Position numbers and translations under genes: made by a program
Part shown: positions 1-64,000 of the stretch, in pieces
Position numbering within the stretch: the stretch's first letter is position 1
Layout: every line of letters starts with the position of its first letter
The notes under the pieces: model-generated
Told to the model about the DNA's origin: nothing
The model's database searches: none
Seen by the model: only the letters and a program-made list of their open reading frames with translations
DNA from: Burkholderiales bacterium RIFCSPHIGHO2_01_FULL_63_240
Lineage (GTDB): Bacteria > Pseudomonadota > Gammaproteobacteria > Burkholderiales > Burkholderiaceae_C
Assembly: GCA_001770725.1 (NCBI GenBank)
Contig: MERU01000007.1
Location: forward strand, 420,924 to 484,923
Reading direction: 5' to 3'
Length of the DNA: 64,000 nt

Positions 1-981
1 GCCGTCCTTGACCACCTGCCGGATGCCCTCGGTCACGACCTCGACGTTGGCCTGTGCCAGCGCGGGGTAGTAGGTGTTCGAGATCAGGATCCGCTTGCAG
101 CCCAGGGTGTAGTCGGGCGTGAGCTTTTGGCGCAAGGCCGGGTCGGCGACGGCGGCGTGCATGTGCCTGAGCGCCTTGGCCTGTGTGCGCGCCATCAGCC
201 ACGGGTGCAGGAAGCCCAGGGCCAGGGCTTCGCGGTGGACATAGACCTGCGCCCGCGCCAGCTTCTGCAGCCAGGGCAGCTTGCGCAACAGGGCGCGTGC
301 GGTGGGCGAGATCGGGCCATCGTGGCGTGGCAGGACCCACGGTGGCGTGCGCTGGAACACGTGCATCCGCGCCACCTCCGGCTGGATGGCCGGGATGAAC
401 TGCAAGGCCGAAGCGCCGGTGCCGACCACGGCGATGCGCTTGCCCCTGGGCTGGAAACCTCGGGGCCAGTTGGCCGAGTGGAAGACCTCGCCCTGGAAGT
501 CCTCCAGGCCGGGCAGCTTGGGCATCAAGGGGTCGCTCAGCGAGCCAAAGGCGCCCACCAGGTGCCGGGCGTGCACTTCGCCGTGGTTCGTCTGGATCTG
601 CCAGGTCGCGCTGGCTTCGTCCCACTTGGCCTGCAACACCTCGTGGTTCAGCCGCACGTGGGGCATCAAGCCCAGCTCTCGGGCGCTGCGCTGCAGGTAG
701 CTCAGGATTTCGGCCTGGGGTGAAAAGGCCCGGCTCCAATCGGGGTTGGGCGCAAAAGAGAACGAGTACAGGTGGGACTGCACATCGCAGGCGCACCCGG
801 GGTAGCTGTTGTCGCGCCAGACCCCGCCGACGTCGCCGGCACGCTCCAGGATGATGAAGTCATCCACGCCCGCCTGCTTCAGCTCATGGGCGGCGGCCAG
901 GCCACCGAAGCCCGAACCGACGATGGCGACCTGGGTGGAAACACGGGCGGTTGACGGGGGGCAAACGTTTTGCAAAGCCAT
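1..981 (-). CDS. Flavin-containing monooxygenase / Baeyer-Villiger-type monooxygenase, truncated at window start
   Basis: Minus-strand reading from 981: MALQNVCPPSTARVSTQVAIVGSGFGGLAAAHELKQAGVDDFIILE, with the GxGxxG FAD-binding fingerprint; frame open to base 1. Confidence 0.8.
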   Translation of the reverse strand, partial: MALQNVCPPSTARVSTQVAIVGSGFGGLAAAHELKQAGVDDFIILERAGDVGGVWRDNSYPGCACDVQSHLYSFSFAPNPDWSRAFSPQAEILSYLQRSARELGLMPHVRLNHEVLQAKWDEASATWQIQTNHGEVHARHLVGAFGSLSDPLMPKLPGLEDFQGEVFHSANWPRGFQPRGKRIAVVGTGASALQFIPAIQPEVARMHVFQRTPPWVLPRHDGPISPTARALLRKLPWLQKLARAQVYVHREALALGFLHPWLMARTQAKALRHMHAAVADPALRQKLTPDYTLGCKRILISNTYYPALAQANVEVVTEGIRQVVKDG

Positions 982-1005
982 GGCGCATCGACACCGGAGG
1001 AAAGT

Positions 1006-1021
1006 GGTACAAAAGTGTACC
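1006..1021. promoter_or_regulatory. Inverted-repeat operator GGTAC-AAAAGT-GTACC between the FMO and tetR genes
   Basis: Perfect GGTAC-N6-GTACC palindrome in the divergent intergenic region. Confidence 0.65.
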
Positions 1022-1062
1022 GCGATAATCGGCGCTCAGCTTTGGCGTTTCCCCGCTCATCC

Positions 1063-1671
1063 ATGGCCTTGACGAAAGATGGCATTTCACCGCGCAGCCG
1101 CCTGATCGCTGGCATGGCCAAGGTCCTGGAGCAGCGAGCGCTGTCGGAGCTCTATGCCGACGATGTGGTGCGAGAGGCGGGGGTGTCCAAGCGGACCTTC
1201 TACCAACACTTCCCCAACAAGGAAGCCTGCTTCCTGGCGCTGTACCGGGAGAACAGCGCACGGGTGCTGGGCGTGCTCAAGGAGGCCTCGGGGGCCGTGG
1301 GGCTCTCCGCTTTGGAGCGGATCCAGCTGGGTTCCCAGGCTTACCTGACCTTCATGCAGGGCCAGTCGGCGTTGATGAAGCGCTTGTACATCGACATCCT
1401 GTACCTGGGCACCGAAGGCATGAAGGCCAAGCGAGAGGTGCTGCAGCAGTTTGCCGATGTGCTGCTGGCGGCTTATGAAGCCGAGCGCGAGCAGATGCCA
1501 GCCCTGCCGCCCCTCGACCCCGAGCTGGTTCTGGCGACCGTTGCCGGCATCAACGAGCTGATCCTGTTCAAGATCGAAGACGGGCAGGCCGACCGCTTGA
1601 GGGACCTCGAGGGGGTCAGTCAGAAGCTGCTGCTTGGGCAGTTGCTGCTGAGTCAGAGCAGCCAGGGGTGA
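1063..1671 (+). CDS. TetR/AcrR family transcriptional regulator
   Basis: N-terminal HTH (VVREAGVSKRTFYQHFPNKEACFLALY); divergent from FMO. Confidence 0.85.
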   Translation: MALTKDGISPRSRLIAGMAKVLEQRALSELYADDVVREAGVSKRTFYQHFPNKEACFLALYRENSARVLGVLKEASGAVGLSALERIQLGSQAYLTFMQGQSALMKRLYIDILYLGTEGMKAKREVLQQFADVLLAAYEAEREQMPALPPLDPELVLATVAGINELILFKIEDGQADRLRDLEGVSQKLLLGQLLLSQSSQG

Positions 1672-1731
1672 CCCGTCGACGCTGCGTCCATCTAAGTCAG
1701 GCGTGCCACGGCGCAGGGCAGCGTCATCAAG

Positions 1732-1770
1732 AAAAAAGCCCCAAGCGCGCATTGCCTTGGGGCTTCTTGT
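1732..1770. terminator. Bidirectional intrinsic terminator between tetR and ssb
   Basis: GCCCCAAG-N10-CTTGGGGC stem with A6 on the left (T6 for minus strand). Confidence 0.7.
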
Positions 1771-1797
1771 TTCCTGAATCAGCTCAGGAGGCCGTGA

Positions 1798-2319
1798 TCA
1801 GAACGGGATGTCGTCATCCATGTCATCAAAGCCGGTGGCCGACTTCGGTGCGGGCGCCGGGGCAGGCCGCGGGGCCGGTGCCGGACGGGGAGCCGCCGCA
1901 CGCGGTGCGGGTGCCGGCGCATCGCCGAACTCGTCCCCACCCCCCTGGGCGCCATAGCCGCCACCACCGCCGCCGCCACCACCTTCGCGGCCACCCAGCA
2001 GTTGCATCTGCTCGGCCACGATCTCGGTGGTGTAGTTGTCCTTGCCGTCCTTGTCTTGCCACTTGCGGGTCTTCAGGCGGCCTTCGACGTAAACCGAGCG
2101 GCCTTTCTTGAGGTACTCGCCAGCGATTTCAGCCAGGCGGTCGTAGAAGACGACGCGGTGCCATTCGGTTTCCTCGACCTTGTCGCCCGAGTTCTTGTCC
2201 TTCCAGTTGCGCGTGGTGGCAACGGACACATTGCAGACGGCGGCGCCGTTGGGGGTGTAGCGGACTTCGGGGTCGCGGCCCAGGTTGCCGATGAGGGTGA
2301 CTTTGTTGACGGAGGCCAT
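1798..2319 (-). CDS. ssb: Single-stranded DNA-binding protein
   Basis: [25 protein letters not shown]... with Gly-rich linker and acidic C-terminal tail DDMDDDIPF. Confidence 0.97.
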
Positions 2320-2523
2320 GGCAGGGGTTCCAGAAAAGAGATGGTTGGTTAAAAAGGGTGCCGTTGGTTAGCGGTAGGCATTATGACCTCCGCCAACCCG
2401 GCCGACCACCCGCCTGAACCCCCTTCGAGAACGCCTCCTCCCGGGGGATGAAAGCCGCCTGGCGCCTACACTCAGGGGCTGCGTGCTTTGACCCTTGTGG
2501 CGCAGCCTTTGCGGAGTTTTTCC

Positions 2524-3279
2524 ATGTGCCAGCTGCTGGGCATGAGCGGCAACCAGCCCACCGACATCGTCTTTTCCTTCTCCGGCTTTGCCACGCGCTC
2601 GGCCGAGCACGCCGACGGCTTCGGCATCGCCTTTTTCGAGGGCCGGGGCCTGCGCCATTTCGTTGACCACCTGCCGGCGGCCCAGTCGCCCGTGGCCGAC
2701 CTGGTCAAGCGCTACCCGATCAAGAGCAAGCAGGTCATCGCGCACATCCGCAAGGCCACGCAGGGCGAGGTGCGGCTGGAGAACTGCCACCCCTTCGTGC
2801 GCGAGCTGTGGGGCCGCTACTGGGTGTTCGCGCACAACGGCAACCTGGTCGACTTCCACCCCAAGCTGCACGCCGCCTTTCGCCCCGTGGGCGACACCGA
2901 CAGCGAGCGCGCCTTCTGCTGGCTGATGCAGGAGCTGGCCAAGAGCCACGCCAGCCTGCCCGATGTCGACGAGCTCACGCACACGCTGCGCGAGCTGGTG
3001 CCGCAGGTGGCCCGGCACGGCACTTTCAACTTCCTGCTCAGCCAGGGTGACGCGCTGTGGGTGCATTGCAGCACGCACCTGCACCACCTGGTGCGCCAGC
3101 ACCCCTTCGGCGTGGCGCGCCTGCAGGACCAGGATGTGGAGGTCGATTTCGCCGAGCAGACGCAGCCGGGTGACCGCGTGGCCGTCATCGCCACACAACC
3201 GCTGACGCTGGGCGAGCCCTGGACGCCGATGCAACCAGGTCAGCTGCTGGCGTTCGTGGACGGTTTGCCCAGGGGCTGA
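2524..3279 (+). CDS. Class II glutamine amidotransferase (YafJ-like)
   Basis: MCQLLGMSGNQPTD... N-terminal Cys nucleophile; HIRKATQGEVRLENCHPF; FAHNGNL motif. Confidence 0.85.
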   Translation: MCQLLGMSGNQPTDIVFSFSGFATRSAEHADGFGIAFFEGRGLRHFVDHLPAAQSPVADLVKRYPIKSKQVIAHIRKATQGEVRLENCHPFVRELWGRYWVFAHNGNLVDFHPKLHAAFRPVGDTDSERAFCWLMQELAKSHASLPDVDELTHTLRELVPQVARHGTFNFLLSQGDALWVHCSTHLHHLVRQHPFGVARLQDQDVEVDFAEQTQPGDRVAVIATQPLTLGEPWTPMQPGQLLAFVDGLPRG

Positions 3280-3929
3280 GGCGCCGAGCCCATGCCCGAG
3301 GCCATCAGCACCGCTTGGGCGAGTTGCTCCGAGGCTGCGCCAGGCCCGAAAAAGCTCAGCTGTCCTTCCAGCATCAGGTGGCTCAGGCCGTGCACCAGGC
3401 TCCAGCGGGCGATGGCGCGCAGCATGGTGGCCTCGTCGATGGCACCCGGGTTGGGCTGCGCCTGACCGGCCGGGCCGCTGGCTCGCGAGTCCTCCAGCAA
3501 CTGCCCGAAGGCCGCCAGGGCCGCCTCTTGCAGCTCGGCGTTGTCGCAGGCCCGCGTGAAGCGCCCGAACATCAGTCGGAACAGGGCAGGGTGGCGCTGC
3601 GCGAAGCGGATGTAGCCCAGGCCGGTGGCCGCCGGGTCGGTGTCGAGTTGGGCGCGGGCCTCGCGCTGCTCGCGCGCGAACCGCCGGAACCCCTCTGCGG
3701 CCAGGGCGCTCAGCAAGGCCTCCTTGTCCGCGAAGTGACGGTACACGGCGTTGGCCGACACCCCGAGCTCACGGGCCAGGGCGCGCAGGCTCAGCTCCGA
3801 TGCGTCCTGGGCTTCGAGCGCGGTCAGGCCTGCGTCGATCAACGCGTTGCGCAAATCGCCGTGGTGGTAGGCCCGATCGGGTTTGGTGTGCGGAGAGGGC
3901 GGTGAAACCATGATGTTGACATTGTCCAC
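3240..3929 (-). CDS. TetR/AcrR family regulator (start may be 3911)
   Basis: HGDLRNALIDAGLTALEAQDASELSLRALARELGVSANAVYRHFADKEALL HTH. Confidence 0.85.
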   Translation of the reverse strand: MDNVNIMVSPPSPHTKPDRAYHHGDLRNALIDAGLTALEAQDASELSLRALARELGVSANAVYRHFADKEALLSALAAEGFRRFAREQREARAQLDTDPAATGLGYIRFAQRHPALFRLMFGRFTRACDNAELQEAALAAFGQLLEDSRASGPAGQAQPNPGAIDEATMLRAIARWSLVHGLSHLMLEGQLSFFGPGAASEQLAQAVLMASGMGSAPQPLGKPSTNASS

Positions 3930-3947
3930 ATTTCATGGTGTCATGCG

Positions 3948-3968
3948 CATGTTCACAGCGTAAACATG
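3948..3968. promoter_or_regulatory. Candidate operator CATGTTCAC-AGC-GTAAACATG
   Basis: 21-bp inverted repeat (8/9 arm match) in the tetR / carotenoid oxygenase intergenic region. Confidence 0.5.
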
Positions 3969-3997
3969 CACCGCACGGGTGCCAACAAGGAGCCACC

Positions 3998-5389
3998 ATG
4001 TCCCTGACCCTGCCCTGGACCGCCCCCCGTCCGCTGTCCACCGATCAGACCGATTTCCTCGACGACGTGTTCGCGCCTGTGCCCAGCGAGACCGAAACCA
4101 CCGCCTTGCGCGTGGTCGGTGAGCTGCCGGCGGCTCTCAACGGCGTGTACGCCCGCATCGGCCCCAACCCGCTCAAGCCCAACCCGAAGCGCTACCACTG
4201 GTTCATCGGCGACGGCATGGTGCACGGCCTGCGCCTGAAAGAGGGGCGCGCCGAGTGGTACCGCAGCCGCTATGTGGGCAGCAACACCGCCCACAAGGCC
4301 CTGGGGCGCCCGCTGCTGCCGGGCCCCCGCCATGGCGTGGGCGACGTGGTCAACACCAACGTCTACGCCCACGCGGGTCGGGTCTGGGCCTCGGTCGAGG
4401 CGGGCATGCTGCCCGTGCAGCTCGACGCCCGGCTCGAGAGCGTGCGGCACGGCACCTTCGACAGCCCGAACAAGCAGCCTTTCACGGCCCACCCGCACCG
4501 CGACCCGCACACCGGCGAGTTGCACGCCATCTGCTACGACGCGCTCAAGCGCAACAAGGTGCAGTACGTGCGGGTGTCCCCGCAGGGTGAGCTCAGCCGG
4601 GTGGTGGACATCCCGGTGCAGCACGGGCCCATGATCCACGACTGCGCCATCAGCCGTCGCTTCGTCGTCGTGCTGGACCTGCCGGTGACGTTCTCCTTCA
4701 AGCGCCTGCTGTCGTTCTCGGCCTTCCCGTATGCGTGGAACGATCGCCACCCCGCTCGGGTCGGGCTGCTGCCCAAGGACGGCCAGGCGAGTGACATCCG
4801 TTGGCACGACGTCGATCCGTGTTTCGTTTTCCACCCTTGCAACGCGTTCGACCTGCCCGACGGCAGCGTGGTGATGGACGTGGTGGCGCACCGCCGCATG
4901 TTCGATCGCTCGCGCCAGGGGCCCGAGATGGACTCGGGCGCGCGCTTCGAGCGCTGGACCATGCCGGCCGACGGCGGTCGGGTGGTGCGCGAGGTGCTGC
5001 ACGAGCAGCCGCAGGAGTTCCCGCGCCTGGACGAGCGCCTGGTGGGCGAGCCCTACCGCTACGCCTATGCCGTGGGTTTTGGCGATGGCAGGCAGGGCGG
5101 TTTGCCCCTGTTGCGCCACGACCTGCAGGCCCGCCAGACCTTGCGGCACGACCTGGGGGCGCACGCGGTGCCAGGGGAGTTCGTGTTCGTGCCGCGCCAG
5201 GCGCAAGGCGCCGAGGACGACGGCTGGCTCGTGGGCTTGGTGCACAACCGCCAGAGCGGGCGCGCGGAGTTCCATGTGATCAACGCCGATGACTTCACCG
5301 GTCCACCTCAGGCGGTGGTGCACATCCCGGCGCGCATCCCGGCGGGCTTCCATGGCAACTGGATCGCCGACGCCGACCTGCACCCATGA
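3998..5389 (+). CDS. Carotenoid oxygenase (RPE65 / carotenoid cleavage dioxygenase family)
   Basis: GVYARIGPNPLKPNPKRYHWFIGDGMVHGLRL; FTAHPHRDPHTGELHAICYD; MIHDCAISRRFVVVLDLPVTF; C-terminal GFHGNWI. Confidence 0.9.
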   Translation: MSLTLPWTAPRPLSTDQTDFLDDVFAPVPSETETTALRVVGELPAALNGVYARIGPNPLKPNPKRYHWFIGDGMVHGLRLKEGRAEWYRSRYVGSNTAHKALGRPLLPGPRHGVGDVVNTNVYAHAGRVWASVEAGMLPVQLDARLESVRHGTFDSPNKQPFTAHPHRDPHTGELHAICYDALKRNKVQYVRVSPQGELSRVVDIPVQHGPMIHDCAISRRFVVVLDLPVTFSFKRLLSFSAFPYAWNDRHPARVGLLPKDGQASDIRWHDVDPCFVFHPCNAFDLPDGSVVMDVVAHRRMFDRSRQGPEMDSGARFERWTMPADGGRVVREVLHEQPQEFPRLDERLVGEPYRYAYAVGFGDGRQGGLPLLRHDLQARQTLRHDLGAHAVPGEFVFVPRQAQGAEDDGWLVGLVHNRQSGRAEFHVINADDFTGPPQAVVHIPARIPAGFHGNWIADADLHP

Positions 5390-5412
5390 AAAAAGCGCCC
5401 CGCGGGGCGCTT
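5389..5412. terminator. Bidirectional intrinsic terminator
   Basis: AAAAAA GCGCCCC-GC-GGGGCGC; A-run gives T6 for the minus strand. Confidence 0.6.
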
Positions 5413-5431
5413 GGTGCCGTGAGGCCGGTGC

Positions 5432-6313
5432 TCAGTGGGCAGCCTGGTACAGCGCTGCGCCCGCGGCCATCGGGTCGCCCGTGCGCTCGTAGGTTTCGAC
5501 CCAGGCGTCGTAGTTGTGGATGGCTTCCTGCTGCCAGGGGTGGAAGCCCGGCTTGAAGTAGGCCAGCAGCGTGCCCACGTGGCTGGACAGGATGCCTTTG
5601 TAGCCGAACAGCCACCAGCGCGACTTGGCCATCATCCACATGCGCTGGCCGAAGGAGAAGCCGTCGTTCTTGAGCAGGCGGTTGGTGAAGCGCAGGGTCA
5701 GCACGCTCAGGAAGACCGTGACGTGCAGCATGGCCAGGCAGCGCTTGAAGTAGCCCACCTTGGCGACTTGCTGCATGACGTCGTAGGCCACGGCCTTGTG
5801 CTCCATCTCTTCGACGGCGTGCCAGGCCATCATGGCGCGCAGCTTCGGGTCGGCGTTGGCCATGGTTTCCTTCTTGACGAAGAAGATCTCGGCCAGCATG
5901 GCGGTGAAATGCTCGAAGGCGGCGGTCAGCGCCAGGTTGTATTCCTTCGAGAAGTGCTTGTTGTGGAATTCGTTGTTGTCGTTGATGAAGTCGACGATGG
6001 CGTCGATGTCCATGCCTTGCTCACGCAGGCGCTGGTTGTACTTGGAGTGCACGATGCCGTGCTGGCCTTCCTGGCGGATGAAGGTCTTGATTTCCGCCAG
6101 CAGCTTGGGGTCGGTGGTTTGCTCGCGGAAGGCGCGCACGCACGAGATGAAGTAGCGCTCGCCGTCCGGGAAGGCTGCCTGCAGCGCGTCGATCAGGCGC
6201 GACTTGTAGGGGTTGTTCTCGTACCACCAGCGCGGCAGGTCGCCGTCCAGGCCGAAATCGAGCTTTTCGCGGGCAACGAGTTCCTTGGCGTTGTTCAGGG
6301 CTTGCTGGCTCAT
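5432..6313 (-). CDS. Predicted metal-dependent hydrolase (PF10118-like)
   Basis: DLPRWWYENNPYKSRLIDALQAAFPDGERYFISCVRAFRE...; WHAVEEMEHKAVAYDV. Confidence 0.75.
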   Translation of the reverse strand: MSQQALNNAKELVAREKLDFGLDGDLPRWWYENNPYKSRLIDALQAAFPDGERYFISCVRAFREQTTDPKLLAEIKTFIRQEGQHGIVHSKYNQRLREQGMDIDAIVDFINDNNEFHNKHFSKEYNLALTAAFEHFTAMLAEIFFVKKETMANADPKLRAMMAWHAVEEMEHKAVAYDVMQQVAKVGYFKRCLAMLHVTVFLSVLTLRFTNRLLKNDGFSFGQRMWMMAKSRWWLFGYKGILSSHVGTLLAYFKPGFHPWQQEAIHNYDAWVETYERTGDPMAAGAALYQAAH

Positions 6314-6427
6314 GTCTGTCTCCGTGTCGCGGACCCTTGGCGGGTTCCAGATTTGATCTGGATCGGATGCTAGGGGCTCACGGGGCTTCCTGAGGGCACC
6401 CTGCGCGACACGAAGGCAGCCCGCGCG

Positions 6428-7606
6428 TCATGACGTGGCATTGAACAGCTCTCGGCCGATCAACATGCGCCGAATCTCGCTGGTGCCGGCCCCGATTTCG
6501 TAAAGTTTTGCGTCGCGCCACAGGCGCCCCAGGGGGTAATCGTTGATGTAGCCGTTGCCACCGAAGATCTGGATGCCTTCGCCAGCCATCCAGGTGGCTT
6601 TTTCGGCCGTCCAGAGGATGAGGGCGGCGCAGTCCTTGCGCACGTGGCGGGCGTGCTGGCTGCCCAGCGCGTCGAGGTTCTTGGCCACCGTGTAGGCCAG
6701 CGAGCGCCCGGCCTGCTGCACGGTGTACATGTCGGCGATCTTGCCTTGGAGCAGCTGGAACTCGCCAATGGCCTGGCCGAACTGCTTGCGCTCGTGGATG
6801 TAGGGGATCACGTGGTCCATCACCGACTGCATGATGCCGAGCGGGCCGCCCGAGAGCACGGCGCGTTCGTAGTCCAGCCCGCTCATGAGCACCTTGGTGC
6901 CATGGCCTTCGCCGCCCAGCACGTTCTCGGCCGGCACCTCGCAGTCCTCGAAGAACAGCGGGAAGGTGTTGGAGCCGCGCATGCCCAGCTTGTCGAGGTG
7001 CTGGCCCTTGCTGAAGCCCTTCATGCCTTTTTCGATGAGGAAGGCGGTCATGCCCTTGGCGCCGGCTTCCGGGTCCGTCTTGGCGTAGACGACGAGCACG
7101 TCGGCGTCGCCGCCGTTGGTGATCCACATCTTGCTGCCGTTGAGCACGTAGCGGTCACCCTTCTTGTCGGCGCGCAGCTTCATGCTGACCACGTCGGAGC
7201 CGGCGTTGGGCTCGCTCATGGCCAGCGCGCCCACGAAGTCACCGCTGATGAGCTTGGGCAGGTATTTTTGCTTTTGCGCTTCGGTGCCGTTGCGGTGGAT
7301 CTGGTTGACGCACAGGTTGGAGTGCGCGCCGTAGCTCAGGCCCACCGAGGCGCTGCCGCGGCTGACCTCTTCCATGGCCACCATGTGGGCCAGGTAGCCG
7401 AGGTTGGTGCCACCGTACTCCTCGGACACCGTCAGGCCGTGCAGGCCGAGGTCGCCCAGCTTCTTCCACATGTCGCAGGGGAAGAGGTTGTCGCGGTCGA
7501 TGTCGGCGGCGCGGGGCGCGAGCTCCTTGTCCACGAAGGCGCGCACGGCTTCGCGCAGGGCATCGATGTCGTCGCCAAGGTGGTGGTTCAGGCCGGGCAG
7601 GGTCAT
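6428..7606 (-). CDS. liuA: Isovaleryl-CoA dehydrogenase
   Basis: Acyl-CoA dehydrogenase motifs ([60 protein letters not shown]) and cluster context. Confidence 0.9.
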
Positions 7607-7665
7607 GGTGGGTCTCCTCGGGTCTGGTTCTGTGAGCGTTGAACGGGTTCGGTGGGGCGGGGGGC

Positions 7666-8585
7666 TCAAGCGTTGGCGCCGCGTGCGCGCTTGGCCAGGG
7701 TGGCGCGCGCCACGCGAGAAGCCGTGGGCCGGCCCAATGCGTCGGAGATGAATGCGCCGGCGTCCACCAGCGCGTCCAGGTCGACGCCGGTTTGGATGCC
7801 CAGCCCGTGCAGCAGGTAGACCACGTCTTCCGTGGCCACGTTGCCGGTGGCGCCCTTGGCGTAAGGGCAGCCGCCCAGACCGGCCACGCTGGCGTCGAAG
7901 GTGTGCACGCCCAGTTGCAGGCAGGCGTAGATGTTGGCCAGCGCCTGGCCATAGGTGTCGTGGAAATGGCCACTGAGCTCGGCCAGGGGCACGCGCTTCA
8001 TTGCGGCCTCCATGACGCGCTGCACGCGGCCGGCCGTGCCCACGCCGATGGTGTCGGCGATGCCGATGTGGTGGCTGCCGATGTCCAGCAGGCGCTGCAC
8101 CACGTCGTCGACGGCATCGATGCCCACCTCGCCCTGGTAGGGGCAGCCCAAAGCGCAGGACACGGCCGCGCGCACCTTCATGCCATGCGCCCGCGCGGCC
8201 TCGGCCACCGGTCGGAAGCGCTCGATGGATTCGGCGATGGAGCAATTGATGTTGCGCTGGCTGAAGGCCTCGCTGGCGGCCGCGAAGATGACGACCTCAT
8301 CGGCCTTCGCAGCCAGCGCGCCCTCGAAGCCCTTCATGTTGGGCGTGAGCACGCTGTATCGCACGCCGGCCTGGCGGGCGATGCCGGCCATGACCTCGGC
8401 GTTGTCGCCCATCTGCGGCACCCACTTGGGGCTCACGAAGCTGGTGACCTCGATCTCGCGCAGGCCGGCCGATTGCAGGCGGTGCACCAGCTCGACCTTG
8501 GTGGCCGCGGGCACGGGTTGGGATTCGTTCTGCAGGCCATCGCGTGGGCCGACATCGACGAGGGTGACGTGGGTGGGCAGCATGT

Positions 8586-8589
<4 letters not shown>
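7666..8589 (-). CDS. liuE: Hydroxymethylglutaryl-CoA lyase
   Basis: [36 protein letters not shown]... HMGL-like; overlaps the next gene's stop by 4 nt. Confidence 0.92.
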
Positions 8590-10580
<1,991 letters not shown>

Positions 10581-10588
10581 GGTGGACC

Positions 10589-11401
10589 TCAGCTCCCGGT
10601 CACCCAGGGCGGTGTGCTGCGCGTCAGGAAGGCGTTCAGGCCGGCCTTGCCCTCGTCGCTGGCGCGCACGTCGGCGATGCGGCGTGCGGTCACGTCGCGC
10701 AGCTCGTGCGTGATCGGGCGGCTGCCGATTTCGCGCACCAGGGTCTTGCATTCGCGCACGGCGTTCGGGCCGTTGCGCAAGATGGACTGGACGATGCCGT
10801 GGGTGGTCTGGGCCAGGTCCTCCAGGGCCACCACCTCGTGCACCAGGCCCATCGCCTGCGCGCGTTCGGCAGAGAAGCGCTCGGCCGTCACGAAGTAGCG
10901 CCGCGCCGCGCGCTCGCCGATGGCGTGGATCACGTAAGGGCTGATGGTGGCCGGGATCAGCCCCAGCTTGGCTTCTGACAGGCAGAACTGTGCGGGCTCG
11001 GCGGCCACCACCACGTCGCAGCACGACACCAGGCCCACGCCGCCGCCGTAGCAGTCGCCCTGCACCTCGGCAATCACCGGCACGGGGCAGCAGGTCAGCG
11101 TCCACAGCATGTTGGCCAGGCGCGAAGCGTCGCGGTGGTTGTCCACCCAGCTGTAGTCGGCGGTCTGGCGCATCCAGTTCAGGTCGGCGCCGGAGCAAAA
11201 GGCCACGCCCGTCGAGCCGAGCACCACGGCGCGCAGCCCGGCGTCGTCCTGGAAGGAGGCGAAGACCTGCGTGAGCTCGGCCACGGTGTCGGCGTGGAAG
11301 GCGTTGCGCACATCGGGGCGGTTCAGGCGCACGGTGGCGACAGCCCCCAGGCGTTGGACATCCAGGTGCTGCAGCGATGAAGCATCGAACAAAGCGGTCA
11401 T
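10589..11401 (-). CDS. liuC: Enoyl-CoA hydratase/isomerase family, probable methylglutaconyl-CoA hydratase
   Basis: Crotonase fold motifs (AVVLGSTGVAFCSGADLNWM; GDCYGGGVGLVSCCDVVVA) and cluster context. Confidence 0.88.
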   Translation of the reverse strand: MTALFDASSLQHLDVQRLGAVATVRLNRPDVRNAFHADTVAELTQVFASFQDDAGLRAVVLGSTGVAFCSGADLNWMRQTADYSWVDNHRDASRLANMLWTLTCCPVPVIAEVQGDCYGGGVGLVSCCDVVVAAEPAQFCLSEAKLGLIPATISPYVIHAIGERAARRYFVTAERFSAERAQAMGLVHEVVALEDLAQTTHGIVQSILRNGPNAVRECKTLVREIGSRPITHELRDVTARRIADVRASDEGKAGLNAFLTRSTPPWVTGS

Positions 11402-11411
11402 GTGCATCTCC

Positions 11412-13019
11412 TCACATGCGGAAGACGCCGAAACGCGTCTCGGGGATGGGGGCGTTGAGGCTGGCGCTCAAAGCCAGGGCCAGCACGCGGCGGGTGTCGG
11501 TGGGTCGGATCAGGCCATCGTCCCACAGGCGGGCGGTGGCGTAGTAGGGGTGGCCTTGCGCCTCGTACTGGTCGCGGATGGGGGCCTTGAACGCGGCTTC
11601 GTCGCCCGCGCTCCACTGTCCGCCCTTGGCCTCGATGCCGTCGCGCTTGACGGTGGCCAGCACGCTGGCGGCCTGTTCGCCACCCATCACGCTGATGCGC
11701 GCGTTCGGCCACATCCACACAAAGCGCGGGTTGAAGGCGCGCCCGCACATGCCGTAGTTGCCCGCGCCAAAGCTGCCGCCGATGACGACGGTGAACTTCG
11801 GCACTTGCGCGCACGACACGGCGGTCACCATCTTGGCGCCTGCCCGCGCGATGCCCTCGTTCTCGACCTTGCGGCCCACCATGAAGCCGGTGATGTTCTG
11901 CAGGAACACGAGCGGCACCTTGCGCTGGCAGCACAGCTCGATGAAGTGCGCGCCCTTGTTGGCCGATTCCGAGAACAGGATGCCGTTGTTGGCCACGATG
12001 CCCACCGGCATGCCCTCGATGTGCGCGAAGCCGCACACCAGCGTGGCGCCGTAGCGGGCCTTGAACTCGTCGAACTCGGAGCCGTCGACCAGGCGGGCGA
12101 TGACCTCGCGCACGTCAAAAGGCTTTCGGGTGTCGGTCGGGATCACGCCCATCAGCTCGGCTTCGTCCAACAGCGGCGGGCGGGGAGCGACCAAAGACAG
12201 CTCCGGGGACTTGCGCCAGTTCAGCCGCGCCACGCACCGCCGGGCGATGGCCAGCGCGTGCTCGTCGTCGCGCGCGAGGTGGTCGGCCACACCCGACAGG
12301 CGCGTGTGCACGTCGCCGCCGCCCAGGTCCTCGGCCGTCACCTCTTCGCCCGTGGCGGCTTTGACCAGCGGCGGGCCACCCAGGAAGATGGTGCCCTGGT
12401 TGGCCACGATGATGGTCTCGTCGCTCATGGCCGGCATGTAGGCGCCGCCTGCTGTGCACGAGCCCATCACCACCGCGATCTGCGGGATGCCGGCCGCGCT
12501 CATGTTGGCCTGGTTGTAGAAGATGCGGCCGAAGTGGTCGCGATCAGGAAAGACCTCGTCCTGGTTGGGCAGGTTGGCGCCGCCCGAGTCCACGAGGTAG
12601 ATGCAGGGCAGGCGGTTCTGCTGCGCGATCTCTTGGGCGCGCAGGTGCTTCTTGACCGTGAGCGGGTAGTAGGTGCCACCTTTGACGGTGGCGTCGTTGC
12701 ACACCACCATGCATTCGACGCCCGCCACGCGGCCGATGCCGGCGATCACGCCCGCGCAGGGGGCGGCGTTGTCGTACACGTTCAAGGCGGCCAGTGGCGC
12801 GACTTCCAGAAAAGGCGAGCCGGCGTCGAGCAGTTGGGCCACGCGGTCGCGAGGCAGCAGCTTGCCGCGGGCCAGGTGCTTGGCGCGCGGGGCCTCGCCG
12901 CCGCCTTGTGCTGCGGTGGCCAGCTTGGCTTGGAGGTCGTCGACCAGGGCCTGCATGGCCGAGGCGTTGGCTTCAAAGGCCTCGCTGCGTGGGTTGAGCT
13001 GAGTGGTCAGCGCGGGCAT
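11412..13019 (-). CDS. liuB: Methylcrotonyl-CoA carboxylase carboxyltransferase (beta) subunit
   Basis: [61 protein letters not shown]. Confidence 0.95.
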
Positions 13020-13030
13020 GGGGTCTCCAT

Positions 13031-13735
13031 TCAGCGTTGGGGTGGGGTGAGCTCGGCCTGTCGCAAGGCCGCAGCCACCTCGTCTCGCAGGCGCCGCAGG
13101 GCTTCCAGCGAGGTGTCACGCGGCATCACGGCCGACCAGATCAGCTCGGTCAACTGCTCGGCCGTGGTGTCGATGCGCGGGCGCTTCTGGGTGGTGATGG
13201 CGTCCCACAGCACGTGCTCCATCGAGCCGTAGACCAGGTCGCGCAGCAGGCGCAGCGGCATGTCGGCGCGCACATCGCCCGAGGCCTGGCCCTCGGCCAG
13301 GGCCTGCATCAGCGGCGCGGTGTAGCGGCGGCGGCACTCGGCCAGCACGGCGGCCAGTTCGGGGTCGGCGGCGCGGCCCTCGCTGAGCACCAGGGCGCAC
13401 AGCCCCGATCCGTCGGCCAACAGGGTCACCAGGTGGGCACGCACCACGTGGGCCAGCTTGGCGTGCACGCCTTGCAGGCGGGGCAGGTCGCGCTCGAGCT
13501 CGCCGCTGATTTCGTCATACCAGTCGGTGATGACCTGGATGCACAGCTCGCGCTTGCCCGGGAAGTAGGTGAAGACGGTGGCCTCGGAGACGCCGGCGGC
13601 CTCGGCGATCTGCGCCATGGTCGCGCGCTGAAAGCCCTGGGCCGAAAACACCTGGCGGGCGGCGGCGAGGATGGCCTGCACGCGTTGGGCGGAGCGGGCC
13701 TGGCGGGGTTGGTGTCGTTGAAGCGTGGCGCTCAT
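13031..13735 (-). CDS. TetR/AcrR regulator, candidate LiuQ (betaproteobacterial leucine-degradation regulator)
   Basis: [30 protein letters not shown]; first gene of the liu cluster. Confidence 0.8.
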
Positions 13736-13737
13736 GT

Positions 13738-13750
13738 TGAGTCTGACTCA
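13738..13750. promoter_or_regulatory. Candidate operator TGAGTC-T-GACTCA upstream of liu-cluster tetR
   Basis: Perfect inverted repeat 3 nt from the start codon; a second GACTCA half-site at 13831-13836. Confidence 0.5.
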
Positions 13751-13863
13751 GGAATTAGGGCATCATGCCACCAAGGAAGGTGGTGTTGAATCGGACATCA
13801 TCAGGGTTTGACCGGATGAAAACCAAGTTTGACTCAGTTTGTGGGCTCGGCCCGACCCGGCCG

Positions 13864-14373
13864 ATGGCATCATCGAAGTCCGCCTGCCCCATCCATGCCA
13901 TGACGACCATGTCTGCCGACGACCTGAGCCACCTGCCCTGGGACCGCCCGAACCCGCACACCCTGCTGGTGACGGTGGCGCCCGAGCACATAGACCTCAT
14001 GCGCCACACCAACAACGTGGTCTACCTGCAGTGGCTCGAAGACATCGCCTGGGCGCATTCCGCCGCGCTGGGCCTGGGCCCGGCCGAATACGAAGCCCTG
14101 GGCCACGGCATGGTGGTGCGCCAGCACGAGCTCAACTACATCCAGGCCACCCGCCTGGGCGAGCGCATCGTGCTGGCCACCTGGTTGACCGGTGCCGACA
14201 AACTGACGCTGCAGCGCCACTACCAGTTCATTCGCCTGGAGGGCGGGCAGACCGTTTTCCGTGGCCGCAGCGAATTCGTCTGCGTCGACATCGCCCAGGG
14301 CAAGGTGCGCCGCATGCCCCCGGCGTTCGTGGAGGCTTACACGAAAGCGGTGGTGCCGACCGAGGCCGGCTGA
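13864..14373 (+). CDS. Acyl-CoA thioesterase (4HBT family; start could be 13900)
   Basis: [30 protein letters not shown]...[19 protein letters not shown] hot-dog thioesterase pattern. Confidence 0.85.
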
Positions 14374-14386
14374 GCCGTTCGGCACC

Positions 14387-14414
14387 TCAAGCTTTGGCGG
14401 TTTCTGGCCGAAAA
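14387..14414 (+). promoter_or_regulatory. Candidate sigma28 (FliA) promoter for the MCP gene
   Basis: TCAAGCTT-N12-GCCGAAAA compared with TAAAGTTT-N11-GCCGATAA. Confidence 0.4.
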
Positions 14415-14500
14415 GCCAGCATTCCCCTTGCCGGGGCGGCGCAGCAGGATCGCGACCGGGGGCCGGCACCGATTGCCGAGCCCGACCAACGGAGGTCCCC

Positions 14501-16069
14501 ATGTCGCTCAACCAAGTCTCCATCGGCACGCGCATCGCCGCGCTGGCCGCCTTGCTGCTGCTCATCACCTTGCTGGTGGGTGGGCTGGGCTGGATGGCCA
14601 TGCGCAACAGCGCGCACCACATCGAACAAGCCCATGCGATGTCGCAGGAGCACGCCCACGCCATCGACCTGGCCCGCAGCGCCCAGGTCAGCTTCAAGAT
14701 CCAGGTGCAGGAGTGGAAGAACCTGCTGCTGCGCAGCCACCAGAGCGAGGCGCATGACAAGTACCGCAAGGCCTTCGAGAAGGAGGGTGCCGAGGTCGCT
14801 GCCCGCCTGACCGAGCTGGAGACACTCTACGGTCAAATGGGCCTGGACACCGCGCCCGTCAAGGCTTCGCGCGAGTCGCTGGCCGCGCTGCAGCAGAGCT
14901 ACCTGGCGGCCCTCAAGGGCTTTGACCTGGCCGACCCGTCGGGCAGCGCCCAGGCGGTCGACAAGGCGGTCAAGGGCCGTGACCGCGAACCCACCGCGCA
15001 ACTCGACAAGCTCGTGGCCGCCGTGTTCGAGCTCAGCCAGCAGCGCCAGGCCAGCGCCCAGGCGGCCGCACAGGCCGCGACCGCTCAGGTGCTCTCGGGC
15101 ATCGGCGTGCTGCTGGTCATTGGCCTGGCCGTGGGCTCGGCCGCCAGCTGGCTGATCCTGCGCAGCATCACCCGCCCGCTGGGCGAGGTGCTGCAAGCCG
15201 CCGCCGATGTGGCCGCCGGCCGGCTCGACCGCCAGCTCAACGCCCAGGGCCGTGACGAACTCAGCCACCTCGTGGCCACCGTCATCCGCATGAACGAGAG
15301 CCTGCGCGGTGTGGTCACGCAGGTGCGCACCTCGGCCGAAACCGTGGCGCACGCCTCGCACGAGATCGCCGTGGGCAACCAGGACCTCTCGCTGCGCACC
15401 GAGCAGCAGGCCTCGCGCCTGCAGGAAACCGCCGCCTCGGTGGAGCAGCTCAGCGCCGGTGTGCAGCAGTCCGCCAGCCACGCGGCGCAGGCTGGACAAC
15501 TGGCCGACCAGGCCACGGTGGTGGCCGAACGCGGTGGCGCGGTCGTGGGCCAGGTGGTCGAAACCATGGGCGCCATCCACGCCAGCTCGCGCAAGATCGC
15601 CGACATCATCGGCGTGATCGATGGCATCGCCTTCCAGACCAACATCCTGGCCTTGAACGCGGCCGTGGAAGCCGCGCGCGCGGGCGAGCAAGGCCGTGGC
15701 TTCGCGGTCGTGGCCTCCGAGGTGCGGGCCCTGGCCCAGCGCAGCGCCACCGCCGCGCGCGAGATCAAGGACCTCATCCAGGGCAGCGTCAGCAGCGTCG
15801 AGCGCGGCAACGGCCTGGTGGCCGAAGCCGGCCAGACCATCCTCGATGCCGTCGAGGCGGTGCGCCGTGTGCAGCAGGTCGTTGCCGAGATCAGCACCTC
15901 GGCGCGCGAGCAGGCCAGCGGCATCGGCCAGATCAGCGAAGCCGTCAGCGCCATCGACGAGACCATGCAGCAAAACGCGGCCATGGTCGAAGAAGCGGCC
16001 GCGGCCGCGGCTTCCCTGCGCCAGCAGTCGGAAAGCCTGCGCGGGGCGGTGGCCTTCTTCCAGGTTTGA
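14501..16069 (+). CDS. Methyl-accepting chemotaxis protein
   Basis: N-terminal TM, HAMP ([27 protein letters not shown]), signalling hairpin [47 protein letters not shown]. Confidence 0.97.
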
Positions 16070-16076
16070 ATCCCGG

Positions 16077-16110
16077 GCTGCTTTCGGCAGGCGGTGTGGC
16101 CGAAAGCAGC
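16077..16110 (+). terminator. 12-bp perfect hairpin after the MCP gene (no T-run)
   Basis: GCTGCTTTCGGC-N10-GCCGAAAGCAGC. Confidence 0.35.
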
Positions 16111-16209
16111 GCCCCTCAACAGCGGTCGTTCCAACGAGGGAAGGCCCACCGGTGAGCGAAGGGCCCGCCAGGGGCGACAATCGGGGCTCTGCCTGCCTGC
16201 CCCCTTCGC

Positions 16210-18090
<1,881 letters not shown>

Positions 18091-18324
18091 TGGGCCGCCC
18101 GGGGGGCGGGGCGAACGTGGCGAAGTTGCAACCAATTTGGTGCGAAAGCGCCCCAAAGTGGGGTAAACGTTCGTTTAACCCCAGGGGTTCCTCCTCGGTT
18201 TTGCGCTGAAACCCAACACAATCGGGCACACCCCGGCGCCGTTTTGTCCGATCTCAGATGGCAATGTTTGCCCTGAACGCCTCGGATGCACGCTGTTGGT
18301 GCAAAACCCTGAAGGAGAACTTGT

Positions 18325-19437
18325 ATGAAAAAGCACCTGATCGCTCTGGCCGCCCTGGCTGCTGCCACCTCCGCCATGGCCCAATCGTCCGTGACCCTGT
18401 ACGGCAACCTGGACGCCTCCATCGGCCGCAAGCAGACGCTGGACGTCGAAGTTGACGGCTTTGGCAACCTGACCGGCATCTCCAAGTCTGGCGCAACCAA
18501 GGTTGACTCTTCGGACCTGTACGAAAGCTTCTTCGGCATGCGTGGCGAAGAAGACCTGGGTGGTGGTCTCAAGGCCTTGTTCAAGCTGGAGGCCCCCATC
18601 GCCGTCGACACGGGCGCCGCGGGCTCCAACCTCTTCAGCAAGAACGCCTTGGTCGGTCTGTCGGGTGGTTTCGGCACCGTCAGCCTGGGCCGCATCGAGA
18701 GCCTGTTCAAGCTCGAGTCGGCTGCCTTCAATCCCTTCGGCAGCTCGGCCGTTTACTCGCCGTCGGCTCGCCTGGGTCTGGGCAAGGGCCAACTGGGCAA
18801 CCTGATCAGCCAGTTGCAGCCTGGGTTCGATCTGCCCTCCACCGATGGCAGCTGGTCGAACACCGTGGCCTACGCCTCGCCCAACCTGTCGGGCCTGACC
18901 TTTGCCGCCCAATACAGCGCCAAGGAAGCCGGCAAGGGCTCGGTGGCCACTGGCAATTACAACGGCGGCGCCTACGACCTGAGCGTGGGTTACGTAGCAG
19001 GCCCGTTCGCTGCCTCGCTGGTTTACGGTGAAGTGCGCTCGACGGACGCCACCGCCAGCGCCGTCAAGGACAAGGCTTGGCTGGCCGGCGCCTCCTACGA
19101 CTTCGGCGCGGTTAAGGCCTTCGCTCAGTACGGCCGCGACAAGTACACCCAGCGCAACGAAGAAGGTTCGGTCACGCCGAAGTTCTTCCAGTTGGGCGTG
19201 TCGGCTCCCGTGGGCGCCAACGGCACCGTGTTGGCCTCGTTCGGCCAGACCAAGGTCAGCGTGGACGACGTGTCGTTCAAGACCCGCGACCTGTCGCTGG
19301 GCTACACCCACGCCCTGTCCAAGCGCACCAGCGTCTACACGGCCATCCTCAGCGAGAAGGCCAAGGCAACGGTGGGGGACGAAAGCGGCTCCAAGTCCAT
19401 CGTCAACTACTCGGTCGGTGTGCGCCACGCGTTCTGA
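18325..19437 (+). CDS. Gram-negative porin (Burkholderiales type)
   Basis: MKKHLIALAALAAATSAMAQSSVTLYGNLDASIG...; C-terminal SVGVRHAF. Confidence 0.95.
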   Translation: MKKHLIALAALAAATSAMAQSSVTLYGNLDASIGRKQTLDVEVDGFGNLTGISKSGATKVDSSDLYESFFGMRGEEDLGGGLKALFKLEAPIAVDTGAAGSNLFSKNALVGLSGGFGTVSLGRIESLFKLESAAFNPFGSSAVYSPSARLGLGKGQLGNLISQLQPGFDLPSTDGSWSNTVAYASPNLSGLTFAAQYSAKEAGKGSVATGNYNGGAYDLSVGYVAGPFAASLVYGEVRSTDATASAVKDKAWLAGASYDFGAVKAFAQYGRDKYTQRNEEGSVTPKFFQLGVSAPVGANGTVLASFGQTKVSVDDVSFKTRDLSLGYTHALSKRTSVYTAILSEKAKATVGDESGSKSIVNYSVGVRHAF

Positions 19438-19474
19438 TCACGCGCCCTTCTACTGAACCAAAGCACCAGAGTTG

Positions 19475-19503
19475 AAAGCGCCCCTTCGGGGGCGCTTTTT
19501 TTT
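19475..19503 (+). terminator. Intrinsic terminator of first porin
   Basis: GCGCCCC-TTCG-GGGGCGC followed by T8. Confidence 0.9.
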
Positions 19504-19723
19504 CGGGCGCACGAGCACCTGGCCCGAGGCTTGCTGTTGTCCGCCGTGCTCGATGTTGCCGGGTGTTGCCTCAACGCAACATTCGGGGTTTTCAAGTGAG
19601 CATGATTCTTGCTTAAATGACCGACGAGGACAGACCGTCCCAACAAAATCCACGGCATCAGGAGGCCCCACTTGCTCCCGGTGCAGGATTCCAACCTTCT
19701 TCCCATTGCTAGGAGAACTCTTG

Positions 19724-20812
19724 ATGTTTGCAAAGAAGAATCTGGTGGCTGCTGCCGCCCTGCTGGCCCTGGTCGGCGCCGCCCAAGCCCAGTCCAGCGT
19801 GAAGCTGTACGGCTACCTGGAAGCTGACTTCGGCTCCTACAAGTCCGCTGCCGGTGGCAAGAGCACCACCAAGGTTCAGAGCGGCGACATGATGACCAGC
19901 TTCATCGGCTTCTCCGGCGTTGAAGACCTGGGCGGCGGCCTGAAGGCCGAGTTCATGCTCGAATCCTTCGTCGGCGGTGACACCGGTGCCAACGTGCCCA
20001 ACCAGGTTGGTCAGTTCTGGAGCCGTGCCTCTTGGGTCGGCCTGAGCGGCGGCTTCGGTAAGGTCATCGTGGGTCAGTACGACAACGCCCTGTTCACCTC
20101 CGGCCTGCTGTACAACCCGTTCGGCAGCTCGATGACCTTCTCGCCCACCATGCGTCATTTCTATGACCTGGGCTCGACGAGCATCAGTGCACCTGGCACC
20201 TACGCGCTGTCGCAAGGCGACACCGGCTGGGCCAACTCGGTCACCTACGAAACCCCGGTGATCGCTGGTTTCGCTGCCAGCCTGCAATTCCTGGCCAAGG
20301 AGTCGAGCAGCTCTGACACCAGCAACAGCTACACCGCCAGCGTTTCCTACAACAATGGCCCGTTCAGCGCGATGGCCGTGTACGTGGACGGCGGCAAGTC
20401 GGGCAAGGTCACCACCACCTCTGCGGGTGTTGATCTTTTGCCGGTGTTCAAGAACTTCCGCGCTGCCAACCTCGGCACCAGCTACGACTTCGGCGTGCTC
20501 AAGGCCTTCGGCCAGTATTCGCAGTTCAAGTACTACGCCAACGATCTGTTCAATGCCGAAGTCGACAAGGCCAAGGTGTGGCAACTGGGCGTGAGCATCC
20601 CCGTCACCGCATCGGGCTCGGTCCTGGCTTCCTACGGCCAGTCGAAGTACCAAGTCGTCAACGACGATGACTACTCCAGCAAGATCCTCTCGCTGGGCTA
20701 CGACCACGCCCTGTCCAAGCGCACCAGCGTGTTCGCCGCTTTCTCCCAGGAGAAGATCACCGACGAGAAGTCGGGCCGTGCCATCGCCGTGGGCGTCAAG
20801 CACACCTTCTGA
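19724..20812 (+). CDS. Gram-negative porin (Burkholderiales type), tandem paralogue
   Basis: [41 protein letters not shown]...; C-terminal AVGVKHTF. Confidence 0.95.
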   Translation: MFAKKNLVAAAALLALVGAAQAQSSVKLYGYLEADFGSYKSAAGGKSTTKVQSGDMMTSFIGFSGVEDLGGGLKAEFMLESFVGGDTGANVPNQVGQFWSRASWVGLSGGFGKVIVGQYDNALFTSGLLYNPFGSSMTFSPTMRHFYDLGSTSISAPGTYALSQGDTGWANSVTYETPVIAGFAASLQFLAKESSSSDTSNSYTASVSYNNGPFSAMAVYVDGGKSGKVTTTSAGVDLLPVFKNFRAANLGTSYDFGVLKAFGQYSQFKYYANDLFNAEVDKAKVWQLGVSIPVTASGSVLASYGQSKYQVVNDDDYSSKILSLGYDHALSKRTSVFAAFSQEKITDEKSGRAIAVGVKHTF

Positions 20813-20850
20813 TCGCGTGGGCCGAGAGGCCCATCGAGACAGACCTCATG

Positions 20851-20876
20851 AAAGGCGCCTGCGGGCGCCTTTTTTT
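20851..20876 (+). terminator. Intrinsic terminator of second porin
   Basis: GGCGCC-TGCG-GGCGCC followed by T7. Confidence 0.85.
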
Positions 20877-21037
20877 GTGGGCGCCTGTTTTGTGATGCAT
20901 GCCCGGCGCATTGGCCCCGGTCGCGTGAAACCCCCATGCATGGTTGGCACGCCAAATGCATATGCTCATGTGGGTTCGCTGATTGGTTCTCTCAGCTGGC
21001 GCCCGCCAGACACGAGCCAGGCAGCACGAGGGGCCTG

Positions 21038-21059
21038 CGGTCTTCGGACCGTTTGTTTG
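21038..21059 (+). terminator. Hairpin with UUCG loop and U-rich tail (plus strand)
   Basis: CGGTC-TTCG-GACCG-TTTGTTTG. Confidence 0.55.
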
Positions 21060-21071
21060 ACCAGAGCGTTT

Positions 21072-21106
21072 GGGCGCCCCCTTGGCGGGGGGCGCCCCTT
21101 TTTTTT
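21072..21106 (+). terminator. Strong intrinsic terminator (plus strand), not attributable to an annotated gene
   Basis: GGGCGCCCCC-N6-GGGGGCGCCC followed by T8. Confidence 0.8.
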
Positions 21107-21135
21107 GGGGGTCCGTGCCCCGCCTGCGGGCGAGC

Positions 21136-21741
21136 TCAGGCCCGCTCGAACTGGAACACCGCCGAGCTGGCCATCAGGTTCGGCCAATGGCGCACCACCT
21201 CGCCTTCGTGCAACCCGAACGACTCCACGATGCGCAAGCCGTTGCGCCGCGCCAGCACCTCGAAATCGGCGAAGGTGGCCACGCGGATGTTGGGCGTGTC
21301 GTACCACTGGTAGGGCAGTGCACGCGTGACGGGCATGCGCCCGCGCAACACACTGAGTCGGTGCGGCCAGTGCGCGAAATTGGGGAAGCTCACCAGGCCC
21401 ACGCGCCCGATGCGGGCGGTCTCGCGCAGCATGGCTTCGGTGTTGCGCAGGTGTTGGAGCGTGTCGAGCTGCAGCACCACGTCAAAGCTGTTGTCCTCGA
21501 ACAGGGCCAGGCCTTCTTCGAGGTTGTGCTGGATGACGTTGATGCCGCGCGCCACGCAGGCCATCACCTGCGCGTCGTCGAGCTCGATGCCATAGCCCGT
21601 GCACCCGCGCTCGTCGCGCAACAGGGCCAGCAATTCGCCGCTGCCGCAGCCCAGGTCGAGCACGCGCGAGCCACGCGGGATCAGCTCCGCGATGATGCGG
21701 TGGAAGGTCTGGCGCGAAGCCTGGAGGGTGGGCGTGGTCAT
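21136..21741 (-). CDS. metW: Methionine biosynthesis protein MetW
   Basis: [39 protein letters not shown]...; [18 protein letters not shown]; adjacent to metX. Confidence 0.95.
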
Positions 21742-22895
21742 GCGCGCACCTCCTGCGCAATGCGCTCGAAGTAGGCGCGCACCACCCCGTGGTAGCGCGG
21801 GTCGTCGAGCAGGAAGGCGTCGTGGCCGTGCGGGGCGTCGATCTCGGCGTAGCTCACGTCGTGGCGGTTGTCGACCAGCGCCTTGACGATCTCGCGCGAA
21901 CGCGCGGGTGAGAACCGCCAGTCGGTGGTGAAGCTGATGACCAGGAACTTGGCCAGCGCTTTGGCCATGGCCGCCGCCAGCTTGCCGCCGTGCGTGCGGG
22001 CCGGGTCGAAGTAGTCGAGTGCGCGCGTGATCAGCAGGTAGGTGTTGGCGTCGAAGTAGTCGCTGAACTTGTCGCCCTGGTAGCGCAGGTAGCTCTCGAC
22101 CTGGAATTCGATGTCCTGGGTGCTGTAGCCGGGGGCGTCGCCAATGGCGCGGCCCACCATCTCGCGGCCGAACTTCTCTTCCATCACGTCATCCGACAGG
22201 TAGGTGATGTGGCCGATCATGCGCGCCACGCGCAGGCCGCGGCGCGGCACCACGCCGTGCTCGTAGAAGTGGCCGCCGTGGAAGTCGGGGTCGGTGACGA
22301 TGGCGCGCCGGGCCACCTCGTTGAAGGCGATGTTCTGTGCCGACAGCTTCGGCGCGGTGGCCACGGCCACGCAATGGCGCACGCGGTCGGGGTGTTGCAG
22401 CGTCCAGCTCAGGGCCTGCATGCCGCCCAGGCTGCCACCCAGCACCGCCGCAAGCTGCTGGACGCCCAATGCGTCGAGCACGCGGGCCTGGGCGTTGACC
22501 CAGTCTTCGACCGTCACCACGGGGAAGTCGGCGCCATAGGGCTTGCCGGTGTCCGGGTTGGTGTGCATCGGTCCTGTCGAGCCAAAGCACGAGCCCGGGT
22601 TGTTGATGCCGATGACGAAGAAGCGGTCGGTGTCCACGGGCTTGCCTGGGCCGATCATGTTGTCCCACCAGCCCTGGCTCTTGGGCAGCGGCTGGCCGTC
22701 CGGGCCGGCGTGCAGGCCAGCGAAATGGTGCGAGGCGTTGAGCGCGTGGCACACCAGCACGGCGTTGCTGGCATCGGCGTTGAGCTGGCCGTGGGTTTCG
22801 TAGGCGAGGGTGTAGTCGCGCAGTTGCGCGCCGCTTTGCAGCCGCAGCGGCTCGCTGAAGTGCAGCGTGGCAGGCGTGACGATGCCAGTTGACAT
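21738..22895 (-). CDS. metX: Homoserine O-acyltransferase MetX
   Basis: [45 protein letters not shown]...; [15 protein letters not shown]; 4-nt overlap with metW. Confidence 0.96.
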
Positions 22896-22910
22896 GGAGC
22901 AGGGCCCAGG

Positions 22911-22946
22911 AAAAACAAAACCGGCCGCGCAAGAAGCAGGGGCCGG
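22911..22946 (-). terminator. Intrinsic terminator-like hairpin in the metX leader
   Basis: Minus strand CCGGCC-N14-GGCCGG followed by TTTTGTTTTT. Confidence 0.65.
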
Positions 22947-22953
22947 TGGCAGC

Positions 22954-23045
22954 GACCTCTTTAGCGGCATTTTTAAAGCGCCCGCAATTCGGAACCGTCG
23001 TGGGCCGGGAGCCGAAACTCCTGGCCGGGACAAATCGGCGCTGGG
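22954..23045 (-). promoter_or_regulatory. SAM-II-type riboswitch (long-loop variant) upstream of metX
   Basis: Minus strand: GCGCCGATTTGTCCCGGCCAGGAGTTTCGGCTCCCGGCC...AATTGCGGGCGCTTTAAAAATGCCGCTAAAGAGG; matches remembered SAM-II signatures GATTTR, P1 GCGCC/GGCGC, CGCTAAAGA. Confidence 0.78.
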
Positions 23046-23228
23046 TGCAAGTGTAGCCGCATTTGCCACCTGGTGACAGCCGAGGCCAGGCCGAGGCATC
23101 GCAAGGGTTGCGCTGGGGAAGCCCGGCTTTTCTTTTCGGATGGTGGAGGGCGTTTGGCTACATTGAGGGCGCATGCCGCCTGCCTGCCTGCCCGGCTGGC
23201 TGGCGCAGACAAGAACCGAGGAGCCCCC

Positions 23229-24884
23229 ATGCCGCGCTGGCTGATCCGACTCAACGAGCACCTGCCCATCCGCTATGCGGCGTGGGCCATGGCCTGGCTG
23301 CTGCTGGCCTGGGGCCTGTGTCGCTGGGCGCGTGCGCCAGGGTGGGCGGCCGGCCTGCTCATCGTCGTCGGTGGCGGGCTGGTGCTGCTGGGCTTCAACG
23401 ACATGCGCCAGCGTGCCCGCTCGGTGCTGCGCAACTACCCGGTCATCGGGCACATGCGCTACCTGCTGGAGTTCATCCGCCCCGAGATCCGCCAGTACTT
23501 CATCGAAAGCGACAACGAAGCGGCGCCCTTTTCACGCCAGCAGCGTTCGCTCGTCTACCAGCGCGCCAAGGGCGAGCCCGACAAGCGGCCCTTCGGCACG
23601 CAGCGCGACGTCGGGGCCAATGGCTACGAATGGCTCAGCCACTCGATCAGCCCGACCCAGCTGCCCTCGCACGATTTCCGCGTGACGATCGGCGCGGGCG
23701 GCTCGTCGTGCACCCAGCCTTACAGCGCCAGCATCTTCAACATCTCGGCGATGAGCTTCGGCGCCTTGAGCGCCAACGCCGTGCTGGCCCTCAACGGCGG
23801 CGCCCGCAAAGGTGGCTTCGCTCATGACACCGGCGAAGGCTCGATCAGCCGCTACCACCGCGAGCCGGGCGGCGACCTGATCTGGGAGATCGGCTCAGGC
23901 TACTTCGGTTGCCGCACCGCCGATGGCCATTTCGACGAAACCCGCTTCGCCGCCAACGCGCGCGAGCCTCAGGTCAAGCTGATCGAACTCAAGATCAGCC
24001 AGGGAGCCAAACCCGGCCACGGCGGCCTGCTGCCAGGCCCGAAGGTGACGCCCGAGATCGCCGAAGCGCGCGAGGTGCCGGTGGGGCAGGACTGCGTCTC
24101 GCCCGCGCGGCACAGCGCCTTCTCGACGCCCACCGAGATGATGCAGTTCATCGAGCGCTTGCGGCAGCTCTCGGGTGGCAAGCCGGTGGGCTTCAAGTTC
24201 TGCATGGGCCACCCCTGGGAGTGGTTCGCGATGGTCAAGGCCATGCGTGAAACCGGTTTCTGGCCGGACTTCATCGTCGTCGACGGGGCCGAAGGCGGCA
24301 CGGGTGCGGCACCGCTGGAGTTCACCGATCACGTGGGGGCGCCCTTGCAGGAGGGCCTGCTGCTGGTGCACAACACGCTGGTGGGCCTGGGCGAGCGCCA
24401 CCGCGTGAAGATCGGCTGCGCGGGCAAGGTCATCAGCTCATTCGACATCGCGCGCATGATGGCGCTGGGCGCCGACTGGTGCAATTCGGCGCGTGGCTTC
24501 ATGTTCGCGCTGGGCTGCATCCAGGCGCAGGCTTGCCACACTGGCCATTGCCCCACGGGCGTGACCACGCAAGACCCCCTGCGCCAGCGCGCCCTGGTGG
24601 TGCCGGACAAGGCCGATCGGGTGTACCGCTACCACCAGCTGACCCTGCATGCCCTGCAGGAGCTCGTCCAGGCGGCCGGTCTGCACCACCCGAACGACAT
24701 CACAGCCGATCACATCGTGCGGCGCGTCTCGGGCGTGGAGGTCAAGCGCCTGTCCAACCTGCTGCCTTACACGAAGGCGGGCGAGTTGCTGGCGGCCGAA
24801 CGCGGTGCGATCCCGTTCAACCAACCCGTGTTCGAGCAGTACTGGATGCGCGCGCGCGCAGACTCGTTCGAGCTGCGCGACTGA
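23229..24884 (+). CDS. FMN-binding glutamate synthase (GltB-like) family protein
   Basis: Two N-terminal TM segments; [68 protein letters not shown]. Confidence 0.88.
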
Positions 24885-24886
24885 GC

Positions 24887-25507
24887 TCAGGCCTTGGGCG
24901 GCGCCGTGTCGGCGAAGCCGGGGCGCTGCTCGAGCTTCTCGAACAGGCGCGCCAGGTTGGGGTGGTCGCCGCGCCAGTCGATCTCCGGGAAGCGGAAATC
25001 CAGGTAGCCCAGCGCGCAGCCCACGCAGATGTCGGCCAGGCTGTGGTGGATGCCGGTGCACCAGGCGCGGTCACCCAGGCCCTGGCTCATGGCCTTGAGG
25101 CTGGCGTGCACCTTGCCGATCTGGCGGTCGATCCAGGCCTGGCTGCGCTGGGCCTCGGTGCGGCCGACCCAAGTGGCTTCCATGCGCGCCAGGATGGCGG
25201 CATCGAGCAGGCCGTCGGCCAGGGCTTCCCAGGTGCGCACCTCCACGCGCTCGCGGCCGCTCAGGGGGATGAGCTTGCCCACGGGCGAGAGGGTGTCGAC
25301 GTATTCGACGATCACGCGCGAGTCGAAGACGGCCTCGCCGCCTTCCATCACCAGGCAGGGCACTTTGCCCAGCGGGTTGGAGGTGGCGATGGTGGTGTCA
25401 GCGGCCCACACGTCCTCCACTTCGAATTTGTAGTCGAGCTTCTTCTCGGCCAGCACGATGCGTACCTTGCGGACGAAGGGGCTGGTCAGGGATCCGATCA
25501 GTTTCAT
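24887..25507 (-). CDS. Glutathione S-transferase family protein
   Basis: MKLIGSLTSPFVRKVRIVLAEKKLDYKFEVEDVW...NPLGKVPCLVMEGGEAVFDSRVIVEY. Confidence 0.9.
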   Translation of the reverse strand: MKLIGSLTSPFVRKVRIVLAEKKLDYKFEVEDVWAADTTIATSNPLGKVPCLVMEGGEAVFDSRVIVEYVDTLSPVGKLIPLSGRERVEVRTWEALADGLLDAAILARMEATWVGRTEAQRSQAWIDRQIGKVHASLKAMSQGLGDRAWCTGIHHSLADICVGCALGYLDFRFPEIDWRGDHPNLARLFEKLEQRPGFADTAPPKA

Positions 25508-25715
25508 TCTGTGTCGCGATGTGTGTTTGCGTCGGATTTTATCTGCCGCTTGCCCGGCTGTCCGGAACCCCCTTGAACGCCCCTGGGAACCCGCCCATGC
25601 GGGGGGATGTTCAAGGGCCTGCGAGAATCACCCCATTACATTTGTCGCAGTTGCGAACATCCTGTGCGCCTGTTCTGCGCAGCCTGTTCACCGTTCCGAT
25701 CTCAAGGGGCCCGCG

Positions 25716-28317
<2,602 letters not shown>

Positions 28318-28374
28318 CGTGTGATCTGAGGCGGCGGGGGCGGTCAACCGGCCCCCCCTGCATGGATGGCGCGA

Positions 28375-28392
28375 CTCCCTAGCCGTAGGGAG
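28375..28392 (+). promoter_or_regulatory. Inverted repeat CTCCCTA-GCCG-TAGGGAG upstream of PEP-CTERM gene
   Basis: Perfect 7-bp arms; abuts the -35 position of a candidate TACAGT -10 at 28415-28420. Confidence 0.5.
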
Positions 28393-28461
28393 GGTGGCCT
28401 GACCACGCGGTTCCTACAGTGGCGGTGTCTCTCAGCACATCGATCACATCAGGAGCTCTGC

Positions 28462-29175
28462 ATGTCCCATCCGTCGTTTCCCCTCGACCGCGCTTTTCGC
28501 TCGTTCCGTCCTTTGGCCGCCGCCCTGGCTGCTTCGCTGACCCTGCTTGCCCACACGGGCGCACAGGCCGTTGCGCTGACCGAACCTGTCTCACCCGCGA
28601 ATTTCGCGGACACCGCTCTGCCCGGCACGACAGCCGCCGCCCGCCCTGAGTTGGCCGGCACCGTGCTCGAAGACGTCATCACGGCCTTCAGCTTCGAGGG
28701 CATCACCGGCACGGTGCAGAACCGCGTGGTTCGAGAAGCCGGCTCGGGCACGCTCGACTTCTACTGGAAGATCAATGTCGATCGCATGGAGCCCACGGTG
28801 GGCGTGTCGGCCTTTCGCCTGACCGATTTCGGCTACGGCAACCTGACCGATGCCGACTGGCGCATCGACGGCTTGGGTTCGGTGGCGCCGGACACCGCCC
28901 GCCTGTTCAGTGAATCTGGCCAACCAGGCGGCAGCATCAACTTCCTCTTCGACTCGGCGGTGAATGCGGGCAGCCAATCCAGGTTCTTCTTCCTGCGCAC
29001 CACGGCGACCACCTACAGCCAGTCGGCGAGCTTTGACCTGCTGGGCGGCCCTGGGCAGGCCCTGTCGCCCGTCTACAGCACCTTTGCGCCGGCGGTGCCC
29101 GAGCCTGGCGCGCATGCCCTGGTCTTCACGGGCCTGGCTGCGGTCGCGCTGTTGGCCCGTCGCCGTCGGGGCTGA
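28462..29175 (+). CDS. PEP-CTERM sorting domain protein
   Basis: Signal peptide and C-terminal VPEPGAHALVFTGLAAVALLARRRRG. Confidence 0.88.
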   Translation: MSHPSFPLDRAFRSFRPLAAALAASLTLLAHTGAQAVALTEPVSPANFADTALPGTTAAARPELAGTVLEDVITAFSFEGITGTVQNRVVREAGSGTLDFYWKINVDRMEPTVGVSAFRLTDFGYGNLTDADWRIDGLGSVAPDTARLFSESGQPGGSINFLFDSAVNAGSQSRFFFLRTTATTYSQSASFDLLGGPGQALSPVYSTFAPAVPEPGAHALVFTGLAAVALLARRRRG

Positions 29176-29213
29176 GCCAGCCGGGGGGCGGGGCGCGCCG
29201 GTAAAATGGCGCC

Positions 29214-30053
29214 ATGAACTTCACCGATCAGCTCGCGCAAGCACAGCGCCTCAACGACTCTTTGCTTTGCGTGGGCCTGGACCCCGAGCCCTCGAAGTTC
29301 CCGGGCGCCTGGAAGGGCCAGCCTGATCGGATCTGCGATTTCTGCGCGGCCATCGTCGACGCCACGAAGGACCTGGTCTGCGCCTTCAAGCCGCAGATCG
29401 CCTACTTCGCGGCCCACCGCGCCGAAGATCAGCTCGAGCGCCTGATGGCGCACATGCGCCGCGTGGCGCCCAACGTGCCCGTCATCCTCGACGCCAAGCG
29501 CGGCGACATCGGCTCGACCGCCGACCAGTACGCGCACGAGGCTTTCACCCGCTACCAGGCCGACGCCGTCACGCTGTCGCCCTTCATGGGCTTCGACACG
29601 ATGGAGCCCTTCCTGAAGTACCCGGGCAAGGGCGTGATCCTGCTGTGCCGCACCTCCAACCCGGGTGGCTCCGACCTGCAGAACCTGCGCCTGGCCGACA
29701 TCGAGGGCCAGCCGCGCGTGTACGAGCACATCGCCAAGCAGGCGCAAGGGCCCTGGAACACCAATGGCCAGATGGGCCTGGTGGTGGGCGCGACCTTCCC
29801 CGAAGAGATCGCTCGCGTGCGCGAGCTGGCGCCCACCTTGCCGCTGCTGATCCCTGGCGTAGGAGCGCAGGGCGGTGATGCCGCGGCCACCGTCAAGGCG
29901 GGCCTCAGGACCGACGCGAGCGGCGTCATCACCGGCACCATCGTCGTCAACAGCTCGCGCGCCGTGCTGTACGCCAGCAATGGTGACGACTTCGCCAGCG
30001 CCGCCCGCCGCGTGGCCCAGCAAACGCGTGACTCGCTCAACGCCGCGCGCTGA
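29214..30053 (+). CDS. pyrF: Orotidine 5'-phosphate decarboxylase
   Basis: [30 protein letters not shown]...; [18 protein letters not shown]. Confidence 0.96.
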
Positions 30054-30168
30054 GCCTGAGGCAAAGGCCGGTTCTGTGGGGCGTTGACGGCCCTGCCCGG
30101 GCTTGGGGCGGCGTTCGAGCGGCATGCGCCACAATGCGTGATCCCTCCGACACAGGACCTCACCTGCC

Positions 30169-31467
30169 ATGTCCGCCGCGCCCGACACCCCGCCTGATTC
30201 CCCCAAGCCTTCGGTCAGCGCCCTGAGCCAGTTGCGCATCGACCGCGGCCACACCGGGGCCGCCGCACCACGCCGCAACTGGTGGCCCGTGGCCCTGGCC
30301 GCCGTGGTGCTGGTGGGTGGCGTGGCCTGGTGGCTGGCACCCAAGCCGGTGGCGGTGCAAACGGCCGCCGTGGTCACCAGCACCCCTTCGCAGCAATTCG
30401 TGCAGCTCACGGCCTCGGGCTACGTGGTGGCGCAACGCCGTGCGGCGGTGGCGTCCAAGGCCACCGGCCGCTTGATCGAGCTGAACGTGCGCGAGGGCTC
30501 GGTGGTCAAGCAAGGTGCGCTGATCGCCAGGCTGGACGCGAGCGATGTGCGCGCGGCCATCGTCGCGGCGCAAGCGGGCGTGCGCCAGGCCGAAGCCGGC
30601 GTGCGCCAGGCCGAGGTCGAGCTGGCCAATGCCGAGGCCGAACTGGTGCGCAGCCAGGGCCTGCAGGCGCAGGGCTTCATCTCGCCGCAGGCGGTCGATG
30701 CCGTGCAGACCCGCGCCAAGGCCGCGCGTGCCTCGGTGTCTTCGGCCAAGGCCACGCTGGAGGTCGCGCGTGCGCAGGTGGGTGTGCAGCGCGTGGCCGA
30801 AGATTTCACCGAGATCCGCGCGCCCTTCGATGGCGTGGTGCTGGTCAAGAACGCCAACGTGGGCGACATCATCACGCCGCTGTCGAGTGCCGCCGGCACC
30901 CAAGGCGCTGTCGTGACCATGGCCGACATGCGCACGCTGGAGGTCGAGGCCGACGTGTCCGAGGGCAGCCTGTCGAAGGCGCGCATCGGCCAGCCGGTGG
31001 AGATCATGCTCGACGCCTTGCCGGGTGTGCGTTTCATGGGCGAGGTCGGTGGCCTGGTGCCAACGGTGGACCGCGCCAAGGCCACGGTGACCGTCAAGGT
31101 CCGCTTCGCCAAGCTCGACGAGCGCATCCTCCCCGAGATGAGCGCGAAGGTGAACTTCCTGTCCAGGCCCATCACGGTGGCCGATCAGCAGCCTGTGCTG
31201 GCGGTGCCGCCCAAGGCCCTGCACGAGGTGGACGGGCGCACGGTGCTGTGGCGGGTGAAGGCCGGTGCGAACGAAGGCGGTTCGGCCCAGCCGCTGCAGG
31301 TCGAGGCCGTGGCCGTGAAGGCCGGTCGCACGCTGGGTGATGTGCGCGAGGTGCTGCCCGCCGAGCCCGCTGCGTCGGCAGCGCTGAAGGCGGGTGATCA
31401 GGTGGTGACTGGCTCGCCACGCCCCCTGAAGAGCGCAGACCTGGTCAAAGCCGCCGACGGTGAGTGA
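30169..31467 (+). CDS. HlyD/MFP-family efflux periplasmic adaptor
   Basis: Single N-terminal TM, biotinyl-lipoyl-like (VASKATGRLIELNVREGSVVKQGALIARLDASD) and coiled-coil regions. Confidence 0.9.
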   Translation: MSAAPDTPPDSPKPSVSALSQLRIDRGHTGAAAPRRNWWPVALAAVVLVGGVAWWLAPKPVAVQTAAVVTSTPSQQFVQLTASGYVVAQRRAAVASKATGRLIELNVREGSVVKQGALIARLDASDVRAAIVAAQAGVRQAEAGVRQAEVELANAEAELVRSQGLQAQGFISPQAVDAVQTRAKAARASVSSAKATLEVARAQVGVQRVAEDFTEIRAPFDGVVLVKNANVGDIITPLSSAAGTQGAVVTMADMRTLEVEADVSEGSLSKARIGQPVEIMLDALPGVRFMGEVGGLVPTVDRAKATVTVKVRFAKLDERILPEMSAKVNFLSRPITVADQQPVLAVPPKALHEVDGRTVLWRVKAGANEGGSAQPLQVEAVAVKAGRTLGDVREVLPAEPAASAALKAGDQVVTGSPRPLKSADLVKAADGE

Positions 31468-31476
31468 GGCGCCAGC

Positions 31477-32634
31477 ATGTTCCTGCTGCGCCTGCTGCTC
31501 AAGAACGCCTTCCGGCACCGCCTGCGCACCTTGCTGACCATGGTGGGCCTGGTGGTGGCCATCTCGGCGTTCGGGCTGCTGCGCACCATCGTCGACGCCT
31601 GGTACGCGGGGGTGGACGCCACGTCGAGCACGCGCCTGATCACCCGCAGCGCCATCTCGCTGACCTTCCCGCTGCCGCTGAACTACGCCGAGCGCATCCG
31701 CGCGGTCGAGGGCGTCAGCGGCATCTCCTGGGCCAACTGGTTCGGTGGCATCTACATCACCGAGCGAAATTTCTTTGCGCAGTTCGCGGTCGATGCGCCC
31801 AGCTACCTGGCCCTGTACCCCGAGTTCAAGCTGGACGACGCCGAGAAGCAGGCCTTCTTCCGTGACCGGCAAGGTGCGGTGGTGGGCCGCAAGCTGGCCG
31901 CCAAGTTCGGCTGGAAGCTGGGCGACACGGTGGCCTTGCGCGGCACCATCTACCCGGGCACCTGGCGCTTCACCATCCGCGGCATCTACCAGGGCGCCGA
32001 CGCCAAGACCGACGAGCAGCAGATGTTCATCCACTGGCAGCGCGTGGCCGATTCGGTGCGCGCGCGGCTGGGCAGCAAGGCCGACTTCGTGGGCGTGTAC
32101 ATCGCGCGCATCCACGACCCGAACCAGGCGCCTCAGGTGTCGCAGCGCATCGATGCGCTGTTCGCCAACTCGCTGGCCGAGACGCTGACCGAGACCGAGA
32201 AGGCCTTCCAGCTCAGCTTCGTGTCGATGAGCGAGGCCATCTTGCTGGCGGTGCGGGCGGTGAGCTTCATCATCATCCTGATCATCATGGCGGTGATGGC
32301 CAACACGATGACGATGACCGCGCGCGAGCGGCTGGCCGAGTACGCCACGCTCAAGGCGCTGGGTTTTCGGCCCGGCTTCGTGGTCAAGCTGCTGTTCGGC
32401 GAGAGCCTGCTGATCGCCTTGATCGGCGGCGGGCTGGGCATCGCGCTGACCTTCCCGATGGCCGAAGCCTTCGTGAAGGCAGCGGGCACGCTGTTCCCGA
32501 TCTTCCGGGTGTCGGAATTGACGGTGGCGCTGCAGGTGCTGGCCGCGCTGGTGGTCGGCGGCGTGTCGGCTGCCTGGCCGGCCTGGAAGATGTCCCGCAT
32601 CGACATCGTTCAGGGATTGCGCCACGTGGCGTGA
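31477..32634 (+). CDS. FtsX/MacB-like ABC transporter permease
   Basis: N-terminal TM RLRTLLTMVGLVVAISAFGLL, periplasmic MacB-PCD-like domain, C-terminal TMs with RERLAEYATLKALGFRPGFVVKLLFGESLLIALIGG. Confidence 0.9.
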   Translation: MFLLRLLLKNAFRHRLRTLLTMVGLVVAISAFGLLRTIVDAWYAGVDATSSTRLITRSAISLTFPLPLNYAERIRAVEGVSGISWANWFGGIYITERNFFAQFAVDAPSYLALYPEFKLDDAEKQAFFRDRQGAVVGRKLAAKFGWKLGDTVALRGTIYPGTWRFTIRGIYQGADAKTDEQQMFIHWQRVADSVRARLGSKADFVGVYIARIHDPNQAPQVSQRIDALFANSLAETLTETEKAFQLSFVSMSEAILLAVRAVSFIIILIIMAVMANTMTMTARERLAEYATLKALGFRPGFVVKLLFGESLLIALIGGGLGIALTFPMAEAFVKAAGTLFPIFRVSELTVALQVLAALVVGGVSAAWPAWKMSRIDIVQGLRHVA

Positions 32635-32684
32635 TGTGTCAGCCTGCTCAGGGCTGCGCCCCTCGGTGTTTGGAGGATTACCCG

Positions 32685-32708
32685 CAACTGTCAGGCAGCT
32701 GACAGTTG
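32685..32708 (+). promoter_or_regulatory. Perfect 10-bp inverted repeat CAACTGTCAG-GCAG-CTGACAGTTG
   Basis: 24-bp palindrome upstream of the beta-helix/cytochrome gene. Confidence 0.6.
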
Positions 32709-32809
32709 GTCCGCGGGCGTGGGCCTAGCCTTGCGCGGACCCACCGGAACAAGGCGCCGTGCACGGGATGTGCGCCGGGGCCGCCGACGACAACTTCAGG
32801 AGGACACCG

Positions 32810-35587
32810 ATGAAGCGCTTGCTTTCCCTGGCCTGCATGTTGATGAGCCTGGCCTGCGTGCAACTGGCCCAGGCTGCGATCCCGAAAGTCTGGCGCATCG
32901 AGCCAGGCTCGAACGCCTCGGCCGAAACGCTCAAGGCCATCTTCTATGCCAGCGAAGGCGACACCGTCGAGTTCGCGGCCGGCACCTTCAACTTCCCCAG
33001 CGGCCTGATCATCCATGGCAAGCGTGGCCTGACCATCCGTGGCGCGGGCAAGGACAAGACCAAGCTCAGCTTCCTGAACAGCAACACCGCCGAAGGCATC
33101 AATGCTTCGCACTGTGAAGGCATCACCATCGAGGACCTGGAGGTCATCGACACCCCGGGCAACGGCATCCGCATCTACCGCTCGAAGTACGTGACGCTGC
33201 GGCGCATCAAGGCCGGCTGGAGCGACGCTGACCCTGTGGCTGCGGGCTACCAGGTCAAGCCCAGCAATGGCTTCTACGCAATCTACCCAGTGATGGTGCA
33301 GCAGCTGCTGGTGGAAGACACCTACTCCTACGGCTCGGTCGATGCGGGCCTGTACGTGGGCCAGTCGAGCGATGTGATCGTGCGTCGCAACGAAGCCCGC
33401 TACAACGTGATCGGCATCGAGCTGGAAAACGTGCAGCGCGGCCTGGTCGAGCAGAACCTGGCCACCGAGAACACCGCGGGCTTCCTGGCCTACGACCTCG
33501 AAGGCCTGTCGCAGTATGGCGATGGCAACGTGGTGCGCAACAACCGCTTCATCAACAACAACACCAAGAACTTCGGCGCGGCCGGCTTCGTCAAGGACGC
33601 GCCCCCGGGCACCGGCGCCATCATCGCCGCGCAGGACAACCTCGAGTTCTACGGCAACGAGATCGCCGACAACCGCACGGCCGGCCTGCTGGTCGTGAAC
33701 TACGGCTTCGTCAACCACAAAGCCACCGACAAGAAGCTGGACTTCTTCAACGAGGCGCTCAACATCCACCACAACACCTTCCGCCACAACGGCTACAAGC
33801 CGCCGATGCTCGACATCAACGACGCCTCGACCACGATCACGGCGCTGATCTGGCTCAAGGGTGGCGGCATCTCGGCGCACATCCTGACCGACGGCCAGGT
33901 CGACAAGCTGGGCGAGTGCGGCGCCTACCCGGTCGACAAGGACGGCATCTCTCTGAAGCTGCCCAACCCGGGCGAGAAGGACCGCGTCAACCCACGCCAG
34001 ACCACGCTGGGCGGCCCGAACTACGGCCTGAGCGACCCGATGCCGGGCTGCCACTTCACCGACTGGAAGTTCAACATCAGCTACAACTGGCTGCTGGGCA
34101 AGCAGGGCGCGTTGCGCGACGACCTGCGCGTGTGCATCACCGACAACCAGTACGACCTGTCCACGCTGCCCTACCTGAACGCCAACGTGAAGAACAGCGA
34201 TTTCACCGACCTGGCGAACTTCAAGCTGGGCGACCGCAACCTGCTGCGCCACCAGTGCAAGCTCAAGAGCGTGCCGCTGCCGGTGCTCAAGCTGCCCTAT
34301 GTGCTGCCCGGCGACGTGGTGACCCAGCCCACGCAGGAAGAGTCGCAGCAGGCCTGCGCCGCATCGCCCAAGACGGCGGTGAACTTCGAGCTGGCCGCGC
34401 GCCACAACTGCCCGACGCTGGAGGCTTACGGCCTGTTCAACAACGAGCAGGACCCGCGTGACCAGCCGCGTGGCAATGGCATGCACTACGAGCTCACGTC
34501 CACGCTGTTCACCAACCACGCGAGCAAGTACCGATTCCTCTTCATCCCGCCGGGCAAGGCCGCGCAGTACCGCGATGGCAAGACGGGCTTCAAGACCACG
34601 CAGCCCGCCGGCGCCGGCACGGGCAACTGGTACCCGGCGGCCGATGTGCCGGCCGAGAGCCTGGCCACACTGGCCTTCCCGACGGGCACCATCATCGCCA
34701 AGACATTCACCTTCCGGCGCGAGGACGCGGCCGGCAAGCTGCTGGCCGAAGACATCATCGAGACGCGCCTGCTCATCAAGCGCGAAGGCCCCGAAGGCCC
34801 GTTCTGGATCGGCCTGCCCTATGTGTGGGAGAAGGAGGTCAGCGGCCGCATGGTGGCGAAGCTGACGCCGCAGGGCCGCGAGGTCTCGGGCCGCTACGAC
34901 TACCTCGATCAGGACCCCGACGTGCGCGACGCCAAGGGCCAGCGCGTGCGCTACACGGGCGATGTGGCGCAGTACAGCGTGCCCTCGGCCATGGCCTGCG
35001 TGGTCTGTCACGGCTCCGACCGCTCGGGCGAGGGTGGGGCGGTGCCCATCGGCCCGAAGGCGCGCTTCCTCAACCGCCTGAACCCGCGCCTGGGCAACCA
35101 AAACCAGCTTCAGTACATGAAGGCGCAAGGCCTGTTGACCGGCCTGCCCACCTCCATGGCGGCGGTCGAGCGCGCGCCGAAGTGGAACGTGCCGGGCGAC
35201 AGCGGTCAGCCCGCGGGCACGGCCGCCGACATCCAGGCGCGTGCGCGTTCCTACCTCGAGGCCAACTGCGCTTCGTGCCACAACCCGGGTGGCGAGGCGG
35301 CGAACTCGGGCCTGTTCCTGCAGCTGTCGGGCCCCTTGACCCAGCAAAGTGGCGTCTGCAAGAAGCCGGTGGCCGCGGGCCGGGGCGCGGGCGGCATCCA
35401 GCACGACCTGGTGCCGGGCAAGCCAGAAGCATCGATCCTGCTGTACCGCATGGCATCGAGCGAGAACGGCGTGCGCATGCCGACGCTGGGCCGCACGATC
35501 CAGCACGCCGAAGCGGTCACCTTCATCAGCGAATGGATCAAGGTCATGCAGGTGGACGACACGGCGCTGGCGCAGTCCTGCCAGTGA
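32810..35587 (+). CDS. Fused right-handed parallel beta-helix domain + diheme c-type cytochrome domain, secreted
   Basis: Signal peptide; N-terminal half with beta-helix turns (VIVRRNEARYNVIGIELENVQRGLVEQNLATENTAGFLAYDLEG); C-terminal half with CVVCH and CASCH heme motifs. Confidence 0.85.
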   Translation: MKRLLSLACMLMSLACVQLAQAAIPKVWRIEPGSNASAETLKAIFYASEGDTVEFAAGTFNFPSGLIIHGKRGLTIRGAGKDKTKLSFLNSNTAEGINASHCEGITIEDLEVIDTPGNGIRIYRSKYVTLRRIKAGWSDADPVAAGYQVKPSNGFYAIYPVMVQQLLVEDTYSYGSVDAGLYVGQSSDVIVRRNEARYNVIGIELENVQRGLVEQNLATENTAGFLAYDLEGLSQYGDGNVVRNNRFINNNTKNFGAAGFVKDAPPGTGAIIAAQDNLEFYGNEIADNRTAGLLVVNYGFVNHKATDKKLDFFNEALNIHHNTFRHNGYKPPMLDINDASTTITALIWLKGGGISAHILTDGQVDKLGECGAYPVDKDGISLKLPNPGEKDRVNPRQTTLGGPNYGLSDPMPGCHFTDWKFNISYNWLLGKQGALRDDLRVCITDNQYDLSTLPYLNANVKNSDFTDLANFKLGDRNLLRHQCKLKSVPLPVLKLPYVLPGDVVTQPTQEESQQACAASPKTAVNFELAARHNCPTLEAYGLFNNEQDPRDQPRGNGMHYELTSTLFTNHASKYRFLFIPPGKAAQYRDGKTGFKTTQPAGAGTGNWYPAADVPAESLATLAFPTGTIIAKTFTFRREDAAGKLLAEDIIETRLLIKREGPEGPFWIGLPYVWEKEVSGRMVAKLTPQGREVSGRYDYLDQDPDVRDAKGQRVRYTGDVAQYSVPSAMACVVCHGSDRSGEGGAVPIGPKARFLNRLNPRLGNQNQLQYMKAQGLLTGLPTSMAAVERAPKWNVPGDSGQPAGTAADIQARARSYLEANCASCHNPGGEAANSGLFLQLSGPLTQQSGVCKKPVAAGRGAGGIQHDLVPGKPEASILLYRMASSENGVRMPTLGRTIQHAEAVTFISEWIKVMQVDDTALAQSCQ

Positions 35588-35602
35588 GGTGATTCGGAAC
35601 GG

Positions 35603-35630
35603 TTGAACGGGCGCGAGCCTGGCGCACAAT
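35603..35630 (+). promoter_or_regulatory. Candidate sigma70 promoter TTGAAC-N16-CACAAT, 6 nt before the ATG
   Basis: -35/-10 match placed so that the +1 would be near the start codon. Confidence 0.45.
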
Positions 35631-35636
35631 GCCGCC

Positions 35637-36815
35637 ATGCCCGCCCTGCGCAACCTGCCCCTGAGCTACATCGCCCGCAACCTCTGGGTGCGGCGCGTGA
35701 CCACGCTGCTCACGGCGGGCGGCATGGCCCTGGTGGTGTACGTGTTCGCCACCGTGCTGATGATGAGCGAGGGCATCCGGGCCACGCTGGTGGCCACGGG
35801 CCAGCCCGACAACGTCATGGTGCTGCGCAAGGGCGCGGGGGCCGAGATCAACTCCGGCATCACGCGCGCTCAGGCCGCCATCGTCGCCAGCTTGCCGGGC
35901 CTGGCCACCGACGGGCAGGGCAGGGCCCTGCTCAGCCGCGAGCCCGTGGTGCTCAACACCCTGCCCAAGCGCGACAGCGGCAAGCCCAGCAACGTCACCG
36001 TGCGCGGCACCTCCGACATCGGCCTGATGCTGCGCCCGCAGGTCAGGTTGCTGCAGGGGCGCATGTTCACGCCGGGCACCTCGGAGATCGTCACCGGCAC
36101 GGCCATTGCCAAGGGCTTCGCGGGCGCGGGCCTGGGCGAGACGCTGCGCTTTGCCGGGCGCGAGTGGCGCGTGGTCGGCGTCTTCGACGCGGCGGGCAGC
36201 GCTTTCGACTCCGAGATCTGGGGCGACAGCGAGCAGATGATGCAGGCCTTTCGCCGCCAGAACTATTCGAGCGTGGTGCTGCGCCTGGCCGATGCCGACG
36301 CCTTCGACAAGCTGCGCACGCGCATCGAGGACGACCCGCGCCTGACGCTGGAGGCCAAGCGCGAGGTGCGCTTTTATGCCGAGCAGTCCGAGGCCCTGGC
36401 CACCTTCATCCGCCTGCTGGGCATGGCGCTGTCGATCATCTTTTCCATCGGGGCCATCGTCGGCGCGATGATCACCATGTTCGCCTCGGTGGCGGCGCGC
36501 ACCGGCGAGATCGGCACCCTGCGTGCGCTGGGTTTCCGGCGCAGCGCGGTGCTCACGGCTTTCCTGGGCGAGGCCTTGCTGCTGGCGCTTGTGGGCGGCA
36601 TCATGGGGCTGGCCGGTGCGTCGCTGATGCAATCGGTGGACATCTCCACGGTGAACTTCCAGACGTTTTCAGAGCTCGCGTTCCGCTTTCGTTTGACGCC
36701 GGCCATCGCCGTGCAGTCCATCGCTTTTGCGCTGCTGATGGGACTGGTCGGTGGCTTCATCCCCGCCTGGCGTGCCGCGCGCATGAAGATCGTCGACTGC
36801 TTGCGCGCGGCCTGA
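35637..36815 (+). CDS. FtsX/MacB-like ABC transporter permease (second)
   Basis: YIARNLWVRRVTTLLTAGGMALVVYVFATVLMMSEGIR; RTGEIGTLRALGFRRSAVLTAFLGEALLLALVGG. Confidence 0.9.
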   Translation: MPALRNLPLSYIARNLWVRRVTTLLTAGGMALVVYVFATVLMMSEGIRATLVATGQPDNVMVLRKGAGAEINSGITRAQAAIVASLPGLATDGQGRALLSREPVVLNTLPKRDSGKPSNVTVRGTSDIGLMLRPQVRLLQGRMFTPGTSEIVTGTAIAKGFAGAGLGETLRFAGREWRVVGVFDAAGSAFDSEIWGDSEQMMQAFRRQNYSSVVLRLADADAFDKLRTRIEDDPRLTLEAKREVRFYAEQSEALATFIRLLGMALSIIFSIGAIVGAMITMFASVAARTGEIGTLRALGFRRSAVLTAFLGEALLLALVGGIMGLAGASLMQSVDISTVNFQTFSELAFRFRLTPAIAVQSIAFALLMGLVGGFIPAWRAARMKIVDCLRAA

Positions 36816-36853
36816 CATCCGCCCGGATCCTTCTCTTTTCAAGGACTTCATCG

Positions 36854-37732
36854 ATGCACCTGTGCACCTTCGATCAACATGGCCTCACCCACGTTGCCCT
36901 CGTGCGTGGCAAGGACCTCGTCACCCTGGGTGACAAGCTGGGCCTGGCCGCCCACCAGCCCATGATCGACCTGATCACGCGCTGGTCGGAGCTCCAGCCC
37001 CAGGTGCAGATGCTGGTCGATGCACCGGCCGATGCCTCGCTCGACGAGGTCCACCTTCAGGCGCCGGTGCCGCGTCCGGGCAAGGCCCTGGCCATCGGCC
37101 TGAACTACCTCGATCACGTGCAGGAGAGCATCGTGGGCGAGAGCCGCACGGTGCCCGATCACCAGGTGTGGTTCCCCAAGCTGCCCAACGCCATCAACGG
37201 CCCCTTCGATGACATCGTGCTGCCGCGCATCTCGCAGATGACCGACTACGAGGGCGAGATGGTGGCCGTCATCGGCCAGCGTTGCCGCCACGTGCCCCCC
37301 GAGCGCGCGCACGAGGTGGTGTTCGGCTACGCGGTGGGCAACGATGTGTCGGTGCGCGACATCCAGAAGCGCACCTCGCAATGGACGCTGGGCAAGGGCT
37401 TTGACACGCATGCGCCGTTCGGGCCCTGGATCACGACCGCCGACGAGGTCGAGGACCCGCACGCGCTGGAGCTGAAATGCTGGGTCAATGGCGAGCTGCG
37501 CCAGCACAGCAACACGAAGCTGATGATCCACAACGTGTGGGCGCAGATCGCGCAGCTGACGCAGGTGATGACGCTGGAGCCGGGGGACGTGGTCTTCACC
37601 GGGACCTGTGCCGGTGTCGGCGCTGCTTTTTCACCGCCGAAGTTCTTGCGAGCCGGCGACACGGTGCGCATCGAGATCGAAAGCCTGGGCGCCATCGTGG
37701 CGCATTGCGTGGATGAGGCGCCGTTGGTGTGA
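36854..37732 (+). CDS. Fumarylacetoacetate hydrolase family protein
   Basis: PGKALAIGLNYLDHVQES; YEGEMVAVIGQ; GYAVGNDVSVRDIQKRTSQWTLGKGFDTHAPFGPWI. Confidence 0.93.
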   Translation: MHLCTFDQHGLTHVALVRGKDLVTLGDKLGLAAHQPMIDLITRWSELQPQVQMLVDAPADASLDEVHLQAPVPRPGKALAIGLNYLDHVQESIVGESRTVPDHQVWFPKLPNAINGPFDDIVLPRISQMTDYEGEMVAVIGQRCRHVPPERAHEVVFGYAVGNDVSVRDIQKRTSQWTLGKGFDTHAPFGPWITTADEVEDPHALELKCWVNGELRQHSNTKLMIHNVWAQIAQLTQVMTLEPGDVVFTGTCAGVGAAFSPPKFLRAGDTVRIEIESLGAIVAHCVDEAPLV

Positions 37733-37815
37733 GCTTTTTTGCTGCTCATGCGTCTTTTGATGCTGTGGAGCGGGAGTGGCTCTGTTTTGGGGTGTTGCCA
37801 CGGTTGAGCAACGGT

Positions 37816-37956
37816 CAGGGGGCGAGGGGTGCCTGCTCCGGCCCTGCGCGGGGCACCACCGAGCTGGGCCAACATCACCCCTTGAACGCGAGCCAAGCAG
37901 TTGCCGAGCCATGACACCGCACATGTCGGGCCTGCGCAGGCACCCCTCGCCCCCTG
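37816..37956. repeat. Structured repeat, copy 1: 93-nt core in a 20-bp perfect stem
   Basis: CAGGGGGCGAGGGGTGCCTG (37816-37835) pairs perfectly with 37937-37956; core 37840-37932. Confidence 0.85.
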
Positions 37957-37984
37957 CCCGCGACACAAGGTGGCAGGCGGAGAA

Positions 37985-38024
37985 GGAAGAAGAAGGGCGA
38001 CGCTTGCGTCGCCCTTCTTCTTCC
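37985..38024. repeat. 19-bp perfect hairpin between the two structured repeats
   Basis: GGAAGAAGAAGGGCGACGC-TT-GCGTCGCCCTTCTTCTTCC. Confidence 0.85.
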
Positions 38025-38056
38025 GCCCCTCTAACCGGTGCGCGGTGGTTCGGGTT

Positions 38057-38198
38057 CGGTGGGTGGGGTGGGTGTGAGCCGGCCCGACATGTGCGGTGTC
38101 ATGGCTCGGCAACCACTTGGTCGGTGTTCAAGGGGTGAAGGTTCAACCAGCTCGGTGATGCCCCGCGCAGGGCCGGCTCACACCCACCCCACCCGCCG
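38057..38198. repeat. Structured repeat, copy 2 (inverted): 94-nt core in a 24- to 29-bp stem
   Basis: GGTGGGGTGGGTGTGAGCCGGCCC (38062-38085) pairs perfectly with 38170-38193; core is the reverse complement of the copy 1 core with about a dozen changes. Confidence 0.85.
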
Positions 38199-38244
38199 GA
38201 CCAAGCGCCAGCCGACGCACGATCCCCACCGACCAAAAGCCCCA

Positions 38245-38853
38245 TCAACCACCAACCTCATCCGGCAACAACGAATGCAGCACCGCCCGCACGAACTCGC
38301 TGATCGTGGGCTGCAGCTCCACCAACCTGTCGGCCCGGTCTTCTTCGATGGCCTGCACGATGAGCTCGTTGATGCCCCCCACCGTGGCCGTCGCCAGCGC
38401 CGGTGACAGCGGCCGCTTGCCCGGCTCCTTCAGCCGCGACAGCTCCACCTGCATCATCAGGAACTGCGTGAAGCGCTCGCTGATGCGCCGCCGCATGGCC
38501 AGGCCCTTGGGCCCCAGCGTCAGCATCTCCAGGTAGAGCGCGCGCACCAGGGCGGGCCGCTGCTGCAGGTTGTGCAGGTAGGCGGCCGTCACCTTTTCCA
38601 GCTCTTGCACCCAGTCGCCTTCCGGGTCGTAGCCCGCTGCGATCACGCCCATCACCTCTTCGCTCAGGCGCTCGCACAGGGCCAGCAGGCAGGCCTCCTT
38701 GCCATCGAAGTGCTCGTAGAACGTGCGGCGCGACACGTGGGCGGCCGCCACCACGTCCGCGATGGTGAGGTCGGCCCAGGCGCGCTCGCACAGCACCAGG
38801 GCCAGGCCGTCAAGCAGTCGCTGTCGGGGGGCAGGGGCGCTGTCGGGGGACAT
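38245..38853 (-). CDS. TetR/AcrR family regulator, paralogous to 1063-1671
   Basis: TIADVVAAAHVSRRTFYEHFDGKEACLLALCERLSEE; shared C-terminal pattern GGINELIVQAIEEDRADRLVEL. Confidence 0.88.
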   Translation of the reverse strand: MSPDSAPAPRQRLLDGLALVLCERAWADLTIADVVAAAHVSRRTFYEHFDGKEACLLALCERLSEEVMGVIAAGYDPEGDWVQELEKVTAAYLHNLQQRPALVRALYLEMLTLGPKGLAMRRRISERFTQFLMMQVELSRLKEPGKRPLSPALATATVGGINELIVQAIEEDRADRLVELQPTISEFVRAVLHSLLPDEVGG

Positions 38854-38899
38854 GTTGGCGCTTTGGGTCGGCACGTGAATGGGGCGGGTGGTCGGGTTT

Positions 38900-38915
38900 G
38901 GTACTTGACAGTACC
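38900..38915. promoter_or_regulatory. Operator GGTAC-TTGACA-GTACC
   Basis: Perfect GGTAC-N6-GTACC between tetR and hydrolase. Confidence 0.65.
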
Positions 38916-38943
38916 AGCTGGCGAGTCTAATCTGCGCCCGATT

Positions 38944-38959
38944 GGTACGGGTGAGTACC
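38944..38959. promoter_or_regulatory. Operator GGTAC-GGGTGA-GTACC
   Basis: Second perfect site, 44 bp from the first, start to start. Confidence 0.65.
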
Positions 38960-39007
38960 AACTGAAATCGACCCACATCAAGATTCGGTTCGCACCGAGG
39001 AGACCCC

Positions 39008-39994
39008 ATGACCCGCAAGCTCCTGGCCGCCACCGCGGCACTCCTGTCTGCCCCCCTGCTGGCGCTGGCGCAGGCCCCCGTCGTCATGGCGGCGGCGGTC
39101 GGCACCGTGCAGCCCCTGACCTTCGCCTGCCAGCAGGTCACCTGCGACGGCGAGCTCTGGCTGCCCGCCGCCCGCGCCGACGGCAAGAAGCCTCCGGTCA
39201 TCGTCATGGCCCACGGCTTTGGTGGCCTGCGCGACTGGGGCCTGGGCCCCTTCGCCGAGCGCTTCGTCAAGGCCGGTTTTGCCGTCGTGCGCTTCGATTA
39301 CCGGGGTTTCGGCAAGAGCGGTGGCAAGCCCCGCCGCGTGGTCGACGGCAAGGAGCACGTCAAGGACTGGCTGTCGGCGCTGGACGCCGTGGCCCAGCGC
39401 AGCGACATCGACCCGCAGCGCATCGGCGTCTGGGGCACGTCCTACAGCGGCGGTCAGGTGCTGGTGGTGGGCGCCGAGCGGCCCCAGCAGGTCAAGGCGG
39501 TGAGCGCCCAGGTGCCGTTCGTCAGCGGCCTCTCCAGCGGCCTGCAGTACCCCATCAAGTACCAGCCCCTGGCCACCTGGTACGCCTTGCGCGACCTGAT
39601 GCGCGGCGACGACGAAGAACCCGTGTACGTGCCCACCATCGCACCCAATGCCTTCTCGGCCCTGATCTGCCCCGAGTGCAGCGAGGGCTACAAAAAGCTG
39701 GTGCCCCCCGGCCAGGAAGACCAGAACAAGGTCGCCGCGCGCGTGTTCCTGAGCCTGCCGTTCTGGTTCCCCGGTGACAGCGCCCCCAGGATCCAGGCCC
39801 CCACCCTGATCGTCGCGGCCGCCAAGGACGGTCTGATCCCGGTGACCAAGGTCCGCGAGGTGGCCAAGTCCGTGCCGAACGGCGAGTACGTCGAACTGCC
39901 CGACGCCGATCACTTCTCGCCCTACACCGGCCCGGCTTTCGAGCAGGTGGTGGCCCGGCAGACGGCGTTCTTCGTCAAGCACCTCAAGCCCTGA
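39008..39994 (+). CDS. Alpha/beta hydrolase with signal peptide
   Basis: PPVIVMAHGFGGLRDWGLGPFAERFVKAGFAVVRFDYRGFGKSGG; GVWGTSYSGGQVL nucleophile elbow. Confidence 0.88.
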   Translation: MTRKLLAATAALLSAPLLALAQAPVVMAAAVGTVQPLTFACQQVTCDGELWLPAARADGKKPPVIVMAHGFGGLRDWGLGPFAERFVKAGFAVVRFDYRGFGKSGGKPRRVVDGKEHVKDWLSALDAVAQRSDIDPQRIGVWGTSYSGGQVLVVGAERPQQVKAVSAQVPFVSGLSSGLQYPIKYQPLATWYALRDLMRGDDEEPVYVPTIAPNAFSALICPECSEGYKKLVPPGQEDQNKVAARVFLSLPFWFPGDSAPRIQAPTLIVAAAKDGLIPVTKVREVAKSVPNGEYVELPDADHFSPYTGPAFEQVVARQTAFFVKHLKP

Positions 39995-40020
39995 GTTCCC
40001 CCTGGGCAGAGGAGGTGGGC

Positions 40021-40038
40021 CGCTCAGGAAACTGAGCG
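40021..40038. repeat. GAAA-tetraloop hairpin after the hydrolase gene
   Basis: CGCTCAG-GAAA-CTGAGCG. Confidence 0.4.
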
Positions 40039-40087
40039 CGGGCGGCCCATGGCGACGTATCATGGTCGATTGTCCTGATCACGCCAG

Positions 40088-43018
<2,931 letters not shown>

Positions 43019-43030
43019 TGCCTTGGCGAA

Positions 43031-44623
43031 TCAGGTCCTCATGAACCCAAGGTCGTATCCCGAGCTGTTGAACTGAGCCAGGTTCGGCAGGAAACCCATC
43101 AGTTCGCTGTGGCCGACGTCCATCCAGCGCCCCAGCGTGTAGGCCAGGTGGTCGACCGAAGTGGTCGGGATCAGGATGCCGTTGTGGATCTGGTCGGCGC
43201 TGCTGAAGGCGCCCTGCGCGTCGGCACTGCTGTACGTGGGGAAGGTGCCGTAGACCTCGGTGCCTCGCACGGCCCCGCCGACCACGAACTGGTGTCCACC
43301 CCAGCCATGGTCGGTGCCATCGCCGTTGCTGGTGAAGGTGCGCCCGAACTCGGATGCGGTGAAGGTGGTCACCTGTGAACTCAGGTCGCCGCTGGGCATG
43401 CCGCGCAGCACCTGGTCGAAGTAGCCCAGCGCGTGGTCCAGCATGGCCAGCTTTTCAGCCTGCTCCTGCACTTGCTTGTCATGGAAATCGAAGCCACCGA
43501 GGTTGACCATGAAGAACTGCCGGCTCATGCCCAGCGACGGGCTCTGACTGGTGGCGATCAGGCGCGCGACCATCTGCAACTGCAGGGCCAGGGAGTTGAA
43601 CTTCTGGCTGCCATCGTTCGGGCTGGTGTACTTGAGCAGGGGATCGTTGTAGGCGTTGGTGACGCCGTTGGTGCTCCAGGGGGCGGAGCCCAGAGGGGAC
43701 AGCCGAGTGCCCATCAGGTCGTTGGCCAGGAGCGCGCGCTTGACCACGTCCTGGTGATCGGACACCAGGATGTTGGCCTGTGAGGCCGTGGTCTGCTGCG
43801 ACATGATGTTGAGCATGGCGGCGTGGAGCGCGGTGTTGCCATACACGCGGCTGGCAATGCCCAGGCCCGGCACGGCGGTGGGGCTGCTCTGGTATGGCAT
43901 CACCGATTGGCCCGACAACCATGTCGCCGAGCTCATCGGCGCCATGCAGGTGAACATGCGCTGGATCACGCGTGCTTCGTCTGTGGGGCGCCCGATGCCG
44001 TTGCGCGACATCAGCTGATCGGCCATCCGTCCGCCCCAGCCTGCCTGGGCGCCCTCTGGCTCGAAACTCTGCCAGGTCGATTGCTGGTCGTTGTGGGAAA
44101 AGAGTTTCTTGGGTTTGCTGACCGATGCATTGCCCCAGTCCGCCTTGCTGGTGGGGCGCGTCAGCGGCCCGACATTGGCGATCACGGCGGCGGTGCCGTT
44201 GCCATGGAGCTGCTGCAGGCGGGTGAGCGAGGGGTGCAGGGCAAAACTGCGCCCGCTGTGCACTGAACGGTTGGCGTGAGAGATGGGCAGCACCCCTCCC
44301 TGGCGTTCGGGAGTGCCCGCCGCCGCCGAACCGTTGGGGGCCACGCCCGTTTCCATCAGCGCGATCGAGCTGCTGCCATCGGTGGGCCGACGGTGCTTGA
44401 GGTAATGGGTCCAGGACGAGCTGTCCGTGGCCAGCACCGTGTTGAAGGCGTCATTGCCGCCGGACAGGAACACGCAGACCAGGGCCTTGTAGCCGCCGTT
44501 GCTTTGCGCCGCGGCGCGGGTGATGGCGCTCATGTTCAGGCCAAACGGCACTGCCGCCCCGAGGGCCGAAAGCGAGGCTGCCTGAGCGAGGAAGCGCCGA
44601 CGTGATGGGCCTGGATGGTTCAT
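43031..44623 (-). CDS. DUF1501 domain protein with Tat-type signal
   Basis: MNHPGPSRRRFLAQAASLSALGAAVPFGLNMSAITRAAAQSNGGYKALVCVFLSGGNDAFN; TASEFGRTFTSNGDGTDHGWGGHQFVVGG. Confidence 0.9.
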   Translation of the reverse strand: MNHPGPSRRRFLAQAASLSALGAAVPFGLNMSAITRAAAQSNGGYKALVCVFLSGGNDAFNTVLATDSSSWTHYLKHRRPTDGSSSIALMETGVAPNGSAAAGTPERQGGVLPISHANRSVHSGRSFALHPSLTRLQQLHGNGTAAVIANVGPLTRPTSKADWGNASVSKPKKLFSHNDQQSTWQSFEPEGAQAGWGGRMADQLMSRNGIGRPTDEARVIQRMFTCMAPMSSATWLSGQSVMPYQSSPTAVPGLGIASRVYGNTALHAAMLNIMSQQTTASQANILVSDHQDVVKRALLANDLMGTRLSPLGSAPWSTNGVTNAYNDPLLKYTSPNDGSQKFNSLALQLQMVARLIATSQSPSLGMSRQFFMVNLGGFDFHDKQVQEQAEKLAMLDHALGYFDQVLRGMPSGDLSSQVTTFTASEFGRTFTSNGDGTDHGWGGHQFVVGGAVRGTEVYGTFPTYSSADAQGAFSSADQIHNGILIPTTSVDHLAYTLGRWMDVGHSELMGFLPNLAQFNSSGYDLGFMRT

Positions 44624-44633
44624 GTTCTCGACC

Positions 44634-46400
44634 TCATTGCTGGATCACGAACTCAGGCGAGACAGCGACCATGAGGACGGCTGCCTGGATGCGTTGGCGT
44701 TTCTGGAGCGTGGTGGCGGACGGCATGGCCTGCAGGGCCGCGATCGCGGGCGTGCGCGCGGGCTCGGCCAGGGCATGTCCGAGCATGCGTGTGGCGACGG
44801 CATCGATCAGGCCTTCCGGGTTCGACGTCAGACTGCTCCAGCCGCTGAAATCGAACTGGATGTCTTTGGCGCTGGGCGAGCCCACCCATTCACCCCAGCC
44901 GTTTTCAAGGATGTCGGCCACGAAATTGGCGTAGCCCAGCACCGATGTTTCCGTGGTGATCTGCATTTCGGGGGCCACCAGGCCCCGGTCGGCCACCTGG
45001 GTTTGAGGAGGGCGGTAGCCCGGGCGGTAGAAATTGAAGACCGAGGGGGAGCGCATGGGGGTCTGGGCCAGCTCGGTGCCTGGATCGCTCGACTCCACGG
45101 CCAGGTAAAAGCGGTTGGAGCCGCTGCTCGAATACTGCGAACTGGTGTGCGGGACGGCCCTCAGCAGGTGGGCCAGCCTCAGGACGGGTTCCCGGACCTT
45201 GCCGTAAGCCGAGATCGAGCCCAGGGCGGTTGTCGGCTGGCGGGCTTCCGGGTGCAGCAGGATCTCCTTGACCACGGACGGAAGGTTGCCGCCGGAGCTC
45301 CTGAAGACCCGGGTGATGTCGATCACGTACTGGTCGCTCGGGTTGCTGGTCACCAGGCGCTGGATCAACTGGCGGCTGATGAAGGGGGCGGTGTTGGGGT
45401 GATTCGCCAGTCGGTCCAGGGCGGCCTTCAAGCTCGCGCGGGGATCGGCCGTGGCTTGGGCGGGCACCGTCACTCCCAGGAAGTCTTTCTGCGACGTGGC
45501 ATGTTCTTCGCCGTAGGCGGACATGGGCGTCACCTCCTGGCTGGCGTCCTTGCACTCGGTGGCTCGCCAGAAGCACTTCCACCAGGCGAGCGCCGATTTC
45601 GTGCCAGGCCAGTGCCAGCTCCAACCCGTGAACACCCGGGCCAGGCCTTTGATGTCGCTGGCGTTGTAGGTTTCGATGTGCTGCCCATTGACGACCTTGG
45701 GCTTGCCAGCATCGTCGAGTTCATACAGCCCGATGGAGAACAGCTGCATCACCTCCCGGGCGAAGTTCTCGTCCGGCACGCGGCCCGCACCATCTTCTTT
45801 GCGATTGCTCAGGTGCGACAGGTACTGCCCCATGGCAGGGTGCAGGGCCACCCCCTCGAGCAACTCGCGGTAAGTGCCTCGGGACTTGGTGGTCAGCATG
45901 TCGAGGTAGCTGGCGACCATGCGACTTTCGTCGAATGGCACCGTGGACACCACGAAGATCTGAGACAGCGCGAAGGCGGTCTTGTGACGCAACTGAGCTT
46001 GATGGTCCTGGATCGCGAGCGTCCACCAGCTGTGCGCCAGGTCAACGCTGTTGGGCTGGCGTGCCTTGAAGGCCCCCGAGGCCTCGACCAGCGCCACGTG
46101 GGTGCTCATCGGCGGGGTGGCGAACTGCTCATCGATCCAGCGTGAATAGCCGATGCTGCGCACGCGGGCGATGTCGTCGGCGCGCGGCCCGAAGGTGGCT
46201 TGGGTCAGGAATCGGTGGGCTTCGTCGTCAGATCGGGGGATGGACTGGGCCTGGCTGGTGTCCTTGCCCGGGTTGTCCTTGCCCTCGCCTCCACCGCAGC
46301 CTGACAGGACGGCTGCCGCGATCGCAGCTGCCATGGCCCAGGACCGGGCACTCGACAGGTCGCGCCCACGAATCAGGCTGAAAGGCGTTGGCAGTGGCAT
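44634..46400 (-). CDS. DUF1800 domain protein, lipoprotein signal
   Basis: AVLSGCGGGEGK lipobox; DDEAHRFLTQATFGPRADDIARVRSIGYSRWIDEQF; NFAREVMQLFSIGLYEL. Confidence 0.9.
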   Translation of the reverse strand: MPLPTPFSLIRGRDLSSARSWAMAAAIAAAVLSGCGGGEGKDNPGKDTSQAQSIPRSDDEAHRFLTQATFGPRADDIARVRSIGYSRWIDEQFATPPMSTHVALVEASGAFKARQPNSVDLAHSWWTLAIQDHQAQLRHKTAFALSQIFVVSTVPFDESRMVASYLDMLTTKSRGTYRELLEGVALHPAMGQYLSHLSNRKEDGAGRVPDENFAREVMQLFSIGLYELDDAGKPKVVNGQHIETYNASDIKGLARVFTGWSWHWPGTKSALAWWKCFWRATECKDASQEVTPMSAYGEEHATSQKDFLGVTVPAQATADPRASLKAALDRLANHPNTAPFISRQLIQRLVTSNPSDQYVIDITRVFRSSGGNLPSVVKEILLHPEARQPTTALGSISAYGKVREPVLRLAHLLRAVPHTSSQYSSSGSNRFYLAVESSDPGTELAQTPMRSPSVFNFYRPGYRPPQTQVADRGLVAPEMQITTETSVLGYANFVADILENGWGEWVGSPSAKDIQFDFSGWSSLTSNPEGLIDAVATRMLGHALAEPARTPAIAALQAMPSATTLQKRQRIQAAVLMVAVSPEFVIQQ

Positions 46401-46546
46401 GAAGTCAGCAGGGCTGGGAATGGACGGCGCCAATTTGCCATGCGCCCTTTGGCGCAAAGGATGCCACCCTGCCTCAGATGTAAGGGGGTGAAACGGATGG
46501 TTCAGGTTGCGGCCGAAGGTGCGACATCCATCACGATCGATAACCC

Positions 46547-49351
<2,805 letters not shown>

Positions 49352-49426
49352 CCCGCCATTTTAGTTGGTGGGTCGCCCACCATCGGGACGGGGCCGGCAC
49401 TTGTGGTGGCCAAGCCCCTGAGGCAC

Positions 49427-49684
49427 TCAGGCCTTCAGCAAGGCGTAGAGCTCGTCCTTGAGGCTGACTCGGCGCTGCTTCTTGCCCTCCAGGTCGGCGG
49501 ACGAGGCGTGTTCGACCCGCGTTTCCAGCCGCACGATCTCCTTGTCAAGCTCTTCGTACTCGCGCTCCAGCCTGGCGAAATGCGGGTTGCCGGTCTTGAG
49601 CGCGTGGATGCGGTCCTTCAGTTCGGGGAAGTCTTTGGCCAGCGGGTGGTGTTCTTGGATCATGTGGCTCCTCTCAGTGCTCAT
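49427..49684 (-). CDS. YdcH/DUF465 family small protein
   Basis: HPLAKDFPELKDRIHALKTGNPHFARLEREYEELDKEIVRLE...KKQRRVSLKDELYALL. Confidence 0.88.
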   Translation of the reverse strand: MSTERSHMIQEHHPLAKDFPELKDRIHALKTGNPHFARLEREYEELDKEIVRLETRVEHASSADLEGKKQRRVSLKDELYALLKA

Positions 49685-49740
49685 GGGGTCGGGTGGGGCT
49701 TCATGGTGACGCCGATCGGGCCTTGCATCCTTGCGTCAGA

Positions 49741-50874
49741 TCAAGTCTGGCGGCGCTTGCCCAGGAAGACTTCTTCGATGTGCAGGCTGCTGCGAACGCC
49801 CACGTCAGCGCGGTGTTCTGTCAGCCAGCGGTCCGCCGCGGCGCGCCCCAGGTCACGCAGTTGTTCCAGGAAGACCCACTCCGTGTTGAACTTGGTCGAG
49901 GGGCCGAAGCCGTTCATGCCGAGGTCGTCGGACACCATGTGCATGTGCAGCTGCTTGTAGCGCCCCGGGTCCAGCTTGTTCTCGCGCAGCAGCCTGCCGA
50001 CGAACGCGATGGCCCGCATTTCACCGATCAGGCTGGCATTGAACGTGATTTCGCTGAGCCGGTCCATGATGTCCACGCTGCGCGTCGGGGTGCCCTCGCG
50101 CTCCAGCGGGTTCAGCCTCACCAGCAGGACGTCGTTGAGCTCGGTGCGGTAGATCAGCGGGTACAGCGCCGGGTTGCCGGTGTAGCCGCCGTCCCAGAAG
50201 GGCTCGTCGTCGATCTGCACGGCCTGAAAGAGAAAGGGCAGGCAGGCCGAGGCCAGCAAGGCGTCGATGCTGAGTTCTTCCGCACTGAAGACACGTGCCT
50301 GACCGGTGCGCACCGACGTGGCCGTCACGAACAGGGGGATGTTGCAGTGGGCGCAGCCTTCGTGCAGCGATTCCACGCGCACGTGCTTGGCCAGCACGTC
50401 CTTGAGCGGGTTGAGGTTCAGCGGGTTGAACTCGTAGGGGCTGAACGAGCGGGTCAGCAGGTTGCCCCACTGCATCAGCGCGCTGGTGCCCAGGCCGAAG
50501 GGGCCGAGCATCGCGTCCAGCCCCTGCGTGCCGAAGGGGTTGCTGAACGGGTTGCTCAAGGGGCTGAACAGCGAGCCGTGGTGGCTGACGTCGCGCCAGA
50601 AATCGTGCAAGGCCTGCTGCGCCTGTCGGCGGGCCTGCTGTGGTCCGTCCGATTCGTACCCGTCCACATAGCCTGACAGCGCCACGGCGCCATTGAGCGC
50701 CCCGGCGCTGGTGCCCGAGATGCCCGCGATGTCCACGCCATCGTCGTCGAGCAGCCGGTCGAGCACGCCCCAGGTGAACGCCCCGTGGGATCCGCCGCCT
50801 TGCAGCGCCAGGTTGAGACGGGGGCGGGCGGGCGGGCGGGGGCGCGACTTGGCGCGGGGGCGTGCTGCGGTCAT
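49741..50874 (-). CDS. Patatin-like phospholipase family protein
   Basis: NLALQGGGSHGAFTWGVLDRLLDDDGVDIAGISGTSAGALNGAV; DGGYTGNPALYPLIY. Confidence 0.92.
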   Translation of the reverse strand: MTAARPRAKSRPRPPARPRLNLALQGGGSHGAFTWGVLDRLLDDDGVDIAGISGTSAGALNGAVALSGYVDGYESDGPQQARRQAQQALHDFWRDVSHHGSLFSPLSNPFSNPFGTQGLDAMLGPFGLGTSALMQWGNLLTRSFSPYEFNPLNLNPLKDVLAKHVRVESLHEGCAHCNIPLFVTATSVRTGQARVFSAEELSIDALLASACLPFLFQAVQIDDEPFWDGGYTGNPALYPLIYRTELNDVLLVRLNPLEREGTPTRSVDIMDRLSEITFNASLIGEMRAIAFVGRLLRENKLDPGRYKQLHMHMVSDDLGMNGFGPSTKFNTEWVFLEQLRDLGRAAADRWLTEHRADVGVRSSLHIEEVFLGKRRQT

Positions 50875-51004
50875 GCGACCCAGTCTAGATGATTTTTGCT
50901 GCGGTGCAGCAAGACATCTGGGTGATTCAGGGGGCGCCTTCCCCGGGCCGCGAACTCCTGCTTCAGGGGGCGTCCCTCAGCGGGAAGAAAATTTGCACCA
51001 CAGG

Positions 51005-51024
51005 TACTGTACAAACATCCAGTC
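51005..51024 (+). promoter_or_regulatory. LexA/SOS box upstream of recA
   Basis: TACTGTACAAACATCCAGTC (CTG-N10-CAG). Confidence 0.75.
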
Positions 51025-51081
51025 TTTGCCATAATCACGCCATTCAATGTCATCACACAGGCCCTGCGCCGGAGAGAGCCC

Positions 51082-52140
51082 ATGGAATCCAAGTCGACCC
51101 TCAGCACCGAAAAGGCCAAGGCCCTGCAGGCCGCCCTCGCCCAGATCGAAAAGCAGTTCGGCAAGGGCTCGATCATGCGCCTTGGCGAAGGCGAAGTCGT
51201 CGAAGACATCCAGGTCGTTTCCACCGGTTCGCTGGGCCTGGACATCGCCCTGGGCGTCGGCGGCCTGCCTCGCGGCCGTGTCATCGAAATCTACGGCCCA
51301 GAGTCCTCCGGCAAGACCACGCTGACCCTGCAGGTCGTCTCCGAGATGCAGAAGATCGGCGGCGTCTGCGCCTTCATCGACGCTGAACACGCGCTGGATG
51401 CCCAGTACGCGCAAAAGCTGGGCGTCAACCTGCAGGACCTGCTGATCTCGCAGCCCGACACCGGCGAGCAGGCCCTCGAAATCGTCGACGCCCTGGTGCG
51501 CTCCGGCTCGGTCGACCTGATCATCGTCGACTCGGTGGCCGCGCTCACGCCCAAGGCCGAACTCGAAGGCGAAATGGGCGATGCCCTGCCGGGTCTGCAG
51601 GCCCGCCTGATGAGCCAGGCCCTGCGCAAGCTCACGGCCAACATCAAGAAGACCAACTGCACCGTCATCTTCATCAACCAGATCCGCATGAAGATCGGCG
51701 TGATGTTCGGCTCGCCCGAGACCACCACTGGCGGCAATGCGCTGAAGTTCTACGCTTCCGTGCGCCTGGACATCCGCCGCACCGGCTCCATCAAGCGGGG
51801 CGACGAGGTCGTTGGCAACGAGACCAAGGTCAAGGTCGTCAAGAACAAGGTCTCCCCGCCCTTCAAGACCGCCGAATTCGACATCCTCTACGGTGAAGGC
51901 ATCAGCCGCGAAGGCGAGGTCATCGACCTGGGGGTCACAGCCAAGGTGGTCGACAAGTCGGGCGCCTGGTACGCCTACAACGGCGAAAAGATCGGCCAAG
52001 GCAAGGACAACGCCCGCGAGTTCCTGCGCGAGAACCCGGACCTGTCCCGCGAGATCGAAAACAAGATCCGCGATTCCCTCGGCGTGGCTCAGCGCCCGGC
52101 CGCTGCCGCCAACGACGAGTACGACGACAAGGCAGCGTGA
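51082..52140 (+). CDS. recA: Recombinase A
   Basis: [69 protein letters not shown]. Confidence 0.99.
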
Positions 52141-52176
52141 CCGCTCGCCTGATCGGCTGAAGCCCCGGCGGCGCCC

Positions 52177-52716
52177 ATGACAGACGAAGACGATTTTTCG
52201 CCTGATGCTTCTGGGGTTCCCAAGCCGGGGCAGGCTACTCGGCGTGGCAAGCCTGGGCTGTCGCTGAAAGGGCGTGCCCTCAAGCTGCTGTCCATGCGCG
52301 AGCATTCGCGGGTGGAGCTGCGTCGCAAGCTGGCGCCGCACGCCGAATCGGCCGAGCAGCTCGAGGCGGTGCTGGACGACATGGCCGCCAGCCGTTTCCT
52401 TTGCCTGGAGCGTTTTGCCGACTCTGTCGTCCATCGCAAGGCGGCACGTTTTGGCACCGCCCGCATCAAGGCCGAACTGGCCCAGCACCAGTTGCCCAGC
52501 CACGTGGCCGACGCCGTGGTGCGCAGCCTGCGAGACACCGAACTCGAGCGCGCCCACGAGCTCTGGGCTCGGCGTTTTGGGGAGGTGGCCGCCTCCCCGC
52601 AGGAACAGGCCCGTCAGGCCCGTTTCCTCATGGCCCGGGGCTTTGCCGGGGAGGTCGTTCGACGCGTCGTGCGTGGCGAAGGGCTGCCCGATCCGGACGA
52701 CGGATCGTTGGGCTGA
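52177..52716 (+). CDS. recX: Regulatory protein RecX
   Basis: SLKGRALKLLSMREHSRVELRRKLAP...RFADSVVHRKAARFGTARIKAELAQHQLP; downstream of recA. Confidence 0.93.
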   Translation: MTDEDDFSPDASGVPKPGQATRRGKPGLSLKGRALKLLSMREHSRVELRRKLAPHAESAEQLEAVLDDMAASRFLCLERFADSVVHRKAARFGTARIKAELAQHQLPSHVADAVVRSLRDTELERAHELWARRFGEVAASPQEQARQARFLMARGFAGEVVRRVVRGEGLPDPDDGSLG

Positions 52717-52974
52717 ACACGCGCAGACCAGGGGCAAGCGTTGGGTGTTTTGACCGCCCCGCCGCGGCGCCTGTGAAGCACTTCCGATCTCCGTGCAAAC
52801 CCGAGTTCTGCAAGGGGGGCACCCTTGGGAAACCCAGGGGTGGCGGTGCTATGCTGCCCGCTGCAGTGCAACCAAGCCCAACCGGCTGCGCGCTTGCACC
52901 CGCCTCTGCCCGATCGGCGGTGGCGGGTTCTGTCATGTTCGACCCGAACGCATCACCCACATCGCGAGATCCCC

Positions 52975-54135
<1,161 letters not shown>

Positions 54136-54155
54136 CGCCCCAGGAAAGACACATC

Positions 54156-55049
54156 ATGAGCATCCTCATCAACAAGGACACCAAGGTCATCACCCAGGGC
54201 ATCACGGGCAAGACCGGTCAGTTCCACACCCTCGGCTGCCAGGCCTATGCCAACGGCAAGAACGCTTTCGTTGCGGGCGTGAACCCCAAGAAGGCCGGCG
54301 AGAAGTTCTCGGACATCCCCATCTACGCTTCTGTGAAGGAAGCGTCGCAGCAGACCGGCGCCACCGTGTCCGTCATCTACGTGCCGCCCGCTGGTGCCGC
54401 TGACGCCATCTGGGAAGCCGTCGAGGCCGACCTGGACCTGGTCATCGCCATCACCGAAGGCATCCCCGTGCGCGACATGCTGATGGTGCGCAACAAGATG
54501 AAGGCCAAGGAAGCGGCCGGCGGCAAGAAGACCCTGCTGCTGGGCCCCAACTGCCCCGGCCTGATCACGCCCGAAGAGATCAAGATCGGCATCATGCCCG
54601 GCCACATCCACCGCAAGGGTCGCATCGGCGTGGTCTCGCGCTCCGGCACGCTGACGTACGAAGCCGTGGCTCAGCTGACCGAACTCGGCCTGGGTCAGTC
54701 CAGCGCCGTGGGCATCGGCGGTGACCCGATCAACGGCCTCAAGCACATCGACGTCATGAAGGCGTTCAACGACGACCCGGACACCGATGCCGTCATCATG
54801 ATTGGCGAGATCGGCGGCCCGGACGAAGCCGAAGCCGCCCAATGGTGCAAGACCAACATGAAAAAGCCCATCGTCGGCTTCATCGCCGGTGTCACCGCGC
54901 CCCCGGGCAAGCGCATGGGCCACGCCGGCGCGCTGATCTCCGGTGGTGCCGACACGGCCGATGCCAAGCTGGCCATCATGGAAGAGTGCGGTTTCAAGGT
55001 CACGCGCAACCCGTCCGAGATGGGTCGCATCCTGAAGTCGCTGATCTGA
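54156..55049 (+). CDS. sucD: Succinyl-CoA synthetase alpha subunit
   Basis: [25 protein letters not shown]...; [10 protein letters not shown]. Confidence 0.98.
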
Positions 55050-55164
55050 TCCGGTTCTCGACCTGCGTGAACACCCGTGTGCCCGAGCGCACACGGGGCG
55101 TTGAAAGGCCCCCCGGGGCCGCCTCTCAGCCCCTACACTCAGGGGCTGATTCCTTTTGTGAGAC

Positions 55165-55863
55165 ATGGAAGCTTTCCTGACCCCCGAGTTCTGGCTCGCC
55201 GTTGGCCAGATCATCATGATCGACATCCTGCTGGGCGGCGACAACGCGATCGTCATCGCCCTGGCCTGCCGCAACTTGCCGCCCGAGCTGCGCCGCAAGG
55301 GCATCCTCTGGGGCACGGCGGGCGCCATCGTGCTGCGCGTGGTGCTGATCTTCTTCGCCATGTCCCTGCTGGCGCTGCCTTACCTCAAGCTCATTGGCGC
55401 GGCCCTGCTGATCTGGATCGGCATCAAACTGCTGGTGCCCGAAGACGATGAGCACGGCGACCTCAAGGCCAGCGACAAGCTGCTGGGTGCCATCAAGACC
55501 ATCATCGTGGCGGACTTCGTCATGAGCGTCGACAACGTCATCGGGATCGCAGGCGCGGCCCAGACGTCTGGCCACGAAGGCCACCAAATGCCGCTGGTCA
55601 TCTTCGGCCTGCTGGTGAGCATCCCCATCATCGTCTGGGGCAGCAGCGTCGTGCTCAAACTCATGGACCGCTTCCCGGTCATCATCGTTGCCGGTGGCGC
55701 CCTGCTGGGCTGGATCGCCGGCACGCTCGCGGTGGGTGATCCGGCCATCCAGGGCTACCTGCCCCCGGTCGAATCCCTGCGTTACCTGGCCGGTGGGCTG
55801 TGCGCCCTGCTGGTCGTGGCGGTGGGCAAGGCCTTGGCGGCCCGGGCCCCTCAGGCCAGCTGA
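55165..55863 (+). CDS. TerC family integral membrane protein
   Basis: IIMIDILLGGDNAIVIALACRNLP; IIVADFVMSVDNVIGIAGAA. Confidence 0.93.
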   Translation: MEAFLTPEFWLAVGQIIMIDILLGGDNAIVIALACRNLPPELRRKGILWGTAGAIVLRVVLIFFAMSLLALPYLKLIGAALLIWIGIKLLVPEDDEHGDLKASDKLLGAIKTIIVADFVMSVDNVIGIAGAAQTSGHEGHQMPLVIFGLLVSIPIIVWGSSVVLKLMDRFPVIIVAGGALLGWIAGTLAVGDPAIQGYLPPVESLRYLAGGLCALLVVAVGKALAARAPQAS

Positions 55864-55875
55864 GGCGCGGGCCCC

Positions 55876-57603
<1,728 letters not shown>

Positions 57604-57652
57604 CGACATCCCTGTGCCCGCCCTCTGATCAACCCGGCGACAATTTCCCCCC

Positions 57653-58453
57653 ATGGAGTTCGAGTTCTACAGCCAGACCGACACCGGTCGCGTCCGCAGC
57701 AACAACGAGGACAACGTCGCCATCGACACGTCGTGCGCGCTGGCGGTGCTCGCTGACGGCATGGGCGGCTACGCCGCCGGCGAAGTCGCCAGCGGCATGG
57801 CCTGCGAGTTCATCAGCGCCGAGCTCGGCCGCTGGTTGAACGAGGCCGCGCCCCAGGCCAGCGACGGCGACGTGCGCCGCGCCATGGACATCTGCGTCGA
57901 CAACGCCAACCGGGCCATCTTCGGCGCGGCCAACTCCAACCCGATGTACGCCGGCATGGGCACGACCCTGGTGCTCGGCGTCTTCCGCTCCGGCCGCCTG
58001 TTGCTCGGGCACATCGGCGACTCGCGCGGCTACCGCCTGCGCGCCGGGGTGTTGCAGCAGATCACGAAAGACCATTCGTTACTGCAAGAGCAGATCGACG
58101 CTGGCATGCTCACGCCCGAGCAGGCGCAGTTCGCCGCCAACAAGAACCTCGTCACCCGGGCCCTGGGCGTCGAGGACATGGCCCAGCTCGAAACCCATCA
58201 GCACGAAATCCAGTCTGGCGACGTCTACCTGATGTGCTCGGACGGCTTGTCCGACATGCTCCGAGACCCCCAGATCGCCGAAGTCATGGCTCAGCATCAA
58301 ACCCTCCCCGAGATGGGCGCCGCCCTGGTCGCGGCCGCCAACGAAGCGGGCGGGCGGGATAATATCGCTGTCGTGCTGGTGCGCGCACAGGGAGCGGCGG
58401 ATCCTGCACCCAGATCCTGGTGGCCCTTCAAGCGCCTGGGTGGTCTGGGCTGA
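57653..58453 (+). CDS. PP2C-family Ser/Thr phosphatase
   Basis: SQTDTGRVRSNNEDNVAID; VLADGMGGYAAGEVAS; GHIGDSRGYRLR; MCSDGLSDML; GGRDNIAVVLV. Confidence 0.96.
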   Translation: MEFEFYSQTDTGRVRSNNEDNVAIDTSCALAVLADGMGGYAAGEVASGMACEFISAELGRWLNEAAPQASDGDVRRAMDICVDNANRAIFGAANSNPMYAGMGTTLVLGVFRSGRLLLGHIGDSRGYRLRAGVLQQITKDHSLLQEQIDAGMLTPEQAQFAANKNLVTRALGVEDMAQLETHQHEIQSGDVYLMCSDGLSDMLRDPQIAEVMAQHQTLPEMGAALVAAANEAGGRDNIAVVLVRAQGAADPAPRSWWPFKRLGGLG

Positions 58454-58496
58454 ACGTCTCCACACACATCACAAGATCCATAAGTAGAGGTTCTGC

Positions 58497-59213
58497 ATGG
58501 GAAAACTGGTCGTCTCACTCGATGGCGTGGTGATCAAGGAGGTCCAGGTCACGAAGGACCGCACCACCCTCGGTCGTCGCCCTTACAACGACATTGTGAT
58601 CGACAACCTGGCGGTCAGTGGCGAGCACGCCGTGCTGCAGCTGGTCAGCGGCAGCGTGTTCATTGAAGACCTCAACAGCACCAACGGCACCTACATCAAT
58701 GGCAAGGCCGTCAAGAAGCAGCTGCTGCAGCACAACGACACGGTCGAGATCGGCAAGTACAAGATCAAGTTCCTGGCGGACGAGGGCTCCGACTACGAAA
58801 AGACCATGATCATGCGGCCGGGCACGCCGTTGCCGACGGCCCTGGGCGCCCACGCTCCCGCCGGCACCCCGACGGGCCCCTCGACCACGCCGGGTGCTTT
58901 TGCCGCCGCCGTCGCCCAGGGCCCCAGCGGTTTCGGCAGCCTGCCGAGCCAGAGCCCGGCCTCCATCAAGGTGCTCAATGGCGCCGCAGCCGGCCGCGAG
59001 GTCGCCCTGACCAAGGTCGTCACCACGGTGGGCAAGCCCGGTGTGCAGGTGGCCTCCATCACCAAGCGTCCGGGGGGATACGTCTTCGCCCACGTCGAAG
59101 GCTCGGCCCGTCCGACGGTCAATGGCTCGCCGGTGGCGGCCGATCCGGTCCACCTCAAGAGCGGCGACGTGATCGAGCTGGCCGGCACCCAGATGCAGTT
59201 CGTTCAGGCCTGA
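58497..59213 (+). CDS. FHA domain protein
   Basis: LGRRPYNDIVIDNLAVSGEHAVLQLVSGSVFIEDLNSTNGTYINGKAV. Confidence 0.95.
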   Translation: MGKLVVSLDGVVIKEVQVTKDRTTLGRRPYNDIVIDNLAVSGEHAVLQLVSGSVFIEDLNSTNGTYINGKAVKKQLLQHNDTVEIGKYKIKFLADEGSDYEKTMIMRPGTPLPTALGAHAPAGTPTGPSTTPGAFAAAVAQGPSGFGSLPSQSPASIKVLNGAAAGREVALTKVVTTVGKPGVQVASITKRPGGYVFAHVEGSARPTVNGSPVAADPVHLKSGDVIELAGTQMQFVQA

Positions 59214-59244
59214 ACGAGCAGGCTCACCCAGGCGGGCCATCACC

Positions 59245-60054
59245 ATGATCCGCGTCCTCGGTTGCTTCGGCTCGATCGCGGCGCGCTGCCACACCACGTC
59301 CTTCCTGCTCGATGACGACATCCTCATCGACGCGGGCAGCGGCGTGGGCGAGTTGCGCCTGGACGAACTCGCCCGCATCGACCACGTCCTGGTCACGCAC
59401 AGCCACCTCGACCACGTGCTCAGCATCCCGCTGCTGGCCGACACGGTCATCAAGCTGCGCATGGGCGCGGGCCTGAGCAGCCTGCGCCCCATCCACGTTC
59501 ACGCCCTGCCCGAGACGCTGGCCGCCTTGCGCGCCCACATCTTCAACGGTGTGATCTGGCCCGACTTCACGCGCCTGCCCAGCGCCCAGCACCCGATCCT
59601 GGTCTTTCACGAGTTCGCGGTGGGCGAGGTGCTGCGCTTTCCGGCGCGCGGCGGCGCCGACGACCGCCTGGTGCACGTGTTGCCGGCGGCTCACACCGTG
59701 CCCGCCGTCGGTTTCGGCATCGAGACGCCGCAGGGCTGGTGGGTGTTCACCGGCGACACCGGGCCCAACCCGGCTTTGTGGCAGGCGCTGCAAGGCGAGC
59801 GCATCGCCCAACTCGTGATCGAAACCGCTTTCGGCAACGAAGAGGCGCACCTGGCCGACATCAGTGGGCACCTGTCGCCGCAGACCCTGGCGCAGGAGCT
59901 GGCCCAGCTCGATGGCGAGGTCAGCGTCTACATCACCCACCCGAAGCCGGGTGAGGTGCCAGCGGTGCTCTCGCAGGTGAGGGCGCTGGACAGCCGGCAC
60001 CGCATCGAGCCGCTGCGCGAGGGCCTGCGGTTCCACGCGCCGGCCGAAGAGTGA
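59245..60054 (+). CDS. MBL-fold hydrolase, class II cyclic-nucleotide-phosphodiesterase-like
   Basis: HVLVTHSHLDHVLSIPLLADT; WVFTGDTGPNPALW; LVIETAFGNEEAHLADISGHLSP. Confidence 0.85.
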   Translation: MIRVLGCFGSIAARCHTTSFLLDDDILIDAGSGVGELRLDELARIDHVLVTHSHLDHVLSIPLLADTVIKLRMGAGLSSLRPIHVHALPETLAALRAHIFNGVIWPDFTRLPSAQHPILVFHEFAVGEVLRFPARGGADDRLVHVLPAAHTVPAVGFGIETPQGWWVFTGDTGPNPALWQALQGERIAQLVIETAFGNEEAHLADISGHLSPQTLAQELAQLDGEVSVYITHPKPGEVPAVLSQVRALDSRHRIEPLREGLRFHAPAEE

Positions 60055-60209
60055 GCCGGTCGGGTGGGGTGACAAAAATTGTCAGCTCAGACCTTTGGGT
60101 GACGTTTTTGGGCTGACTTCCTGAAACACATCCGACCAAGCGCGTTGGTTTGGGGTGGTGGCCCAAGGGAAATCGAGCAAAAAATCACGTTTTTTCGGGC
60201 TCTGAAAGC

Positions 60210-60225
60210 TGGCACGCGGGCTGCA
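60210..60225 (+). promoter_or_regulatory. Sigma54 promoter of pilin gene
   Basis: TGGCACGCGGGCTGCA versus TGGCACG-N4-TTGCA (one mismatch). Confidence 0.8.
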
Positions 60226-60311
60226 CCATGTCTGACGTGCGGTCGGCGAATGTCGGTCGCTGACTGCAAACCGTTTTTACCAGTGGCCCCTTGCGGCCTT
60301 AGGAGTTCAAC

Positions 60312-60821
60312 ATGAAGCGCGTTCAACAAGGTTTCACCCTGATCGAACTGATGATCGTCGTGGCGATCATCGGCATCCTGGCAGCTGTGGCGCTGCCGGC
60401 CTATCAAGACTACACGGCTCGCGGTCAGGCTTCCGAAGCCATGACGCTGCTGGGTGGCCTGAAGGTGCCGACCGCCGAAGCGCACGGCAACAACCCGATT
60501 GCCCAGGCTTGCAGCACCGATGAAGCCGTTCCCGATGATGCTGCCACCCCAGCTGTTGACGAATCCGTGCCTGCTGGCGCCCTGGCTGCATCCCAGAACC
60601 TCGTGCTGACGGGCAAGTACGTTGCGAGCGTGGAGGCCTCTGTGGTCGGCACCACGTGCCAACTGCTTGCAACCTTCAAGACCACGGGTCTGAGCGATGC
60701 GCTGGGTGGCAAGAAGATCGCCTTTACCTACAACCCTGCCAATGGCAACTGGGCTTGCACCTCCAACATCGCAAGCACCTCGATCCGTCCCAAGACCTGC
60801 GACCTGAACGCCGGCCTGTGA
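60312..60821 (+). CDS. pilA: Type IV pilin major subunit
   Basis: [44 protein letters not shown] class III signal; C-terminal Cys pair. Confidence 0.96.
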
Positions 60822-60851
60822 TGGGGATCGGGGCCTGAGGCCCTGATCCAA

Positions 60852-60884
60852 GCAAAGGGCCCCGGCACAGCCGGGGCCCTTTGC
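60852..60884 (+). terminator. 15-bp perfect hairpin terminator after pilA
   Basis: GCAAAGGGCCCCGGC-ACA-GCCGGGGCCCTTTGC. Confidence 0.75.
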
Positions 60885-60935
60885 ATTTGCTCACGCTAAA
60901 ATGGCGGGCTCGTCTTAGCCATCATCTCCGCCGCC

Positions 60936-62981
60936 ATGTCGACCCAGACCAAAAACATCACCGCCATGGCCAACGCCATCCGTGCGCTGGCCATGGACGC
61001 CGTCCAGCAAGCCAATTCCGGTCACCCTGGTGCACCGATGGGCATGGCGGACATGGCGGTGGCCCTGTGGAGCCGTCACCTGCGTCACCACCCGGCGCAG
61101 CCCAACTGGTTCGACCGCGACCGCTTCGTGCTGTCCAACGGCCACGCCTCGATGCTGCTTTACGCGCTGCTGCACCTGTCGGGCTACGACCTCTCCATCG
61201 ACGACCTCAAGGCCTTCCGCCAGATGCACAGCAAGACCCCGGGCCACCCCGAGGTCGGCTACACCCCTGGCGTTGAAACCACCACCGGCCCGCTGGGGCA
61301 GGGCATCACCAACGCCGTGGGCATGGCGCTGGCCGAGAAGCTGCTGGCCACCGAGTTCAACCGCCCCGGCCACGACATCGTCAACCACCACACCTACGCC
61401 TTCCTGGGCGACGGCTGCCTGATGGAAGGCATCAGCCACGAGGCCGTGGCGCTGGCCGGTGCCTGGAAGCTGAACAAGCTGATCGCGCTGTACGACGACA
61501 ACGGCATCTCCATCGACGGTCAGGTCGCGCCCTGGTTCATCGACAACACGCCCAAGCGCTTCGAAGCCTGCGGCTGGAACGTCATCGGCCCGGTCGATGG
61601 CCACGACGTCGACGCCATCGACGGCGCCATCTCCAAGGCCAAGCTGTCGCATGACAAGCCCACCCTGATCGTCTGCAAGACCGCCATCGGCAAGGGCTCG
61701 CCCAACCGCGCCAACACCGCCAAGGCCCACGGCGAGCCGCTGGGTGGCGACGAGATCAAGCTCACGCGCGAAGCCATTGGCTGGTCGCACGACGCCTTCG
61801 TGATCCCGCAAGAGGTGTACGCCGACTGGAACGCGCAGGCCGACGGCGAACTGCTGGTGGGCGACTGGAACCAGCGTTTTGACGCCTACAAGGCCCTGTT
61901 CCCCGCAGAAGCGGCCGAGTTCGAGCGCCGCATGAAGGGCGAGCTGCCCGCCAACTTCGCCGAGATCGCTGTCGAAGCCGTGGCTGCCGCCCACGACAAG
62001 GCCGAGACCGTGGCCAGCCGCAAGGCCAGCCAGATCGCGCTGGAGTTCTTCACCGCCGCCCTGCCCGAGATGCTGGGCGGCTCGGCCGACCTGACCGGCT
62101 CGAACCTGACCAACACCAAGAGCACGCCCGCCTTCCGCGTGGGCGACGACGGCAAGGTCGTGACCACCGACGGCAAGCCCGGCCGCCACATCAACTACGG
62201 TGTGCGCGAGTTCGGCATGGCCGCCATCATGAACGGCGTGACCCTGCACGGTGGTTACATCCCCTACGCCGGCACCTTCCTGACCTTCAGCGACTACAGC
62301 CGCAACGCCATCCGCATGGCCGCGCTGATGAAGCAGCGCGTGATCCACGTGTTCACGCACGACTCCATCGGCCTGGGCGAAGACGGCCCGACCCACCAGT
62401 CGGTGGAGCACGCCGCCAGCCTGCGCCTGATCCCCGGCCTGGACGTCTGGCGCCCGGCCGACACGACCGAAACGGCCGTGGCCTGGTCCATGGCCCTGGC
62501 CAACAAGAACCGCCCTTCGGCCCTGCTGTTGTCGCGCCAGAACCTGCCTTACGCACCGAAGTCCGATGCCGACGTGATCACCCAGGGTGCTTACGTGCTG
62601 GCGGAACCCTCGGAAGTGGGCCTGAAGAAAAAGGCCGTGGCCGTGATCGTGGCCACCGGCTCCGAGGTGCAGCTGGCCCTGCACGCGCAGCAAAAGCTGG
62701 CCGAGATGGGCGTGCCCGTGCGCGTGGTCTCCATGCCCTCGACCACCGTGTTCGACCGCCAGGACGTGGCCTACAAGAAGTCGGTGCTGCCCGCCAACCT
62801 GCCCCGCGTGGCCGTGGAAGCCGGCGTCACCGATTTCTGGTGGAAGTACGGCGTGGACGCGGTCGTCGGCATCGACACCTACGGCGAATCGGCCCCGGCC
62901 GGCGCCCTGTTCAAGCACTTCGGCTTCACCCCCGAGAACGTGGTGGCCACCGTGCTGAAGGTGCTCAAGAACCGCGCCTGA
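60936..62981 (+). CDS. tkt: Transketolase
   Basis: [62 protein letters not shown]. Confidence 0.98.
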
Positions 62982-63085
62982 GGCCTAAAATCGCAGGTTT
63001 TCCGCAGCGCCCCGGCCACCGTCGGGGTGCCGCCAGGCCTGCCCCGCCACACCCGCTGAGCAGTCTTTTCTTCCAATCTTCTTAA

Positions 63086-64000
<915 letters not shown>

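Follow-up and report, generated by a model that had tools for sequence, protein, structure and literature searches.

What is the inverted pair of structured elements that lies between two convergent genes in the 64,000-nucleotide stretch of Burkholderiales DNA analysed here (the window), and does it belong to anything larger than this locus? A sequence-only reading of the window had described two hairpins, with paired arms and a shared core, at 37816-37956 and 38062-38193. These were confirmed at those positions, but the true extents of the hairpins are longer (Table 1). That reading did not include a central hairpin (T), a head-out pairing rule, the existence of two arm types (A and B) or an asymmetry between strands in the mismatches of the stems. 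Hairpins A and B contain one core in opposite orientations. When whole hairpins were folded and compared with shuffled sequences, none of 200 shuffles reached the fold of either one (z-scores in Table 1). A conserved 29-mer, sought with up to three mismatches, occurs at just two sites in the window, namely hairpins A and B, and at none in 100 shuffled versions. Elsewhere in the window, a 991-codon open frame on the minus strand (32678-35653) lies antisense to a real-looking gene on the plus strand (32759-35587); this frame is a consequence of the high G+C content, and simple ORF lists mislead there.

Table 1. Coordinates of the composite element and its surroundings in the window.
Feature	Position	Strand	Remarks
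Composite element B-T-A	37796..38220	.	~425 bp; one of 8 in the host genome
Hairpin B	37796..37975	-	Constrained (sense) strand, from wobble asymmetry; approximate span; fold z = -6.6
Core of B, orientation of the sequence-only reading	37840-37932	+	
Conserved 79-nt core of B	37847..37925	-	Match to covariance model R1; G000:C7:458770-458848, minus strand
Hairpin T, central, perfect	37985..38024	.	GGAAGAAGAAGGGCGACGC / GCGTCGCCCTTCTTCTTCC; 19/19 paired
Hairpin A	38039..38220	+	Constrained (sense) strand; two U.G wobbles in the stem on the + strand; approximate span; fold z = -9.2
Conserved 79-nt core of A	38088..38167	+	Match to covariance model R1; G000:C7:459011-459090, plus strand
FAA_hydrolase family (fumarylacetoacetate-hydrolase) gene	36854..37732	+	Context only; flanks the element
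TetR family gene	38245..38874	-	Context only; convergent flank of the element

The sequence-only reading had named further copies with the same core as support for its view, and such copies exist. When the core was searched against the 4.12-Mb host genome, 18 strong copies were returned (E below 1e-8; the E-values of our searches rest on a short calibration). Sixteen of these form eight inverted pairs with similar spacing, and the remaining copies are single or truncated. In every intact host composite, one hairpin is A-armed, the other is B-armed, and T lies between them. The host total is eight composites and three deletion remnants: C9:62558 retains B and T, C7:243264 has a left arm of type B and a right arm of type A, and C6:357920 is also a remnant. 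The truncated copies look like deletions within a composite. In our set of loci, L003, L019 and L170 are deletion remnants.

The orientation of the paired units is largely uniform. Among 51 distinct neighboring pairs, 47 are head-out, none is head-in and four are in tandem; all 47 of the distinct inverted pairs are therefore head-out. The position between convergent genes, which the sequence-only reading had noted, holds here and for seven of the 11 host loci, gene contexts being approximate, as the genes were called from codon usage with a simple program trained on the window. It is not universal: tandem genes flank other copies, and a single ortholog group is found in a divergent context, divergent promoter regions being otherwise nearly avoided. 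The orientation of single copies relative to neighboring genes is mixed and uninformative. At five loci (L001, L010, L012, L013 and L014), the outer flanks, followed inward from the gene, comprise 20-40 nt of T-rich sequence and then G+T-rich sequence (for example, GATTTTTTGTGCGG and GGTTTTTAGGTTGGG); these flanks may belong to the element or may reflect a target preference.

How widely is the element distributed? A DNA search with the core was positive in 13 of 121 genomes (the host included), all of one genus, which we took to be Aquabacterium from its named relatives (A. parvum B6). A covariance model built on the core only (R1) detected the element in 17 of 42 genomes of this genus. At the family level, the same model was positive in 12 of 401 genomes, representing six genera, five of them besides the host's; because this search scored no more than 11 candidates per genome, its copy numbers outside the host are lower bounds. 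A class-wide search of 369 genomes was positive for the host alone, and it doubles as a false-positive control for R1. A 16-mer scan of genome contigs returned chiefly chance matches, but it did put names to some carriers: Aquabacterium parvum, Comamonadaceae bacterium 2PF and YF3.bin23. Distant blastn with three queries against plasmid records and two against phage records gave no match, nor did an exact 23-mer search of viral contigs. The family is patchy yet old in the Burkholderiaceae. In a genome of another genus (G378), two or three units are arranged in tandem on the same strand, about 200-205 nt apart (L257:3102-3592, L259:3006-3289 and L258:3258-3536); one of these arrays ends beside an intrinsic terminator. 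Four species have one copy each, at a convergent site that is orthologous among them and between two ordinary terminators (L145, L146, L147 and L148), and the arms of these copies resemble no other group.

Comparisons with close relatives show that the element has moved, as at least two host copies occupy sites that are empty in relatives. The site of L012 (host C2:224615) is empty in G016, G028 and G033, where an ordinary intrinsic terminator lies between the convergent genes; in the host, the composite is present and such a terminator is absent. The site of L009 (C13:61008) is empty in G028. At the window's own site, the element is missing from 15 more distant congeners, whose gap from stop to stop is short, and G016 and G033 carry the whole composite. 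At that same FAH/TetR site, G028 has a single hybrid hairpin (L170) with a left arm of type B and a right arm of type A, the same type of deletion as that at host C7:243264. Four close genomes have many loci in common, but other loci are private. Because of the empty sites, the mobile structured repeat, one of several options offered by the sequence-only reading, fits best. The flanks at the empty sites are too diverged to define the element's ends or a target-site duplication. A Y1_Tnp (RAYT/IS200) gene is absent from the host genome (99.99% complete) and from 11 of 14 carriers, and a reverse transcriptase is absent from the host and five other carriers. Neither enzyme was retained as the candidate mobiliser, there being none in the host and no consistency among carriers.

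Is the structure under selection? The sequence-only reading had seen a compensatory pattern in the different but fully paired arms of the window's two copies. That comparison by itself is no evidence of compensation, as the difference between A and B arms is fixed and recurs at every intact host composite. Compensation is evident instead when loci, species and genera are compared. Across 41 aligned hairpins, six of 13 stem pairs have changed on both sides with pairing retained (at one stem pair, 18 hairpins have GC, 18 have UA and four have AU). Hairpins from other species and genera have wholly different arms that still pair. Those arms do not keep four G-runs, and the G-quadruplex that the sequence-only reading thought possible is not a conserved property. 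The core behaves differently from the arms: each half of the composite is a unit of about 180 nt, within which the core has about 27 invariant positions, including a short helix, CGCGG/CCGCG. Beyond this helix, individual folds, consensus folds and mutual information yielded no consistent internal helix. Columns 63 and 97 of the core alignment covary as G-G or C-C across genera, combinations that do not allow mutual pairing; this behavior hints at a tertiary contact or a common third partner.

The stems also bear on which strand is constrained. An RNA stem accepts G.U pairs but not A.C pairs, and a G.U in an imperfect palindrome is an A.C on the opposite strand; the type of mismatch therefore tells which strand is under constraint. 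In strict stems from Aquabacterium, with events collapsed by position and lineage, 21 events were G.U on the minus strand of the core (in the orientation of the sequence-only reading) and one was of the opposite kind (p=1.1e-5). The five other genera gave 41 G.U vs. 4 A.C in unique-context counts (p=9e-9); raw G.U counts on the record strands of these genera were equal (32 and 31). The two members of a pair have their sense strands on opposite strands of the chromosome and yet both follow the wobble rule, which rules out a replication-strand mutation bias as the source of the asymmetry. To judge from these comparisons, the constrained molecule is the minus strand of the core, as either RNA or single-stranded DNA (ssDNA). 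A stem may have up to 3-4 wobble pairs, a frequency that would favor RNA, but G.T pairs are tolerated by ssDNA as well; we infer that RNA is the constrained form. The one-sided mismatch statistic is direct comparative evidence for the working strand, and it renders RNA and DNA models testable at specific loci whose empty alleles are known. A sense RNA, if one is made, would be a structured RNA that has so far gone unrecognised and that has many copies per genome.

The sequence-only reading had also suggested a bidirectional terminator. This suggestion does not suit hairpins A and B, which lack U-tracts. Only T could terminate, and a terminator scan of 37730-38260 called neither T nor any other intrinsic terminator (a GC-rich stem followed by a U-tract). 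T has an interrupted TTCTTCTT tract within its extended stem, and weak terminator activity is possible on that basis. Its stem, GGCGACGC/GCGTCGCC, recurs at host composites, unlike the window's other terminator-like hairpins, and for this reason we assign T to the element. In Aquabacterium, T moves along with the pair as a possible bidirectional terminator, and it may substitute for a host terminator lost at the insertion site. There, T lies upstream of each sense-strand unit with respect to the transcript from the nearest convergent gene; if T terminates, this placement would hinder read-through from the convergent genes. No promoter-like site was found in the element.

We read the window element as a copy of an undescribed, non-autonomous family of dispersed elements in the Burkholderiaceae, the unit of which is a single-stranded fold, and we place the probability of this reading at about 0.6. 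The family is best viewed as new and REPIN-like, encoding a strand-specific structured unit. In this unit, a long stem that is free in sequence but preserved in pairing closes a core of about 80-100 nt. In most genomes, two units move head-out as one insertion, presumably through an enzyme supplied in trans. The long duplex stem may present the core or may release it through RNase III. A bolder form of this reading is that the spreading unit is itself a structured bacterial RNA of a new class, which may be catalytic or may be a ligand for a specific protein. It would multiply in head-out pairs and in tandem arrays, and several hosts, this one among them, have no recognisable Y1 transposase or reverse transcriptase; we regard this form as tentative and rather improbable.

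The element could instead be of the REPIN/IS200 type, acting as ssDNA: a Y1 (HUH) or similar transposase would recognise one strand as hairpins and transpose the head-out pair, and RNA would play no part. The strand-specific fold and the sites that are empty in relatives suit such an element, as does the finding that doublets form the unit and that singles are what deletions leave behind, a pattern known from REPINs (PMC3116915). However, the Y1_Tnp gene is missing from the host and most carriers, no GTAG/CGTC tag occupies a fixed position relative to the stem, the long core is far better conserved than the arms, and the frequent wobbles would fit RNA better than DNA. On these grounds, we judge a purely ssDNA element to be unlikely.

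Less likely still is a cis-acting module at the 3' ends of genes, kept by the host to end transcription in both directions and to stabilise mRNA; in such a module, T would act as the terminator and the hairpins would block exonucleases. The predominance of convergent contexts, the near-avoidance of divergent promoter regions and the loss of the native terminator at the sole dated insertion (L012) all agree with this proposal. It does not account for the absence of T from other genera and from some Aquabacterium pairs, nor for stems without U-tracts; moreover, a plain stabiliser has no need of an invariant core, and wobble tolerance marks the strand that is not read first by each nearest convergent transcript. 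Could the copies simply be inert repeats under no selection? In long perfect palindromes, one arm can be corrected from the other by template switching, which would keep them perfect, and the existence of deletion remnants is in keeping with inert copies. Such correction is strand-symmetric and thus cannot yield mismatch ratios of 21:1 and 41:4, and it leaves the invariance of the core across genera unexplained; we consider this explanation very improbable. The preferred reading remains that of a mobile, REPIN-like family with a constrained strand.

How does this family compare with known systems? The sequence-only reading had recognised no repeat or RNA family here, and Rfam, searched at gathering and relaxed thresholds, concurs: nothing scored above gathering, and the sub-threshold matches were chiefly to miRNA-precursor models, which reward any long hairpin. 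Integron attC sites are strand-specific hairpins with variable arms and a conserved structure, all of which they share with the present element. They differ in that their conserved bases lie at the arm ends, whereas those described here lie in the core that the arms enclose, and in that attC sites occur in cassette arrays instead of head-out pairs. Candidate structured RNAs from comparative genomics, such as Burkholderiales-1, resemble the element in having a conserved core and a compensatory stem within one bacterial order (PMC2864571). The element differs from them in its dispersed head-out pairs and tandem arrays, and it matches no Rfam family; Burkholderiales-1 is entered without an Rfam accession in the table of that source. 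In the literature, with Burkholderiales-1 compared by its table entry, we found no account of the present family. Like MITEs, the element is a short, non-autonomous intergenic insertion with inverted halves and with sites that are empty in relatives. Its inverted halves, however, are complex hairpins that differ in their arms (A vs. B), and the diverged flanks let us define neither a simple terminal inverted repeat nor a target-site duplication.

The well-studied dispersed palindromic repeats of bacteria are tagged REP elements that are driven by RAYT transposases. REPINs and BIMEs are like the present family in having the inverted doublet as the unit, singlets as decayed remnants and compensatory hairpins (PMC3116915). 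REPs favor intergenic sites between convergent or unidirectional genes, and their stems often contain G-T pairs (PMC3733652); our element is likewise intergenic, situated away from divergent promoters and endowed with G-T stem pairs. The differences are in scale and machinery. Each half measures about 180 nt here vs. 20-40 in a REPIN palindrome, and it encloses a large conserved core; there are about ten copies per genome vs. hundreds. Neither the host nor 11 of the 14 carriers has a RAYT, and the GTAG/CGTC tag is wanting: GTAG is found in at most six of 116 flanks with no fixed place beside the stem, and CGTC recurs solely about 74-80 nt upstream, at the position of hairpin T. Because the tag and RAYT were not found and because unit size and core conservation differ, we class the family as REPIN-like in behavior and not as a REPIN. 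What is new here, with no tag and with no RAYT in most carriers, is a REPIN-like paired architecture that carries a large conserved core.
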